Source: Oceanicoccus sp. KOV_DT_Chl
GTDB lineage: Bacteria; Pseudomonadota; Gammaproteobacteria; Pseudomonadales; Dasaniaceae
Length of the DNA: 64,000 nt
Direction of reading: 5' to 3'
Assembly: GCF_900120175.1 (NCBI RefSeq)
Contig: NZ_FQLF01000004.1
Coordinates: 124,001 to 188,000, forward strand
This document shows positions 1-64,000 of this stretch, piece by piece. A program made the translations under genes and the position numbers. The notes under the pieces were generated by a model. The model had not been told where the DNA came from. It searched no databases and saw only the letters and a list, made by a program, of their open reading frames with translations. Positions within the stretch are counted from its first letter, which is position 1. Each line of letters begins with the position of its first letter.

Positions 1-28
1 AAAGTGTTGCCTGCCAGCTAGCCTGGTT

Positions 29-451
29 TTATTCGCCTTTTGTCGGTAAGTCCTGGCTCCAATCCAGTATTAATTCCCTTTCATATAAGCGCCAGCCTGC
101 ATCGGTTCGTCGATATTTATCCTGATAGCGGATGCCCCAATCCAGTTTTCTCTCGATACCGTCTTTATCGTAGATGTGTGTGGCTACACAATAAATCTCG
201 CCCTCTGCAATATCATCCTCAATGGTAACAATGTGATTGTGTACGGCATGAAAGGTACGCTTGAATTGTTCTACCGCGCTCATTCCTGCAATAATTTCAT
301 CGGTACCGTTAAAACAAAATTCCGGGCCATATATTTTGGCATCTTCAGTAACGATGCTTTCAAATAATGGATAGTCTCGTTGGTCGACTGCATTAGCATA
401 AAGGTAGGCAATATCACGGATACAGATACGATCATTGGCATAGTGGGGCAT
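29..451 (-). CDS. SnoaL-like / NTF2-fold protein
   Basis: A 140-residue protein with the length and residue pattern of SnoaL-like (NTF2-fold) proteins: an N-terminal helix with the stretch AYLYANAVDQRDY, then an FHAVHNHIVTIED segment and a C-terminal YERELILDW strand. Members include polyketide cyclases, dehydratases and many small proteins of unknown substrate. It is a single-domain cytosolic protein with no signal peptide. It lies alone at the left edge and is read away from the protease gene to its right. The ribosome-binding site is weak. The fold assignment is fairly secure; no reaction can be assigned. Confidence 0.7.
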   Translation of the reverse strand: MPHYANDRICIRDIAYLYANAVDQRDYPLFESIVTEDAKIYGPEFCFNGTDEIIAGMSAVEQFKRTFHAVHNHIVTIEDDIAEGEIYCVATHIYDKDGIERKLDWGIRYQDKYRRTDAGWRLYERELILDWSQDLPTKGE

Positions 452-640
452 ATTTTAGTTCTCGGGGATTAATGGACTCGCTGCGATTTTATTATAGATG
501 AATAAAAAATTCTGGCTGTTACGGATATATAATATATTTGTAGACTCTAAAGCGCGTGCTTACTACTTGTCTTTGCTTTTAAGATCCCCATATTCGACAA
601 GCTATAAAACAGTTAATTAACAATTTGTAAGGAGTGTTTT

Positions 641-2005
641 ATGCGATCAATGTTTGGTCCTGCGTTTGGGTTTTTATTTCTGATGATGTTAGTACCCAAT
701 TTATCCTGGTCGATGTTACCGGCATTGGATAGTCAAGGGCAGCCGCTCCCCAGTCTGGCGCCATTGGTCGAAGAGGTGGCACCTTCTGTGGTTAATATTT
801 CAACCTATACAACACAAACATTGCAGCAAAACCCGCTATTACGAGACCCTTTTTTCAGGCGCTTTTTTAATGTACCTCCAGGCCAGCAAGTACCGCATAC
901 CCGTAAAACACAGAGTGCGGGCTCTGGCGTTATTACTGATGCAAAAAATGGCACCGTAGTTACCAATCATCATGTGATTAATGGTGCTGATGAGATACAT
1001 GTGGGCCTTCAGGATGGGCGTTCCTATCAAGCTGAATTGATTGGTTCGGATCCCGATGTAGATATTGCTGTGCTTAAGCTAAAAGAGTTTGGTGAATTAA
1101 AAGCATTGCCAATGGCTAAACCTGATAAGTTACGTGTTGGTGATTTTGTGATTGCGATTGGCAACCCTTTTGGCTTGGGGCAGAGTGTTACCTCGGGTGT
1201 AGTGAGTGCCTTGGGGCGCAGCGGATTGGGAATAGAGGGTTATGAAAATTTTATTCAAACAGATGCCTCAATTAATCCCGGTAACTCTGGCGGTGCGCTG
1301 GTAAATTTAAGAGGTGAGTTAGTGGGTATCAATACCGCTATTATAGCGCCTGCGGGAGGTAACATTGGTATTGGCTTTGCTATTCCTGCGGATATGGCTA
1401 AATCAAGTATTGATCAAATTGTCGAGCACGGAGAAGTTCGCCGAGGCCAGCTAGGTATTATTATCCAGGATTTGACTCGCGATTTAGCCGAGGCTTTTGC
1501 TATTGATAAACAGCAGCAGGGGGTTTTGATTGCCGAAGTTCAGTTGAACTCGGCTGCTGACAAGGCTGGCTTGAGAGCGGGTGATGTGGTGATTAGCGTG
1601 GATGGTGATGTAGTAGAGAATTCTGCCCAGTTGCGTAATGAAATTGGACAGCGTCGAATTGGTGAGAAGGTGTCCCTTACTATTTTACGTGAAGGCCGCA
1701 GCAAAACCGTTAAGGCTACAGTGGCGGAGGCGGTAAGTAAGCAGATATCTAGTGCCACAATACACCCGGCCCTTGAAGGTGCTAGCTTACAAGTTTCCAA
1801 GCAGGGAGGCATAGAGGTCACTGCATTGGCGGAGGGCTCCAGGGCTGCCAGCTCGGGCCTTCGTGCCGGTGATGTGATTCTTTCAGTAAATCGCTATGCA
1901 GTGAATTCGGTCGATGATTTACGTGAGTTGGCGGCACGATACAAACAGCGTCTCGTTTTAAGGATCAAGCGTGGCAATGCTGCTTTTTACTTGGTTTTGC
2001 AATAA
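641..2005 (+). CDS. Do-family periplasmic serine protease (DegQ/DegP-like)
   Basis: A 454-residue HtrA/Do serine endopeptidase that degrades or refolds damaged envelope proteins in the periplasm. An N-terminal hydrophobic export signal covers about residues 1-24. The trypsin-like domain shows the full triad: His111 in TNHHV, Asp141 in DPDVDIAVLKL and Ser216 in GNSGGAL. Two PDZ domains follow, at roughly 265-355 and 370-450, with repeated GLRAGDVI motifs. Two PDZ domains fit DegP/DegQ rather than DegS. The start is supported by a strong AAGGAG site. A zinc-knuckle gene follows 18 bp downstream and may be co-transcribed. Confidence 0.93.
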   Translation: MRSMFGPAFGFLFLMMLVPNLSWSMLPALDSQGQPLPSLAPLVEEVAPSVVNISTYTTQTLQQNPLLRDPFFRRFFNVPPGQQVPHTRKTQSAGSGVITDAKNGTVVTNHHVINGADEIHVGLQDGRSYQAELIGSDPDVDIAVLKLKEFGELKALPMAKPDKLRVGDFVIAIGNPFGLGQSVTSGVVSALGRSGLGIEGYENFIQTDASINPGNSGGALVNLRGELVGINTAIIAPAGGNIGIGFAIPADMAKSSIDQIVEHGEVRRGQLGIIIQDLTRDLAEAFAIDKQQQGVLIAEVQLNSAADKAGLRAGDVVISVDGDVVENSAQLRNEIGQRRIGEKVSLTILREGRSKTVKATVAEAVSKQISSATIHPALEGASLQVSKQGGIEVTALAEGSRAASSGLRAGDVILSVNRYAVNSVDDLRELAARYKQRLVLRIKRGNAAFYLVLQ

Positions 2006-2023
2006 GTATGCATAGGAAAACGA

Positions 2024-2362
2024 ATGCAATGTAATCAGTGTGCTGAAGGTGAAATGCGACTGGTCCGTTTTGACCGCCGGCAGGAAGTTTTCGCATGTCG
2101 ACAGTGCCAGGCTGAGACGCTGTTATTAGATTGCCACTATTGTGAGCGACGAACAGTCCGGCGCTTGGTTGACAGCTCAGGCGGGGTGGCACGATGGTCT
2201 TGCCATCGCTGTGAAGTAGTCATGCATAAATGCCCTAACTGTTTGCAGCGGCAGCAGCAGGGATGGATAGTTAGCAACGCTATACTCAGCAAGGGTCAGT
2301 CCGGGTTTACCTGTCAGCGCTGTGGCGTGCATTGGCCGTCGGCAGATAAGATCGAGGCTTGA
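2024..2362 (+). CDS. Small zinc-ribbon-like protein, function unknown
   Basis: A 112-residue cysteine-rich protein with six paired CxxC knuckles: CNQC near the N-terminus, CRQC, CHYC, CHRC, CPNC and CQRC. This would allow about three zinc sites. Basic residues between the knuckles and the lack of a signal peptide suggest a cytosolic nucleic-acid- or protein-binding role, which is inference. It begins 18 bp after the Do-protease stop on the same strand, so the two may form an operon. I do not recognise the family. Confidence 0.65.
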   Translation: MQCNQCAEGEMRLVRFDRRQEVFACRQCQAETLLLDCHYCERRTVRRLVDSSGGVARWSCHRCEVVMHKCPNCLQRQQQGWIVSNAILSKGQSGFTCQRCGVHWPSADKIEA

Positions 2363-2467
2363 ACTGAATCAGGCTTATGCGGTCTCATGTGTGATGGATT
2401 AGGATACGCTATGTGGTTTTATACTGTGTTATCGCGTATCATCTACAGCCATTGGCAGAGGATAACA

Positions 2468-3046
2468 ATGATGAACATTTTCGCAAAATACCTATTGCTA
2501 GTGCTGGTTACTAGCTTGACCGCTTGTACGGGCGTTGTGGTTAATACTGATTATGATACTTCGCGCAATTTCGGCAAGTTGAAGCACTATGCATGGCTTG
2601 AACCAAAGCAGAAATTGGTTGTAGATCCTTTGGTGGATAACAGCTTGATGAATATGCGCGTGCAACGCGCGGTTGAGCGGCAATTAGCGGCGCAAGGCTT
2701 CGTTAAGGCTGAAGGCGATACCGCGGTCGATTTTTTAATTACTTATCATGTCAGCAGTAAAACCAAGCTCAGTGTTGATACCTTTCATGCAGGCTACGGT
2801 TATTATCCTTGCTGGGGATGTTTTGGCTACAACAGTTTTGGTGGCCAGCACACAACCGTACGTGAGTATCAGCAGGGGACTTTTATGCTGGATGTCGTCG
2901 ACCCGGCAAATAGTGGGTTAATTTGGCGTGGAATAGCGGGGCGGCGGTTAAGTGAGACTAGAACACCGCAGGAGCGTGATGTGTTTGTAGATGAAATTGT
3001 CACCGCAATATTGGCTAAATTTCCACCGACTGGGAAAACGAATTAA
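2468..3046 (+). CDS. DUF4136-type lipoprotein
   Basis: The open frame extends up to 2387, but ATG 2468 (or 2471) is preferred because AGAGG at 2457-2461 is correctly spaced and the protein then begins with a lipoprotein signal ending in LTAC (Cys20). The mature part starts from a VVVNTDYDTSRNF-like strand, with a central FLITYHV stretch and a Gly/Tyr/Cys-rich loop (GYGYYPCWGCFGY). It ends with LIWRG and a segment finishing AILAKFPP. These are features of DUF4136 proteins, envelope lipoproteins of unknown role. The product is 192 residues from 2468. The SRP RNA gene follows about 130 bp downstream. Confidence 0.72.
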   Translation: MMNIFAKYLLLVLVTSLTACTGVVVNTDYDTSRNFGKLKHYAWLEPKQKLVVDPLVDNSLMNMRVQRAVERQLAAQGFVKAEGDTAVDFLITYHVSSKTKLSVDTFHAGYGYYPCWGCFGYNSFGGQHTTVREYQQGTFMLDVVDPANSGLIWRGIAGRRLSETRTPQERDVFVDEIVTAILAKFPPTGKTN

Positions 3047-3176
3047 TAAAGTTAAAATTTTTGCCTGTATTGTGCCGTCAAGCCCCTTGCATGGCGTTAC
3101 AATTTTAAGCACAATACGCGGCCTTTGAAGCAAGCCAGTTTTTTGTTTAGTGCATAGCGAGTTTCAATGTCTTTAT

Positions 3177-3290
3177 GGTGGTCCTTCTGGTCCTCTCGCA
3201 ACATTAGGTAGCAAACCCCGCCAGGCCCGGAAGGGAGCAACGGTAGTTACTGACATGTGTGCCGAGATGTGGCTGGTTGGATCGCCACCC
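3177..3290 (+). ncRNA. ffs: 4.5S RNA (bacterial small signal recognition particle RNA)
   Basis: The sequence holds the near-invariant SRP RNA apical domain, with the GGAA tetraloop flanked by the asymmetric loop (around CCAGGCCCGGAAGGGAGCA, 3221-3239). The downstream GTGTGCCGAGATGTGGCTGG segment matches the Escherichia coli 4.5S RNA arrangement. The ends pair as GGTGG (3177-3181) with CCACC (3285-3289), which gives a hairpin of about 114 nt. The RNA binds Ffh and targets nascent membrane proteins to SecYEG. The exact 5' and 3' ends are inferred from pairing. No clear T-run terminator follows. Confidence 0.93.
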
Positions 3291-3398
3291 TTATCAAGCG
3301 GTTACTTATATCCATTTCATTTTGTCAGGTTAAGACTGCAATTCTCGATGTTGTTACAAGCAGCTGGGTATTAACAATAGCACGTTACTTGTCTGGTA

Positions 3399-4118
3399 TT
3401 ACCAAGGCTGTGTCGGTGCATCATCCTCTGTCGTTACCTCTAGCCCCGGTTCAATTTTGCCCAGAGCCAGTGCTTTGATATATTCAGTGGTCGGAATATG
3501 GCAATAAACCTGACCACGCAGTTTGTTGGGGAATAAATAAAAGCGCCAATCTTCCCAGCGGGTTAATAGGCCGGGCGCATTTAAATAGACTCGTCCCGCG
3601 TCATCCAGATATGACAATTGAAAAGAAGCAAGATAGCTGCGGCCAGTGACTCCCGGTGCAATGTTATTGACTTGTATTTTTTCTGCCTGATGTGCGGCTT
3701 GGGTATTGGTCATTTGTAATTCTGATATCGCTTTGGCGATAGTCAATTTAGCTATATCAGTGCAATGCTGCTGCTCTCCAGCAGCATTGGCCCCATAGTG
3801 TTCTCTAATATGATCGGCGCTTTTTACTTTGCATGACACCATGACGGGTAAGCTTTGCTGGTAGGTCACAACTTGATAAATAGTCAGTGGATCTATAGCG
3901 GGTTTTGCATGACGAAAAGAGGCCATATCGGTGAGCAGGGTGTTGTGACTCGGTACTTTGGTGTTGGAGATTTTTTGTTGTACAGTCTGACAGAACTCAG
4001 TGTTGTTGGCATCGATCTGTGGCCACTCACTATTGGCGAAAGTGCTGCAAGGGAGGATAAAGGTGAATAAAAATAATAATGGCTGTTGTCTAATCCAATC
4101 TGGCAATACTGTTATCAT
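3399..4118 (-). CDS. Secreted protein of unknown function
   Basis: A 239-residue protein with an N-terminal export signal: basic and Trp-containing start, the hydrophobic core LLFLFTFILPCSTFA, and probable cleavage near residue 29. The mature part has three cysteines (in TEFCQTV, VSCKVKS and QQHCTDI) plus one in VYCHIP, so disulfides are possible if it is periplasmic. It ends with the acidic tail TTEDDAPTQPW. No domain is recognised. It is divergent from the alpha/beta hydrolase gene at 4214, and the two share a 95-bp promoter region. Confidence 0.65.
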   Translation of the reverse strand: MITVLPDWIRQQPLLFLFTFILPCSTFANSEWPQIDANNTEFCQTVQQKISNTKVPSHNTLLTDMASFRHAKPAIDPLTIYQVVTYQQSLPVMVSCKVKSADHIREHYGANAAGEQQHCTDIAKLTIAKAISELQMTNTQAAHQAEKIQVNNIAPGVTGRSYLASFQLSYLDDAGRVYLNAPGLLTRWEDWRFYLFPNKLRGQVYCHIPTTEYIKALALGKIEPGLEVTTEDDAPTQPW

Positions 4119-4213
4119 CTTGATACTGTCCTTGCTAATGCAGAGTACAGAGCCTAACTAATTAGCCATTTATTTAATAGCCTATAATTGTTTAATAACT
4201 ATAAAATTACTTT

Positions 4214-4963
4214 ATGAAAATAATAAAAATTGGTCTCGTTGCTTTAATTATTCTTGTCGTTGGCAGTTACGCCTGGCTGGAATACAACTCCACTAGTAAT
4301 TACGCCGCTCCAGACCAGCAAGCACTGGCGGCAATAGTGGGCGATCAGCAAGTCACAGTTAAGGTGAATGACTGGATGGTGATGACGCCCGCGAACAATA
4401 CGACTCATACCGGTTTAATTGTTTACCCGGGTGCTTATTGCGATATTTCCGGCTACGCGCCAGTGCTAAGAAGAATTGCCTCTGCAGGTTACTTTAGTGT
4501 CACTGTGGCGATGCCGTTTGGTATGGCTATTCTGTCGCCCGATGTGGCTGCAGAGGTGATCAATTCCTATCCGGACATTAAACATTGGATTATTGTTGGC
4601 CATTCTTTGGGCGGAGCTATGGCAGGGCGTTTTGCTGCAAATAATCCACAGCTGTTATCGGGGATTATTCTCTGGGATTCTCATCCTCCGGAATCCAGCT
4701 CATTGGTTGATTCGCCACTGCCAGTCACGCTGATTCATCGAGCCACTCCTGATGCCTTGCCGCCGCGAAAGTTTGCAGTGGTCAGAGATCTATTCCCTGT
4801 TAATAGCCAGTGGATTCCGATACCAGGGGGGCAGCATATGTATTTTGGCTCTTTTGCTGGTGGGGGTTACGAGGAAGAGTGGGCGCCGGCTATCACTCGA
4901 GCAGAGCAACAGGAGATAGTAGTGGCTGCGATGTTACAGCAAATTGGCAAGATGATTCGCTAA
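4214..4963 (+). CDS. Membrane-anchored alpha/beta hydrolase
   Basis: A 249-residue serine hydrolase. Residues 6-24 form a hydrophobic signal or anchor helix (LVALIILVVGSYAWL). The body has the nucleophile elbow GHSLGGAMAG, the acid region after the PVTLIHR strand, and a C-terminal GGQHMYFG segment that can supply the catalytic His. The organisation resembles small lipase/esterase-like hydrolases of the alpha/beta hydrolase superfamily. The substrate is unknown, and location outside the cytoplasmic membrane is inferred from the anchor. No obvious Shine-Dalgarno site precedes the ATG, and the upstream region is AT-rich. Confidence 0.78.
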   Translation: MKIIKIGLVALIILVVGSYAWLEYNSTSNYAAPDQQALAAIVGDQQVTVKVNDWMVMTPANNTTHTGLIVYPGAYCDISGYAPVLRRIASAGYFSVTVAMPFGMAILSPDVAAEVINSYPDIKHWIIVGHSLGGAMAGRFAANNPQLLSGIILWDSHPPESSSLVDSPLPVTLIHRATPDALPPRKFAVVRDLFPVNSQWIPIPGGQHMYFGSFAGGGYEEEWAPAITRAEQQEIVVAAMLQQIGKMIR

Positions 4964-5199
4964 CCTACTTTCAATGGGTGGATTTAATGCCTGATTGGTA
5001 ATATTTTTGTGCGCCATCGTGGTGGTGTTAGGCGGCAAGTACAATAAGCTAGTGTGCTTAGGGTTTTGATTTCTTCTGCTATTTTCTGCCGGTTGTTTGA
5101 AGGTTTCTCAGGATAAAATACTATGGCGGACTCACTGCTTGCGCGATAGTGTTAACATCGAGATATTCTTACTTAATTATTTTGTACGGGGACGCTGCC

Positions 5200-6003
5200 A
5201 TGTTTACTGATAAAACAGTAATTATTACCGGCGCATCGGCCGGGGTAGGCGCTAGCTGTGCTAGGACTTTTGCGGGGCTCGGCGCAAATTTAGTGTTAGT
5301 TGCCAGAGGTGCCGAAGCGCTTGAAAAAATGACCAAGGAATTAAGTCCACAGGTCAAAGTATTGGCTCTAACAATCGATGTCGCCGATCAGCAGGCGTGT
5401 ACGGACTTGGTTAAGCAGTGTCTCGAGTATTTTGGAAAGATAGATATTCTAGTCAATAACGCCGGTTTGCATCATCGCGGAGATTTTAGCACGCGCTCCC
5501 CTCGTGAGTTGAGCGCTATGGTTGATGTGAATTTGCGCGCGCCCGTTCAACTCACGTCAGAATGTCTTCCTTATTTACTGCAATCCGGTGGCGCTGTGAT
5601 CATGGTGGGTTCATTAGCTGGTAGGGCGCCCCTGCAAGGCGCTTCAATATATGCAGCAACCAAGGCAGCCGTTAGATCGTTCGCTTATTCACTGGACGAT
5701 GAGTTGCGTGGTAGCGGAGTGCATGTGGGAGTCGTGTCTGTTGGTCCAATTGATACAGGCTTTATTATGAATGATATTGATCAGGTAGAGGATATTGTGT
5801 TTTCGCAAGGGATGAGTAGTCCGCAGCAAGTCGCTGATGCGGTAGTTAGCATCGCTCGCGGTGACGCTGTGGAGATCTGTCTTCCACGCACTAGTGCCTT
5901 GCTTACCTCTGTAGGCTATTTTTTTCCTGGGCTAAGGCGTTTTAGTCGTGGGTTTTTATATTGGTTAGGCAGAAAGAAAAAACAGAAGTATCGCCAAGGT
6001 TGA
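5200..6003 (+). CDS. Short-chain dehydrogenase/reductase (SDR)
   Basis: A classical SDR oxidoreductase: the glycine-rich NAD(P) motif TGASAGVG near residue 10, an NNAG motif, a catalytic Ser in the VGSLAGR segment, and YAATK supplying Tyr and Lys. I chose ATG 5200 over an upstream in-frame GTG at 5149 because GGGGA (5187-5191) is well spaced and the Rossmann strand then starts at residue 5, as is normal. The C-terminus (VGYFFPGLRRF..GFLYWLGRKKKQK) is hydrophobic then basic and could associate with membranes. The substrate is not predictable. A bidirectional terminator follows. Confidence 0.87.
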   Translation: MFTDKTVIITGASAGVGASCARTFAGLGANLVLVARGAEALEKMTKELSPQVKVLALTIDVADQQACTDLVKQCLEYFGKIDILVNNAGLHHRGDFSTRSPRELSAMVDVNLRAPVQLTSECLPYLLQSGGAVIMVGSLAGRAPLQGASIYAATKAAVRSFAYSLDDELRGSGVHVGVVSVGPIDTGFIMNDIDQVEDIVFSQGMSSPQQVADAVVSIARGDAVEICLPRTSALLTSVGYFFPGLRRFSRGFLYWLGRKKKQKYRQG

Positions 6004-6050
6004 GGTGTAAGTTGTGGCTAGCTGAGCAGATGCAGTTTACAAACGCATAA

Positions 6051-6082
6051 AAAAAGCCCGGCAAATTAGCCGGGCTTTTTTT
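6051..6082. terminator. Bidirectional intrinsic terminator
   Basis: AAAAAGCCCGGC pairs with GCCGGGCTTTTTT around an AAATTA loop, with A- and T-runs on both flanks. It can end the SDR gene on the plus strand and the tRNA-Ser transcript on the minus strand. Confidence 0.85.
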
Positions 6083-6085
6083 ATA

Positions 6086-6173
6086 TGGCGGTGAGGGAGA
6101 GAGTCGAACTCTCGGAGGTATTACCCTCGCCGGTTTTCAAGACCGGTGCTTTAGGCCACTCAGCCACCTCACC
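6086..6173 (-). tRNA. tRNA-Ser (anticodon TGA)
   Basis: The reverse complement folds as an 88-nt class II tRNA. The acceptor stem is GGTGAGG/CCTCACC, the discriminator is G and CCA is encoded. The anticodon loop CTTGAAA carries TGA (plus-strand tca at 6137-6139). A long variable arm is followed by the T-loop GTTCGACTC. TGA, the long variable arm and the G discriminator identify serine. It is transcribed toward the terminator at 6051-6082. Confidence 0.96.
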
Positions 6174-6540
6174 ATAACTGTAATGCTGTATTTTTTAAGC
6201 CGCATTAGACTTGTTCGATCTTGAGTTGCATGCCTATAAGTATTATCAATACTGATAACTTCAGCTGTTTAACTAATCCATTTAATCGGTAAATTGGATT
6301 GTGGTGCAATATGACGTTCAAGATCGGTAGGTTACTAAATCGGTGCTGTTGTCGGCACGGATAAATAACGTTGCTTGGCGTTATATCAACGAATTGAATA
6401 CGCTAGGCGTCCTTTCAACACGGACGGAATTATACATAGCTTTGTTCTATAGACAAGGGCTTTTACTGTAATAAGTGAATATGTCTTTGCAGCTAAGCTA
6501 TTGTTTTGATAACTGTTATTTAGGCTGTTTTATAATCAAT
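6174..6540. other. Intergenic region with no gene recognised
   Basis: About 370 bp between tRNA-Ser and the rne terminator. It must hold the tRNA promoter (minus strand). A small inverted repeat AGTATT/AATACT lies near 6238-6252. I see no convincing coding frame or RNA gene. Confidence 0.5.
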
Positions 6541-6544
6541 GAGC

Positions 6545-6574
6545 AAAAAAAGGCCCGGTTAATACCGGGCTTTT
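6545..6574 (-). terminator. Intrinsic terminator of rne
   Basis: GCCCGG (6553-6558) pairs with CCGGGC (6565-6570). On the minus strand the stem is followed by a run of seven or more T, placed just downstream of the rne stop. Confidence 0.85.
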
Positions 6575-6586
6575 AAGCTTGATCAA

Positions 6587-9259
6587 TTACGCTTGACGTT
6601 TGATCCTTGGATCGTTTTGAGCGCGCTCGGCTTTTGGTTTATTGGCATCCGGAAGTGTTGGTGCTGCTGGTTCTTTCGGTGCGGTATCCAATAGCTGCGT
6701 GACAATCGCCACTTCCGTAATGACTTTAGGTGTTAAGCGAGGGTCATTTGCCGCGCGGCCTTGGGGCTTGGTTACGGTGGCAGTATTTGTTTTTGCCGGA
6801 GCCTCAGGGATGGCGATTGCAGGTTGAATAACCTCTACAGCTGGCGGCTCGGAGGTTTCAGTAACTGAGGCAGTTTCACTGATCGGTTGTTCGATTACAG
6901 CTTGCTCAATGACCTCTTTCGTTATAGCACTTACCTCATCATCACTGCTGGCAGGCGACGCGACTTTTTCATCGGTAGCTTCCTCAGCTGTGGTAACAAC
7001 AGCTTCAGTAGGTTGCTCCTGTTGAAGCGCTGTTTCCGGCGCTGCTTGTTGCTCTTGGTTGGCGATCGCAGTGCCTTCAGTTGCCTCCTCAGTGGCAACA
7101 GCCTGTTGGTCCTGAATCTTTTCAATTGGCTTTGCTTTAGTGGCTGCGTTGCTATCCTCAGCTTCTTGCTGATTATTCGTATTCACTTCATTGTCGGTAG
7201 CTTCAGTGCGTGGGCCTCTGTTCCGGCGACGCTGCGAGTTACGTGGCTTGCGATTTGAGGGGCGGCGTTGTGGCTTATCCTCATTGCTATCCGTTGCTGA
7301 AGTCGTTTCTTCCTGGGCCGGCTTAGGGTCAGCTTTGGGTTCCGATTTACGCTGTTCACGGTTTTTGTTTCTGTTTGAGCCGCCGTCTTCATCACGATCT
7401 TTGCGACGTTCATTGTTGCGATTGCGATTACGATTGCGTCCTTGTTGGTTGCCACGGCTTTGATTGCGGTTGCGATTACGATTGTTGGGCCGTGACTCTT
7501 GTTCGGTTTTTACTTCAGGTTCTTTAGGTTCTTTAGGTTCTTCTGTTTTTTCAGTTGCAAAGAGGCTAATAATTTTAGATAAAAAGCCGGGGGCCTTTGC
7601 TACCGGTGTTGCCGTAGCTACAGCTTCTGTTGGTGCAGGCGCCGCGGGAGCGGGTGCTGGTGCCTGTTGATTGACTGCCTGCACTGCAGCTTGCTGCATC
7701 GGGGCTGTTGCCCTTTGTTGCGGGCTATTTTCATCAGGCTGGTCGACCTGGATCTTATAGCTCAGCGCAACTTGGCTGCTGATTTCATCATCTCGTAAAC
7801 GTTGCACTTCAAAGTGCGGAGTTTCCAATTCCGGAATTGGTACGATCACGACTCGAACGCTGGTGCGCTGTTCAATATCCAGAATCGGTTCGCGTTTTTC
7901 GTTTAGTAGATATGAAGCTACATTTACAGGTACTAAGGCACGAACTTCTGCGCTGCGCTCTTTATTAGCTGCTTCTTCGACCAAACGAAGAATTGATAGA
8001 GACAGCGATTTGGTATCGCGGATAGTACCCTGCCCAGTACAGCGGGGGCACACTTTGGCGCTGGTCTCATCCAATGATGGGCGTAAACGTTGGCGGGACA
8101 TTTCCAGTAGTCCAAAGCGTGAGATTCGGCCGACTTGAACCCGTGCTCTATCAATGTTGAGAGCATCGCGCATCCGGTTTTCGACTGCGCGCTGGTTTTT
8201 CGCGGGGTTCATATCAATGAAATCGATGACGATTAAACCGCCCATATCACGCAGGCGTAATTGACGAGCAATCTCATCAGCAGCTTCGAGGTTAGTTTGC
8301 AGTGCGGTTTCTTCGATATCGCCGCCCTTGGTGGCACGAGCAGAGTTAATGTCAATTGAAACCAGTGCTTCAGTAGGATCGATAACAATAGAGCCGCCCG
8401 AGGGGAGCTGCACTTCTCGCTGATAGGCGGTTTCGATTTGGCTTTCAATTTGGTAGCGATTAAACAGCGGCACTGGGTCTTCATAAAGGCGCACGCGGCT
8501 CTGGTAATGTGGCATAATTTGAGTAACAAAACTCATGGCGTCTTTGTAGGCATCAGGGTTATCGATTAATACCTGATCAATATCATCCCGTAAGTAGTCG
8601 CGAATAGCACGGATAACGACATTGCTGTCCTGAAGTAGCAAAAATGGCGCTTTTTTCTCATTAGAGGCGTTCACTATGGCTTCCCATAGCTGGCTGAGGT
8701 AGTTCAAATCCCACTGTAACTCTTCACCACTGCGGCCTAAGGCTGCTGTTCTTACGATGGTTCCCATGCCATTGGGTATTGTCATGCTACTTAAGGCTTC
8801 TTTTAGTTCTATGCGGTCTTCACCTTCGATACTGCGTGAGATACCGCCGGCCCGGGAGTTGTTGGGCATAAGCACCAAGTAACGACCTGCCAGGCTGATA
8901 AAGGTGGTGAGCGCAGCGCCTTTATTACCGCGCTCTTCCTTATCCACTTGTACAATTATTTCTGTACCTTCTTTAACGACATCTTTTATTTTAAACCGAC
9001 CTTGGACATCGGAAGGTTTACGGTAAAAGTATTCGCGGGAAATTTCTTTCAGTGGTAAAAAACCATGGCGTTCAGCGCCAAAATCAACAAAGGCTGCTTC
9101 GAGACTGGGCTCGACGCGGGTGATTACGCCCTTATAAATATTGTCTTTCTTTTGTATACGAGTTCGGTTTTCTATATCTAGATCGTAAAGACGCTGGCCA
9201 TCAACGAGGGCTACGCGCATCTCTTCGGGTTGAGTTGCATTAATGAGCATTCTTTTCAT
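6587..9259 (-). CDS. rne: Ribonuclease E
   Basis: The essential endoribonuclease of mRNA decay and rRNA/tRNA processing and the scaffold of the degradosome. The open frame starts at 9403, but ATG 9259 gives the canonical start [21 protein letters not shown] (890 residues). The S1 RNA-binding domain and 5' sensor lie in the first ~280 residues. The DNase-I-like catalytic core contains VDINSA and IDFIDMNP with the Mg-binding Asp residues, and the zinc-link is CPRCTGQG. The C-terminal half is low complexity: Pro/Ala-rich, an Arg/Asn-rich RNA-binding block (near 7200-7500), an acidic Glu/Ala/Thr stretch, and two RAxNDPR motifs at the end. The leader (9260-9640) is hairpin-rich, which suggests autoregulation as in E. 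coli. It is divergent from rluC. Confidence 0.97.
7516..7545 (-). repeat. Short tandem repeat inside rne (Lys-Glu-Pro)
   Basis: A 9-base unit (TTAGGTTCT on the plus strand) repeats about three times and encodes [10 protein letters not shown] at the beginning of the RNase E scaffold region. It is a simple in-frame repeat that can change length without loss of frame. Confidence 0.7.
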
Positions 9260-9640
9260 GTGGAAAACAAATCCTAAAGTTTGCGGAGGATTTGTGCAGC
9301 GCCGTGAGTACGGTTTTAGCTTGGGAGGAGGTAGTGCTTGCTTGTTAGGTTGGCCAATATAGTGAGTGGCATAAAACCATAATTTTAGTGTTATAGCCCG
9401 CAAAAAATAACGGTTTATTACTAAAAGGTGCGCTCTTTAAAAAACAGAAAAAACACACTCAATATTCCACCTTCTATTCTTCTGGTGGTAACAATCTCGC
9501 AATACTGCGGTGAAGCTGGTAATCGTTTGTCGATTACGTTGAGATCTTTAACTGGAAAGGCGCTTGTTTAAATTGCGCTGCCTTAGGCAGTTACTTTCGG
9601 TTTAGGCAAGTTTACTTCAATAAAAACTTGCGGAAACTTA
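9260..9640 (-). promoter_or_regulatory. Structured rne 5' leader (rne5-like candidate)
   Basis: This ~380-nt leader holds five clear inverted repeats: ACAAATCCT/AGGATTTGT (9267-9275/9287-9295), CCACC/GGTGG (9467-9471/9484-9488), GTAATCG/CGATTAC (9519-9525/9531-9537), CTGCC/GGCAG (9578-9582/9586-9590) and GCAAGTTT/AAACTTGC (9606-9613/9624-9631). The first contains the AGGA ribosome-binding site of rne in its 3' arm. E. coli rne has a leader of about 361 nt whose hairpins let RNase E limit its own mRNA. Equivalence here is inferred from position and structure, not from sequence identity. Confidence 0.6.
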
Positions 9641-10015
9641 TCGGTGCTTCACACGCTCTCAAATTTAAACTGTGTCAACGATGCTTGCGACATTTCGTCT
9701 GCATTGTTAAATAATTCACTTACTTTGCTAATCAATTCAGCAAGTGGTCTGACAATTTTTCTCTTGCACCCATTAGCGACAATGAAATTTTTAGTCGCGG
9801 TGCACCAACAACATTTTGTCGGAGGTATTTCCAAACATCTCGATTTCGATTACTGCTTTGTCGCCTATTTAATTCCTTAAAAGGGATATACAATTGCGCC
9901 TTTTACAGCACTCGACGGTTAGCATAATCAGCGAGGCGGAAACCATAGCCTGCAAAATGTGGCAGGAGTGTAACAGTATTTACTATGCGTATCAATTACT
10001 TAGCGAAGGTATTTA
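9641..10015. other. Divergent rne/rluC promoter region
   Basis: About 375 bp between the rne leader and rluC. It should contain the rne promoter (minus) and the rluC promoter (plus). I could not place a convincing -35/-10 pair for either. The only open frame here has no family resemblance and is rejected as a gene. Confidence 0.45.
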
Positions 10016-11008
10016 ATGACTGACTTGGAAGTAGGGAGTGGCAGTCCACAAAGTCAGGCTGAAAAATCAGCAGTCAGTTTCGTTGAGATTACCGATGCTC
10101 ATGCGGGCCAGCGAATTGATAACTTCCTTATTACCTATTTGAAAGGGGTTCCTAAATCAAGGGTTTACCGGATTCTACGCAAAGGTGAGGTGCGGGTTAA
10201 TAAGGGGCGAATCAAAGCTGAATACCGGCTATGTGAAGGCGATTTGATTAGAATTCCACCGATTCGAGTCTCTGAAGAGAAGCGCCCATTGGGAGTATCG
10301 GCTAGCTTGGGCAAGTTAATTCAAGCCTCTATTCTGTTTGAAGATGACCGGTTGCTGGTAGTTAACAAGCCCTCTGGTCTCGCAGTGCATGGTGGCAGTG
10401 GGATCTCACAGGGTTTAATTGAAGTCCTGCGGGTGATGCGGCCGGATGCTCGCTTTCTGGAGCTGGTTCACCGCCTGGATCGTGACACCTCTGGCTGCAT
10501 CATGGTGGCAAAAAAGCGCAGCATGCTGCGCTTCCTGCACGAGCAATTACGCAATGGCACAATTGATAAGCGCTATCTCGCCTTGGTTGCGGGTCGCTGG
10601 CCTAATCGGCGTAAGGTGGTCAATGCCCCGCTATTAAAGAATACCCTGCAATCCGGTGAAAGGATGGTGCATGTCTCGCCTGAAGGAAAACGCTCAGTAA
10701 CGGAGTTTGCGGTTATTTCGCGCTACCAGCAGGCAACCTTGGTGGAAGCAAAGCCGATTTCCGGTCGCACCCACCAAATAAGAGTGCATGCGTTGCATGT
10801 TGGCTACCCCTTGCTAGGTGATGATAAATACGGCGATCAGCAAGCGTGCAAGTTATTTAAAGAAAAAGGCTTGAAACGGCTATTTCTGCATGCGGCGAGC
10901 CTAAAAGTGCCCATGCCTGAGGAAGAGAAGCCGCTTGAGGTGTCTGCTGCGTTGAGTGCTGATCTTCAGTCACTGTTAGATTCCTTGGTAGACGAATCAC
11001 GATGCTGA
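10016..11008 (+). CDS. rluC: 23S rRNA pseudouridine synthase RluC
   Basis: A 330-residue RluA-family pseudouridine synthase that in E. coli modifies 23S rRNA positions 955, 2504 and 2580. An N-terminal S4 RNA-binding domain (about residues 30-85, RIDNFLITYLKGVPKSRVYR) precedes the catalytic domain. The latter has the signature HRLDRDTSG, with catalytic Asp155, followed by SGRTHQIRVH. The position divergent from rne is the conserved location of rluC. GAAGG precedes the ATG. The stop overlaps the start of the HAD gene by 7 nt, so the two are translationally coupled. Confidence 0.95.
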   Translation: MTDLEVGSGSPQSQAEKSAVSFVEITDAHAGQRIDNFLITYLKGVPKSRVYRILRKGEVRVNKGRIKAEYRLCEGDLIRIPPIRVSEEKRPLGVSASLGKLIQASILFEDDRLLVVNKPSGLAVHGGSGISQGLIEVLRVMRPDARFLELVHRLDRDTSGCIMVAKKRSMLRFLHEQLRNGTIDKRYLALVAGRWPNRRKVVNAPLLKNTLQSGERMVHVSPEGKRSVTEFAVISRYQQATLVEAKPISGRTHQIRVHALHVGYPLLGDDKYGDQQACKLFKEKGLKRLFLHAASLKVPMPEEEKPLEVSAALSADLQSLLDSLVDESRC

Positions 11009-11637
11009 TTATTTTTGATTGGGATGGCACATTAATCGATTCCACCGCTAAGATTATTGGCAGCATGCAGCTGGCTATTGCCGAGTTAGGTTTGCCGCCC
11101 ATAGCTGATGATGCAGTGAAAGGCATTATTGGTTTGGGCTTGCCCGAGGCTGTGGCTACCTTATACCCCGGCACTGATGTCGCCCGACTGGATCAGTTGC
11201 GCAGTAGTTATTCGCAGTATTTTATAGCGGCAGACCGGGTTCCGTGTCATTTTTATCCCGATGTTGAGAGGGTTCTTGATCACTTGCGGGATAAGGGGCA
11301 TCAGTTAGCTGTCGCTACTGGCAAAAGCCGCAACGGCTTAAATCGAGTATTGAGTAATTTACAATTGACGGATTATTTCGACGCTAGCCGCTGTGCTGAT
11401 GAGACGGCGTCTAAGCCTGACCCATTAATGTTGCACCAACTACTAGCAGAGCTGAATTATGACGCCGGTGCGGCAGTGATGGTAGGTGATACCGCTTTCG
11501 ACCTTGAAATGGCGGCCAATGCCGGAGTGGCGAGTGTCGGGGTGAGTTACGGTGCACATCCGGTCGATCGACTGCTGCTACATAAGCCGCGACGAATTAT
11601 TGATCGATTTGAGCAGTTACTCGAATGTATCGATTAG
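11002..11637 (+). CDS. HAD-superfamily phosphatase (Gph/PgmB-like)
   Basis: A 211-residue HAD hydrolase of subfamily IA. Motif I DWDGT supplies nucleophile Asp6 and acid Asp8. Motif II lies in the LAVATGKSR strand. Motif III/IV is the Lys in SKPDP with the acidic VGDTAFD. A cap domain occupies about residues 15-80. Such proteins dephosphorylate small phosphoesters such as phosphoglycolate; the substrate is not fixed by sequence. A HAD gene in this place after rluC is typical of Pseudomonas-type genomes. It overlaps rluC by 7 nt and its last 4 nt overlap the convergent maf gene. Confidence 0.87.
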   Translation: MLIIFDWDGTLIDSTAKIIGSMQLAIAELGLPPIADDAVKGIIGLGLPEAVATLYPGTDVARLDQLRSSYSQYFIAADRVPCHFYPDVERVLDHLRDKGHQLAVATGKSRNGLNRVLSNLQLTDYFDASRCADETASKPDPLMLHQLLAELNYDAGAAVMVGDTAFDLEMAANAGVASVGVSYGAHPVDRLLLHKPRRIIDRFEQLLECID

Positions 11638-12212
11638 ATAACCTCTAGCCCCTGGTTTTTGAGCAGATTAATTAATTGAATTAGCGGCAGGCCAATCAAA
11701 CTATTTGGGTCGTCACCTTCCAATCGCTCAAATAACGCGATTCCCAACCCCTCCATTTTAAAGCTACCTGCACAATCATAAGGCTGTTCAAGGCTAAGGT
11801 ATTTTCCGATGTTGGCAGCGGTGAGTGTCCGAAAGTGGACGGTGAATGTTTCAACAACGGACTGGATTTCATTGGTTTGGCTATTGAGTAGTGCAAGACC
11901 GGTATAAAAATGTACAGCGTTGCCGCTGCAGGCTGATAGTTGTTGATGGGCCCGTTGATAGTTACCAGGCTTATTGAGGATGGAGCCATTTGCTGACGCA
12001 ACTTGATCGGAGCCAATAATCAATGCATTGGGGTAGTGGGTGGCGACGGCTTGGGTTTTTTCGACGGCCAACCTGCAGGCAAGTTGCTGGGCGCTTTCAT
12101 CTATATGTGCAGATTCGTCAATGTCCGGGCTGAAATACTCAAAATCTAAACCCAGCCGAGTCAGTAGTTGGCGCCGATAGTCTGAGCTTGAGGCAAGGAT
12201 AATGGGAAGCAT
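11634..12212 (-). CDS. Maf/YceF-type nucleotide pyrophosphatase
   Basis: A 192-residue Maf-family protein: the N-terminal ILASSSDYRRQLL supplies the Ser and Arg signature, followed by the SPDIDES strand, IIGSDQVA (conserved Asp) and a C-terminal SFKMEGLGIALFERLEGDDPNSLIGLPL. YceF-type members hydrolyse 7-methyl-GTP and related noncanonical nucleotides. The neighbourhood next to yceD-rpmF agrees with the YceF subgroup. It is transcribed opposite to both neighbours and its stop overlaps that of the HAD gene by 4 nt, so no terminator can lie between them. Confidence 0.92.
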   Translation of the reverse strand: MLPIILASSSDYRRQLLTRLGLDFEYFSPDIDESAHIDESAQQLACRLAVEKTQAVATHYPNALIIGSDQVASANGSILNKPGNYQRAHQQLSACSGNAVHFYTGLALLNSQTNEIQSVVETFTVHFRTLTAANIGKYLSLEQPYDCAGSFKMEGLGIALFERLEGDDPNSLIGLPLIQLINLLKNQGLEVI

Positions 12213-12318
12213 GGAGTGAAATTAGCAGTTTTCGAGTCGTTCGGTAAGATAATTTATTAGTTTGGCCGGGAAATCACTGATTTTGCTACATAAAACCCCA
12301 TTTTACAGCTATTTCCCT

Positions 12319-12347
12319 TTGACAGTTCTGGTCTTCATCCCTATGAT
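12319..12347 (+). promoter_or_regulatory. Near-consensus sigma-70 promoter of the yceD-fab operon
   Basis: TTGACA (12319-12324), a 17-base spacer and TATGAT (12342-12347) form an almost perfect housekeeping promoter. Transcription should begin near 12352-12355, only about 2-5 bases before the yceD ATG at 12357, so the mRNA may be leaderless. Confidence 0.75.
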
Positions 12348-12356
12348 GGCGCGCTT

Positions 12357-12899
12357 ATGTTGACCACCCCTCTGCCAAGCGAAATTGATATCCGCAAACT
12401 GGTGGTAAAAGGTGCTGAAATTAGTGCGCAAGCCCCGGTTTCTTCACTGCCACGAGTTGCTGATCTATTGGCCGATGTTGAGGGTTCGCTGCAAGTTGAT
12501 CTGCAGTTTTACAAGGATGAAGGGCATTTTCGTCGTGTCGATGGGCAAGTCGCAGGGACTGTAAATGTTATTTGCCAGCGTTGTATGGAGCCGATGTCGG
12601 TTGCTGTAGATACCCGTTTTGAATTGGGTATTGTTTGGTCTGAAGAAGACGCGGAGCGGCTACCTAAATCACTTGAGCCATTGATTGTTGGTGAAGAGTT
12701 GGTTGATTTGGCTGATATAGTTTCCGAAGAGCTGATATTAAGTTTGCCTTTCGTAAATTATCATCCGGCAGCGGAATGTAAACAGACGGTTGGCTACAGC
12801 AGTGTCGACCCTAAAGTTGAAGCTGCAATTGCTAAAGCAGAGCAAAGTGAAAGGCCTAAACCTTTCGAAGTATTAAAGAATTTGAAGTTCGATAAATAA
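12357..12899 (+). CDS. yceD: YceD / DUF177 23S rRNA accumulation protein
   Basis: A 180-residue DUF177 protein. Two cysteines in VICQRCME and a later Cys in AECKQTV are the usual metal-like signature, and the tail RPKPFEVLKNLKFDK is typical. YceD is needed for normal 23S rRNA accumulation in E. coli and is the bacterial relative of a plant plastid factor. It is almost always immediately upstream of rpmF, as here (39 bp gap). The N-terminus PSEIDIRKLVVKG lines up with the family start, supporting ATG 12357 although no Shine-Dalgarno site precedes it; the promoter is only 9 bp upstream. Confidence 0.93.
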   Translation: MLTTPLPSEIDIRKLVVKGAEISAQAPVSSLPRVADLLADVEGSLQVDLQFYKDEGHFRRVDGQVAGTVNVICQRCMEPMSVAVDTRFELGIVWSEEDAERLPKSLEPLIVGEELVDLADIVSEELILSLPFVNYHPAAECKQTVGYSSVDPKVEAAIAKAEQSERPKPFEVLKNLKFDK

Positions 12900-12938
12900 A
12901 TCTTATCGAACAGTTAAGATCTAGAGGAGTATCAGGCA

Positions 12939-13121
12939 ATGGCCGTACAGAAGAGTAAAGTAACCCGTTCACGTCGCGGTCAGCGTCGTTCGCACGATTC
13001 ATTAACTGGACCAACTTTATCTGTTGATCCTACCAGTGGTGAAACTCACCGTCGTCATCACGTGTCAGCTGATGGATTTTACCGTGGTAAAAAAGTTGTT
13101 GATACGTCAAACGACGATTAA
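12939..13121 (+). CDS. rpmF: 50S ribosomal protein L32
   Basis: A 60-residue L32 beginning [20 protein letters not shown], with the downstream [10 protein letters not shown] and GFYRGKKVV segments typical of proteobacterial L32. It lacks zinc-binding cysteines, so it is of the C-minus type. AGAGGAG precedes the ATG. Its place between yceD and plsX ties ribosome production to phospholipid and fatty acid synthesis. Confidence 0.97.
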
Positions 13122-13146
13122 GTTCGAGTCTATTCATATTGTATAA

Positions 13147-14160
13147 ATGGCTTCGCGCATCCGCATAGCTATTGACTGTATGGGCGGAGACTTAGGTCTC
13201 CGCGTTTCTATCCCCGCCGCAATTCAAGCGCAGTCCCTTTTTCCAGATCTTGATATCACTCTAGTCGGTGATGAGTCAGCTATCGCCTCAGTGTTAGGTC
13301 AGGCCAATTCTTCGTTTACTATTTTGCACGCGCCAGACGTTGTCGAAATGTCTGATAAGCCATCTCATGCGCTCAGGCGAAAGCCGCAATCTTCAATGCG
13401 CATGGCTATTGATTTGCTCGCCCAATCACAAGTTGATGCTGTAGTCAGTGCTGGCAATACCGGCGCGTTAATGGCGATTGGTTGTTTGGTATTGAAAACG
13501 TTGCCAGGGATTGAGCGGCCGGCTATTTGTTCGGCCTTGCCATCTCCTCTTGGGCATTGCCATTTATTGGACCTGGGGGCCAATGTTGATAGTAGTGCGG
13601 AACAGTTGGAACAATTTGCCATTATGGGTGCTGCCTTATCCTCTGTTGTTGATGGTATTGATGCGCCGCGTATCGCGTTGCTTAATATTGGCGAAGAGGC
13701 AATAAAAGGTAACGAGCAAGTTCAGCAAGCCGGCAAGCTTATTGATGTCAACGCCGGTTTGAATTATGTCGGCTTTGTTGAAGGTGATGCATTATTTAAA
13801 GGTGTCGCTGATGTGGTAGTCGCTGATGGTTTTGTGGGTAATGTCGCCCTTAAGGTTTGTGAGGGGACGGCTTTTCATATAGCCGATGTGGTGAAGCAAT
13901 ATTTTAATCAATCTTATGTGTCACGTTTAGCAGGATTAATTGCTAGCCCGGTACTTAAAAGAATTTTCCATCACCTTGATCCCGAGCAGTATAATGGCGC
14001 CAGTTTTTTGGGCTTGCAGGGCGTGGTCGTAAAAAGCCATGGTGCCAGTACTGAATTAGGTTTTGTGAATGCCATTGCCCGCGCCAGATTGGAAGTGAAA
14101 AGTAATTTAATAGCGGTGCTGAGCGAGCGTTTGGCGCAACTACATAATATCGATAAATAA
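13147..14160 (+). CDS. plsX: Phosphate acyltransferase PlsX
   Basis: A 337-residue PlsX that converts acyl-ACP to acyl-phosphate for membrane phospholipid synthesis. Family motifs: IAIDCMGGDLG at the start, VSAGNTGALMAIG, LDLGANVDS, LLNIGEEAIKGNE, VVADGFVGNVALK, and C-terminal GLQGVVVKSHGAS. It starts 25 bp after rpmF. No clear Shine-Dalgarno site precedes the ATG, so it may be coupled to upstream translation. The next gene is fabD, with no fabH between them, as in Pseudomonas and unlike E. coli. Confidence 0.96.
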   Translation: MASRIRIAIDCMGGDLGLRVSIPAAIQAQSLFPDLDITLVGDESAIASVLGQANSSFTILHAPDVVEMSDKPSHALRRKPQSSMRMAIDLLAQSQVDAVVSAGNTGALMAIGCLVLKTLPGIERPAICSALPSPLGHCHLLDLGANVDSSAEQLEQFAIMGAALSSVVDGIDAPRIALLNIGEEAIKGNEQVQQAGKLIDVNAGLNYVGFVEGDALFKGVADVVVADGFVGNVALKVCEGTAFHIADVVKQYFNQSYVSRLAGLIASPVLKRIFHHLDPEQYNGASFLGLQGVVVKSHGASTELGFVNAIARARLEVKSNLIAVLSERLAQLHNIDK

Positions 14161-14196
14161 ATAATACATTTTAATTAAGAATTCAGAGGAGTCATT

Positions 14197-15123
14197 ATGA
14201 CCGACCAATCACTAGCCTTTGTTTTTCCCGGTCAGGGGTCGCAGAAGGTCGGCATGCTTGCCGATATCGCCGAGCAATTTTCAATTGTTAAAGATACTTT
14301 TGCTGAGGCATCAGAGGCGCTGGGCTATGATGTTTGGGATTTAATCCAAAATGGTGAGCAGGAGCAATTAAATCTTACAGAAAGAACCCAGCCTTTATTA
14401 TTAACTTCCAGCGTTGCTTTGTGGCGGGTCTGGCAGCAGCAATCAGCAACTCAGCCAGCAATGCTGGCAGGACATAGTCTCGGTGAATTTTCTGCACTGG
14501 TGTGCGCAGGTAGTTTAGGTTTTGCCGATGCGGTTACTCTGGTGCGGGATCGTGGTCAGTTTATGCAAACGGCCGTGCCGGTAGGTGAGGGCGCCATGGC
14601 GGCGGTGTTAGGGTTGGACGATCATGTGATTATAGATATTTGTGCTGCTACTGGTGCTGAGGCAGTGAATTTTAATTCTCCTGGCCAAGTGGTTATTGCC
14701 GGTAAGGTTGCGGCTGTAGAGCAGGCTATCGAACAACTGAAGGAGGCGGGTGCAAAGCGTGCATTGCCATTACCTGTTAGCGCGCCTTTCCATACATCAT
14801 TGATGCGACCTGCAGGTGAGAAACTTGCGGAAAAAGTTGCCGCTTTAGATGTTAAGGCGCCATTAATTCCAGTAGTTCATAATGTTCATGCCCAAACCGA
14901 AGCTGACCCAGACAGAATTAAAGAACTATTAGTACAACAGATTTACAGCCCTGTAAAATGGACGGGCTGCGTACAAGCTATGGTTGCGGCGGGTGTAACA
15001 AAAACACTGGAGTGTGGTCCGGGTAAAGTCCTTAGTGGTTTGAGTAAGCGCATAGATCGATCAATATCCGCTTATAACATTGAAGAGCCGGCTGGATTGC
15101 AGCAGGCAGTAGCTGAATTATAA
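14197..15123 (+). CDS. fabD: Malonyl-CoA:ACP transacylase
   Basis: A 308-residue FabD that moves malonyl from CoA to acyl carrier protein, the entry step for fatty acid elongation. FPGQGSQ opens the protein; catalytic Ser94 sits in GHSLGE and His199 in APFHTSLM. The region around GECxP-like LECGPGKVL near the end is typical. A strong AGAGGAG precedes ATG 14197. It lies in the fab operon 36 bp after plsX and 21 bp before fabG. Confidence 0.97.
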   Translation: MTDQSLAFVFPGQGSQKVGMLADIAEQFSIVKDTFAEASEALGYDVWDLIQNGEQEQLNLTERTQPLLLTSSVALWRVWQQQSATQPAMLAGHSLGEFSALVCAGSLGFADAVTLVRDRGQFMQTAVPVGEGAMAAVLGLDDHVIIDICAATGAEAVNFNSPGQVVIAGKVAAVEQAIEQLKEAGAKRALPLPVSAPFHTSLMRPAGEKLAEKVAALDVKAPLIPVVHNVHAQTEADPDRIKELLVQQIYSPVKWTGCVQAMVAAGVTKTLECGPGKVLSGLSKRIDRSISAYNIEEPAGLQQAVAEL

Positions 15124-15144
15124 ATTGTTAGGGAGAGTAAAAGC

Positions 15145-15882
15145 ATGACAGAAAAAGTTGCATTAGTTACTGGTGCCAGCCGGGGTATTGGTCAGGCCAT
15201 TGCCAAGCAATTGGGTGCTAACGGTTTTATTGTGGTGGGTACGGCGACTACTGACAGAGGCGCGGCGAGTATTAGTGAGTATCTGGCCGCCGCAGGAATT
15301 ACTGGTGAAGGTATGGCGTTAAATGTAACAGATGCTGATTCTGTTGCCTCAGTAGTGAAAGCTGTTGGTGAAAAATATGCGGCGCCATTGGTATTGGTTA
15401 ACAATGCCGGGATCACCAAGGATAATATTTTAATGCGGATGAAAGATGAGGAGTGGGACGATGTGATTGGCACTAATCTCAGTTCAATCTATCGATTATC
15501 CAAAGCGTGCGTTCGTGGCATGACTAAAGCGCGGTGGGGACGCATCATTAATATCAGTTCTGTGGTGGGATCGATGGGTAATGCTGGTCAGTCCAACTAT
15601 GCGGCGACCAAGGCCGGTATGGAAGGTTATTCAAGAGCGTTGGCAAAAGAGTTAGGCTCACGAAGTATTACTGTTAACTCTGTTGCACCGGGTTTTATTG
15701 ATACTGATATGACAAAAGATTTGGCTGAGGACAATAAAAATTTGATGTTGGCGCAAATTCCATTGTCGCGATTAGGCCAGCCTGAAGAAATTGCAGCGGT
15801 TGTTGCATTTCTGGCAAGTGATGCAGCAGCTTATATTACAGGTGAAACCATTCATGTAAATGGCGGTATGTACATGGGTTAA
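15145..15882 (+). CDS. fabG: 3-oxoacyl-ACP reductase FabG
   Basis: A 245-residue NADPH-dependent beta-ketoacyl-ACP reductase of the SDR family. TGASRGIG near residue 9 binds NADPH; NNAG at 86-89, Ser138/139 in INISSV, Tyr152 and Lys156 in YAATK form the catalytic set. The C-terminus ITGETIHVNGGMYM is diagnostic of FabG. GGGAG precedes the ATG. It reduces 3-oxoacyl-ACP made by FabF/FabB, next to the carrier gene acpP. Confidence 0.97.
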   Translation: MTEKVALVTGASRGIGQAIAKQLGANGFIVVGTATTDRGAASISEYLAAAGITGEGMALNVTDADSVASVVKAVGEKYAAPLVLVNNAGITKDNILMRMKDEEWDDVIGTNLSSIYRLSKACVRGMTKARWGRIINISSVVGSMGNAGQSNYAATKAGMEGYSRALAKELGSRSITVNSVAPGFIDTDMTKDLAEDNKNLMLAQIPLSRLGQPEEIAAVVAFLASDAAAYITGETIHVNGGMYMG

Positions 15883-15937
15883 CTAACTGAAATATAAAGA
15901 TTTTTTATATTTTGAAGACTAATTTTATAAAACACTG

Positions 15938-15965
15938 TTACAAGCTGGATAAAATCGAGTAAAAT
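15938..15965 (+). promoter_or_regulatory. Candidate acpP promoter
   Basis: TTACAA (15938-15943), a 16-base spacer and TAAAAT (15960-15965) lie in the 215-bp fabG-acpP gap. A separate promoter suits the very high expression of acyl carrier protein. The leader would be about 125 nt. Confidence 0.5.
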
Positions 15966-16097
15966 GCCCGCCGAAATCCAACGGTAACTAATTCCGGTTT
16001 ATTTCATCCGTGTTTTTTGGAGTAAACTTTCAGCCAGTAAGCCGTATGGTTGAGGATGTACCATTTTTGTTTTCCATAACAGGAGTCGATAAAGACT

Positions 16098-16334
16098 ATG
16101 AGCAGCATTGAAGATCGCGTCAAAAAGATTGTCGCCGAGCAACTAGGTGTTAAAGAAGAAGAAGTACAGGCATCCGCCTCATTTGTTGAGGATTTAGGTG
16201 CTGACTCTTTAGATACCGTTGAATTGGTTATGGCTCTTGAAGAAGAATTTGAAACTGAAATTCCAGATGAAGAAGCCGAACTGATTACTACTGTTCAGTT
16301 AGCTATCGATTACATCAACAAGAACCTGGGTTAA
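16098..16334 (+). CDS. acpP: Acyl carrier protein
   Basis: A 78-residue acidic four-helix carrier that holds growing acyl chains on a 4'-phosphopantetheine arm. The attachment site is Ser37 in [11 protein letters not shown]. Flanking sequence ([24 protein letters not shown]) is very close to E. coli AcpP. AGGAG precedes the ATG. It is bounded by its own candidate promoter and by a terminator, so it can be made in excess of the other operon products. Confidence 0.98.
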
Positions 16335-16364
16335 TATCCAATCTGCTTTGCAGATGTCTTGTGT

Positions 16365-16394
16365 AAAAGCCGTTCTATCTAGAGCGGCTTTTTT
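16365..16394 (+). terminator. Intrinsic terminator after acpP
   Basis: AAAAGCCG(T)TCT pairs with AGA(G)CGGCTTTTTT around a short loop, and the stem runs into six T. It separates acpP from fabF. Confidence 0.8.
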
Positions 16395-16505
16395 CGTTTC
16401 AGTAGTTTCATTTTTTGCTTCGTAATTTTTGTTTTTAGTCAGTGCCTTGTGCATAATGCTCGTTAAATCCTAATAATGATTGAGCGTTTTTGAAGGGAGG
16501 TTGCG

Positions 16506-17747
16506 GTGTCAAAACGTAGAGTTGTAGTAACTGGTTTAGGTTTAGTCACGCCGTTGGGCAATGACGTTAAAAGTACCTGGGCTAATATACTTGACGGCAA
16601 AAGTGGCATTGGGCCACTCGACCATTTCGATGTTTCTGCTTACACCACTCGATTTGGAGGCTCGGTTAAAGACTTCGATATTAGTCCTTATATGTCACCA
16701 AAAGATGCCCGCAGGATGGATGTTTTTATCCAGTATGGTTTGGCTGCAGGGATTCAGGCTTTTGATGATTCCGGGGTCACCGTAACAGAAAGTAATGCGG
16801 GTCGTATTGGGGTGGCTATTGGCTCAGGAATTGGCGGGGTCAGTTATATTGAAAAAAATTACGACATCCTACTTAAGGATGGCCCGCGAAAAATATCTCC
16901 TTTCTTTGTTCCTGGCACAGTCATCAATATGGTGGCAGGAAACCTGTCTATCAAATATGGTTTACAAGGCCCCAATTTTGCTATTACCACAGCTTGTACC
17001 ACGGGGACCCATAATATTGGTCATGCGGCTAGAGTTATTGCTTACGGGGATGCGGATGTGATGGTTGCTGGCGGTGCAGAAATGTCATCAACCCCGTTAG
17101 GCTTGGGTGGTTTTGCAGCCGCAAGGGCATTGTCTACTCGTAACGATGATCCGCAGGCGGCCAGTCGTCCTTGGGATAAAGATCGAGATGGATTTGTACT
17201 GTCTGACGGTGCCGGCATGTTGGTGCTTGAGGAATATGAAATGGCAAAAGCACGCGGCGCTACTATTTATGCTGAACTTGTTGGCTTTGGTATGAGTGGC
17301 GATGCTTACCATATGACATCACCCCCTGAAGATGGGCGTGGTGCAGCGGCTGCAATGAGAAACGCGATTGCTGATGCGGGATTGGCCGCTGAAAATATTA
17401 ATTATATAAACGCTCATGGCACTTCTACTCAGGCGGGTGACGTGGCAGAAAGTCAGGCTATTGAATCAGTGTTGGGCGCTGCGGCAGAAAGCGTAGCGGT
17501 GAGTTCAACCAAGTCGATGATTGGCCATTTATTGGGTGCTGCTGGTGCTGTCGAGGCGGTGTTTTCAGTGCTAGCTATTCGTGATCAGGTAGCTCCCCCA
17601 ACTATTAATCTCGATAATCCGGATGAAGGCTGCAATTTAAATTACGTTCCGCATAATGCTCAACCAATGACAATAAATTATGCGCTATCAAACTCATTTG
17701 GTTTTGGTGGCACGAATGGTAGTTTGTTATTTGGGAAGATGGTTTAA
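16506..17747 (+). CDS. fabF: 3-oxoacyl-ACP synthase II (FabF)
   Basis: A 413-residue condensing enzyme that elongates acyl-ACP with malonyl-ACP. The thiolase fold shows catalytic Cys164 in [15 protein letters not shown] and the two histidines in NAHGTST and [11 protein letters not shown]. The C-terminus [13 protein letters not shown] is typical. The start codon is GTG 16506, fixed by the strong AGGGAGG just upstream and by the [11 protein letters not shown] start usual for FabF. One residue of the common TACTSG motif is Thr here, which is tolerated in the family. It is followed by pabC. Confidence 0.97.
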
Positions 17748-17790
17748 CCGGTGATGAAAACGCATTCGCGTTTGGGTTGGCATTAGCTTT

Positions 17791-18607
17791 ATGAATGAGT
17801 GTGCGTTAGTCGACGGCAGGGCCTGTCATACTGTCGATATTAACGATCGTGGTCTTGCCTATGGTGATGGTGTTTTTGAAACACTTCGTGTCGTTAATCG
17901 GCGTGCAGTGTTTGTTGATCGTCATCTGCGACGCTTAGTCGATGGCTGTCAGCGCTTATCGATTGCATTGGATGTTGCGTTGGTGCTTGCTGATATAAAT
18001 ACTTTGTTGTCAGGTTGTGATCATAGTTCCTATATCCTTAAAATAATTATCACCCGTGCGGGACAAGCTCGTGGTTATAGACCAGGCATTGCAGTCGGCT
18101 GTCATCGTATTGTTTCAATCACAAAAGACAGTAGCGACTATCAGCAGCAGCGTGCAGCGGGCGTAAATGTCCGTGTGTGTGATACGCGTTTAACCGTTAA
18201 TCCCGCTTTGGCCGGAGTTAAGCATCTGTGTCGATTGGAAAATGTATTGGCTAGAGCCGAGTGGTCGCAAGCGTCGATTACTGAAGGTTTAATGTTGGAT
18301 ACTGATGGTCGACTCATTGAAGGGACTATGTCGAATGTATTTCTGGTTTTATCGGGCCGGTTGTGGACGCCCAAGCTACATCGATGCGGGGTCGCCGGTA
18401 TTATTCGCGGAGTAATTTGTGAGGTGTTAAGTCCTGAGTGCCTGCAACGCGACTGTATCCTTGAGGATGTTTATCGCGCCGATGAAGTTTTTATTTGTAA
18501 TAGCTTGATTGGAATTTTGCCGGTGACCGCTATCGGTTGCCATCAAAAAAATGTCGGAGCATTTACGTTGGCATTGCAGCGTTTGTTGGCCTCGGCGGAG
18601 AAAGGTA

Positions 18608-18615
<8 letters not shown>
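17791..18615 (+). CDS. pabC: Aminodeoxychorismate lyase (PabC)
   Basis: A 274-residue fold-type IV PLP enzyme that releases pyruvate from 4-amino-4-deoxychorismate to give p-aminobenzoate for folate. DRGLAYGDGVFETLRV near residue 19 and the PLP-binding Lys144 in GVKHLCRLENVL are the hallmarks; EGTMSNVFLV follows. It sits between fabF and mltG, the usual place. Its last 8 nt overlap the mltG start. Confidence 0.92.
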
Positions 18616-21328
<2,713 letters not shown>

Positions 21329-21421
21329 ACAGCGGCTTGAGTATGGTGAATCTGTCTAACTAGGTCTATTCTTAGGTGTGGATAGATTAATGAATAGTAG
21401 CCTCGGGAGGCAATCTCTGGA

Positions 21422-21781
21422 ATGAATACAGCTAGCGCACCGCAAGGTGCAAGAAATGGCATTCTTTCGCTAACGATAAAAGATAAGGCCGTATTGTACG
21501 CTGCCTATATGCCTTTTTTAATTAATGGTGGATTGTTTATCCCCACTAATAAACCGTATAAAGTAAATGATGAAGTCTTTATGCTGCTGAATTTAATGGA
21601 TGAGCCTGAAAAAATTCCGGTGGCAGGGCGGGTGGTTTGGGTGACTCCTCGTGGTGCTCAAGGAAATCGCGCCGCCGGTATCGGTGTTCAGTTTAATGGT
21701 CAGGATGATACCGCAAATAATAAAATTGAAAATTATTTGGCTGGCTCCCTGGATTCTGATCGACCTACTCATACTATGTAA
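21422..21781 (+). CDS. pilZ: Type IV pilus assembly protein PilZ
   Basis: A 119-residue single PilZ domain very close to the Pseudomonas aeruginosa PilZ founder: GARNGILSLTIKDKAVLYAAY, NGGLFIPT, MLLNLMDEPEKIPVAGRVVW and a C-terminal SDRPTHTM. Like that founder it lacks the RxxxR c-di-GMP-binding motif at the N-terminus, so it probably acts by protein contact (PilB/FimX in other species). The presence implies type IV pili encoded elsewhere. AGG-rich sequence lies near the start, and a strong hairpin follows. Confidence 0.95.
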   Translation: MNTASAPQGARNGILSLTIKDKAVLYAAYMPFLINGGLFIPTNKPYKVNDEVFMLLNLMDEPEKIPVAGRVVWVTPRGAQGNRAAGIGVQFNGQDDTANNKIENYLAGSLDSDRPTHTM

Positions 21782-21800
21782 TGATGTTTTTAACCAATTA

Positions 21801-21832
21801 TACGGCCCGGTTTACCGGGCCGTAGTCGTTTT
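21801..21832 (+). terminator. Strong hairpin between pilZ and tatD
   Basis: TACGGCCCGG and CCGGGCCGTA form a perfect 10-bp stem with a TTTA loop. Only a broken T-run (GTCGTTTTAAT) follows, so it may terminate weakly or protect the upstream mRNA 3' end. Confidence 0.6.
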
Positions 21833-21855
21833 AATATGCCAGTATCAGAGTTTTT

Positions 21856-22629
21856 ATGTTTGTAGATTCCCATTGTCATCTTGATCGCCTGGATTTATCG
21901 CCTTACGGTAATAGCCTTGAGGCAGCTGTCGATGCTGCCAGGCAGTGTGGTGTTGAGAGGATGCTTTGCATTGGTGTTGATATGCAAAATGCACAGACCG
22001 TAGTAGATATCGCCAATCAATTTGAAGGTGTTCATTGCTCTGTCGGAGTACATCCAATGGATGTCGCAGATGACTTGGTGGATAGGAACCAGTTACGAGC
22101 GTTGGCGACTCAGCCCAAAGTCGTCGCTATTGGTGAGACTGGACTGGACTATTTTTATTCAAAAGAATCAGCGCTGCTACAGCAAGAAAGTTTCAAGTTG
22201 CATTTAGCGTTGTCTGCAGAGCTTGCCAAGCCAGTGATAGTGCATACTCGGGACGCTCGTGAGGACACTATTCAACTAATCCGTGAATATGGTGATAGTA
22301 GTGTTGGAGGCGTTTTGCATTGCTTTACTGAAAGTTGGGAGATGGCTAAGCAGGCGCTTGATCTAAATTACTATATTTCCTTTTCGGGTATCGTCACCTT
22401 TAAGAATGCAGATACGCTGCGGGAGGTGGCGCGTAAAGTGCCGCTGGACCGGTTGTTGATTGAGACCGACTCGCCATATCTGGCCCCCATACCCTATCGT
22501 GGGAAAAAGAATGAGCCTAAGTATGTGGTAGAGGTTGCCAGCTGCCTTGCTGAATTAAGGGGTTTGCCGATTGATCGAATCGCAGAAATCACTTCAGATA
22601 ACTTCGATAACTTACTGTTTAATAAATAA
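21856..22629 (+). CDS. TatD-family metal-dependent DNase
   Basis: A 257-residue TIM-barrel hydrolase: HCHLD at the N-terminus, the GETGLDYFY Glu, HTRDAREDT, VLHCFTESWE and ETDSPYLAP are the metal-binding and family motifs. TatD-type proteins (the YcfH group at this locus) act as 3'-5' exonucleases or deoxyribonucleases with divalent metals. Its place after holB-pilZ is conserved. No signal peptide. Confidence 0.93.
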   Translation: MFVDSHCHLDRLDLSPYGNSLEAAVDAARQCGVERMLCIGVDMQNAQTVVDIANQFEGVHCSVGVHPMDVADDLVDRNQLRALATQPKVVAIGETGLDYFYSKESALLQQESFKLHLALSAELAKPVIVHTRDAREDTIQLIREYGDSSVGGVLHCFTESWEMAKQALDLNYYISFSGIVTFKNADTLREVARKVPLDRLLIETDSPYLAPIPYRGKKNEPKYVVEVASCLAELRGLPIDRIAEITSDNFDNLLFNK

Positions 22630-22668
22630 TTAATGTTTATCTTTGCGTAGTTATAAAGTAAGCATAAA

Positions 22669-22703
22669 TAAAAAAACCGGCGCCCTTGGAAGAGTGCCGG
22701 TTA
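22669..22703 (-). terminator. Probable minus-strand terminator of the K+ channel gene
   Basis: AACCGGC (22675-22681) pairs with GCCGGTT (22696-22702). The T-run is on the minus strand, so it would end transcripts reading leftward from the channel gene, about 190 bp beyond its stop. Confidence 0.6.
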
Positions 22704-22888
22704 AGACCATTTAGGAGTGAAACATGGAGGGATTTACGGCCCGCCAGTTCCAGTAGATGTCTGCTTGAACATAGGGGATAAGACATCTGCATGTTTAAGT
22801 ATCGTTAAAGTTGTCATCTTTGCCAGTCTGTGTTGGTCTCTTTTTAAACACTTTTTTCATAACCAGTCTGCGTGTTATCTGCTTAGGT
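22704..22888. other. Intergenic region with an 8-bp inverted repeat
   Basis: AGATGTCT (22755-22762) and AGACATCT (22781-22788) form an inverted repeat. An AGGAG-preceded ATG at 22723 opens only a 10-codon frame. No gene is supported. Confidence 0.4.
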
Positions 22889-23671
22889 TCATAAATCCGG
22901 AGGCTCATTTTTTTGACTAAGCGATTCCAGTTGCTGTTCAATCCGGTTGAGTTGTTTTTCTATCTTTTTAAGTCGTTTATTTTCATTTTGATCTCGCTGG
23001 CTTGCGATGAAGTAAGCTGAGGTATTTGCGGTAATCAGAGATAGGAGCACTATACCGAGTAATATCAGGATGCCTGCGATAATTCTGCCTTGCTGGCTAA
23101 CTGGGACGATATCGCCGTAACCGACGGTTGTGGCAGTTATCCAGGCCCACCATATGCCATCGGCAGGCGTGTTGATGGCTGGATCAATGGCCGCAATTAG
23201 ATAGCCTGCGAAAATGATAAAAATGGCACTTACCGCCAGTGTGGCGCCAAGATGGTTGCGGGCAAGGACGCGTTGAATTGACCCTGATAGTTGTAGCATC
23301 AGACTGACGAAAATTAAGATGCGTAAAACGCGCAGCCCTCCTACTGTCGGGCTATCCAGCCAAAGCATAGGAAAGCCACTGATTATGATGACTAGATTAA
23401 GCCAGTTATGCGTCAGGTAGCTTTTAGTGTTATCGACAAGAAGGGACAGCACACAGGTTTCAATAACAAAGAACAGCCAGACCCCCCAGTCAATATAGTT
23501 ATTATGCAGTGTCGCTTGAGTAGTCGTTTCCCAATACCAGCTGATCACTATCCATAACGCGAGTAGAAGTAGCGGTAAGTCCAGTCGCTTGGCCCACATT
23601 TTCGCTCGAGGATTTTCATGGGCGCCTACGCCGCTGAGCCCGATCCAGTCATGCAGTCTCTTGTTGGTCAT
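22889..23671 (-). CDS. Voltage-gated-like K+ channel
   Basis: A 260-residue cation channel with five to six membrane segments. The pore has the potassium filter TVGYGD at residues 182-187, preceded by WWAWITATT. A weak S4-like helix GGLRVLRILIFVSLML has only two or three Arg, so voltage sensing is uncertain. The cytoplasmic C-terminus is a charged coiled coil (ENKRLKKIEKQLNRIEQQLESL) that probably drives tetramerisation; no RCK domain is present. Inner-membrane K+ conductance is the likely role. Confidence 0.88.
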   Translation of the reverse strand: MTNKRLHDWIGLSGVGAHENPRAKMWAKRLDLPLLLLALWIVISWYWETTTQATLHNNYIDWGVWLFFVIETCVLSLLVDNTKSYLTHNWLNLVIIISGFPMLWLDSPTVGGLRVLRILIFVSLMLQLSGSIQRVLARNHLGATLAVSAIFIIFAGYLIAAIDPAINTPADGIWWAWITATTVGYGDIVPVSQQGRIIAGILILLGIVLLSLITANTSAYFIASQRDQNENKRLKKIEKQLNRIEQQLESLSQKNEPPDL

Positions 23672-23798
23672 GACATTACTCTTTGCTTGCCTGATTCCTT
23701 TGGTTTTTGCAGCATACTTCAGTTGATGTACTTTATCGAATTGGCAAAATAGGTCGCTGATTATACTAATGTTTTAAAGTTAACTTGGCTTGTGTAAC

Positions 23799-24896
23799 AT
23801 GCCAGCTTTCTTATTGCCGGCAAGCGCTACCATGTTTGGTTTTTTTTATGGAGTAATCGAGGGATTCTATGGTCGGCAATGGTCATGGCAGGCTAGAGCT
23901 GATTACGCTGCTTTTTTGAAACAGTTCGGTTTTGATTGTTACATTTATGCCCCCAAAGGTGATTCGTATTTGCGATCTGACTGGCGTCAGCGGCACCCTG
24001 AGGAGGAATGGGAGAAGCTGCAGAGGCTATCTGCACATTATCATCTCGCGGGTCTGCGCTGGGGGCTGGGTATTTCTCCTCTGGGATTGTCTGAATCTTA
24101 TTCTCATAATGATAAGAGTGAGTTACAGTCGAAAGTTAAACAAATATCTACCTTATCGCCAGACATTCTTTGTATCTTATTTGATGATGTAAGAGGCGAT
24201 ATTGAAGGGATCGCCGAGCGTCAATTGGAGATCGTTGGAGATATTTTAGCCGTCAGTACCGCGGCGAGGCATATCGTTTGTCCGACCTATTATTCATTTG
24301 ATCCTGTACTTGAGCAGGTATTCGGGCCAATGCCTGAGGGGTATTTAGCCATGTTAGGTGCCGGCTTGCCTGCAGAAGTCGGTGTTTTCTGGACTGGAAA
24401 TCAGGTGATATCTCAGCAGTACAACCAGCCGGATTTAGCTAAAATAACTGCGATGCTACAGCGCGCCCCAGTACTTTGGGATAATTATCCGGTTAATGAT
24501 GGTCGGCTGACGAGTCAGTATTTACATTTGGCACCCTACAGTGGACGCTCGGGGGCTCTCGCTCAGTGGACGGCAGGCCATGTGGTGAACCCTATGAATC
24601 AGCCTTCATTGTCTCAATTTGTGTTGCAGACGCTTGCAGCTGTTTATGCGGTGCGTGCTTACTCGGTTGATGATGTGTTAGAGCAGAGTTTTGCTTGGTT
24701 GGGGGACGATCAATTGGCTGAGCAACTAGCTACAGATATGCACAGTTTCCAATTTGAAGGCCTGCAGTCATTGGATGTCCAGGTCAAAACACAGTTATTC
24801 GAGACTTATAGTCGGTTTAATCACCCGGTTGCCGATGAGATAGCAGCATGGTTGGCCGGTGAGTATACGTTTGATCCGGCCTGTTTGACCGGTTGA
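23799..24896 (+). CDS. GH84-type beta-N-acetylglucosaminidase (O-GlcNAcase-like)
   Basis: A stand-alone GH84 catalytic domain. Counting from ATG 23832: GVIEGFYGRQW (residues 7-17), YAPKGD (39-44), the catalytic pair Asp118-Asp119 in ILFDDVRGD, VFWTG (185-189) and WDNYPVND (216-223) match the substrate-assisted active site of O-GlcNAcase and bacterial NagJ enzymes. These remove terminal GlcNAc from proteins or glycans. Starts at 23799 (365 residues) or 23832 (354 residues) are possible; neither gives a convincing signal peptide, so it looks cytosolic, unusual for a bacterial GH84. The isomerase-like gene follows after 27 bp. Fold and catalytic residues are secure; the substrate is not. Confidence 0.88.
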   Translation: MPAFLLPASATMFGFFYGVIEGFYGRQWSWQARADYAAFLKQFGFDCYIYAPKGDSYLRSDWRQRHPEEEWEKLQRLSAHYHLAGLRWGLGISPLGLSESYSHNDKSELQSKVKQISTLSPDILCILFDDVRGDIEGIAERQLEIVGDILAVSTAARHIVCPTYYSFDPVLEQVFGPMPEGYLAMLGAGLPAEVGVFWTGNQVISQQYNQPDLAKITAMLQRAPVLWDNYPVNDGRLTSQYLHLAPYSGRSGALAQWTAGHVVNPMNQPSLSQFVLQTLAAVYAVRAYSVDDVLEQSFAWLGDDQLAEQLATDMHSFQFEGLQSLDVQVKTQLFETYSRFNHPVADEIAAWLAGEYTFDPACLTG

Positions 24897-24923
24897 TAGC
24901 AGCTAAATTAGGAAGGTTGGAAG

Positions 24924-26288
24924 TTGATAATTGATGTCATTGTAAGCGCCGATGATAAGCCGGAACCTTTGGTTGATGCGGCTGTTGCCCGTTTATTGGA
25001 GGGGGATGAGCCTGTATCACGGTTGCAGGTATCTTACCTGTTTGCCCAGTATTGGCTTCCTGGCAAGCCAGTTGTTCAGCTGACGGCTTACTACGCTTTT
25101 GCCCGACGGCATGGCGATGTAGATATCGAGTTTACTGTTAGCAGCGAAAAGTTCGAGTTGGATGAGTCTTCTTCCGACTTCCGTATGTGGTGTCAGCAAC
25201 ATGGCCTTGCGGTGTTTACCACGTCCAGACCATTGTCTCTTGAGCCGATAAAAATCCCTAAGCCATGGGGGCAGGAGATTTGGTTTACGGGTGTAGAGGA
25301 GCGCGGTGTAGTTTTCGCCGTCGGTGAAGGTGGTAAGCAGTTATTGCCTTATATTCTATCCGCACTGCCGAATCGATTGAGTGCCGGCTGTCAGCAAGAG
25401 TTGATTCTGTTAAAGATCCTTGATCCGTTACCAGAGCCGGTCTTTGGTGATTTGTATTTCGAGCTACATCAGCAAAAGCGTGAAGTCTACGTGGTTACTC
25501 ATGTCGATGAGCGCGCATGGCCAGATAAAGTAGGCGCTATACGGTTTGGTTTTAATGCTGCTAAGCGCGCACTATATAGCGATGATGCCGCTTTTAAGCA
25601 GGCATTTGCTCAGTCGGTGCGCCAGTATGAAGCCATTCGCAGGCAGTTGGATGATCGTCTCGATGAGTTGCGTATTGCCGCAGGTTATCAATTAAATGAG
25701 CCTGTAAGTGCTCAGCAGGTATCTGATTGGTTGCTGCAGACACCAGTTGAATTGAGGCAGCAAGAGATTGACCTGCGACAGCACATGGACGCTTTTACTG
25801 ATACGCTGCCGCTTACTGTGGGAGATGTGGTGAAAGTACCGTGTTTAACGCCGCATGCTTTGCAGCACGGGGTTAGGACGGTTGAGTTTCAAACTCCGGT
25901 ATACGAGCGTTTAATTCTGTCTTTTGCGCAAAAAGTGCTTACCCAGGCGCACTGGGATACGGCGCAGGCAGTCGAGCTCATGAATATAGAGTCGCCACAG
26001 CAGCAAGCGCATCAGACTATCTTTGCCAACAAAGGTGTTGCGGTTGATCGTATTGTGGATTTTGAGGATTTTGAAGTTCAACGTGTTGTGTTGGGGGTTG
26101 GGGAGGCGTTGAAAATTAATTCGCCACTGAAATATGGTTTGTTGATGAGTATTGACGCAGGCTTGAAAGCAGGTGAGGTTGAGTTAACGGCAGAGCAGGC
26201 GTTGTTACTGCCGGGCAGCTGCTCGGGTCTGGATTTGTACAATCCTTCATCAAAATCCCTCAGTTTTTTGCTGGCTTACCCTAAATAG
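24924..26288 (+). CDS. Class I mannose-6-phosphate isomerase-like cupin protein
   Basis: A 454-residue protein starting at TTG 24924, seven bases after AGGAAGG (24910-24916). Residues 113-120 (KPWGQEIW) and 300-320 (GDVVKVPCLTPHALQHGVRTV) resemble class I phosphomannose isomerases, with further cupin-like strands to the end. Candidate metal ligands are His182 in FELH (where the family usually has QxH), Glu187 in KREVY and His311 in TPHAL; Arg329 could be the catalytic Arg. About 100 N-terminal residues are not family-like. It is probably co-transcribed with the GH84 gene, which suggests joint action on an amino-sugar or a sugar phosphate. Function is inferred, not established. Confidence 0.6.
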   Translation: MIIDVIVSADDKPEPLVDAAVARLLEGDEPVSRLQVSYLFAQYWLPGKPVVQLTAYYAFARRHGDVDIEFTVSSEKFELDESSSDFRMWCQQHGLAVFTTSRPLSLEPIKIPKPWGQEIWFTGVEERGVVFAVGEGGKQLLPYILSALPNRLSAGCQQELILLKILDPLPEPVFGDLYFELHQQKREVYVVTHVDERAWPDKVGAIRFGFNAAKRALYSDDAAFKQAFAQSVRQYEAIRRQLDDRLDELRIAAGYQLNEPVSAQQVSDWLLQTPVELRQQEIDLRQHMDAFTDTLPLTVGDVVKVPCLTPHALQHGVRTVEFQTPVYERLILSFAQKVLTQAHWDTAQAVELMNIESPQQQAHQTIFANKGVAVDRIVDFEDFEVQRVVLGVGEALKINSPLKYGLLMSIDAGLKAGEVELTAEQALLLPGSCSGLDLYNPSSKSLSFLLAYPK

Positions 26289-26466
26289 CCGATATAAGCG
26301 AAAAAGGTCTGTTGAACCGGCTAGCATCATGTGGCAGAATCACCGCCCCTGAGATTGAGGTGCCCCACGGGATCATTACTTATAGGTGTGGGATTTCAAT
26401 TAGTTAGCAGAAATAGCTCATGTTGATTAAAAACTGGGCGGCGCTTTTAAAGGCCTTATTGATCAA

Positions 26467-26551
<85 letters not shown>

Positions 26552-26623
26552 TTTATTCAGATAAAAATATCCCTTCTTGCGCAAAAATTACCTGAACGCA
26601 TTTGGGGTTTAGAGGATTTTTCC

Positions 26624-27949
26624 ATGCAAGTTTCAATTCAGACGACTTCAGGTCTTGAGCGTAAGTTAACAGTAGGTATTCCTGCTGACCGTGTTGATAA
26701 TGAGGTCAATAATCGCTTGCAAAAAGCATCATCGACGGTTCGCCTGGATGGCTTTCGTCCAGGTAAAGTACCAATGAAAGTGATGAAGCAGCGCTTTGGT
26801 GCAGGAGTTCGTCAGGAGGTATTGCAGGAAGTGATGAACCAAAGCTTTAGTGAGGCCGTAGTACAGGAAAACCTTAAGCCAGCAGGTATGCCTAACATTG
26901 AACCCAAGAATCTGGAAGAGGGGCGCGACCTTGAATACGTCGCCACTTTTGAAGTATTCCCTGAGCTGGATTTGAAAGACTACAGTGCTATTACTATCGA
27001 AAAACCAGTTGCAGCTATTACTGACGCTGATATTGATAAGATGATTGCCACCTTGCGTGAGCAGCAATCAACATTGGACGCTGTTGAGCGTGCGGCTAAA
27101 AGCGGCGATACGGTAGACATTAATTTTGCCGGCACCAAAGATGGTGAGGCTTTTGACGGTGGTACTGCTGAAGGTTCCAGCCTGGTACTGGGTTCGGGTT
27201 CAATGATTCCCGGTTTTGAAGATGGCATTGTTGGGATGAGTGCAGGCGAAGAAAAAACCTTGTCTTTATCGTTTCCGGAAGATTATCACGCTGAAGAGTT
27301 GAAAGGTGCTGCTGTTGAATTTGTAGTGACTGTGAATTCAGTTTCCGAGAAAAAACTACCTGAATTGGATGACGCGTTTTTTGAGAAGTTCGGTGTTAAA
27401 GAAGGCGGTGAAGAGCAGTTCCGTAAAGATGTTACCCAGAATATGCAGCGTGAATTGGACAACGGCATTAAATCCAAAACCAAAAATCAAGTGATGGAAG
27501 GGTTGGTTGATATTCATAGCGATTTACAGTTACCTCAGGCGCTGGTTAAGCAAGAGATATCAGGCTTGAAGGGTCAAATGGTACAGCAGTTTGGCGGTGC
27601 CGCTGCTTCTCTGGATGTTGATTCACTGTTGCCCGATGATATGTTTATCGAGCAGGCTGAGCGTCGCGTTCGTCTGGGTTTGATTTTGAACGAATATATC
27701 AGCAAAGAGAGTATTTCTGCTGACCCGGAAAAGGTTAAAGAAACTATTGAAGGTTTTGCTTCAACCTATGAGGATCCTGAAGAAGTGGTAAATTATTACT
27801 ACAGTAACCAGCAGCAGTTGCAGGAAATTCAGGCAATGGTGTTAGAGGATTCTGTAGTCGAAAAGCTTTTATCGATAGCAAAAGTTACTGAAAAGAAATG
27901 CAGCTACGACGAAGTTATGGCTCCTGAGGCATCAGCAGAAGAGGCCTAA
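26624..27949 (+). CDS. tig: Trigger factor chaperone
   Basis: A 441-residue ribosome-bound chaperone and prolyl isomerase. The frame is open from 26510 inside the tRNA, but ATG 26624 after GAGGA gives the normal start MQVSIQTTSGLERKLTV. The ribosome-binding signature GFRPGKVP is present in the N-terminal domain. The FKBP-type PPIase domain spans about residues 150-245 (VDINFAGTKDG...GFEDGIVGM), followed by the SurA-like C-terminal helices. It heads the tig-clpP-clpX-lon cluster. Confidence 0.96.
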   Translation: MQVSIQTTSGLERKLTVGIPADRVDNEVNNRLQKASSTVRLDGFRPGKVPMKVMKQRFGAGVRQEVLQEVMNQSFSEAVVQENLKPAGMPNIEPKNLEEGRDLEYVATFEVFPELDLKDYSAITIEKPVAAITDADIDKMIATLREQQSTLDAVERAAKSGDTVDINFAGTKDGEAFDGGTAEGSSLVLGSGSMIPGFEDGIVGMSAGEEKTLSLSFPEDYHAEELKGAAVEFVVTVNSVSEKKLPELDDAFFEKFGVKEGGEEQFRKDVTQNMQRELDNGIKSKTKNQVMEGLVDIHSDLQLPQALVKQEISGLKGQMVQQFGGAAASLDVDSLLPDDMFIEQAERRVRLGLILNEYISKESISADPEKVKETIEGFASTYEDPEEVVNYYYSNQQQLQEIQAMVLEDSVVEKLLSIAKVTEKKCSYDEVMAPEASAEEA

Positions 27950-27975
27950 TTGTTCTGAATACTCTACAATTTAAC

Positions 27976-28032
27976 ACAAGCGGCTATACTATGTTGCCTA
28001 ACACGGCAGCGTAGATAGCCGCTTGTTTGTTT
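27976..28032 (+). terminator. Terminator-like hairpin between tig and clpP
   Basis: ACAAGCGGCTAT (27976-27987) and ATAGCCGCTTGT (28015-28026) form a perfect 12-bp stem enclosing a smaller TGCC/GGCA hairpin, followed by TTGTTTAAG. It probably ends the tig transcript or attenuates read-through into clpP. Confidence 0.6.
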
Positions 28033-28076
28033 AAGCGCTTAATAAATACACGATAACACCCGAGAGCGAATACACT

Positions 28077-28720
28077 ATGTCCAGATTTGATCCTAATAGC
28101 ATCAATCAGCAAGAAGTTACTAATTTAGGTTTGGTGCCTATGGTGGTTGAGCAAACTGCCAAGGGTGAGCGTTCCTATGATATTTACTCACGTCTATTAA
28201 AAGAGCGGGTAATCTTCATGGTTGGGCAAGTGGAAGATCATATGGCGAACCTTATCGTCGCGCAGATGTTATTCCTTGAATCCGAGAATCCTGATAAAGA
28301 TATTCACCTGTATATCAACTCCCGGGTGGGTCCGTCACAGCTGGCCTATCGATTTATGACACTATGCAGTTCATCAAGCCGGATGTCAGTACTATGTGTA
28401 TTGGTCAAGCTGCTAGCATGGGTGCCTTCCTTTTGTCTGGTGGCGCCAAGGGCAAGCGCTTTATGCTGCCTAATGCGCGAACCATGATCCATCAGCCTAG
28501 CGGCGGTGCTCAGGGTCAGGCAACTGATATCGATATTCAAGCGCGTGAAATCTTGATTATCCGGGAGCGTTTAAATCACTTGATGGCTGAGCATACCGGT
28601 AAAGACTATGAGACCATCGCCCGTGATACTGAGCGGGATAACTTCATGAACGCAGAAACATCCAAGGAATATGGCCTGGTTGATGAAGTATTGTCCAACC
28701 GTAAGTTAAGTAAAGATTAA
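28077..28720 (+). CDS. clpP: ATP-dependent Clp protease proteolytic subunit, frameshifted
   Basis: The frame runs from ATG 28077 to about 28325 (through HLYINS) and then continues in the -1 frame to TAA at 28720. Adding one C to the CCC run at 28321-28323 restores the invariant SPGGSVTAG segment and a normal 214-residue ClpP. All active-site residues are present: Ser in GQAASMGAF, His in MIHQPSGG and Asp in TERDNFM. ClpP forms the double heptameric chamber fed by ClpX, encoded just downstream. Both halves are highly conserved, so a missed base in the sequence is more likely than loss of the gene. Confidence 0.93.
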
Positions 28721-28843
28721 TCCTCCTTAATTATTCACCATGGTGGCCGAATATAGCTATAGGGGCTTGCAATATCAGCTAAAAGGCAGCATCTTTAGCA
28801 GTAAGAATGTGAAGATTGAGAGTGAGACGGGGTAGAGCGTTCA

Positions 28844-30145
28844 ATGAGTAATAATACTAAAGACAGCGGTGATGATGGCGGCAAGCTGTTGTACTGTTCC
28901 TTTTGCGGAAAGAGTCAGCATGAAGTTCGGAAGTTAATTGCCGGTCCATCAGTCTTTATTTGTGATGAATGTGTCGATCTTTGTAACGATATTATTCGTG
29001 AAGAAGTTCAGGAATCCTCAGGTGAGGGCGGCCAGGATAAGCTACCAACACCAGTAGAGATCAAAGAGATCCTTGACGAGTATGTTATTGGTCAGCAGCG
29101 CGCTAAGAAAGTGTTGGCCGTTGCGGTATATAACCATTATAAGCGTTTACGTTACGGTGATCCGAAGAAGGATCAAGTTGAGTTGGGTAAGAGTAATATA
29201 TTGCTGGTAGGCCCAACGGGTAGCGGTAAAACGTTACTTGCAGAAACCCTTGCTCGTTTATTGGACGTCCCTTTTACCATTGCTGATGCCACCACTTTAA
29301 CTGAAGCAGGCTATGTGGGTGAGGATGTTGAAAATATTATCCAAAAGCTGTTGCAAAAATGTGATTACGATGTGGAGAAAGCCCAGAACGGCATTGTTTA
29401 TATCGATGAAATTGACAAAATATCCCGTAAATCTGATAACCCCTCTATCACTCGTGATGTTTCCGGTGAAGGTGTTCAGCAAGCACTGTTGAAATTAATC
29501 GAGGGGACTGTTGCCTCAGTGCCGCCTCAGGGTGGGCGTAAGCATCCACAGCAGGAGTTCCTTCAAGTAGATACTGCCAATATTCTGTTTATTTGTGGTG
29601 GTGCGTTCGCTGGCCTTGATAAGGTTATCCGTGACCGTTCAGAAAAAGGCGGGATAGGGTTTAGTGCTGAAGTAAAAAGTAAAGATGATTCTAAAAATGT
29701 AGGTGAAGTGCTGGCCGTTGTAGAGCCAGAGGATTTGGTTCGTTACGGTTTAATTCCTGAGTTTGTAGGTCGTTTGCCCATTATTGCAACGCTTGAGGAA
29801 TTGGATATCGATGCGCTTGTGAGTATTTTGACTGAGCCCAAGAATTCTTTGACCAAACAGTATGCTAAATTGTTTGAGATGGAGTCAGTGGAGGTTGATT
29901 TCCGTGAGGATGGTGTTAGGGCTATTGCTGAAAAGGCAATGGTGCGTAAGACCGGCGCACGTGGTTTGCGTTCGATATTAGAATCGGTGCTGCTTGAGAC
30001 AATGTATAAAATCCCATCAGAAGATACCGTTTCCAAAGTGGTTATCGATGCATCTGTTATTAATGGTGATTCAGAGCCTTTGCTGGTCTATAAGACACCT
30101 GAACACGTTGATGAGCCGTTGAAGTCAGCCAGGCCGGAAGAGTAA
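28844..30145 (+). CDS. clpX: Clp protease ATP-binding subunit ClpX
   Basis: A 433-residue AAA+ unfoldase that feeds tagged substrates to ClpP. The N-terminal zinc-binding domain has Cys18, Cys21, Cys40 and Cys43. Walker A is GPTGSGKT at 124-131 and Walker B is IVYIDEID. The RKH-like pore loop and the IGF-type ClpP-docking loop ([10 protein letters not shown]) are visible. It begins 123 bp after clpP and ends with its own terminator. Confidence 0.97.
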
Positions 30146-30181
30146 CTGGATTCAAAACGCCTGCCTGTGTTCGCTAGCTAT

Positions 30182-30209
30182 AAACCCCGGTATTTTGCTG
30201 GGGTTTTTT
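30182..30209 (+). terminator. Intrinsic terminator after clpX
   Basis: AAACCCC (30182-30188) pairs with GGGGTTT (30200-30206), followed by a T-rich tract. Confidence 0.8.
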
Positions 30210-30362
30210 GTTTTTTTGCCTGGTTATATTGACCAAGAAGTCATTTTATTTCGGCTAATTTTCTCTATTGGTCGCATGGAGCATTTCGAACATGACTCCT
30301 GTTAAGCGCGAACATTAGGCGGTACTTATAACTTCTAAGTAATAGGGTATTGATAGCAAGTC
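30210..30362 (+). other. Gene-free segment between two terminators
   Basis: About 150 bp bounded on the left by the clpX terminator and on the right by a second strong terminator. No coding frame is convincing. A weak promoter-like TTGACC lies near 30230. The second terminator has no obvious protein gene to serve, so a small RNA is possible. Confidence 0.3.
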
Positions 30363-30363
30363 T

Positions 30364-30394
30364 AAAGCCGGGAATTCATTCCCGGCTTTTTTTA
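30364..30394 (+). terminator. Strong intrinsic terminator upstream of lon
   Basis: AGCCGGGAAT (30366-30375) pairs perfectly with ATTCCCGGCT (30378-30387) and is followed by seven T. It insulates lon from clpX. Confidence 0.85.
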
Positions 30395-30468
30395 TTTATG
30401 GCCTTCGTGCAAAATATTGGAATGGTTGATGGTTTAATGAGGCTTTGAGCTCATTTAAGCAGGTGTGT

Positions 30469-30500
30469 ATAAATAATGATCATTATTTATAACGTTATAA
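30469..30500. promoter_or_regulatory. Two overlapping perfect palindromes upstream of lon
   Basis: A 22-bp perfect palindrome (30469-30490, arms ATAAATAATGA/TCATTATTTAT) overlaps a 14-bp palindrome TTATAACGTTATAA (30487-30500). They lie about 160 bp before the lon start and are AT-rich, so they look like protein-binding operators rather than terminators. The half-site AATAATGAT resembles a Fur/Zur half-site, but the spacing differs from a standard Fur box. Confidence 0.5.
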
Positions 30501-30656
30501 AATATTAACGAGCAACCTTGTAATCTTTAGTTATTGCCCCAATTTCTTTATTCAGAGATTATAGGTTTTGGCTTAATCGCTATATGCGCCTATTATTAAT
30601 CAATGTATTGAATTTCCGGTGCTACATTTGGCCGACAGACCCTCAAGGTGAGCTAT

Positions 30657-33083
30657 ATGGGTGACAACCTGAAAACCATCGAATTACCACTATTGCCATT
30701 GCGTGATGTAGTGGTTTATCCACATATGGTCATTCCATTATTCGTCGGCCGCGAGCGCTCTATTGATGCGCTGGAAGAGGCGATGGCTAACGATAAGCAA
30801 ATTTTGCTGGTGGCGCAGAAGAACGCCTCTATAGATGATCCGGGTAAAGATGATATTTACCGGGTTGGTACGGTGTCTACCGTGCTGCAATTATTGAAAC
30901 TGCCTGATGGCACGGTGAAAGTACTGGTTGAAGGCGGTTATCGCGCTAAGGTCGAAGATGTCGTCGAAACGGATACCTTCTACTCTGCAATTACCGTTAA
31001 GGACGAGCCGGAGCCGTTAGCTGCAACAGAGGGTGAGGCACTGGTTCAATCGACCATGACGCAGTTTGATAAATACGTCAATTTGAGTAAGAAAGTCCCT
31101 TCTGAAGTATTGAATTCGCTATCAGGTATCGATGAGCCGGGTCGGTTGGCAGATACCATAGCCGCTCATATGTCATTGGAGCTTGAGCAAAAGCAGGCCA
31201 TTCTGGAAGTAGCTGATGTCCATGAACGCATTGAGCATTTGATGGGCTTGATGGAGGCAGAAATTGACTTGTTTCAGGTTGAAAAGCGCATCCGTGGTCG
31301 CGTTAAAAAACAGATGGAAAAAAGTCAGCGCGAGTATTATCTGAACGAACAAATGAAGGCCATCCAAAAAGAATTGGGTGATATGGACGAGGCGCCGAAT
31401 GAGCTTGAAGCCCTTGCTAGTAAAATTCAGGAAAGTGGCATGAGTAAGGAAGCGACTGAAAAAGCCAATGCTGAATTGCATAAATTAAAAATGATGTCGC
31501 CTATGTCAGCAGAAGCTTCGGTGGTACGCAGCTACATAGACTGGATGGTGACTGTACCCTGGAAAAAACGTTCCAAGGTCAAGCATGACTTAAAGCGTGC
31601 TGAGCAAATTTTAGAAGCTGATCACTTCGGCTTGAAAGAAGTCAAAGAGCGTATCCTTGAATACTTGGCGGTACAAAAACGGGTCCGCAAAATTAAAGGT
31701 CCGGTTCTATGTCTAGTCGGCCCTCCTGGGGTGGGTAAAACCTCATTAGGGGAGTCGATCGCACGCTCTACTAATCGTGAATTTATCCGTATGGCTTTGG
31801 GTGGGGTGAGAGATGAGGCCGAAATTCGTGGTCATCGTCGTACCTATATTGGCTCTATGCCAGGCAAAATTGTTCAGAAATTGGCCAAGGTCGGTGTAAA
31901 AAACCCACTGTTTTTATTAGATGAGATTGACAAGATGGGCATGGATCACCGTGGCGATCCTGCATCGGCATTATTGGAAGTTCTGGATCCAGAGCAAAAT
32001 AACAATTTCAATGATCACTATCTTGAGGTTGATTACGATTTATCCGATGTAATGTTTATTTGTACCTCCAACTCGATGAATATTCCGGCACCGCTACTGG
32101 ATCGAATGGAAGTTATTCGTATTCCCGGTTACACCGAGGATGAAAAAGTTAATATCGCTACCCGCTACTTAAGACCTAAAGCGATGAAGAATAGTGGCTT
32201 GAAAGAGTCTGAGTTAGATATTACCGAAGACGCGATTCGTGACTTGGTACGCTACTACACCCGAGAGGCCGGCGTGCGTAACCTGGAGCGTGAAGTCGCC
32301 AAGTTGTGCCGTAAGGTGGTTAAAGAGTTTTCTCTCAAGGAAAAAGAGTCTCCGATCACTATTACGCCGGAATTACTGGAGCATTATAGTGGTGTGCGTA
32401 AATTTAACTACGGTAAGGCTGAGGAAAAGAACCAAATTGGTCAGGTGACCGGTTTGGCATGGACTCAGGTCGGTGGAGAGCTGTTAACTATTGAGGCCGT
32501 CTCCGTTGCAGGTAAAGGCCTACAAGTTAAAACAGGGTCATTGGGCGATGTGATGCTGGAGTCAATTCAGGCCGCTACCACTGTTGTTCGCAGTCGTTCA
32601 CAGTTATTGGGTATAAAGGCTAAATACTTTGATGAGCATGATTTGCATATACATGTGCCTGAAGGTGCTACCCCCAAAGATGGTCCAAGTGCGGGTATTG
32701 GCATGTGTACTGCCTTGGTCTCCGTGTTAACGGGCATACCGGTTAAGTCAGATGTGGCGATGACAGGTGAGATTACACTTCGTGGACAAGTGTTGCCGAT
32801 AGGGGGGCTCAAGGAAAAGTTATTAGCGGCCCATCGCGGTGGTATCAAAACCGTTATTATCCCTGATGAGAACAGTCGTGATCTAAAAGAAATTCCTGAT
32901 AATATTAAGGCAGATCTGGATATTAAGCCGGTTAAGTGGATCGATGAAGTTCTGGAGATTGCTTTGGAGGCGATGCCAAAACCGATTAGTGATGATGAGT
33001 TTCTGAGCAAGTCGGATGACAATTCGCCAGCAATAAAAGAAAAACCTAAAAAGAGTGGTAAATCTCGCATAAGTGCCCATTAA
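30657..33083 (+). CDS. lon: ATP-dependent protease Lon
   Basis: An 808-residue Lon protease from ATG 30657, chosen over GTG 30648 because AAGGTGA sits at normal spacing before it. The N-terminal substrate domain opens with [26 protein letters not shown]+ Walker A is GPPGVGKTS, Walker [10 protein letters not shown]. The Ser-Lys dyad lies in [10 protein letters not shown] and [12 protein letters not shown]. The last ~25 residues ([11 protein letters not shown]...[13 protein letters not shown]) are a charged tail not found in E. coli Lon. It degrades misfolded and regulatory proteins and follows clpPX as in related genomes. Confidence 0.97.
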
Positions 33084-33100
33084 ATAAGGCTTTCAGCTTG

Positions 33101-33147
33101 ACCGCTATGGACGCAATTGGTATAAATTGCGTCCTGCTTTAAGCGGT
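33101..33147 (+). terminator. Nested inverted repeat between lon and hupB
   Basis: GACGCAATT (33110-33118) pairs with AATTGCGTC (33125-33133) around GGTATA; outer arms ACCGCT (33101-33106) and AGCGGT (33142-33147) extend it. There is no clean T-run, so it may be a weak terminator or an mRNA-processing structure. Confidence 0.5.
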
Positions 33148-33243
33148 GCCAAATTGTTAGTGATAATAAATAGGGCGAATAAATTCAACGGTGCCTAATC
33201 AGACCTCGGTTAGCACCATCAGTAATTTTCTAAGGGGATAAGT

Positions 33244-33516
33244 GTGAATAAATCTGAATTGATCGAAGCTATTGCAGCTTCTGCTGACTTACCAAAAGCT
33301 GCTGCCGGACGTGCTTTAGATGCCATGGTTGACTCTATTACCGGTGCTTTAAAGGAAAATGATCAAGTGGTTTTAGTGGGTTTTGGTACTTTTTCAGTTA
33401 AAGATCGCGCTGCACGTACTGGCCGTAATCCACAAACTGGCGCTGAAATTCAAATTAAAGCGGCTAAAGTACCTGGTTTTAAAGCCGGTAAGGCGTTAAA
33501 AGACGCTGTTAACTAA
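33244..33516 (+). CDS. hupB: DNA-binding protein HU-beta
   Basis: A 90-residue HU protein starting at GTG 33244 after [37 protein letters not shown] and the DNA-intercalating arm region [14 protein letters not shown] are diagnostic. HU bends and compacts DNA. Position between lon and ppiD is conserved in gammaproteobacteria. A terminator follows 80 bp downstream. Confidence 0.97.
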
Positions 33517-33596
33517 TTGTATTTTGTTAGCTCTGCATTGCCTGCAGGGCTGGTAAAACAACAATAATATGTAAAGATTTCAAGTTATCTAAAAGG

Positions 33597-33621
33597 CGCA
33601 TCAATTTGATGCGTTTTTTTT
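33597..33621 (+). terminator. Intrinsic terminator after hupB
   Basis: CGCATCA (33597-33603) pairs with TGATGCG (33607-33613) and is followed by eight T. Confidence 0.85.
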
Positions 33622-33650
33622 GTTAAGGATTATATCCGCCGGGAGCCCCG

Positions 33651-35531
33651 ATGCTGCAAAACATACGTGATAATACCCAAGGCCTCATTGCCAAGTTTAT
33701 TATTGGTCTGATTATTATTCCTTTTGCCTTGTTTGGTATTGATAGCCTTGTTGGCGGTGGAGGGCCCGCTAAAGTTGCTACCGTCAATGGTGAGGATATT
33801 ACCGCAGCAGAGCTTCAGCAGGCAGTTAATGTAGAGCGTCGTAGATTACTCAATTTAATGGGTGAGCAGGTTGAACCAGAGCTGCTGGATGAAGCGCGTT
33901 TACGCGCCCCGGCTCTGGAGCGCTTGATTCAACAACGGTTGTTATTACAGATTGCTAAAGCTGAAGATATTGGCGTATCAGCGGTGGCGGTTGATCAAAA
34001 TATTATCAATATGCAGCAGTTTCAACTGGACGGACAATTTTCTCCGCAGATGTACGAGAACGTGCTGCGTAGCAATGGCTATACCACGGCCTACTTCAAG
34101 CGGTTGATGGCTGACGAGATGTTGACCAGCCAAATGAATGCGGGGGTTGCCGGTTCTGATTTTGTTACTGCGAAAGAAATGGAAGCGGTCGCTCATATTG
34201 TCGCTGAGACACGCAGTTTCCGTTATTTGACACTGCCAAAAGATAAAGTCGCAGCTCAGGTCAATGTAACGGATGAGGACGTACAGCAATATTACGATGA
34301 TAACCTCGATAGTTTTATGTCTGAAGCCATGGTTAAACTCGATTATATTGAGGTTAAACAACAGGATTTTTTCAAGCCCGTTTCGCCTGAAGATCTGGAT
34401 GAGGCTTACGCGCTAGAGTTGGCTGCATTTCAGGCGAGTGAAGAGCGACGTGCTTCGCATATTTTGGTGGAAATTACCGATGATCGTGATGACGCCTCCG
34501 CTTTAAAGCGGATCGAAGACGTAGCAGCAAAGTTATCTGCTGGTGAAGAGTTCGCCGAGCTGGCGAAAGCTTTTTCAGATGACATAGGCTCTGCCGAAAG
34601 TGGCGGTGACTTGGGCTACACCGCCGGTGAAACTTTCCCTTCGGAGTTTGAAGATGCTTTATTCGATCTCGGTTTGAATCAAGTTTCAGATATTATTAAA
34701 ACCGACTCTGGTTATCACTTAATAAAAGCGACTGAAATTAATCAAGGTGAGCAACCGTCAATCGATGAGCTTAAACCGGTATTAACCCAACGCTTACAGT
34801 TAGCGGCAGCTGAAAAAGAATTTGTCACCGCTGTAGAAGACTTAAGAGATATAGTTTTTAATTCCGAGGGTTTGGCTTCGCCAGCAAAAGAATTAGGCTT
34901 AACACTTTCCAAGTCTGATTTGTTTAGTCGTCGTACTGCGACAGGTAGTTTGGCTGGTCGACAAGTGTTAGCTGCAGCATTCAGTGATGATGTGCTAAAG
35001 GAAGGTAATAATAGCCCGGTGATTGAACTGGCAGCTGATCATTTTATCGTGGTAAATGTTACTGAGAGTCAGCCTCCTAAAGTTAAAGCCTTGGCTGAAG
35101 TTAAAGATGAAATCGTTTCACAATTAGCAATGCAACAAGCGATTGAATTATCAGAGGCTCAGGCTGCTCAACTGATCGCGAAGCTCGAAACAGGTCAGGC
35201 GATGGATGTATTAGCCCAAGAGATGGGTTATGAATGGCAAGTGCAGCAAGGTCTTCGTCGTAGCTCGTCTAAAGTGAACCGTGAAATATTAGCAGCAGTT
35301 TTTACGATGCCCTTAGCTAACGATGATGAATTTAGCCATAAAACCGTTAGCTTGGCTAATGGTGATGTAGTAGTGGTGCAGCTGGAAAAAGTTAAAGATG
35401 GAGATTTGCAAATGCTTTCTGCAGCAGAACAGGCTGGATTAAAAAACGAACTGCAGCGTAATTTGGTCGGCTCAAGTATTAGTAATATGGTCAGCTCACT
35501 GCGTAAAAGTGCCGAAATAGATATTTTGTGA
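33651..35531 (+). CDS. ppiD: Peptidyl-prolyl isomerase PpiD (periplasmic chaperone)
   Basis: A 626-residue inner-membrane-anchored chaperone near the Sec translocon. MLQNIRDNTQGLIAKFIIGLIIIPFALFG starts it: short cytoplasmic end and one membrane helix (about residues 14-34). SurA-N-like helices occupy about 35-215. A parvulin domain (about 265-365) has ASHILVEI, GGDLGYTAGETFPSEFEDALF and SGYHLIKATEI. The C-terminal part is a further chaperone region. Position after hupB is the usual one. Confidence 0.94.
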   Translation: MLQNIRDNTQGLIAKFIIGLIIIPFALFGIDSLVGGGGPAKVATVNGEDITAAELQQAVNVERRRLLNLMGEQVEPELLDEARLRAPALERLIQQRLLLQIAKAEDIGVSAVAVDQNIINMQQFQLDGQFSPQMYENVLRSNGYTTAYFKRLMADEMLTSQMNAGVAGSDFVTAKEMEAVAHIVAETRSFRYLTLPKDKVAAQVNVTDEDVQQYYDDNLDSFMSEAMVKLDYIEVKQQDFFKPVSPEDLDEAYALELAAFQASEERRASHILVEITDDRDDASALKRIEDVAAKLSAGEEFAELAKAFSDDIGSAESGGDLGYTAGETFPSEFEDALFDLGLNQVSDIIKTDSGYHLIKATEINQGEQPSIDELKPVLTQRLQLAAAEKEFVTAVEDLRDIVFNSEGLASPAKELGLTLSKSDLFSRRTATGSLAGRQVLAAAFSDDVLKEGNNSPVIELAADHFIVVNVTESQPPKVKALAEVKDEIVSQLAMQQAIELSEAQAAQLIAKLETGQAMDVLAQEMGYEWQVQQGLRRSSSKVNREILAAVFTMPLANDDEFSHKTVSLANGDVVVVQLEKVKDGDLQMLSAAEQAGLKNELQRNLVGSSISNMVSSLRKSAEIDIL

Positions 35532-35610
35532 TTGGTTTGAGTCTAGTTGTTTGGGTGAGTTTTAAGTAGTCATTAACAATAATCCAGTTACTTTGTTTTA
35601 GGAGTTCTTT

Positions 35611-36791
35611 GTGTATAAAGTTTTAACGTTAAATCAGATTTCAGTAAAGGGCCTGGATAAGCTGCCCCGTGATAATTATGAAATTGCTAGTGAGTTTACT
35701 AAGCCCGATGCGATTTTAGTTCGTAGCCATAAGCTGAAACCTGAAGATATTTCCGCATCAATTTTAGCGATCGCTAGAGCGGGTGCTGGCGTTAATAACA
35801 TACCGGTTACACATTGTACGGAGCGCGGTATTCCTGTTTTTAATACTCCTGGCGCTAACGCTAATGCGGTAAAGGAGTTGATTGTCTCAGCGTTGACCTT
35901 GGGTTCACGTGGTATCCTTGAAGGCATTAGTTATGTCAATACGCTTAACGAAATGACTGATGCTGCCGAAATGAGTCAGTTGCTGGAAAAAGAAAAGAAA
36001 CGTTTTAAAGGCAATGAGTTGGCTGGTAAAACTCTGGGTGTTATCGGCTTGGGAGCAATTGGTTCCATGGTTGCTGATACTGCACTTGGATTGGGCATGA
36101 ATGTGGCGGGCTATGACCCGGCACTTTCTGTAGATGCTGCTTGGCGTTTATCGAGCGAGGTACAAAAGGTCGATAATATTACTTCGCTGGTTTCTCGTTC
36201 AGACTTTATTACTTTGCATTTGCCAGTGCTGGATTCAACCCGCAATTTGGTTAACAGTGAGCTGTTATCTCACTTAAAACCTGGGGCCGTCCTGTTGAAC
36301 TTCGCCCGTGAAGAAATTGTAGATACTACAGCAGTGGTTAACGCCTTGGAGTCAAATCAGTTAGCTAAGTATATTGCTGATTTTCCAACTCCCAACCTGA
36401 TCGGAGTAGCCGGTGCGGTATTAATGCCTCATATCGGAGCTAGTACTGATGAGGCCGAAGAAAATTGTGCTGTTATGGCGGCGACCCAGCTAAAAGATTT
36501 TTTAGAACACGGTAATATTAAAAACTCAGTCAATTTCCCCCATTACAGCTTGATCGTACTCCCGGTTGTAAAAGTGTGCGCTTATCTATCAGTAATCGGA
36601 ATGTGCCGAAGATTTTGGGTCATATTCTATCAATTTTGGCTGACGAAAATATCAATGTTATCGACATGTTAAACAAAAGCCGTGATGAAGTTGCTTATAA
36701 CCTTATCGATCTTGAGTCAGCACCACCTGAAAGCGTTATTCAAAAAATGCGTGAGATTACAGGTGTGGTGAATGTTCGTTTGATTGGCTAG
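35611..36791 (+). CDS. serA: D-3-phosphoglycerate dehydrogenase, frameshifted
   Basis: A D-2-hydroxyacid dehydrogenase with an ACT domain, first enzyme of serine synthesis. GTG 35611 follows TTTTAGGAG. Residues to about 308 hold the substrate and NAD domains (ARAGAGVNNIP, GLGAIGSMVADTALGLGM, NFAREEIVD, PHIGASTDEAEENC). After KNSVNFP the frame is lost. One extra C in the CCCCC run at 36537-36541 restores reading through PPLQLDRTPGCKSVRL into the ACT domain (NVPKILGHILSILADENINVIDMLNKSRDE) and stop 36791, giving 393 residues. The family is clear; PGDH rather than another hydroxyacid dehydrogenase is supported by the ACT domain. Confidence 0.88.
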
Positions 36792-36817
36792 GCTGATAGA
36801 GTATTGCGTAAGTGTTT

Positions 36818-36844
36818 AAAGGATTCCAGAGGAATCCTTTTTTG
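36818..36844 (+). terminator. Intrinsic terminator after the serA-like gene
   Basis: AAAGGATTCC pairs perfectly with GGAATCCTTT around AGA, followed by T. Its position inside the upstream extension of the next frame supports the downstream start of the DUF4823 gene. Confidence 0.85.
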
Positions 36845-36892
36845 TTTCTGCTATATTGTTTGTTAACAGTGTTTACTAAAGGGTCACTTGAG

Positions 36893-37474
36893 ATGAAATT
36901 TAAACATTTGAGTGTGCTGCTGACCGTTTTGTCAACGATGTTCCTATCTGCTTGTCAGCCTGATTTTGTAAAAAGTGAAACCAGTCAAATGGCTGGCAGT
37001 CTTGGTGTTATTAACAGCTTTAGTATTAGTCGCTGGAATACTCGTCGGCTAGAGCCAAGTGCAAGCTTCCTGATAGTCAGTGATAAAATTGATACGGTTG
37101 ATGCCGTGGCGCTAAGTAATGTTGTTGCACAGAATATGTCCCCATACTTTGCCAGTGTTAGCGGTGGCTATGTTAAAGAGTCTCTGGCCGCCGCTAGAAC
37201 TTTAGCTGTAAATAAGGGCAGCCATTTTCTTGTATATTTGGAAATAGTGGATAGCCAGTCTATAGTCGAAGATGATCAAGCCCAGTCCGATAGCGCTTAC
37301 AATAAACTGCATTTAACGATGACCCTACTGGATGTTGTGAATGGCAACACGCTTGATAAAATTACACTTACGGCAAAGAGTTCATGGGTGTTGTTACTGG
37401 GTGATGATATGCAGGACTTGCTGGCAAAGCCTGTTACAAAAATTGCACAGGATCTAGCAGGGGTTGCACGCTAA
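36893..37474 (+). CDS. DUF4823-type lipoprotein
   Basis: From ATG 36893 the protein has 193 residues and a lipoprotein signal ending in FLSAC (Cys21). The open frame extends to 36812, but that part spans a terminator. The mature part contains repeated LSNVVAQNMSPYF, SHFLVYLEIVD and LLDVVNGNTLDKITLTAKSSW segments, which fit DUF4823, an envelope lipoprotein of unknown function. The stop overlaps the DUF1285 start by one base (TAATG), so the two are coupled. Confidence 0.65.
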   Translation: MKFKHLSVLLTVLSTMFLSACQPDFVKSETSQMAGSLGVINSFSISRWNTRRLEPSASFLIVSDKIDTVDAVALSNVVAQNMSPYFASVSGGYVKESLAAARTLAVNKGSHFLVYLEIVDSQSIVEDDQAQSDSAYNKLHLTMTLLDVVNGNTLDKITLTAKSSWVLLLGDDMQDLLAKPVTKIAQDLAGVAR

Positions 37475-38028
37475 TGGCTGGTTCCTCGACAAGCTTGAGC
37501 GCTATTGAAATTGCCTTGCATGACCAGCCGGACAAACCACCGCTGCATCTATGGCACCCGGAGCTCAGTGGCGATATTGATATCCGGATAGCGGCCAACG
37601 GCGATTGGTTTCATTTAGGTGGAAAAATAGAGCGTTTGCCGCTGGTTAAGTTGTTTTCTACCATTTTGCGTCGTGAAGGGGATGGAGAATACTATTTAGT
37701 AACGCCACTAGAAAAGTGGCGGATTCAGGTCGAGCAAACAGCTTTATTGATAATTGACATGGATGTATTAGATAAGGGTTTGTCTAACCAACGTGTTGTT
37801 GTTACGTCTAATGTCGGCGAAAAATATATGTTGGGTGAACACTATTTATTGCAGGTCACCACAGCTGAAACGTCGAACGAGCCATTCCCGGTGGTTACGC
37901 TAGACAATGGACTAACAGCCAGAGTAAGTCGGGCTGTATTTTACCGTATGGTTGATTGTGCCACTGAGCGAGAGGGAGGGCATGGGTTGTTAAGCGGTTG
38001 TCATTGGTTTCAGTTAGAGGGTAACTAG
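37474..38028 (+). CDS. DUF1285 family protein
   Basis: A 184-residue cytosolic protein. PPLHLWHPELSGDIDIRIAANGDWFHLGGKIER is the opening signature of DUF1285, followed by LVKLFSTILRREGDGEYYLVTPLEKWRI and a C-terminal ARVSRAVFYRMVDCA. The role is unknown; some members have been studied only structurally. It overlaps the lipoprotein gene by one base and ends at a bidirectional terminator. Confidence 0.85.
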   Translation: MAGSSTSLSAIEIALHDQPDKPPLHLWHPELSGDIDIRIAANGDWFHLGGKIERLPLVKLFSTILRREGDGEYYLVTPLEKWRIQVEQTALLIIDMDVLDKGLSNQRVVVTSNVGEKYMLGEHYLLQVTTAETSNEPFPVVTLDNGLTARVSRAVFYRMVDCATEREGGHGLLSGCHWFQLEGN

Positions 38029-38061
38029 CACCAGTGCCTATAGACATTAAACGTTACAGAT

Positions 38062-38097
38062 AAAATAATGGGCGGTTAAACCGCCCATTATTTTTTT
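38062..38097. terminator. Bidirectional terminator between DUF1285 and ETF-QO
   Basis: TAATGGGCGG (38066-38075) pairs with CCGCCCATTA (38081-38090), with A- and T-runs on the flanks, between two convergent genes. Confidence 0.9.
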
Positions 38098-38102
38098 AGC
38101 TA

Positions 38103-39743
38103 TTACATGTTTGGGTAATTGGGGCCGCCCAAGCCCTCAGGGGTTACCCAAACGATATTCTGACTAGGGTCTTTGATGTCACAGGTTTTACAGTGGACAC
38201 AGTTTTGACCATTAATCTGAAAGCGCTTATCGCCATTGCTCTCTTCGACAATTTCATAAACGCCAGCAGGACAATAGCGCTGCGCGGGTTCGTCGTACAT
38301 AGGCAAATTGTGCTGCAATGGAATATCCGCATCTTTTAGCGTTAAGTGACATGGCTGATCTTCTTCATGATTGGTATTGGATAAAAATACTGAAGAAAGT
38401 TTATCAAAGCTTATCACGCCATCAGGCTTAGGATATGAGATCTTCGGCATCTGGGCTGCGGGTTTTAAGCACTCATGATCTGGTTTTGTGTCACGCAACG
38501 TAATCGGTAATTTACCTTGCAGAATACCTTGATCAATAAATGCCAATGCCGCGCCGATCATACCGCCAAACTTGTGCAGCAACGGGCCGAAGTTGCGCCA
38601 TTTTTGTAGTTCTTCATGCAACCATGAAGCTTTAAAGCGTTGCGCGTAATCAACCAGATCGCGGGTAGTAGCTGTGGCATCAGCAGTTAGCGCAGCATGT
38701 AAAGTATCACCAGCTATAATCCCGGATTTCATTGCCGTGTGGCTGCCTTTGATTCTGGCGAAATTAAGTGTCCCGGCATCATCCCCGATCAACAGGCCGC
38801 CTGGGAAGCTCATTTTGGGCCGTGATTGAGGACCACCTTTTATCAATGCTCTGGCGCCGTAGGCAATACGGGTACCGCCTTCGAGGTAATGTTTGATTTT
38901 TTCATGATGTTTCCATTGCTGGAATTCATCAAAAGGAGAGACGTGCGGATTGTCATAGCTTAAGGGTACTACATAGCCAATAGCAATTTGATTGTTGTCG
39001 GAATGATATAGATAACTGCCAGAGGCAGTGCCTTTAGAGGCGGGCCAGCCGGTGGTATGGATCACTAAGCCTTCGCTGTGTTTGGCCGGGTCAATCTCCC
39101 ATATCTCCTTAAAGCCAATGCCATAGTGTTGTGGGTCACAGCCTTCGTCCAGTTTAAACTTTTCAATCAGCTGCTTACCAAGATGGCCTCTGCAGCCTTC
39201 GGCAAATACCGTATACTTGGCGTGCAATTCCATACCCTGCATATAGGCATCTTTATGGCTGCCATCTGCGGATACGCCCATATCACCGGTGGCGATACCT
39301 TTAACGCTGCCGTCTTCATGATAGAGCACTTCGGCGGCGGCAAACCCCGGATAGATTTCAACACCCATCGATTCTGCTTGTTCGGCGAGCCAGCGGCAGA
39401 TATTCGCCAGGCTAACGACATAGTTGCCATCGTTGTGGAAGCCAGGGGCAAACATCAATGGCACACTAATAGCGCTGGATTGATTTTGCATCAACATGAC
39501 TTGGTCTTTGGATACAGGGACGTTTAAAGGCGCACCTCGCTCTTTCCAGTCGGGAAATAACTCGGCCATGGCCTTGGGATCCATAACCGCCCCTGAAAGA
39601 ATATGAGCACCCACTTCGGCGCCTTTTTCTACCACACAGACGGTGATGTCTTCACTGAGCTGTCGAATTCGGCATGCCGTTGATAGTCCAGCAGGGCCAG
39701 CACCGACGATAACGACGTCGAACTCCATAGATTCACGTTCCAC
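38103..39743 (-). CDS. Electron transfer flavoprotein-ubiquinone oxidoreductase
   Basis: A 546-residue membrane-associated flavoprotein that passes electrons from ETF to the quinone pool. The GTG start at 39743, after GAGGAAT, gives the usual VERESMEFDVVIVGAGPAGLS beginning with the FAD-binding GxGxxG. The C-terminal 4Fe-4S domain has Cys491 (CPAGVYE) and Cys515, Cys518 and Cys521 (NCVHCKTC), ending DPSQNIVWVTPEGLGGPNYPNM-like as in the family. It is divergent from etfBA, so donor and acceptor share a control region of about 370 bp. The chain supports beta-oxidation and amino acid or choline-type dehydrogenations. Confidence 0.96.
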   Translation of the reverse strand: MERESMEFDVVIVGAGPAGLSTACRIRQLSEDITVCVVEKGAEVGAHILSGAVMDPKAMAELFPDWKERGAPLNVPVSKDQVMLMQNQSSAISVPLMFAPGFHNDGNYVVSLANICRWLAEQAESMGVEIYPGFAAAEVLYHEDGSVKGIATGDMGVSADGSHKDAYMQGMELHAKYTVFAEGCRGHLGKQLIEKFKLDEGCDPQHYGIGFKEIWEIDPAKHSEGLVIHTTGWPASKGTASGSYLYHSDNNQIAIGYVVPLSYDNPHVSPFDEFQQWKHHEKIKHYLEGGTRIAYGARALIKGGPQSRPKMSFPGGLLIGDDAGTLNFARIKGSHTAMKSGIIAGDTLHAALTADATATTRDLVDYAQRFKASWLHEELQKWRNFGPLLHKFGGMIGAALAFIDQGILQGKLPITLRDTKPDHECLKPAAQMPKISYPKPDGVISFDKLSSVFLSNTNHEEDQPCHLTLKDADIPLQHNLPMYDEPAQRYCPAGVYEIVEESNGDKRFQINGQNCVHCKTCDIKDPSQNIVWVTPEGLGGPNYPNM

Positions 39744-40110
39744 AATTCATTCCTCATTTTAGTGAATACAATGACGCCAGCGATAGTTTGTATTTATGCT
39801 GGGCGCGAAAGGCCGCAAGTATATAAGTTCATTAACAAAATGGCCAACCTCATAGGAAGTTGGCGAGTAAAAATTGAGGATTTTACTGATGCATTTCAAA
39901 TTCGCTAAAAATGCTGCTCAAAGCCGCTAAAAATGGCTTTTTATGTTAGCTGCGATGACATAAAAAGGTATTGACCTTACTTCGGATTAGCGTCAACATA
40001 CGCGCGTTTTTTCGCAGGCTAAGAGCGGAGGTTTGTTCTAATGATAGGTCTTTTATCTATGAACCTTGCTTCTGTTAGCCAAATCCACTGAACTTGAAAC
40101 GGAGAATCTT
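39744..40110. promoter_or_regulatory. Divergent control region of ETF-QO and etfBA
   Basis: About 367 bp. Inverted repeats GCCAAC/GTTGGC (39843-39864) and AGTAAAA/TTTTACT (39866-39887), and a terminator-like AAAGCC/GGCTTT (about 39927-39947) are visible. A TTGACC near 39972 is a possible -35 for etfBA, with only a weak -10. No coding frame is supported. Confidence 0.4.
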
Positions 40111-40860
40111 ATGAAGGTTCTTGTTGCTGTTAAGCGTGTAGCTGATGCCAACGTAAAGGTTCGCCCTAAGTCTGATGGCTCGGGTGCTGACCTCAATAAC
40201 GTCAAAATGGCGATTAACCCATTCTGTGAAATTGCAGTTGAAGAGGCGGTTCGCTTGAAAGAAGCGGGCATAGCGACTGAAATTATTGCAGTTTCTATGG
40301 GCACTAAATCCTGTCAGGAACAAATTCGTACGGCTTTGGCACTGGGTGCCGATCGCGGTATTCAGGTAGAAACTGATGCTGAGTTACAGCCATTGGCTGT
40401 GGCCAAATTGTTGAAGGCAATTGTCGATAAAGAGCAGCCAGAATTAATCATTCTGGGTAAGCAATCTATCGATGGTGATAACAATCAGACTGGTCAAATG
40501 TTGGCTGCTTTGGCTGGCTTCCCTCAGGGTACATTTGCTTCGGAAGTAGTCGTTGCTGACGGTAAGGTTAACGTTACTCGTGAGATTGATGGCGGCTTAC
40601 AAACGGTGGCATTAACGTTACCAGCTGTAGTCACTACTGATTTACGTTTGAACGAGCCGCGTTATGCGTCTTTGCCGAATATTATGAAGGCTAAGAAAAA
40701 GCCATTGGATGTGATGACCCCTGAAGAGTTAGGTGTTGATGCCGCTCCCCGGATTAAGTCAGTAAAAGTTGAGCCACCTGCTGAGCGCGCTGCTGGTATT
40801 AAAGTCGCGTCAGTAGCTGAATTGGTCGAAAAACTGAAAAATGAGGCGAAGGTGATCTAA
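40111..40860 (+). CDS. etfB: Electron transfer flavoprotein beta subunit
   Basis: A 249-residue small ETF subunit (AMP-binding). The frame opens at 40066, but ATG 40111, preceded by GGAG, gives the family start [37 protein letters not shown] and the C-terminal [19 protein letters not shown] are typical. It overlaps etfA by one base, so the subunits are made in equal amount. Confidence 0.96.
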
Positions 40861-41789
40861 TGAGTATTTTAATTCTTGCTGAACACGATAATGTCTCGAT
40901 TAAAGGGGCTACTTTAAGCACGGTTGCTTGCGCCAATGCTATTGGTGGTGATGTGGTTGTGCTGGTTGCTGGTAGTGATTGTGCCGCTGCTGGAACTGCT
41001 GCTGCAGCGATTGCCGGGGTCAGTAAAGTGCTGGTAGCTGATAACGCTGCTTATGCTAATCAACTGGCTGAAAATGTCAGTTTGTTAGTTGCTGAGCTGG
41101 GTAAAGATTACAGTCATATTTTGGCTGCGGCGACCACGACGGGTAAAAATATTTTGCCTCGTGCGGCTGCTTTGCTGGACGTTGCTCAAATTTCTGAAAT
41201 TATTGCAGTTGAAAGTGCTGATACGTTTAAGCGTCCTATTTACGCAGGTAACGTTATTGAAACTGTACAGACTGCTGATGCCATCAAAGTTATCACTGTA
41301 CGTACTACTGCCTTTGATGCGGTCGCTGCTGAAGGTGGTTCTGCTGCAGTAGAAACGGTTGCTAGTGCGCACGATGCAGCGCTTTCATCTTTCGTTGGAG
41401 AAGAAGTTGCTGTTAGTGATCGCCCTGAGCTGACCTCTGCTGGAGTCATCATCTCTGGTGGTCGCGGTATGCAGAATGGTGAAAACTTTGCCATGCTGGA
41501 GCGCGTTGCCGATAAATTGGGTGCCGCTGTTGGTGCATCACGTGCTGCAGTTGACGCTGGATTTGTACCTAACGATATGCAAGTAGGTCAGACCGGTAAG
41601 ATCGTTGCTCCAGACTTGTATATCGCTGTAGGTATTTCAGGAGCTATCCAGCACTTGGCGGGTATGAAAGACTCTAAAGTTATAGTTGCAATCAATAAGG
41701 ACGAAGATGCTCCAATCTTCCAGGTTGCCGATTATGGCTTGGTGGCTGACTTGTTTGATGCCGTACCTGAGTTAGAAAACGCGTTATAA
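40860..41789 (+). CDS. etfA: Electron transfer flavoprotein alpha subunit
   Basis: A 309-residue large ETF subunit with the FAD site in its C-terminal half: [59 protein letters not shown] and [19 protein letters not shown]. With EtfB it forms the soluble dimer that takes electrons from acyl-CoA dehydrogenases and hands them to ETF-QO encoded divergently. Confidence 0.97.
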
Positions 41790-41806
41790 TTACGCGCTTC
41801 CTCAAT

Positions 41807-41838
41807 AAAAAAACCCAGCTAATAGCTGGGTTTTTTTA
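41807..41838. terminator. Bidirectional terminator after etfA
   Basis: AAACCCAGCT pairs with AGCTGGGTTT around AAT, with A- and T-runs on the flanks, between convergent etfA and the antiporter. Confidence 0.9.
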
Positions 41839-41863
41839 TTGCTTATATTTATCGTTTTAGGTA

Positions 41864-43033
41864 TCAATCCCTGCGCAATTTATCCGAGACTGCAATGGGG
41901 GTCATGCAATTAAAAATAACAATATAAGATGAAATGATAAAAGTAATGATCGCAGTGGCTTGAATCAAGTGCGAGGCTTCTGTGCCAATCAGTGAAGTGC
42001 CAGCCGCTACATAGGCGATCAACAGTGAAAACTCGCTAATTTGGCCTAGCCGGAAGCCTATATCCCAGGCCAATAGTTTTCTTTCACTTACATTGCGCAG
42101 CAAGCCGTAATACGTGATGGGTTTAATGAGTAGAATTAATACTGCCAGCACCGCTGCAGGCACTAATATATCTGCTAATAAAGTCAAATCAAAACGCGCG
42201 CCCAGTGAAAAGAAAAATAATACTAAAAAGAAGTCCCGTAAAGGTTTTAAATTGACCGCAATATATTGTGATATGGGGCTGGTAGCTAAAGATATGCCAG
42301 CGATAAATGCGCCAATCTCGGCCGATAAGCCAACTGCATGTGCCGCCTCAGCCAAGCCGAGGCACCAGCCAATTGCCAGCAGAAATATATATTCATGAAA
42401 ACGATCAAATTTTTGAATGAGATTAAGTAATATATATTTTACAAATAGCACAGCAAAAGCGATAAACAAAGGCAGCGCAATAATGGTTTTGCCCAGGATC
42501 ATTAAATCGAACTCACCTACATCGCCGCTTAATAAAATAAGCAGTACAAAAATAGCGATTACATCCTGAATTAATAACAGGCCAATCATCATTTCACCCA
42601 TATGCCGATGATGCAGTACGGTAGTGGGTAATAATTTGATCCCTATAATGGTGCTGGAAAACATCATTGCCGCACCAATTACCATCGCTTCAGCATGAAT
42701 AAAGCCAAACAGCCAGGCGACGGCATAACCAATTGCTGCAAACACAACAGAACTAATAATGGCAACCCAGGAAGCTTTTTTAAGGGTGCTGAGTAATGCT
42801 TGCGGCTGCATGTCTAGCCCTAGCAAGAACAGTAAGAAGATAATACCGAATTGAGCAATGTCGGATAACAGTTGCAAATCGGTAACGTAGGCTAGCCCAT
42901 AAGGGCCAATTAGGGCGCCTAAAATAATATAAGCAATGAGCATAGGTTGGCGGGTATAGAGTGCTACCGAGGCTAATACGGCAGCACCGGAAAAGATCAG
43001 GAAAAAAGCAAATGTAATGCTGCTGGTATCCAT
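41864..43033 (-). CDS. CPA2-family cation:proton antiporter
   Basis: A 389-residue polytopic inner-membrane protein of about twelve helices. YIILGALIGPYGL, FLLFLLGLDMQPQALL and GLSAEIGAFIAGISLA are typical of Kef/Na+/H+ CPA2 antiporters. It lacks the C-terminal RCK/TrkA-N domain of KefB/C, ending right after the last helix, so ligand gating would need another protein. It probably exchanges K+ or Na+ for H+. It is convergent with etfA; the cysI-DUF934 transcript ends just upstream. Confidence 0.87.
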   Translation of the reverse strand: MDTSSITFAFFLIFSGAAVLASVALYTRQPMLIAYIILGALIGPYGLAYVTDLQLLSDIAQFGIIFLLFLLGLDMQPQALLSTLKKASWVAIISSVVFAAIGYAVAWLFGFIHAEAMVIGAAMMFSSTIIGIKLLPTTVLHHRHMGEMMIGLLLIQDVIAIFVLLILLSGDVGEFDLMILGKTIIALPLFIAFAVLFVKYILLNLIQKFDRFHEYIFLLAIGWCLGLAEAAHAVGLSAEIGAFIAGISLATSPISQYIAVNLKPLRDFFLVLFFFSLGARFDLTLLADILVPAAVLAVLILLIKPITYYGLLRNVSERKLLAWDIGFRLGQISEFSLLIAYVAAGTSLIGTEASHLIQATAIITFIISSYIVIFNCMTPIAVSDKLRRD

Positions 43034-43080
43034 AGGGTTTTAAGTACAAAAGTGTGTTGGCAATCAGTTTACGTTAAAGC

Positions 43081-43109
43081 AAAAAAAAGGCCACTATCAA
43101 GTGGCCTTT
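43081..43109 (-). terminator. Intrinsic terminator after the DUF934 gene
   Basis: GGCCACT (43089-43095) pairs with AGTGGCC (43100-43106). On the minus strand the stem is followed by eight T. Confidence 0.85.
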
Positions 43110-43115
43110 AATGTA

Positions 43116-43598
43116 TTAGCGTCTTCGAAATAGTGGTTCGGGTTGGTCGATTGCAGCTTGATAGCTGTTGGAAAAGTCTGTAAAGCTACTTAGCGCTGCA
43201 TCCAAATCCGTATTGCTTACAGCGAAACTGTTAAAGCCACAGCGTTTTAAAAAGTACAGCTGATCGCGAATAATACCACCAATTGCTCTTAGTTCACCGC
43301 AGTAGTGGTGTGTTTCGCGAAGTTCTCGACCATAGGAAAAACCACGACCATCAGCGAAAGCAGGGAAGTTAATCGCGATCAACTGAAACTGCTCGAGACT
43401 GCTGGCGATAAGTTTGGGGGATTCATCACTGTCTAACCAGATCCCCAGTTGTTCGCGGCCAGCAAGTTGGTCTTTATGGGTGTTCCACAGCGCTAGCGGA
43501 ATAATAACAGCACCAGCTGGAATCTCTGTGGCATCTGCAGCAAGTAATTGCCACTGGTCATCAATAACAGCGCCGTCTTTAATGATTTTATTTGGCAT
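43116..43598 (-). CDS. DUF934 protein, associated with sulfite reduction
   Basis: A 160-residue protein from ATG 43598 (the longer frame to 43622 overlaps cysI further and lacks the GGAGA site that precedes 43598). FADGRGFSYGRELRE and the GFNSFAVSN region are characteristic of DUF934. Members sit next to cysI-type sulfite reductases in Pseudomonas and related genera and are thought to help sulfite reduction; the reaction is not known. It starts 11 bases inside the end of cysI. Confidence 0.87.
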   Translation of the reverse strand: MPNKIIKDGAVIDDQWQLLAADATEIPAGAVIIPLALWNTHKDQLAGREQLGIWLDSDESPKLIASSLEQFQLIAINFPAFADGRGFSYGRELRETHHYCGELRAIGGIIRDQLYFLKRCGFNSFAVSNTDLDAALSSFTDFSNSYQAAIDQPEPLFRRR

Positions 43599-45246
43599 AA
43601 ACTTTCTCCTTAAATGGGTCAAGGCCGATACGGCGGTAGGTATCGAGAAAGGTTTCTTCTTCGGTCCGTTGCTCTACATAGAGGTTAAGAATCGTTTCTA
43701 TGACGTTCGGAACATCTTCTTGTGAAAAAGACGGGCCAAGAATCTTGGCAATTGAGGCGTCACGATCCTGGCTGCCACCTAAACAAATCTGATAGAACTC
43801 CTGGCCTTTTTTATCCACACCTAAAATACCTATGTGACCAATATGGTGGTGACCACAGGCATTCATGCAGCCAGAAATATTCAGATCGATTTCGCCGAGA
43901 TCGTAAAGGTAATCCTGGTCATCAAACTTGCGTTGTATGGCTTCTGCTATTGGAATGGATTTGGCGTTAGCCAATGCACAGAAATCACCGCCAGGGCAGC
44001 AAATCATATCGGTAAGATAGTTAATATTGGCTGTGGCCAAGCCATTAGCTTGAGCCTGTTGCCATAAGGCAAATAATTGATCTTTGCGTACATGTGCCAG
44101 AATTAAATTCTGCTGGTGGCTGGCTCGGATTTCACCAAATGAAAATTGATCGGCCATATCGGCAATGGCTTCCATTTGGGCATCGGAAACGTCGCCTGGG
44201 GCATAGCCGGTAGACTTAAGTGATAAGGTCGCAATGCTATAACCGGGTGCTTGGTGTTCGGTGGTATTGCGCTTTAACCAGTTACCGAAGATAGGGTTTT
44301 GTTCAGCTTGCTTTTGCAGTGCCTGGTTGGCTGCTGCTTCATCTATCTCGGCGTAATCCGGTGAATGGAAGAACGATTGGGCATAGCTGAACTCTTCGTC
44401 AGTCAATGTAGATGGCCCATCTTTGAGTACAGCCCATTCCTGCTCTACGGCTTCACGAAAGGCCTCTATGCCCATTGCCCGAACCAGGATTTTGATTCTT
44501 GCTTTATATTTGTTATCGCGGCGCCCTTGCTGGTTGTATACGCGTAATATTGCGTCGAGGTAAGTGATCAGGTGCTGCTTGGGTAAAAAGTCGATAATCT
44601 CGGTACCAATCACTGGGGTACGGCCCAAACCGCCACCGACTAGAATTTTGAATCCAGTTTCGCCAGCGGCATTGTGCACCACTTCTACACCAATATCGTG
44701 CATGTGAATGGCTGCCCGATCGGCGGCTGATGCACAGACTGCAATTTTAAATTTACGTGGTAAGAAAGCGAATTCAGGGTGGAAAGTTGACCACTGGCGA
44801 ATGATTTCGCAATAGGGGCGGGGATCTTCTATTTCATCCGCGGCAGCGCCGGCAAATTGGTCAGTGGTAGTGTTACGTATACAGTTACCGCTGGTTTGAA
44901 TGGCGTGCATCTGTACCGTGGCAAGTTCCGCCAGTATCTCAGGTACTTCTTCTAATTGAGGCCAGTTTAGCTGCAGATTTTGGCGAGTAGAGAAATGACC
45001 ATAGCCTTTATCGAAATTTCGGCTAATCTCGGCGAATTTACGCATTTGGGTGCTATTGAAAGTACCGTAAGGAATAGCGATACGTAACATCGGCGCGAGC
45101 CGCTGCACATAGAGTCCGTTTTGGAGTCGCAGAGGCAGGAATTGCTCATCGGTGATGTCACCGGCTAAATATCGCTCGGTTTGATCGCGGTACTGCTGAA
45201 CCCGTTCATCGACCATACGCTGGTCGTATTCATTGTATATATACAT
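43588..45246 (-). CDS. cysI: Siroheme sulfite (nitrite/sulfite) reductase
   Basis: A 552-residue siroheme/4Fe-4S reductase of the CysI/NirA family. The cluster motif is split between CCPGGDFCALANAKS and NISGCMNACGHHHIGHIG, supplying four Cys. The ferredoxin-like halves are visible at GHFSTRQNLQLNWP and SFGEIRASHQQNLILAH, each with the siroheme-side Arg. The pairing with DUF934 indicates assimilatory sulfite reduction to sulfide for cysteine, although single proteins of this family can also reduce nitrite. A siroheme-binding activity for sulfite is inferred from the neighbour. Confidence 0.9.
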   Translation of the reverse strand: MYIYNEYDQRMVDERVQQYRDQTERYLAGDITDEQFLPLRLQNGLYVQRLAPMLRIAIPYGTFNSTQMRKFAEISRNFDKGYGHFSTRQNLQLNWPQLEEVPEILAELATVQMHAIQTSGNCIRNTTTDQFAGAAADEIEDPRPYCEIIRQWSTFHPEFAFLPRKFKIAVCASAADRAAIHMHDIGVEVVHNAAGETGFKILVGGGLGRTPVIGTEIIDFLPKQHLITYLDAILRVYNQQGRRDNKYKARIKILVRAMGIEAFREAVEQEWAVLKDGPSTLTDEEFSYAQSFFHSPDYAEIDEAAANQALQKQAEQNPIFGNWLKRNTTEHQAPGYSIATLSLKSTGYAPGDVSDAQMEAIADMADQFSFGEIRASHQQNLILAHVRKDQLFALWQQAQANGLATANINYLTDMICCPGGDFCALANAKSIPIAEAIQRKFDDQDYLYDLGEIDLNISGCMNACGHHHIGHIGILGVDKKGQEFYQICLGGSQDRDASIAKILGPSFSQEDVPNVIETILNLYVEQRTEEETFLDTYRRIGLDPFKEKVYAK

Positions 45247-45413
45247 GGTAATCGCTGATGCTGTTGAAAATGACGCGCAATGATACTAAAAAAGTCTCCG
45301 CTGGGCGAGCTAACTATCTATAATCTAACGGTTTATCCTAATAATGCTTATTCTCTTTACCGATATAGAGAGTCGCTGTTTTGTTGTTTGCTGCTTTTGA
45401 TTTGTTGCTATGC

Positions 45414-45422
45414 TGCTATAAT
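45414..45422 (+). promoter_or_regulatory. Extended -10 promoter of the 38-residue membrane protein gene
   Basis: TGCTATAAT is a consensus extended -10 element (TGn-TATAAT). No good -35 lies at 17 bp, as is common for this type. The predicted leader is about 75 nt to the ATG at 45505. Confidence 0.55.
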
Positions 45423-45504
45423 GCCGCCAGCAAAAATGGCGCTGGAACTGACTCCGTTAGTTCCCATAGAAAATATCTTATCCAGATGAAATGAGGAATC
45501 TAGT

Positions 45505-45621
45505 ATGTCTGAGCAACAATCGAATCTAAATGATGGCATCAACGATGCTATTGCCGCTACAGCCATTATTGCCCTGGTGGTTGTTACTGTCACATATTGG
45601 CTGAGCGGTATGCCAAGCTAG
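45505..45621 (+). CDS. Small single-pass membrane protein, 38 residues
   Basis: A short frame, MSEQQSNLNDGINDAIAATA then IIALVVVTVTYWLSGMPS, preceded by ATGAGGA at about 12 bases and by an extended -10 promoter. It is followed 11 bases after the stop by a perfect 23-bp terminator. The N-terminal 15 residues are polar and acidic; residues about 16-33 form one hydrophobic helix. Promoter, ribosome-binding site, helix and terminator together support a real gene. I do not recognise the family; a regulator or subunit of a membrane complex is possible but not shown. Confidence 0.65.
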   Translation: MSEQQSNLNDGINDAIAATAIIALVVVTVTYWLSGMPS

Positions 45622-45631
45622 CTAAAAGTCA

Positions 45632-45682
45632 GGCATAAAAAAACGGCGAAGTAGTTAAGCTACTTCGCCGTTTTTTTATGCC
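45632..45682. terminator. Bidirectional terminator with a perfect 23-bp stem
   Basis: The arms 45632-45654 and 45660-45682 are exact inverted repeats around TTAAG. The core is ACGGCGAAGTAG/CTACTTCGCCGT, with internal A/T runs giving a T-tract in both directions. It separates the small membrane protein gene from metH. Confidence 0.93.
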
Positions 45683-45685
45683 TTG

Positions 45686-48600
45686 TTACGCTTCATAATC
45701 CAGCACTGGTGAGAGCCAGCGTTCGAGTTCGGCCTGCGGCATGCCTTTACGCTCTGCTAAACTTGCAACCTGATCCTTACCAATTTTACCGGTGGCAAAG
45801 TAGCGTGAATCCGCATGCGAATAGTAAAATCCGCTTACCGCTGCTGTTGGCGTCATTGCAAAGTGTTCAGTGAGGCTTACGCCAATTTGCTGTTCAGCAT
45901 CTAATAACTTGAATAATGTCGCTTTTTCAGTGTGGTCCGGACAAGCGGGATAACCAGGAGCAGGGCGGATACCATGGTAACGTTCCTTGATTAGCTCCTC
46001 GTTGCTTAGCGCTTCGTTTTCAGCATAAGCCCAAAACTCTTTGCGCACGCGCAAGTGCATGTGTTCAGCAAACGATTCCGCTAAGCGGTCAGCCAGGGCT
46101 TTAACCATGATGGCATTATAGTCATCGCCTTTATCCTGATATTCTTTTGCCAGTTCATCGACGCCAAACCCTGCAGATACTACAAAGCCCCCAATGTAAT
46201 CTTTTGTTGCATTGGTTTTCGGTGCAATAAAATCAGCCAAGCTACTATTGGTTTTGCCGTTGGGCTTCTCAGTTTGTTGGCGAATGTGATGAAGTGTTGT
46301 CAGTACAGTGTCGCGACTCTCATCGCTATAGAGTTCAATGTCATCATGATTAACTTGTGCTGCTGGCCAGAAACCAATAACGGCTTTTGCCTGGATTAAC
46401 TTATTATCGATTAAGTGCCTTAGCATTTTTTGTGCATCGTCAAAAAGATTACGCGCTGCTTCGCCCACCTTTTCATCGTCTAGTATCTTTGGATATTTTC
46501 CAGCCAAATTCCAGCTAATAAAGAACGGTGTCCAATCCATAGTCTCCAGTAATAAATTCAGGTCGTAGTCATCAAATACTTTGGTGCCCTGAAAACCAGG
46601 TGTTGGTGGTTGGTAGTCAGTCCAGTCAATTTTGGTCGCATTAGCGATTGCTCGCTGGTAACTGAGTTTATTGGCTTTGGGCTTCCGGTTGGCGTTACGC
46701 TCTCGGATAACTGCGTATTCATCACTGCGCTCCTGTAAGAAGGCAGTCCGTTGATCTTTGTTAATGAGCATGCTGGCAACTGAAACGCTGCGTGACGCAT
46801 CCGCTACGTAAACTGCACCTGAGTTTTGATATTGCGGATCAATTTTTACCGCAGTGTGGGCTTTGGATGTGGTGGCACCACCAATCATTAATGGCAGGTC
46901 CATGCCTTGACGTTGCATTTCTTTTGCGACATAAACCATTTCATCAAGTGACGGGGTAATTAAACCGCTGAGACCGATGAGGTCGGCATTTTCTTCTCTG
47001 GCAGCTTTGAGAATATTGTCACAGGATACCATTACACCAAGATCAACAATTTCAAAATTGTTGCACTGCAAGACAACGCCCACTATATTTTTTCCGATAT
47101 CGTGAACATCACCTTTTACGGTGGCCATGATGATTTTACCATTACTGCTGGCTTTGCCATCCTTTGCGGCTTCGATAAATGGCGTGATGTAAGCCACGGA
47201 TTGTTTCATTACCCGTGCACTTTTAACAACTTGCGGTAAAAACATTTTACCTTCACCGAATAAATCGCCAACTACATTCATGCCATCCATTAATGGCCCT
47301 TCGATAACATCAATCGGGCGGGCGGCTATTTGTCTGGCGGCTTCGGTATCTTCATCTATAAACGCGGTAATTCCTTTTACCAGTGCGTATTCCAGGCGCT
47401 TATTAACCGGGAGATCACGCCATTCAAGATTTTCTTCCTCGCGAACGGTGCCTGCTTCTGCATATTTGGGCGCCAATTCTAATAATTGTTCTGTGCTGTC
47501 TTCGCGGCGGTTTAGAATGACGTCTTCCACCGCGTCACGCAATTCAGTGGGGATGTCAGCATAAATAGCGAGTTGTCCAGCATTCACTATGCCCATCGAT
47601 AAGCCCGCTTTGATGGCGTGGTAGAGAAATACGGCATGAATTGCTTCCCTTACCGGGTTATTACCACGGAATGAAAACGAGACATTACTGATACCGCCAG
47701 AAATTTTGGCGTGGGGAAGTTCGCGGCGAATATATTCACAGCTTTTAATAAAATCCACGGCGTAGTTGTTGTGCTCATCAATACCGGTTGCCACAGCAAA
47801 AACGTTTGGGTCAAAAATAATATCTTGTGGCGGGAAGCCCACTTGCTCAACCAGAATGTCATAGGAGCGTTTGCAGATTTCATTCTTACGCGTTTCAGTA
47901 TCAGCCTGGCCATCTTCATCAAACGCCATCACAATAACTGCGGCGCCATAGCGCAGGCACAGTTTAGCTCGTTCGATAAATTCTTTTTCGCCTTCTTTCA
48001 AGCTAATAGAATTGACGATGGCTTTGCCTTGTATGCATTTGAGGCCCGCTTCTATGATGTCCCATTTTGATGAATCGATCATAATGGGTACACGGCAGAT
48101 ATCTGGTTCTGAGGCAATTAAATGTAAAAACCGAACCATAGCGGCCTGCGAATCCAGCATGCCTTCATCCATGTTGATATCAATGATTTGTGCGCCGCTT
48201 TCTACCTGTTGCAAGGCGACTTCGAGCGCAGTGTCATAATCCTCATCCAGGATTAAACGTTTAAATTTTGCTGACCCGGTAATGTTGGTTCTTTCACCTA
48301 CGTTGACGAAGAGTGAGTCTTCGTCGATGACAAAAGGTTCTAAACCGCTGATTCTGGTAGCGGGTTTAATGTCGGGAATAGCGCGTGGAGGGTGCTTGGC
48401 TACAGCATCAGCAATAGCTTGTATGTGTTCAGGTGTAGTGCCACAGCAACCGCCGACAATGTTGAGAAAGCCGCTGGCGGCAAACTCTTCGACGATCGCA
48501 GCCATTTCTTCTGCTGTTTCGTCATATTCGCCAAATTCATTCGGCAAGCCTGCATTAGGGTGCGCGCTGACGCGGACGTCAGCAATGGTCGCCAGCGTTT

Positions 48601-49384
48601 GCACATACTGACGTAGTTCTTTGGCTCCCAGTGCGCAGTTGAGTCCGATCGATAAAGGTTTGGCGTGCGCAACTGAATACCAGAAAGCCTCGGTAGTTTG
48701 GCCTGATAAGGTCCGGCCGCTGGCATCGGTAATGGTGCCCGAAATCATAACAGGCAGGGTGATGCCCAGTTTTTCGAAAACCCCTTGTACAGCGAAAATC
48801 GCAGCTTTAGCATTCAGGGTATCAAAAATAGTTTCAATCAGGATGATGTCCGCGCCACCTTCAATCAAGCCCTCAGTAGCTTCTGAATAATCGTGCACTA
48901 GTTGATCAAAAGTGATGTTGCGAAAGCCTGGGTCGTTCACGTCAGGCGATAATGTCGCGGTGCGGCTAGTCGGACCGACGACGCCTGCAACAAATCGAGG
49001 TCGATCGGGGGTTTTAGCCGTCATCGCATCGGCAGCTTTACGTGCAACTTGAGCGCCGGCAACGTTCAGTTCACGGGCCAGTGACTGCATATCGTAATCA
49101 CTTTGCGATACCTGAGTGGCGTTAAAGGTGTTGGTTTCCAGAATATCAGCGCCAGCCGCTAAATATGCGGTATGAATCTCTTCAATTATCTGCGGTTGAG
49201 TCAGGCTGAGCAGGTCATTATTACCTTTGATGTCCATGTGATAGTCTGAAAATCGTTCGCCGCGGTAATCGGCTTCTTCCAATTGGTAACTTTGAATCAA
49301 ACTACCCATGGCGCCGTCTAATACTAGAATGCGCTGGTCTAGAGCGTTGAATAGTGTTTCTAAGCGCTGTTTTCTATCGTTCAT
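45686..49384 (-). CDS. metH: Cobalamin-dependent methionine synthase
   Basis: A 1232-residue four-module enzyme that transfers methyl from methyltetrahydrofolate to homocysteine through cobalamin. The homocysteine domain (about 1-330) has zinc Cys in GLNCALGA and VGGCCGTTP. The pterin domain follows ([13 protein letters not shown], about 360-620). The B12 cap and Rossmann domain (about 650-890) have the [11 protein letters not shown] motif, whose His ligates cobalt. The C-terminal AdoMet reactivation domain has [15 protein letters not shown]. All modules are present, so the gene is intact. The leader has one terminator-like hairpin; I see no cobalamin or SAM riboswitch core. Confidence 0.97.
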
Positions 49385-49404
49385 GGTCTCGTTACTTTGG
49401 TTAA

Positions 49405-49427
49405 AAGCCCTTAGAAAATAAGGGCTT
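49405..49427 (-). promoter_or_regulatory. Hairpin in the metH leader
   Basis: AAGCCCTTA and TAAGGGCTT form a perfect 9-bp stem around a 5-base loop, 20 bases before the metH start. On the minus strand it is followed by a short T-run (TTTTAACC), so it could be a weak attenuator or could block initiation. Confidence 0.45.
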
Positions 49428-49658
49428 AATTAATGTTGTTTAGAGTAAATATTACTAATTACAGCTTCTCTATAGAGTCCCGAAAGCAGTATAATGGCAG
49501 CGGAATTATTCCTTGGTATATCTGCTTGGGATTAAGATTGGCGCATAATAAACTATATTGAAATATTTTGATATAGATTGCTGGTTGAATTTTTTGGCCA
49601 GTAAAGATTTAGTCATAATAGACGGATCAGTCCACAACATTAAGGGTTTACCGCAGCA

Positions 49659-50273
49659 ATGTCAGAAGCAGTTGAACAGCAAAACACAGAGTTAAAATTA
49701 ACCATAACGGAATCCGCTCAGGATTACCTCGCGGAGCTATTGGCAGGTCAAGAGGGTGATGTGCTTGGTATTCGCATGTTTGTGAATGCCCCTGGCACGC
49801 CAAAGGCTGAAACCTGTATTGCTTACTGCCGTGAGGATGATTGCGAAGCTGAAGACGTACTGGTCAAGTATGAAAAGTTTAACGCCCGGTTTGAGCAGCG
49901 CAGTGTGCCTTTTTTGGAAGATGCTTTTGTTGATTACGCCAAGGATCGAATGGGTGGTCAGCTCACCATTAAGGCACCTAATGCAAAATTACCCAGAGTT
50001 AATGCGGATAGTCCGATTGAAGATCGCATTAATTATGTTTTATACAATGAAGTGAATCCCTCTTTAGCTTCTCATGGCGGAGAAGTGTCCCTGATTGAGG
50101 TTACTAAAGACAGTGTCGCTATTCTTAAGTTCGGTGGCGGTTGTCAGGGGTGCGGAATGGTTGAAGCCACTTTGCGTGACGGGGTGGAAAAATCCTTGCT
50201 TGAACAGGTCCCTGAGCTAACTGCGGTTCGCGATATGACTGATCATACCGATCGCTCACAGGCCTATATCTAG
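49659..50273 (+). CDS. nfuA: Fe-S biogenesis protein NfuA
   Basis: A 204-residue Fe-S carrier. The N-terminal degenerate A-type domain (about 1-100) lacks the A-type cysteines but keeps the fold ([18 protein letters not shown]). The C-terminal Nfu domain has the cluster-binding CxxC, Cys162 and Cys165, in [10 protein letters not shown]. It delivers 4Fe-4S clusters under oxidative or iron stress. It is divergent from metH. Confidence 0.95.
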
Positions 50274-50505
50274 GCCTGTTTTTGGTGCAGGTTGCACGTA
50301 AAATTCTCCTGCAAAAATGCCATAAAATCATTGACGAGCTGTTATAAGCAGTTACAATCTTTATAGCTTGTAAATACGGCTTGTTTTTATGTTCAATCAA
50401 AACGATGTTCCGCGGTAGTACTTCGTCCTGTTTATCATAAGTAACACCAATATTTCCCAGCTAGTTTGCCAACATCGCATCGCAATATTTTGTTGCTATT
50501 GTGTG
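50274..50505 (+). other. Upstream region of the cold-shock gene
   Basis: No gene is visible. A small hairpin GTGCA/TGCAC lies near 50285-50297, just after nfuA. The segment contains the approach to the cold-shock promoter. Confidence 0.4.
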
Positions 50506-50514
50506 TGATATTAT
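50506..50514 (+). promoter_or_regulatory. Extended -10 promoter of the cold-shock gene
   Basis: TGATATTAT fits TGn-TATNAT. Start would fall near 50521, leaving a leader of about 60 nt that contains the palindrome TCGCTTAAGCGA near 50534. A structured leader is typical of cold-shock mRNAs. Confidence 0.45.
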
Positions 50515-50580
50515 CGATTTCGATAGTGTCTTCGCTTAAGCGATGAAGGCGCAATTTCAATAAATAAATAGGATTGTAAT

Positions 50581-50790
50581 ATGTCTGATCAAACTACTGG
50601 CACCGTTAAGTGGTTCAATGAAAGCAAAGGTTTTGGTTTTATCGAGCAAGAGTCTGGCCCTGATGTGTTCGTACACTTTAGTGCTATCAGCTCTTCAGGT
50701 TTCAAAACTTTGGCTGAAGGCCAGAAAGTTCAGTTCACCGTAACTCAGGGTCAAAAAGGCCCTCAAGCAGAAAACGTAGTACCTTTATAA
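50581..50790 (+). CDS. CspA-family cold-shock protein
   Basis: A 69-residue OB-fold RNA chaperone with both nucleic-acid-binding motifs, KGFGFIE (RNP1) and VFVHFSAI (RNP2). [14 protein letters not shown] is the family start. AGGA lies 8 bases before the ATG. It melts mRNA secondary structure, in the cold or during growth; which CspA paralogue it is cannot be told. Confidence 0.96.
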
Positions 50791-50801
50791 GTACTGTTTA
50801 G

Positions 50802-50830
50802 ATACTTTTATAAATATTTTATAAAAGTAT
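50802..50830 (+). terminator. AT-rich hairpin after the cold-shock gene
   Basis: ATACTTTTATA (50802-50812) and TATAAAAGTAT (50820-50830) form a perfect 11-bp stem. Being AT-only it is a weak terminator and may act as an mRNA 3'-end structure. Confidence 0.5.
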
Positions 50831-50987
50831 TATTTAAAGTGTTGGTTTTAACGCTTCGTGCTAGCACGAGTTTTAAATTGGTACTTTGATTGCTGCTTTG
50901 GGTTTGGTTATCTCAAGCCTGTTAAGAATTAGAGCCTGTCTTTAACTCTTACGATAATGCTTTATTCAAAACTGGATAAAAGTAAAC

Positions 50988-51012
50988 AACCGTGCTCGCC
51001 ACGGTTTTTTTA
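50988..51012 (+). terminator. Intrinsic terminator
   Basis: AACCGTG (50988-50994) pairs with CACGGTT (51000-51006), followed by seven T. Confidence 0.8.
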
Positions 51013-51069
51013 TGCCCGCAGTTTCTGTCCTTTTCATACTGTCATTAAAACGGGTTAGCTTTAAGGTGA

Positions 51070-51092
51070 AAAAAGCCGCGACTGGCGCGGCA
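51070..51092 (-). terminator. Intrinsic terminator after DAHP synthase
   Basis: GCCGCG (51075-51080) pairs with CGCGGC (51086-51091). On the minus strand the stem is followed by six T. Confidence 0.75.
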
Positions 51093-51109
51093 TTTTTGCT
51101 TTTATGCGC

Positions 51110-52183
51110 TTAACGTTTTCTGGCTGGGAGTAGTTCTTTCAGTTTGTCGCGCATGGCTTTGATAGACTCCGATGTAGTTTCCCAGTCGATACAGCCATCG
51201 GTTACTGATACACCATACTGTAATTGCGATAAATCATCAGGTATAGATTGGTTGCCCGCGTGTATATTGGATTCAATCATCAAGCCAACTATTGAGTTAT
51301 TGCCGCTGACAATTTGATTGCTGACATCCTCCATGACCTTGGGTTGCAGATTCGGTTGTTTACTGGAGTTAGCGTGTGAGCAGTCAACCATGATGTTGTT
51401 AGCAGCTCCGGCTTTTGCCAGTGCCTGTTCGGTGAGTTCAATATGCACGGAATCATAGTTAGGGCCATTGGAGCCACCGCGAAGCACGACATGCGCGTAA
51501 GGGTTACCTTTGGTATGAATAATAGCAACCTGACCCTGGCTGTTAATGCCTAAAAAGCGGTGGGGTTTGCTGGCAGATTGAATGGCATTCATCGCAACAT
51601 CCAGGCCACCATCTGTACCATTCTTAAAGCCGACGGCAGAGGATAGACCGCTGGCCATTTCACGGTGGGTCTGTGATTCAGTGGTGCGGGCACCGATTGC
51701 CGACCAGGCGATACAGTCTTGCATGTACTGTGGTGAAATAGGATCCAGCGCCTCGGTGGAAGTGGGTAGGCCCATTTCAGCGACATCAAGCAATAATTTA
51801 CGGCCGATATGTAAACCTTCGTGGATTTTAAAAGTGTCATTCAGGTGTGGGTCGTTAATCAGACCTTTCCAGCCCACGGTGGTGCGTGGCTTTTCAAAAT
51901 AGACGCGCATGACAATGTACAGTGTATCTTTTACTTCCTCGGCAAGGGCCTGTAGGCGCTTGGCATAATCTAAAGCAGCATCAACGTCGTGAATAGAGCA
52001 GGGGCCAACAACGATAAATAAGCGGTGATCTGTGCCGTCCAGAATATTGCGAATGACTTCTCTACTGTTGGCAATGCTATCGGCTGCCGCGGCTGACATG
52101 GGGAGATCGGCCTTAAGTTGTTGCGGGGTAATCAATACTTCCTGCGATTCCACATTTAAATTGTCTACGACGGTAGTGCTCAT
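51110..52183 (-). CDS. 3-deoxy-7-phosphoheptulonate (DAHP) synthase, class I
   Basis: A 357-residue type I DAHP synthase that joins phosphoenolpyruvate and erythrose 4-phosphate in the first step of aromatic amino acid synthesis. ATG 52183 is chosen over the frame limit 52273 because MSTTVVDNLNVES is a normal family start. VGPCSIHD, MRVYFEKPRTTVGWKGLINDP, GARTTESQ and the metal-binding VDCSHANS are hallmark motifs. It belongs to the AroF/G/H group; which feedback specificity it has cannot be read directly. The gene stands alone. Confidence 0.93.
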   Translation of the reverse strand: MSTTVVDNLNVESQEVLITPQQLKADLPMSAAAADSIANSREVIRNILDGTDHRLFIVVGPCSIHDVDAALDYAKRLQALAEEVKDTLYIVMRVYFEKPRTTVGWKGLINDPHLNDTFKIHEGLHIGRKLLLDVAEMGLPTSTEALDPISPQYMQDCIAWSAIGARTTESQTHREMASGLSSAVGFKNGTDGGLDVAMNAIQSASKPHRFLGINSQGQVAIIHTKGNPYAHVVLRGGSNGPNYDSVHIELTEQALAKAGAANNIMVDCSHANSSKQPNLQPKVMEDVSNQIVSGNNSIVGLMIESNIHAGNQSIPDDLSQLQYGVSVTDGCIDWETTSESIKAMRDKLKELLPARKR

Positions 52184-52453
52184 GCTCTGTTGATCCCGTT
52201 TTATACAGTAATTGGCGCGGGCATATCTTACCCAAATAATAAAGCCGGTAATTGTAGCCGAAAATGTAAGCAATAGGGTTGTTCTAGAGAAAAACTTCTT
52301 ATTTATTTAAGTCTTAAGGGCCAAGATAATATGTTGTTTACGCTATAACTTTGCAGTTATCACAGTTACAATTTGGCTTAGAATTATCCTACATTGCAGC
52401 GGTCATTTACTGGGGTGTTGATAAGAACCTAATACTTCCCTAAGAATAAAATC

Positions 52454-55243
52454 ATGCCAAGACTCATTTCACTTTTTGATGTTGAGCCAATTTTCGAGCA
52501 GTTATTAAGTGGGCAGCTCATATTGACGCCTAACCAGCGGCTGGCCAGCCGTATCCGTACGGCGTTTAATATCGCCTGTCATCACCGTGGATTAAAAGTT
52601 GTGCGCGCCCCGCAGGTTTATTCGTTGCAGCAATGGGTCGACCAATGCTGGCAGCAATTGCTAATGGCTGCAAATCCGCTGGCTTTGTCAGTGCGTCCGC
52701 TATCGCAGGCGCAGGAGCAAATACTTTGGGAGCAAGTGGTTGTCACCTCGAATGTTGGGGCGGCCTTGCTGCGTCCAGCTGCAACAGCTCAACAAGCCGC
52801 TGCCGCCTATAAGGTTTTGTCTGATTGGCAGCAAGATTTATACGCTGAACAACTACATCAACGATTTGCCGGTGATGAAGATTCAGCGCTGTTGCTGGAA
52901 TGGATTAAACAATTTGATCAGCTGTGCTTAACGGGAGGCTGGATCACAGCTTTGGAAGTAAAGCGTAGGGTCTCGCAAGCGTATAGCGATGGGTTATTAT
53001 TGGGAGAGGACAGTATTATTGGTGTCGGTTTTGATGATATTGCCCCTGCCGATAAAGCACTACTGAAAGCTGCAGGACAATTTCACTTATTTCAAAGCTC
53101 CCGTCAGGCGGGCGAGGTCAGCATTGTTGAGTGCGAAGATATCCAACAAGAAATAGTCGCTGCGGCAGTTTGGGCTAAACAGATATTAAAACAAAATACT
53201 GCGGCTACGGTGGCAATTGTCATTCCTGATTTGGCACAACAGCGGCTCAAAGTAGAGCGAATTTTACAGCAGGTATTTGAACCCGGCTATAATATTCCGT
53301 TAGATGAAGATGGGCGGCTTAGGTCGCGACGAAATCTGCCATTTAATTTTTCAGCAGGATATCCGCTGGCAGAAGCGCCCATTATTAATTTTGCACTCAA
53401 TGCGCTCGAATTGCTGACTGGCCGCATGTCATTAGACTCGATCGAGCTGTTGTGCCAATCGCCATTCCATCGATTAAGTGCAAGCGATGATGCCATTGTG
53501 TGTCGACTCATTCGTTTGCTCCGAGAGCAGCGTGAATACTCTTTGACTACCGCAAGGCTCAGACAGTTAGCTGAAAGTGCCGCAAAAAAACATTGCTGTG
53601 ATGACTGGCACTTTGTTAATAGCTTGCAGGCTATATCAACTAATAACCGGTTAAGTGACCACTATAAATCGCGTACTTATCAGCAGTGGTATACGCTCTT
53701 TAGTGAGACTTTGCAGATACTGGGTTGGCCTGGTGATCGTCGCCTCGATAGCATTGAATTTCAGCAAGTGACGCAATGGCATGCGGTAGTGAAAACCTTT
53801 GTTGCTCTTGATTTAGTCGGTGCACCTGTCAATGCTACTCAAGCAATAAGCCAACTTAGAACGATTCTTGGCAAACAGATTTTCCAGCCACAAACAGCAG
53901 ATTCTTCGTTGCAGGTATTGGGTACCCTGGAAGCTGCTGGTTTACAGTTTACGCATGTGTGGTTGCAATCCATGTCCGAGCAGCAATGGCCGCAGTCACC
54001 TGCGCCAAATCCTTTAATCCCTTTTGGTTTGCAGCGCGAGCAGCAGATGCCGCATGCAACGGCAGAGCGTGAGTTGCTATACGCGCAGGAATTAACGCAT
54101 CGGTTTATTCATAGTGCTGATCATATAGTTGTGAGTTCGCCGTTAAGTATTGATAACAGTCCTGCTTCAGTTAGCCGTTTATTCGACGCATTTCCGCGCC
54201 GCACTATTACTGAGTTATTAGGTCGCCCGTTATTGCAACTATTACCGATTAATGAAATTCGGCGCCGTCATTATGAATCTCAGCAGTTGCAACAGTGGCA
54301 ACCCGGTAATGCGCCTTCATTAGTGGAAGGTGAGTCGGTCAGTGGTGGTAGTCGCATATTTTCCAGTCAATCGGCTTGTCCTTTCAGAGCATTTGCCCAG
54401 CACCGGCTGGTATTGAAGCCTCTGGATAAGCCAGCTTTAGGTTTAAGCGCTGCAGATCGAGGTAGTTTGCTGCATCGTGCTTTGGAATTTCTCTGGCAAA
54501 AATTAAAAAACCAGCAGACATTGCTAGTGTTGGATGAGTCGGCTCTGCAGTCACTGTGTGAAGATTGTAGTCGTTATGCCATAAATGAACTCGCCCAAAG
54601 AATCCCTGCACGATTTGGCTTGCGTTACCAACAGTTAGAAAATATGCGCTTGCAAAAATTACTGCTTGCCTGGCTTAATGTTGAAAAAGACCGCGAAAAT
54701 TTTACCGTCGAGAGTATCGAAGACAGAAAGGCTTTTCAGTACGAGGCCTTGTCGGTGCAAACGCGGATTGATCGAATCGATCGATTAGATGATGGTAGCT
54801 TACTAATCATCGATTACAAAACGGCTAACAGTAATATCGCCAGCTGGTGGGGTGAGCGGCCCGATGAGCCACAATTACCTTTGTATAGCACGCTAGCTGA
54901 CCAAGCCGAAAAGCAAGTGGCCGGCATTGCTTATGCACAAATAAATCTTTCTGCTTGCAAGCTCAAAGGTGTGGGGAGTGAGGATTGTGCTGAGCCTGCT
55001 ATTCAGTGGAGCGATAAGATAAAAACCGATGCAGGGGTGATGGCCTGGCCGCAATTACAGCAGCAATGGCGAAAAGTATTAACAGCCTTGGCGAATGATT
55101 TTATTAGTGGTAAGGCTGAGGTTGACCCGAAGCAGCCAGTTAAAACGTGCTTGTATTGCCACTTGTCACCCCTGTGCAGAGTAGAGCATCAGTCTAACCC
55201 TCTGCAAGAGGATGAAGACTTGTTGGCAGGTGGAACACTATGA
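52454..55243 (+). CDS. AddB-like Fe-S nuclease of a DNA repair pair
   Basis: A 929-residue protein of the AddB-like type known as probable DNA repair protein (TIGR03623-like). The N-terminus has a helicase-like region (LILTPNQRLASRIRTAF) without a functional Walker A. The C-terminal PD-(D/E)XK nuclease shows IDRIDRLDDGSLLIIDYKTA. Four cysteines (Cys642 in ACPFRAF, and Cys899, Cys902 and Cys908 in TCLYCHLSPLC) bracket it as in AddB, Dna2 and Cas4 and probably bind a 4Fe-4S cluster. It overlaps the helicase gene by 4 nt, indicating a two-subunit recombination enzyme for double-strand break processing. Confidence 0.86.
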   Translation: MPRLISLFDVEPIFEQLLSGQLILTPNQRLASRIRTAFNIACHHRGLKVVRAPQVYSLQQWVDQCWQQLLMAANPLALSVRPLSQAQEQILWEQVVVTSNVGAALLRPAATAQQAAAAYKVLSDWQQDLYAEQLHQRFAGDEDSALLLEWIKQFDQLCLTGGWITALEVKRRVSQAYSDGLLLGEDSIIGVGFDDIAPADKALLKAAGQFHLFQSSRQAGEVSIVECEDIQQEIVAAAVWAKQILKQNTAATVAIVIPDLAQQRLKVERILQQVFEPGYNIPLDEDGRLRSRRNLPFNFSAGYPLAEAPIINFALNALELLTGRMSLDSIELLCQSPFHRLSASDDAIVCRLIRLLREQREYSLTTARLRQLAESAAKKHCCDDWHFVNSLQAISTNNRLSDHYKSRTYQQWYTLFSETLQILGWPGDRRLDSIEFQQVTQWHAVVKTFVALDLVGAPVNATQAISQLRTILGKQIFQPQTADSSLQVLGTLEAAGLQFTHVWLQSMSEQQWPQSPAPNPLIPFGLQREQQMPHATAERELLYAQELTHRFIHSADHIVVSSPLSIDNSPASVSRLFDAFPRRTITELLGRPLLQLLPINEIRRRHYESQQLQQWQPGNAPSLVEGESVSGGSRIFSSQSACPFRAFAQHRLVLKPLDKPALGLSAADRGSLLHRALEFLWQKLKNQQTLLVLDESALQSLCEDCSRYAINELAQRIPARFGLRYQQLENMRLQKLLLAWLNVEKDRENFTVESIEDRKAFQYEALSVQTRIDRIDRLDDGSLLIIDYKTANSNIASWWGERPDEPQLPLYSTLADQAEKQVAGIAYAQINLSACKLKGVGSEDCAEPAIQWSDKIKTDAGVMAWPQLQQQWRKVLTALANDFISGKAEVDPKQPVKTCLYCHLSPLCRVEHQSNPLQEDEDLLAGGTL

Positions 55244-58200
55244 TGCTACCTGTTGATCATGACCAGCGCTTGGCAGCATTAAATCCTTTACGTTCGATCT
55301 GTGTTACTGCTCCTGCTGGTTCTGGAAAAACAGAATTACTGAGTCAGCGAGTGCTAAAATTACTTTCTCGTGCACAACAGCCTGAAGAAATATTGGCGAT
55401 CACCTTTACTCGTAAAGCTGCTGCAGAAATGCATCACCGGATTATTGCTGCGCTACAGTTTGCTTTGGTTGCTGATGAGCCAGAAGCGGGGCATAAGCAA
55501 TTAACCTGGCGGTTGGCGAAAGATGCTTTAATGCAAAATGATCGGCTAGGCTGGAATTTATTAAGTAACACCTCGCGCTTAAAAATTCAAACCATTGATA
55601 GTCTTTGTGCTAATTTGACCCGTCAAATGCCTATTTTATCTAATTTTGGTGCGCAACCGAAAATAGCAGATAACCCGCAACCGTATTACCAGACTGCAGT
55701 ACATAACTTGCTCGATAAACTCGAAAGCAATCATTTTATTGCCGACGATTTAGCGGGTTTGCTTGTCCATGTCGATAACGATATGGCCAAGTTAGAGCGC
55801 TTGCTAATTACGTTGCTGCAAAAAAGAGATCAGTGGTTGTTACATCTTGGTATTGGTCAGGATGTTGCCAAGGCTAAACTACAACTCGAAGCTGTTCTGG
55901 AGCAGGTGCATCGTGATGTACTGTCTGCATTGCATGCGCAATTAATGCCTTGGGCTGTCGAGTTGCTACCGTTAATGGATTATGCCGGTTGTAATCTACA
56001 GTGGCAGAATGCAGATTCGGCTATCACTTCTCTTGCGGGTAATATCGATCTGCCAGCTCCCGAGCCTGAATGTATCTCACAGTGGCTAGCTATTGCTGAA
56101 TTGTTGCTGACTAAAACCAATGAGTGGCGTAAGAGTGTTGATAGAAGATCCGGTTTCCCTACTGAAACCGAGGATGGGGATAAGGCCTTAGCGAAAACAT
56201 TAAAAACTGAATTTATGGCTTTGCTAGCAAATCTATCTTTAATTGATAGTTTACGGGCCAATTTATTAGATTTACGTTTTCTACCAGCCACAAAATATGA
56301 ACCCAGTCAGTGGCAAATGTTGGAGTCCTTAAGTCGCCTGCTGCCGCTGTTAGTAGCTGAATTAACGCTGGTATTTCAGCAGCATGGCGAAGTGGATTAC
56401 AGTCAGATTTCCATGGCCGCTTTGCAGGCATTAGGTGACGGGTTAAGGCCTAGTGAATTGGCAATGAAGCTGGATTATCGCTTAAGCCATATATTGGTTG
56501 ATGAATTTCAGGACACTGCCAGTACTCAGTTTCAATTGTTGCAACGTTTAGTAGAAGGTTGGGATGAATATAATGCCGCGCACCCTGAGCAACCAAATAC
56601 CTTGTTTATTGTCGGTGATGGTATGCAATCGATTTATGGGTTTAGGCAAGCCAATGTCGGTCTATTTTTGGAAGCAAAAAAACACGGTGTCAATGGTGTT
56701 TTATTAGATGACCTACGGCTGACGGTGAATTTTCGTTCTGATCCTGCGGTAGTGAATTGGGTTAATAACACTTTTAGTGAAGCATTTCCCAAGCTGGAAA
56801 ATTTATCCCGTGGTGCTGTGCCCTTTGAGTTTGCTGAGGCCTTTAATCCTGCAACTACGGATAGTAGCATTAAGGTACTCGGATTCGCTGGTGACAATGC
56901 GCGCGATGAAGAGGCTGCTCAAGTGGTAAAGTTGGTACAGCAGTTTCAAGCTGAAAATGCTAATGGCAGTGTTGCTATATTGGTTAGAAGTCGTGGGCAT
57001 TTACAAGCAATTATTCCCGCTTTGCATAGGGCAGGTATTCAGTGGAGTGCTACCGACATTGACCCGCTGGCAAGTTATGGATTGATTAAAGACCTGCTCA
57101 CTTTAACTAAAGCATTGCTTAATATCAGTGATGATATTAGTTGGGCGGCACTCTTGCGCACTCCTTGGTTAGGCTTGAACAATCATGACCTGCATAGTTT
57201 GTTAGTTGCTGAAACCAGGCTAAGTGTCTATTCAGCGTTGCAGTCATCTGTTGTTTTGTCAGCGTTGTCTGAGCACGGACGCAACCGGTTATCGGCAGTG
57301 TTGCCGATACTTAATGCTGCGGTTACCGGCCGCCAGCGTCATTCATTTCGAGTATGGGTAGAAGGTGTATGGATGGCGCTGGGTGGTGCTGCTTGTGTCG
57401 CCAGTAGCGATGAATTTGTTATGGTTGATGATTATCTTGATATGCTAGAAAGCCATCAGCAGGGCGAGTCGATTGCGTCAATAGATGCGTTTGAACAGTC
57501 CGTTAGTCAGCTCTACGCCAGGCCCCAATCAACTCACCATCAGCTTTCGATCATGACAATACATAAGTCTAAAGGTCTTGAGTTTGACTGCGTTATTTTA
57601 CCGGGTTTGGCTAGAGCCCCCCGTAGTGATGATAAATCACTGTTATTATGGCGCGAATATCTAAGCCATTCGGTGACTGATACGCATGTTCAAAATGGTT
57701 TATTAATTAGTCCCCTCGGCGCCAGCGGTGATGTCGATGATAAAATATATCAACATTTACGCTACGAGCAGTCGCAGTCAACACAGCTTGAAAATACCCG
57801 GTTATTATATGTTGCAGCAACCAGAGCGATTAGACAATTATATTGTTTATTAACTGTTGAGTTAGATGCCAGAAGCGGTGAACCAAAATCGCCAGCTAAA
57901 AGTAGTTTAATCATCGATGCCTGGTCGGCTCTAGTTGACCAAGTACAGTGGTTTGTCCCGACTGCGGCAAGCAACAATGAAGTCACACAATTTGGCTTGG
58001 ACTTTGAATCAGTCAGCCACCAGGGAATTTTGCAGCGGCTTATTGCTGATTGGCGTGCACCATTGATGTCGTCACCCAACCCGCTTCAAGAATTTTATCT
58101 GGACTTTGAATACGACTCAGCTGGCGATAATATTCCGGATATTATTACCGATTCATTGCCAGTATTAATTGGAACGGTCAGTCATTGGGTGTTAGAAGTG

Positions 58201-58731
58201 CTGGCGAATCAAGGGGTGGATTTTTGGCGGTCGATGGATGCCCAACAACAATCGAGTTGGCTTCAAGCATTGCTGCACTATCATCAGACTCCACCTGAAA
58301 TGATCACTACTGCTAGCTGTCGTATTGTGCAGGCAGTCAACAACACGGTAAATGATCAAAAAGGGCTTTGGCTGTTAGCTAATGACCACTTGTTAGCCTT
58401 TACTGAGCTGCCGATGCTGTCCAGTTTTGCTGGCTTGCTAAAACAAAAGGTTATCGATCGCTGTTTTATAGATTCAAACCATGATGTATGGATTGTGGAT
58501 TATAAAACGTCTATGCCTTTAGCGGAAGAATCAAAAGAGCAGTTTTTAAGTAGAGAGCTGAGTCACCATCGGTCACAGCTACAAGATTATAAGTTGCATC
58601 TTTCGGTGTATTTGCAGCAACTACTGAAAGATCCCACAAGTGCTATAGCTGGACTAAATTTCGATCAGCTCACTATTAGAACGGCCTTGTATTTTACTCA
58701 TTACCCGCAATGGTTGGAGTTGGATCTATGA
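55240..58731 (+). CDS. UvrD/RecB-like helicase-nuclease (AddA-like)
   Basis: A 1163-residue superfamily 1 helicase. Walker A is APAGSGKT (24-31), motif II VDEFQDTAS near 420, motif III GDGMQSIYGFRQAN, motif IV LRLTVNFRSD, motif V HKSKGLEFD and motif VI LLYVAATRA. The C-terminal nuclease shows VWIVDYKTS. Together with the Fe-S nuclease it should process DNA ends as AddAB or RecBCD do. It begins in the ATGA overlap with the preceding gene. Whether it loads RecA or recognises a chi-like site cannot be seen. Confidence 0.93.
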   Translation: MMLPVDHDQRLAALNPLRSICVTAPAGSGKTELLSQRVLKLLSRAQQPEEILAITFTRKAAAEMHHRIIAALQFALVADEPEAGHKQLTWRLAKDALMQNDRLGWNLLSNTSRLKIQTIDSLCANLTRQMPILSNFGAQPKIADNPQPYYQTAVHNLLDKLESNHFIADDLAGLLVHVDNDMAKLERLLITLLQKRDQWLLHLGIGQDVAKAKLQLEAVLEQVHRDVLSALHAQLMPWAVELLPLMDYAGCNLQWQNADSAITSLAGNIDLPAPEPECISQWLAIAELLLTKTNEWRKSVDRRSGFPTETEDGDKALAKTLKTEFMALLANLSLIDSLRANLLDLRFLPATKYEPSQWQMLESLSRLLPLLVAELTLVFQQHGEVDYSQISMAALQALGDGLRPSELAMKLDYRLSHILVDEFQDTASTQFQLLQRLVEGWDEYNAAHPEQPNTLFIVGDGMQSIYGFRQANVGLFLEAKKHGVNGVLLDDLRLTVNFRSDPAVVNWVNNTFSEAFPKLENLSRGAVPFEFAEAFNPATTDSSIKVLGFAGDNARDEEAAQVVKLVQQFQAENANGSVAILVRSRGHLQAIIPALHRAGIQWSATDIDPLASYGLIKDLLTLTKALLNISDDISWAALLRTPWLGLNNHDLHSLLVAETRLSVYSALQSSVVLSALSEHGRNRLSAVLPILNAAVTGRQRHSFRVWVEGVWMALGGAACVASSDEFVMVDDYLDMLESHQQGESIASIDAFEQSVSQLYARPQSTHHQLSIMTIHKSKGLEFDCVILPGLARAPRSDDKSLLLWREYLSHSVTDTHVQNGLLISPLGASGDVDDKIYQHLRYEQSQSTQLENTRLLYVAATRAIRQLYCLLTVELDARSGEPKSPAKSSLIIDAWSALVDQVQWFVPTAASNNEVTQFGLDFESVSHQGILQRLIADWRAPLMSSPNPLQEFYLDFEYDSAGDNIPDIITDSLPVLIGTVSHWVLEVLANQGVDFWRSMDAQQQSSWLQALLHYHQTPPEMITTASCRIVQAVNNTVNDQKGLWLLANDHLLAFTELPMLSSFAGLLKQKVIDRCFIDSNHDVWIVDYKTSMPLAEESKEQFLSRELSHHRSQLQDYKLHLSVYLQQLLKDPTSAIAGLNFDQLTIRTALYFTHYPQWLELDL

Positions 58732-58773
58732 GAGTTGTATGTCCGCGAAGTCGCTCGATGAAAATATTGCAGG

Positions 58774-60176
58774 GTGTTTCCCTTGGCTAAATTTAAATCC
58801 AAAGCAGGTCATTCTAAGCTCAGGACGTTCAGACCGTCAAAGCGTGAAGTGCCTGCAGGTAGTCATTTGCTTCGTGTTCAATCTCTTGCCGACGATGGTC
58901 GTGGTATAGCTGTAGCTATAGGGGAAAGTGGGCGAGTTTGTAATAAAAACAAGCGTGTTTTTGTTGCTGGCGCGCTCCCTGGTGAGCTAATCACCGCTCG
59001 ATATACCTCAGTGCACAAAGATTATGATCAAGCTGATTTGCTTGCGATAAAAGAGGCTTCAGCTGATCGGGTTATACCTGAATGCCATTACTACCAGCAG
59101 TGTGGTGGCTGTAGTCTGCAGCATTTAGATTACTCGCAGCAGTTAAGGCATAAGCAACAACGCTTGGCCTCACAATTTAGGCCATTATTAGCAAACGAGA
59201 ATATAATATCCGAACTAATTCTATCGGCGCCACCAGCACATTATCGTCATCGCGCGCGCTTTGCAGTAAGTGCCAATCGTGATGGCTTGTCCATTGGATT
59301 CAGGCAGCGCGAAAGTCATAATCTAGTTGATATTGATCGCTGCCACATTGTCTACGAGAGTATCAACCAGCAGCTGCCAATGCTTAAAACTTTGATCTCA
59401 GTCCTAAGAAAGCGTAAAGCTGTTACCGAGTTAACCTTGGTTGAGGATAGTGCAGGCAAGCATGGCGTACTGCTAAATTGTAAAACGAGCTTACCGGATG
59501 ACGATATAGAGAGTTTAAGGGTTTTCGCACACCAACAGAGTATGAGTATAAATATAATATCGGCAAATCAGCCTGAAATTATGTCGGTATGGCCGCTACA
59601 GCCGCAGCAATTTGAATACCGCCTTGATAGCTATGATGTAAGCTTACCCTTTGCTGTTAATGATTTTACTCAGGTTAACCCTGTCATTAATCAACAGCTT
59701 ATTGCTACCGCATTGGAATGGCTGGAACTAACTGATGAGGACATCGTTGCTGATTTCTTTTGTGGTATTGGTAATTTTAGTTTACCGCTGGCGCAGCTCG
59801 CAGCTAGTGTTACGGGCTATGAGTTAGTGCCTGCAATGGTTGCAAAAGCGGTTATTAGTGCTGAAGTTAATGGTATTGATAATGCTACATTTCATTGTCG
59901 AAACCTGATGTCAGACAAGGTAAATGTAGTTGGAGATTACAACAAGGCGGTCCTGGACCCGCCCAGGTCTGGTGCTTTATCACTATGTCAACAAATAGGG
60001 GGATGGGTATTAGGCATATTGTATATATCTCGTGTAATCCATCCACCCTTTATCGTGACGCTAAAGAATTACTTGCTGCTGGCTACCAGTTGGAAAAATT
60101 AATGCTGGCTGATATGTTTCCGCACACGGCGCACAGCGAAGCTATTGCACTTTTTGTGATGCCGAATACACTATAA
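58774..60176 (+). CDS. rlmD: 23S rRNA m5U1939 methyltransferase RlmD, frameshifted
   Basis: A TrmA/RumA-family SAM-dependent RNA methyltransferase. A TRAM domain (about 25-95) and Fe-S cysteines in [11 protein letters not shown] are intact, as are [12 protein letters not shown] and the LDPPRSGA motif. After LCQQIGG the frame is lost at about 60000. Adding one G to the GGGGG run at 59998-60002 gives [26 protein letters not shown], with the catalytic Cys, and ends at 60176, 467 residues in total. GTG 58774 is used, but TTG 58783 is possible. Essential motifs remain in both parts, so a sequence error is likelier than decay. Confidence 0.9.
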
Positions 60177-60197
60177 TAATAAATTAATAGGTGATGA

Positions 60198-60875
60198 ATG
60201 TTTAAAAAATTATTCCTGGGCGTATGGTTAGCTACTATGTTGTTGGCTTGTGAGCAGCATAAATCAACTACTATAACTGTTAATGGTACCGAGTATGTTG
60301 CGGGTATTGATTATAAAGTACTGAATACCCCTATTCGTTTTGGCGAATCACCATTGCCGAATATGATAGAGATATTTTGGTACGGTTGTCCTCATTGTGA
60401 GCGCTTCGAGCCTTTCCTGCAAGACTGGATTAAAACATTGCCGGTTAATTTGGAGTTTGGGCGTCTGCCTGCGATTTGGAATGACCTTATGATCATTCAT
60501 GCTCATGCTTTTTTTATTGCACAACAACTTGAGTTAGGGCACGACTTCCATATGCAGCTGTTTACTCGGGTATTGGCTTCGCGTTCAAGTCAGGACTTGG
60601 ACTTTCATCGCAGTCGTATTGCCAGTTTATTTAAATCCAATGGTATTTCTGAAAACGAATTTAATGATTTATATGAGTCAGAAGAGATAAAGTCGAAAGT
60701 TGGCCTTAGTTTTGCGGTAATGAAAGAGGCTGGTATTAGTTCAACCCCGACCTTTTTGATTAATGGAAAATATGTGTTGACCGGGGGGCCATTTAAAACT
60801 AGAGAGGAGTTGCTCTCGGTTGCTCGCCATCTCATGCAAGATGAAATAGATCATCAGCCTGAAGATTGGTGGTGA
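60198..60875 (+). CDS. DsbA-like thiol:disulfide lipoprotein
   Basis: A 225-residue thioredoxin-fold protein. A lipoprotein signal ends in LLAC (Cys18), so it is tethered to the envelope. The active site is CPHC at 64-67 after EIFWYG, and a cis-Pro lies in SSTPTFLI. The helical insert between them is of DsbA type. The C-terminus ends QPEDWW. It probably oxidises or isomerises disulfides in exported proteins. It follows rlmD by 21 bp and precedes two membrane proteins of unknown function. Confidence 0.9.
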   Translation: MFKKLFLGVWLATMLLACEQHKSTTITVNGTEYVAGIDYKVLNTPIRFGESPLPNMIEIFWYGCPHCERFEPFLQDWIKTLPVNLEFGRLPAIWNDLMIIHAHAFFIAQQLELGHDFHMQLFTRVLASRSSQDLDFHRSRIASLFKSNGISENEFNDLYESEEIKSKVGLSFAVMKEAGISSTPTFLINGKYVLTGGPFKTREELLSVARHLMQDEIDHQPEDWW

Positions 60876-60931
60876 TAATATTAAGCACGTATGTAAACGA
60901 TAATGTTAATTTACTCACGCTGGAGAAATAA

Positions 60932-61471
60932 ATGGCAGATGATGACGAGCAACAGGAAGAGAACCCTGTCCAGCTATTAAAGAAAGTGGAAAAGCAAGCA
61001 GCAACTAATAAAATATTGATGATTGTGGTGTTATCAATTTCAGGCTTGTTGATTACTGTGATGGCTACCGGTTTGACAGTCATGTTTTTACGAATTGCTG
61101 AATTAACAGCCGCCACTGAAATAGAAGAGGAAGACCCAATGGAAGAGCAATTTATTGCTCTTGAACAGCAGTTAATGTTGTTAGCCGATTTTAGAAAAAG
61201 CGAGCTAAAGAAAATATCAGCATATACCAAGCAGCTTGATAAAATTGCTAATGATTGCAGTCCTGAAAAATCAGCTCCTTACCGTGATTTTCTGGCAGCT
61301 AGAGAGGAGGATTATCAGCTGTTGGTCGAAGCAATAAAGTCTGGTTCTAGTAATTTAGCAGGAATGAATCAAGGTTCAAAAAAATGGCTGGTTCCGCATG
61401 CCGCTGCGTTGGATGATTTAAAAGATGCCAGTGTGATTCGTAAAGCTAAACTTGATAAATTAGTTAATTAA
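60932..61471 (+). CDS. Single-pass membrane protein of unknown function (A)
   Basis: A 179-residue protein: an acidic cytoplasmic start MADDDEQQEENP, one membrane helix at about residues 28-53 (ILMIVVLSISGLLITVMATGLTVMFL), then a mostly helical charged domain with coiled-coil tendency (EEQFIALEQQLMLLADFRKSELKKI). One Cys lies in DCSPEK. No known domain. AGAAATAA precedes the ATG. The following gene starts 10 bp after its stop and has the same architecture, suggesting a two-gene unit. Confidence 0.65.
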   Translation: MADDDEQQEENPVQLLKKVEKQAATNKILMIVVLSISGLLITVMATGLTVMFLRIAELTAATEIEEEDPMEEQFIALEQQLMLLADFRKSELKKISAYTKQLDKIANDCSPEKSAPYRDFLAAREEDYQLLVEAIKSGSSNLAGMNQGSKKWLVPHAAALDDLKDASVIRKAKLDKLVN

Positions 61472-61481
61472 ATGGTGTGAT

Positions 61482-62009
61482 ATGGCAGGCGATAACAGAG
61501 ATGAAGACACTCCGAAAGAGCAGACGCTTGAAGATAAAATTGAAGTCGTCGCTGTTAAAGCAAGTAAGCAATTTTGGATAGCAATAGCATGCATCCCTGT
61601 AATACTAATTATTTTTGTGGTAGGCATTATTACCTTAGCCAACGCGCACAAACAAACTAGCAGTATTGTCGCCGAAAAGCCGGTCAATAAGCTTGAAATG
61701 TTTTCCAGAAATATTGAAGGTGTTAAACAGAAGGCAGAAAAACAATATGCTAATTATTTGGATAAAATGGAAGATAAGTCTATTTTAACGATAAATGAAA
61801 ATTTTCGCGTTATGTATCAGCTATCTGGAGAGAGTGAGCAGGATTACACCCAGCTGTTGGATGTCTATCAGAAAGTGAATTATGAGAATGCCAGTCGGAT
61901 TCGTGGGTCAGGACAGTGGTTTTTTTATCATGAGAAAAAAATTAAAAATTTAATTTTAAGGTCACAGCAGCGTGAAGAAAAATTGATGGCGTATTTACAG
62001 GCTGATTAG
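61482..62009 (+). CDS. Single-pass membrane protein of unknown function (B)
   Basis: A 175-residue protein with the same layout as its upstream neighbour: polar acidic start MAGDNRDEDTPKEQTLEDKI, one membrane helix at about 30-52 (FWIAIACIPVILIIFVVGIITLA), then a helical basic/acidic region (FSRNIEGVKQKAEKQYANYLDKMED). Sequence similarity to the neighbour is weak to the eye, so shared ancestry is only suggested by architecture. Function unknown. Confidence 0.65.
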   Translation: MAGDNRDEDTPKEQTLEDKIEVVAVKASKQFWIAIACIPVILIIFVVGIITLANAHKQTSSIVAEKPVNKLEMFSRNIEGVKQKAEKQYANYLDKMEDKSILTINENFRVMYQLSGESEQDYTQLLDVYQKVNYENASRIRGSGQWFFYHEKKIKNLILRSQQREEKLMAYLQAD

Positions 62010-62042
62010 CTATTTATTATACGTGCATTCACTTAGCCTGAA

Positions 62043-62915
62043 TTATTTGTTCATCGGCAATATGATGTCATCTGCATAGCGTTTTATCCCGTCAATTTTT
62101 TTGTTAATGTCTTGTGTGTCGCCATGATAGAACGGCCAAGGCTGGGTTAAAATATGAGTGACACCGCCATCGGCTAATTTTTTATAGGCATCAATGGTGA
62201 ATGCATCGCTAGGTGTGGCCATAACATCAAAAGGTAGGTGGTCGCGCCCATAGTCTTTACGTAATTGTTGGATATTGGCAATTGAGTCTATTATTTCGTC
62301 AGAAGTTTGTAAGTCTGTTACCCAGCCGTCGGCAATTCTGGCGGCACGTTTCATTGCTGGAGAACTGATTCCGCCAGACCAAATCGGAATATATTCTGTT
62401 GGCGCCGGATTCATTTCCAGTTTATCAAATTGATAGTATTGACCATGATATTCCACCATTTCACCAGACCATAATAGGCGCATGACTTCTATCATTTCAT
62501 TGGCACGTTTTCCTCGAGTATGAAAATCCTGTTGCATTAATTCAAATTCATCTTTTGACCAGCCCACACCAATTGCAGGAGTAACCCGATTGTTAGAAAC
62601 AACTGCAGCTGTACTGATGGCCTTTGCGACCAAATATGGGTTGCGCATAGGCAGAACAAAAACATTATTGGTGAAACGTAATCGCTTTGTTATGGTGGCC
62701 AGGGCGCCAACCATTACCCATGGATCTGGCCAATCGGTAAATGCTTGCCAGCGCCTGCTACCGTCTTTGGTATAAGGATAGGGTGTTGATATTTTTTCAG
62801 GGTGGACCACATGATCAGAAAAAGACATTGCTTCCCAGCCAGCCTCGTCAGCCACAGGGGCAATTTGTGTAAGATGACTGACTGTGCTGAATGAGGTGGA
62901 TAAAACAAATTTCAT
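62043..62915 (-). CDS. LLM-class flavin/F420-type oxidoreductase
   Basis: A 290-residue luciferase-like TIM-barrel oxidoreductase. WEAMSFSDHVVHPEK, LRFTNNVFVLPMRNP, AIGVGWSKDEFE and PIWSGGISSPAMKRAARIADGW are typical of LLM-class (TIGR03619-like) proteins. Many are annotated F420-dependent because of homology; in a gammaproteobacterium FMN may be the cofactor instead. The substrate is unknown. It is convergent with the membrane-protein pair. Confidence 0.88.
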   Translation of the reverse strand: MKFVLSTSFSTVSHLTQIAPVADEAGWEAMSFSDHVVHPEKISTPYPYTKDGSRRWQAFTDWPDPWVMVGALATITKRLRFTNNVFVLPMRNPYLVAKAISTAAVVSNNRVTPAIGVGWSKDEFELMQQDFHTRGKRANEMIEVMRLLWSGEMVEYHGQYYQFDKLEMNPAPTEYIPIWSGGISSPAMKRAARIADGWVTDLQTSDEIIDSIANIQQLRKDYGRDHLPFDVMATPSDAFTIDAYKKLADGGVTHILTQPWPFYHGDTQDINKKIDGIKRYADDIILPMNK

Positions 62916-62939
62916 AATGGACCTGTGTAAATTTTCGTT

Positions 62940-63431
62940 TTATTTATCGTGTAGAAGTTCATGTTTATTGATTATATAGCTAAGTAAATGCCTGCACGCT
63001 TTTTCGATCGCCACAATCACTTTGTCAAACTGCTCTTCATCATCGTAGTAAGGATCAGGGATTTGCCTGTTACCCCCACGTTGACTGTAGTGCATGAGTA
63101 AGTTGATTTCACCTTGATAGTCTGAAGGTGCCCATGCTTGTACATTCGTTAAGTTAGCTCTATCCATTGCTATGATGTAGTTATAAGTCGAGTAATCCTG
63201 ATCATCGATTTGCCGAGCAATTTGTTGGCTAATGTCATATCCAGCTCTGGCTGAGGCAGCGACTGATCGCGGGTCTGGATGTTTGCCAACGTTAAACGGT
63301 GCTGTGCCGCATGAATCAACCGAAATACTCGTAGCCAGGTTTTTTTCACTCACCAGTCTTTCAAATATGCCTTGCGCAGCCGGGGAGCGACATATATTGC
63401 CTAAGCAAACAAATAGTACGTTGATGGTCAT
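62940..63431 (-). CDS. Low-molecular-weight protein-tyrosine phosphatase
   Basis: A 163-residue LMW-PTP. The phosphate-binding loop CLGNICRS starts at Cys9, close to the N-terminus as in the family; the acid is in IPDPYYDD. SCGTAPFNVGKHPDPRS is the usual second signature. It would dephosphorylate tyrosine (or arginine) phosphoproteins in the cytosol. The neighbouring genes give no hint of a polysaccharide operon partner such as a BY-kinase. Confidence 0.92.
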   Translation of the reverse strand: MTINVLFVCLGNICRSPAAQGIFERLVSEKNLATSISVDSCGTAPFNVGKHPDPRSVAASARAGYDISQQIARQIDDQDYSTYNYIIAMDRANLTNVQAWAPSDYQGEINLLMHYSQRGGNRQIPDPYYDDEEQFDKVIVAIEKACRHLLSYIINKHELLHDK

Positions 63432-63488
63432 GGTAAAACGTCATCCAATTGGGTTATGCACAAAAAAAATACAATATTGCTGTAACTG

Positions 63489-64000
63489 TCATCGTTTATT
63501 GGCGGCTAGTACAACAAATTTTTGGTTGCCGGCAACGGTGCGACAATTGCCGAAAATACGCTTTAGCGTAATATGATAATTCAGGTGTCGATTACCTACG
63601 ACCCACAGTGCCCCTCCTTGACTGAGGTGCTGGTGGCTTTGATGAAACAGGTTTTGGGCAATATGGTCACCAACGGTATTATTTTGGTGGAATGGTGGAT
63701 TGCACAGTATCAGCTCGATGGGCATTGTTGCCAGTGGCTCTAATCCGTCGCCAGCCTTAAAGATTGGGGTTTTATCGCCATTAATGTCTGAAGGGTTGAT
63801 ATTGTTGTGATAATTAAGCTGGGCTGAGGCTACCGCCATATAGGATTCGTCGACAAAATAGAGTTGGCTATTGGGCTGTTGCCGCTGAGCCATAATACCT
63901 AATAGTCCGTTGCCACACCCTAAGTCTACGATATGTTCTGCCAGTGGCATATGCTGAAACTGTTGCAAGAAAAACCTGCTACCGATATCCAGCTTTTCAC
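63489..64000 (-). CDS. rlmG: 23S rRNA m2G1835 methyltransferase RlmG, partial
   Basis: The C-terminal part of a SAM-dependent methyltransferase; the frame stays open to the window edge, so the N-terminus is missing. KLDIGSRFFLQQF, VDLGCGNGLLGI (SAM motif I), VDESYMAVASAQLNY and the catalytic LILCNPPFHQNN motif lead to a C-terminus with KRIFGNCRTVAGNQKFVVL. NPPFHQ plus the HLNYHITLKRIFGNC stretch match RlmG more closely than RsmC. The in-frame TTG at 63968 is internal, not the start. Confidence 0.9.
   Translation of the reverse strand, partial: EKLDIGSRFFLQQFQHMPLAEHIVDLGCGNGLLGIMAQRQQPNSQLYFVDESYMAVASAQLNYHNNINPSDINGDKTPIFKAGDGLEPLATMPIELILCNPPFHQNNTVGDHIAQNLFHQSHQHLSQGGALWVVGNRHLNYHITLKRIFGNCRTVAGNQKFVVLAANKR

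Follow-up and report, generated by a model that had tools for sequence, protein, structure and literature searches.

A likely function can be proposed for the GH84 enzyme encoded in the window, by which we mean the whole stretch of 64,000 nucleotides from Oceanicoccus sp. KOV_DT_Chl that was analyzed. Its sequence and distribution suggest that, in this lineage, it acts as the cytosolic exo-beta-N-acetylglucosaminidase in peptidoglycan recycling, where it would serve as a non-orthologous replacement for the GH3 enzyme NagZ. We consider it a probable substitute for NagZ, given that hardly any related bacteria have both enzymes. The proposal draws on GH84 family membership, the active-site residues, the compact form of the protein, the near exclusion of NagZ, the retention of AnmK and the lack of a GT41 match in the genome. 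We infer its substrate, activity and place in the metabolic flow to be as follows: lytic transglycosylases would generate muropeptides of the form GlcNAc-anhMurNAc(-peptide), these would enter the cytosol, the GH84 enzyme would take off the non-reducing GlcNAc by substrate-assisted catalysis using its Asp118/Asp119 pair, and the anhMurNAc released would pass to AnmK. As the intracellular target that carries GlcNAc, a cell-wall fragment appears more likely than a protein.

The enzyme would resemble NagZ both in cleaving GlcNAc off GlcNAc-anhMurNAc(-peptides) in the cytosol and in its co-occurrence with AnmK, but it belongs to GH84 rather than GH3. GH84 enzymes follow an oxazoline route. Their catalysis is assigned to an Asp-Asp pair in the available text of PMC4263850, whereas that of PMC3920638 describes a covalent glycosyl-enzyme intermediate for GH3 NagZ.

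The predicted cytosolic GH84 beta-N-acetylglucosaminidase is encoded on the forward strand at 23832..24896. Its open reading frame matches the NAGidase family PF07555 at 199.3 bits (cut-off 25) and no other Pfam family above cut-off; Pfam revealed no extra modules, and inspection by eye no signal peptide. The Asp-Asp pair and the YAPKGD and WDN motifs are all in place, and FDD, Lys53, Asp129-Asp130 and Trp227-Asp228-Asn229 are invariant in an alignment of 22 sequences that includes the window's. These results bear out the initial annotation of a cytosolic-looking GH84 enzyme with an intact active site. The start that it gave, 23799, probably lies 11 residues ahead of the real one, because relatives begin near ATG 23832 (MFGFFYGVIEG). 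The alignment thus favors ATG 23832 as the probable true start, giving a protein of 354 rather than 365 residues, in whose numbering the Asp-Asp pair is Asp118/Asp119.

Thermobaculum terrenum O-GlcNAcase (TtOGA, 5diy) is the closest solved relative by sequence (E 1.2e-40) and the best Foldseek match to the AF2 model (pLDDT 91.6; E 5e-24); together with the Oceanicola granulosus enzyme (OgOGA; 2xsa/2xsb/7khs) it heads the structural matches. Both share the GH84 barrel and the catalytic residues with the window's protein, and TtOGA likewise has no predicted signal peptide according to the available text of PMC4683255. The window's enzyme differs from the two in length (about 350 residues versus about 450), in its proposed substrate, and in residing in a genome without a GT41 match. 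Since the likeness to these O-GlcNAcases reflects general GH84 features, structure does not decide the substrate. In one family (f8; loci L201-L203 and L219), the sequence EGLYD or EGFYD replaces EGFYGRxW at the start of the GH84 domain; the same family also contains G266, the order's one genome with an intact-looking GH84 and NagZ.

Unexpectedly, the distribution of the two enzymes argues for the NagZ replacement. Model NF003740 matches 211 of the 293 genomes sampled from the order at E <= 0.001, and we called NagZ at E < 1e-30, a threshold chosen in this analysis, which retains 163. The remaining 48 genomes match only weakly, at E of about 1e-4 to 1e-18, and these matches presumably represent other GH3 enzymes. 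With this call, 77 genomes have GH84 only, 161 NagZ only, 2 both and 53 neither. Under independence about 44 doubles would be expected rather than the 2 observed (Fisher 2e-32, without phylogeny correction), and the model's own cut-off, which assigns NagZ to 153 genomes, leaves the same two. In one of them, G109, the GH84 match is broken into pieces of different reading frames (L213), a remnant that would fit decay of GH84 in the presence of NagZ. Both genes look intact in G266, which counts against the proposal. Among the 79 GH84 genomes, 49 have no NagZ-model match at E <= 0.001, and 28, including the window's (best E 4.2e-16), have only weak ones (E 1e-4 to 1e-18); a further argument against the proposal is that these weak matches could be the real stand-in for NagZ in those 28 genomes.

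The complementary pattern is also found at the level of families. Leaving out ten match-less genomes for which no family was shown, 12 of 47 families contain GH84 only, 25 NagZ only, 6 both kinds and 4 neither (p = 0.0004, or 0.0002 if the broken GH84 of G109 is disregarded). Five of the mixed families, namely those other than the family of G109 (f8, f9, f16, f41 and f45), comprise 51 genomes with a family shown, of which 15 have GH84 only, 32 NagZ only, 1 both and 3 neither; in f16, f41 and f45, every one of the 34 genomes of known family has exactly one of the two enzymes. A tree of 52 GH84 sequences groups them mostly by family. This weakens the statistical case, because the 77 genomes then represent far fewer independent events, and it suggests that GH84 and NagZ were exchanged several times rather than dozens of times.

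Outside the order, the class sample of 235 genomes provides 232 more, among which NagZ occurs in 1 of 5 genomes with GH84 as compared with 211 of 227 without it; in other words, it is absent from 4 of 5 versus 16 of 227. The one exception, G508, joins G266 as a genome in which an intact-looking GH84 and NagZ occur together against the expectation of the replacement reading, and the NagZ copies of both contain KHFPGHG...DSH, which we take to be the NagZ motif. The support from outside the order is further reduced in that, of the four genomes there with GH84 but no NagZ, three carry distant GH84s only, scoring 120-161 bits against the order's profile, and in one of these, G337, the FDD pattern was not seen when the sequence was checked.

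AnmK provides the second line of evidence. Its substrate is anhMurNAc, which is released by NagZ and AmpD as described in the available text of PMC5371407. AnmK is present in 75/77 genomes with GH84 only, including the window's (E 5.5e-120), in 157/161 with NagZ only and in both doubles, as opposed to 21/53 with neither enzyme. Genomes with GH84 only therefore resemble NagZ genomes in this respect and differ from those with neither. At the same time, the 21 genomes that keep AnmK with neither enzyme speak against the proposal to the extent that AnmK alone is no proof of it. Nine of them belong to a single family (f40), and the 21 exceptions suggest a third glucosaminidase or missed NagZ copies.

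An alternative is that GH84 trims imported chitooligosaccharides or other GlcNAc-containing oligosaccharides in the cytosol, with the exclusion of NagZ reflecting lifestyle or ancestry. We regard this as unlikely, though it is the most probable of the alternatives. Beta-hexosaminidases are often promiscuous, some GH84-positive species degrade polysaccharides, Gilvimarinus agarilyticus being an example, and the main GH84/NagZ statistics carry no phylogeny correction. Yet this reading does not sit easily with the complementary pattern inside single families or with the retention of AnmK, and no gene for chitin metabolism or sugar transport was recognized beside GH84 in the contexts examined, partly by eye. 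In seven further loci inspected by eye from the starts of the encoded proteins, no functional partner was recognized beside GH84, which counts against the NagZ-replacement reading.

It is less probable still that the enzyme is a true O-GlcNAcase acting on cytosolic proteins, as part of a bacterial O-GlcNAc cycle like that proposed for T. terrenum. GT41 is the family of O-GlcNAc transferases. No GT41 match (PF13844, E <= 0.001) was found in the window's genome, for which we therefore rejected O-GlcNAc cycling, and the family occurs in only 5 of 79 GH84 genomes versus 28 of 214 without GH84. Moreover, such a cycle would leave the exclusion of NagZ unexplained. In its favor, the T. terrenum enzyme is the best solved match by both sequence and structure, TtOGA and TtOGT are reported to be cytoplasmic in the available text of PMC4683255, and GT41 accompanies GH84 in G007, which belongs to the same genus as the window's genome, a combination that also tells against the NagZ-replacement reading.

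The GH84 gene is followed on the same strand by a gene for a diverged class I phosphomannose-isomerase (PMI)-type protein of 454 residues (24924..26288, forward strand), which begins with TTG. The two genes are separated by 27 bp, between the GH84 end at 24896 and the TTG, and a Shine-Dalgarno-like AGGAAGG (24910..24916, forward strand) lies 7 nt upstream of the latter; position, spacing and protein length all agree with the initial annotation. Promoter and terminator scans gave results at chance level only. The pair is flanked on the left by pabC, mltG, tmk, holB, pilZ and tatD and on the right by tRNA-Leu, tig, clpP, clpX and lon. The TatD-family DNase gene that ends the left block (21856..22629, forward strand) and the trigger factor gene tig (listed ORF 26510..27949, forward strand) bound a stretch whose content varies across relatives and may include HrpB, GcvT, FadB, FadA, GH84 and the PMI-like gene. 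Inside its listed ORF, the probable start of tig, judged by eye, is ATG 26624; the tRNA-Leu gene (tag) occupies 26467..26551 on the forward strand. Between tatD and the GH84 gene, the window also contains a reverse-strand gene for a potassium-channel-type protein (Ion_trans_2; 22889..23671), which most relatives examined lack at this position. Further downstream, clpP (28077-28720) is found in two overlapping frames of 136 and 118 residues, the first of which fits the clpP model no further than residue 85. Most relatives have a single clpP ORF of about 205-250 residues, and the split is due either to a mistake in the assembly or to a true frameshift.

The initial annotation had treated GH84 and the PMI-like gene as one functional unit that could be an accessory insertion. 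Their linkage does recur elsewhere. In the order, where GH84 is found in 79 of 293 genomes and the PMI-like gene (E <= 0.001) in 38, they occur together in 20; by match coordinates, they are adjacent in 14 of these, about 4-5 kb apart in five, with FadB-FadA in between, and about 145 kb apart in one (G066). A fixed GH84-PMI operon is nevertheless ruled out by the intervening FadBA and by the genomes with one gene only, the PMI-like gene being missing from 59 of the 79 GH84 genomes and GH84 from 18 of the 38 with the PMI-like gene. The same figures do not support a single functional unit, and an accessory insertion was rejected for GH84, which is present in all ten genomes of the window's family; the PMI-like gene is found in eight of them. 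The scenario in which GH84 frees a sugar that, once phosphorylated, becomes the substrate of the isomerase is the least probable of those considered, for despite the adjacency in 14 of 20 genomes and a co-occurrence above chance (GH84 in 20/38 PMI-like genomes versus 59/255 others; p 0.0003, without phylogeny correction), it is contradicted by the many single-gene genomes, by the 11 PMI-like genomes that carry NagZ instead of GH84, by the FadBA genes between the two in five genomes, and by PMI chemistry, which uses a free 2-hydroxyl that GlcNAc lacks.

A scan of named genomes points in the same direction. Taking the best 80 of 231 loci encoding the PMI-like protein, 79 of which yielded its ORF, GH84 lies within the retrieved sequence in 22 and directly upstream in 17, fadA is directly upstream in 23, and tig is present in 63 and directly downstream in 47, making it the commonest named neighbor; in these counts some loci are cut at contig ends and spurious ORFs are included as neighbors. 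Another group has the PMI-like gene away from tig (L085, L089, L090 and L093, as well as L157 and L171), and in several of these loci the neighbors resemble, by eye, genes for an Ada/AlkA-type protein, an Ogt-type methyltransferase and malate dehydrogenase. Given the varied gene content between tatD and tig, the GH84/PMI-like pairing is real and recurrent but facultative. In our reading, the PMI-like gene is a separate, facultative gene whose closeness to GH84 reflects the gene order before tig.

The class I PMI fold of the second protein was confirmed by its structure model; sequence searches gave weak results. No Pfam family reached its cut-off, and the manA model TIGR00218 scored 14.6 bits, well below the required 116.2. 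Among 26 aligned members of the family, six, including the window's, match TIGR00218 at E <= 0.1 (best 1.5e-7), and the best Pfam model reaches an E no better than 6e-4. A sequence search of the PDB returned nothing at E <= 1, a profile search returned just one chance-level cupin (E 0.31), and the profile comparison with Escherichia coli ManA was weak (probability 3.7), pairing the region of His311 with His255. The AF2 model built from 78 sequences, on the other hand, has a mean pLDDT of 95.3 and a pTM of 0.92, and its first 17 Foldseek matches are all PMI chains, one of them labelled putative, led by Bacillus subtilis PMI (1qwr_A; E 2.7e-16, TM-score 0.72 by target length, 14% identity).

The protein thus shares the fold of class I ManA enzymes (1qwr, 5zt4-5zvx). 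When residues are paired by motif rather than on coordinates, Lys164, His182, Lys185, Glu187, His311, Glu321 and Arg329, all invariant in the 78 sequences, correspond to Lys86, His99, Lys132, Glu134, His255, Glu264 and Arg274 of the E. coli enzyme. The seven reference residues are named in the titles of Salmonella PMI mutant structures and are also found in E. coli ManA. Seven of the eight ManA catalytic and metal residues are therefore kept. The exception is Gln97, which we take to be a metal ligand, replaced by Glu180 in all 78 sequences. The protein also departs from ManA in about 100 extra N-terminal residues, in having 14% identity to its best structure, and in falling under the manA cut-off. 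The assignment as a class I PMI-like protein, with isomerase-type metal residues in place, is supported, and as the genes are also linked in other genomes, neither outcome that would have refuted the initial annotation was observed. The protein is most likely an active metal-dependent isomerase, and most likely an aldose-ketose isomerase of a hexose 6-phosphate, with mannose 6-phosphate as the first guess. The genome encodes a type II GMP/PMI (733 bits), so a missing PMI is no obvious reason for the gene; no TIGR00218 ManA match was found there at E <= 0.001. The window's protein and its 77 named relatives, with 51 invariant positions and no fitting Pfam model, make up a well-conserved PMI-fold family, a second and separate finding of lesser interest.

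Titles and abstract openings of the open-access papers retrieved contained no proposal that GH84 replaces NagZ, which is weak evidence of novelty. In the available text of PMC3920638, PMC3660660, PMC5371407 and PMC13046382, GH84 is connected with recycling only as an off-target of NagZ inhibitors. The available text of a 2014 review (PMC4263850) describes the physiological function of many bacterial GH84 enzymes, which carry extra domains or secretion signals, as doubtful and wholly unstudied. Several such bacterial enzymes serve as structural models for human O-GlcNAcase. A role in cell-wall recycling, if correct, would settle the function of the compact cytosolic GH84 group and explain why many marine Gammaproteobacteria have AnmK yet lack NagZ. 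We raise, tentatively and with some doubt, the broader possibility that compact cytosolic bacterial GH84 enzymes, including those used as models of human O-GlcNAcase, are generally muropeptide glucosaminidases that displaced NagZ several times, such that the native substrate of the "bacterial O-GlcNAcase" may be a cell-wall fragment. If the replacement of NagZ proposed here is correct, it would also mean that hydrolases of unrelated families can take each other's place at one step of an antibiotic-relevant pathway.
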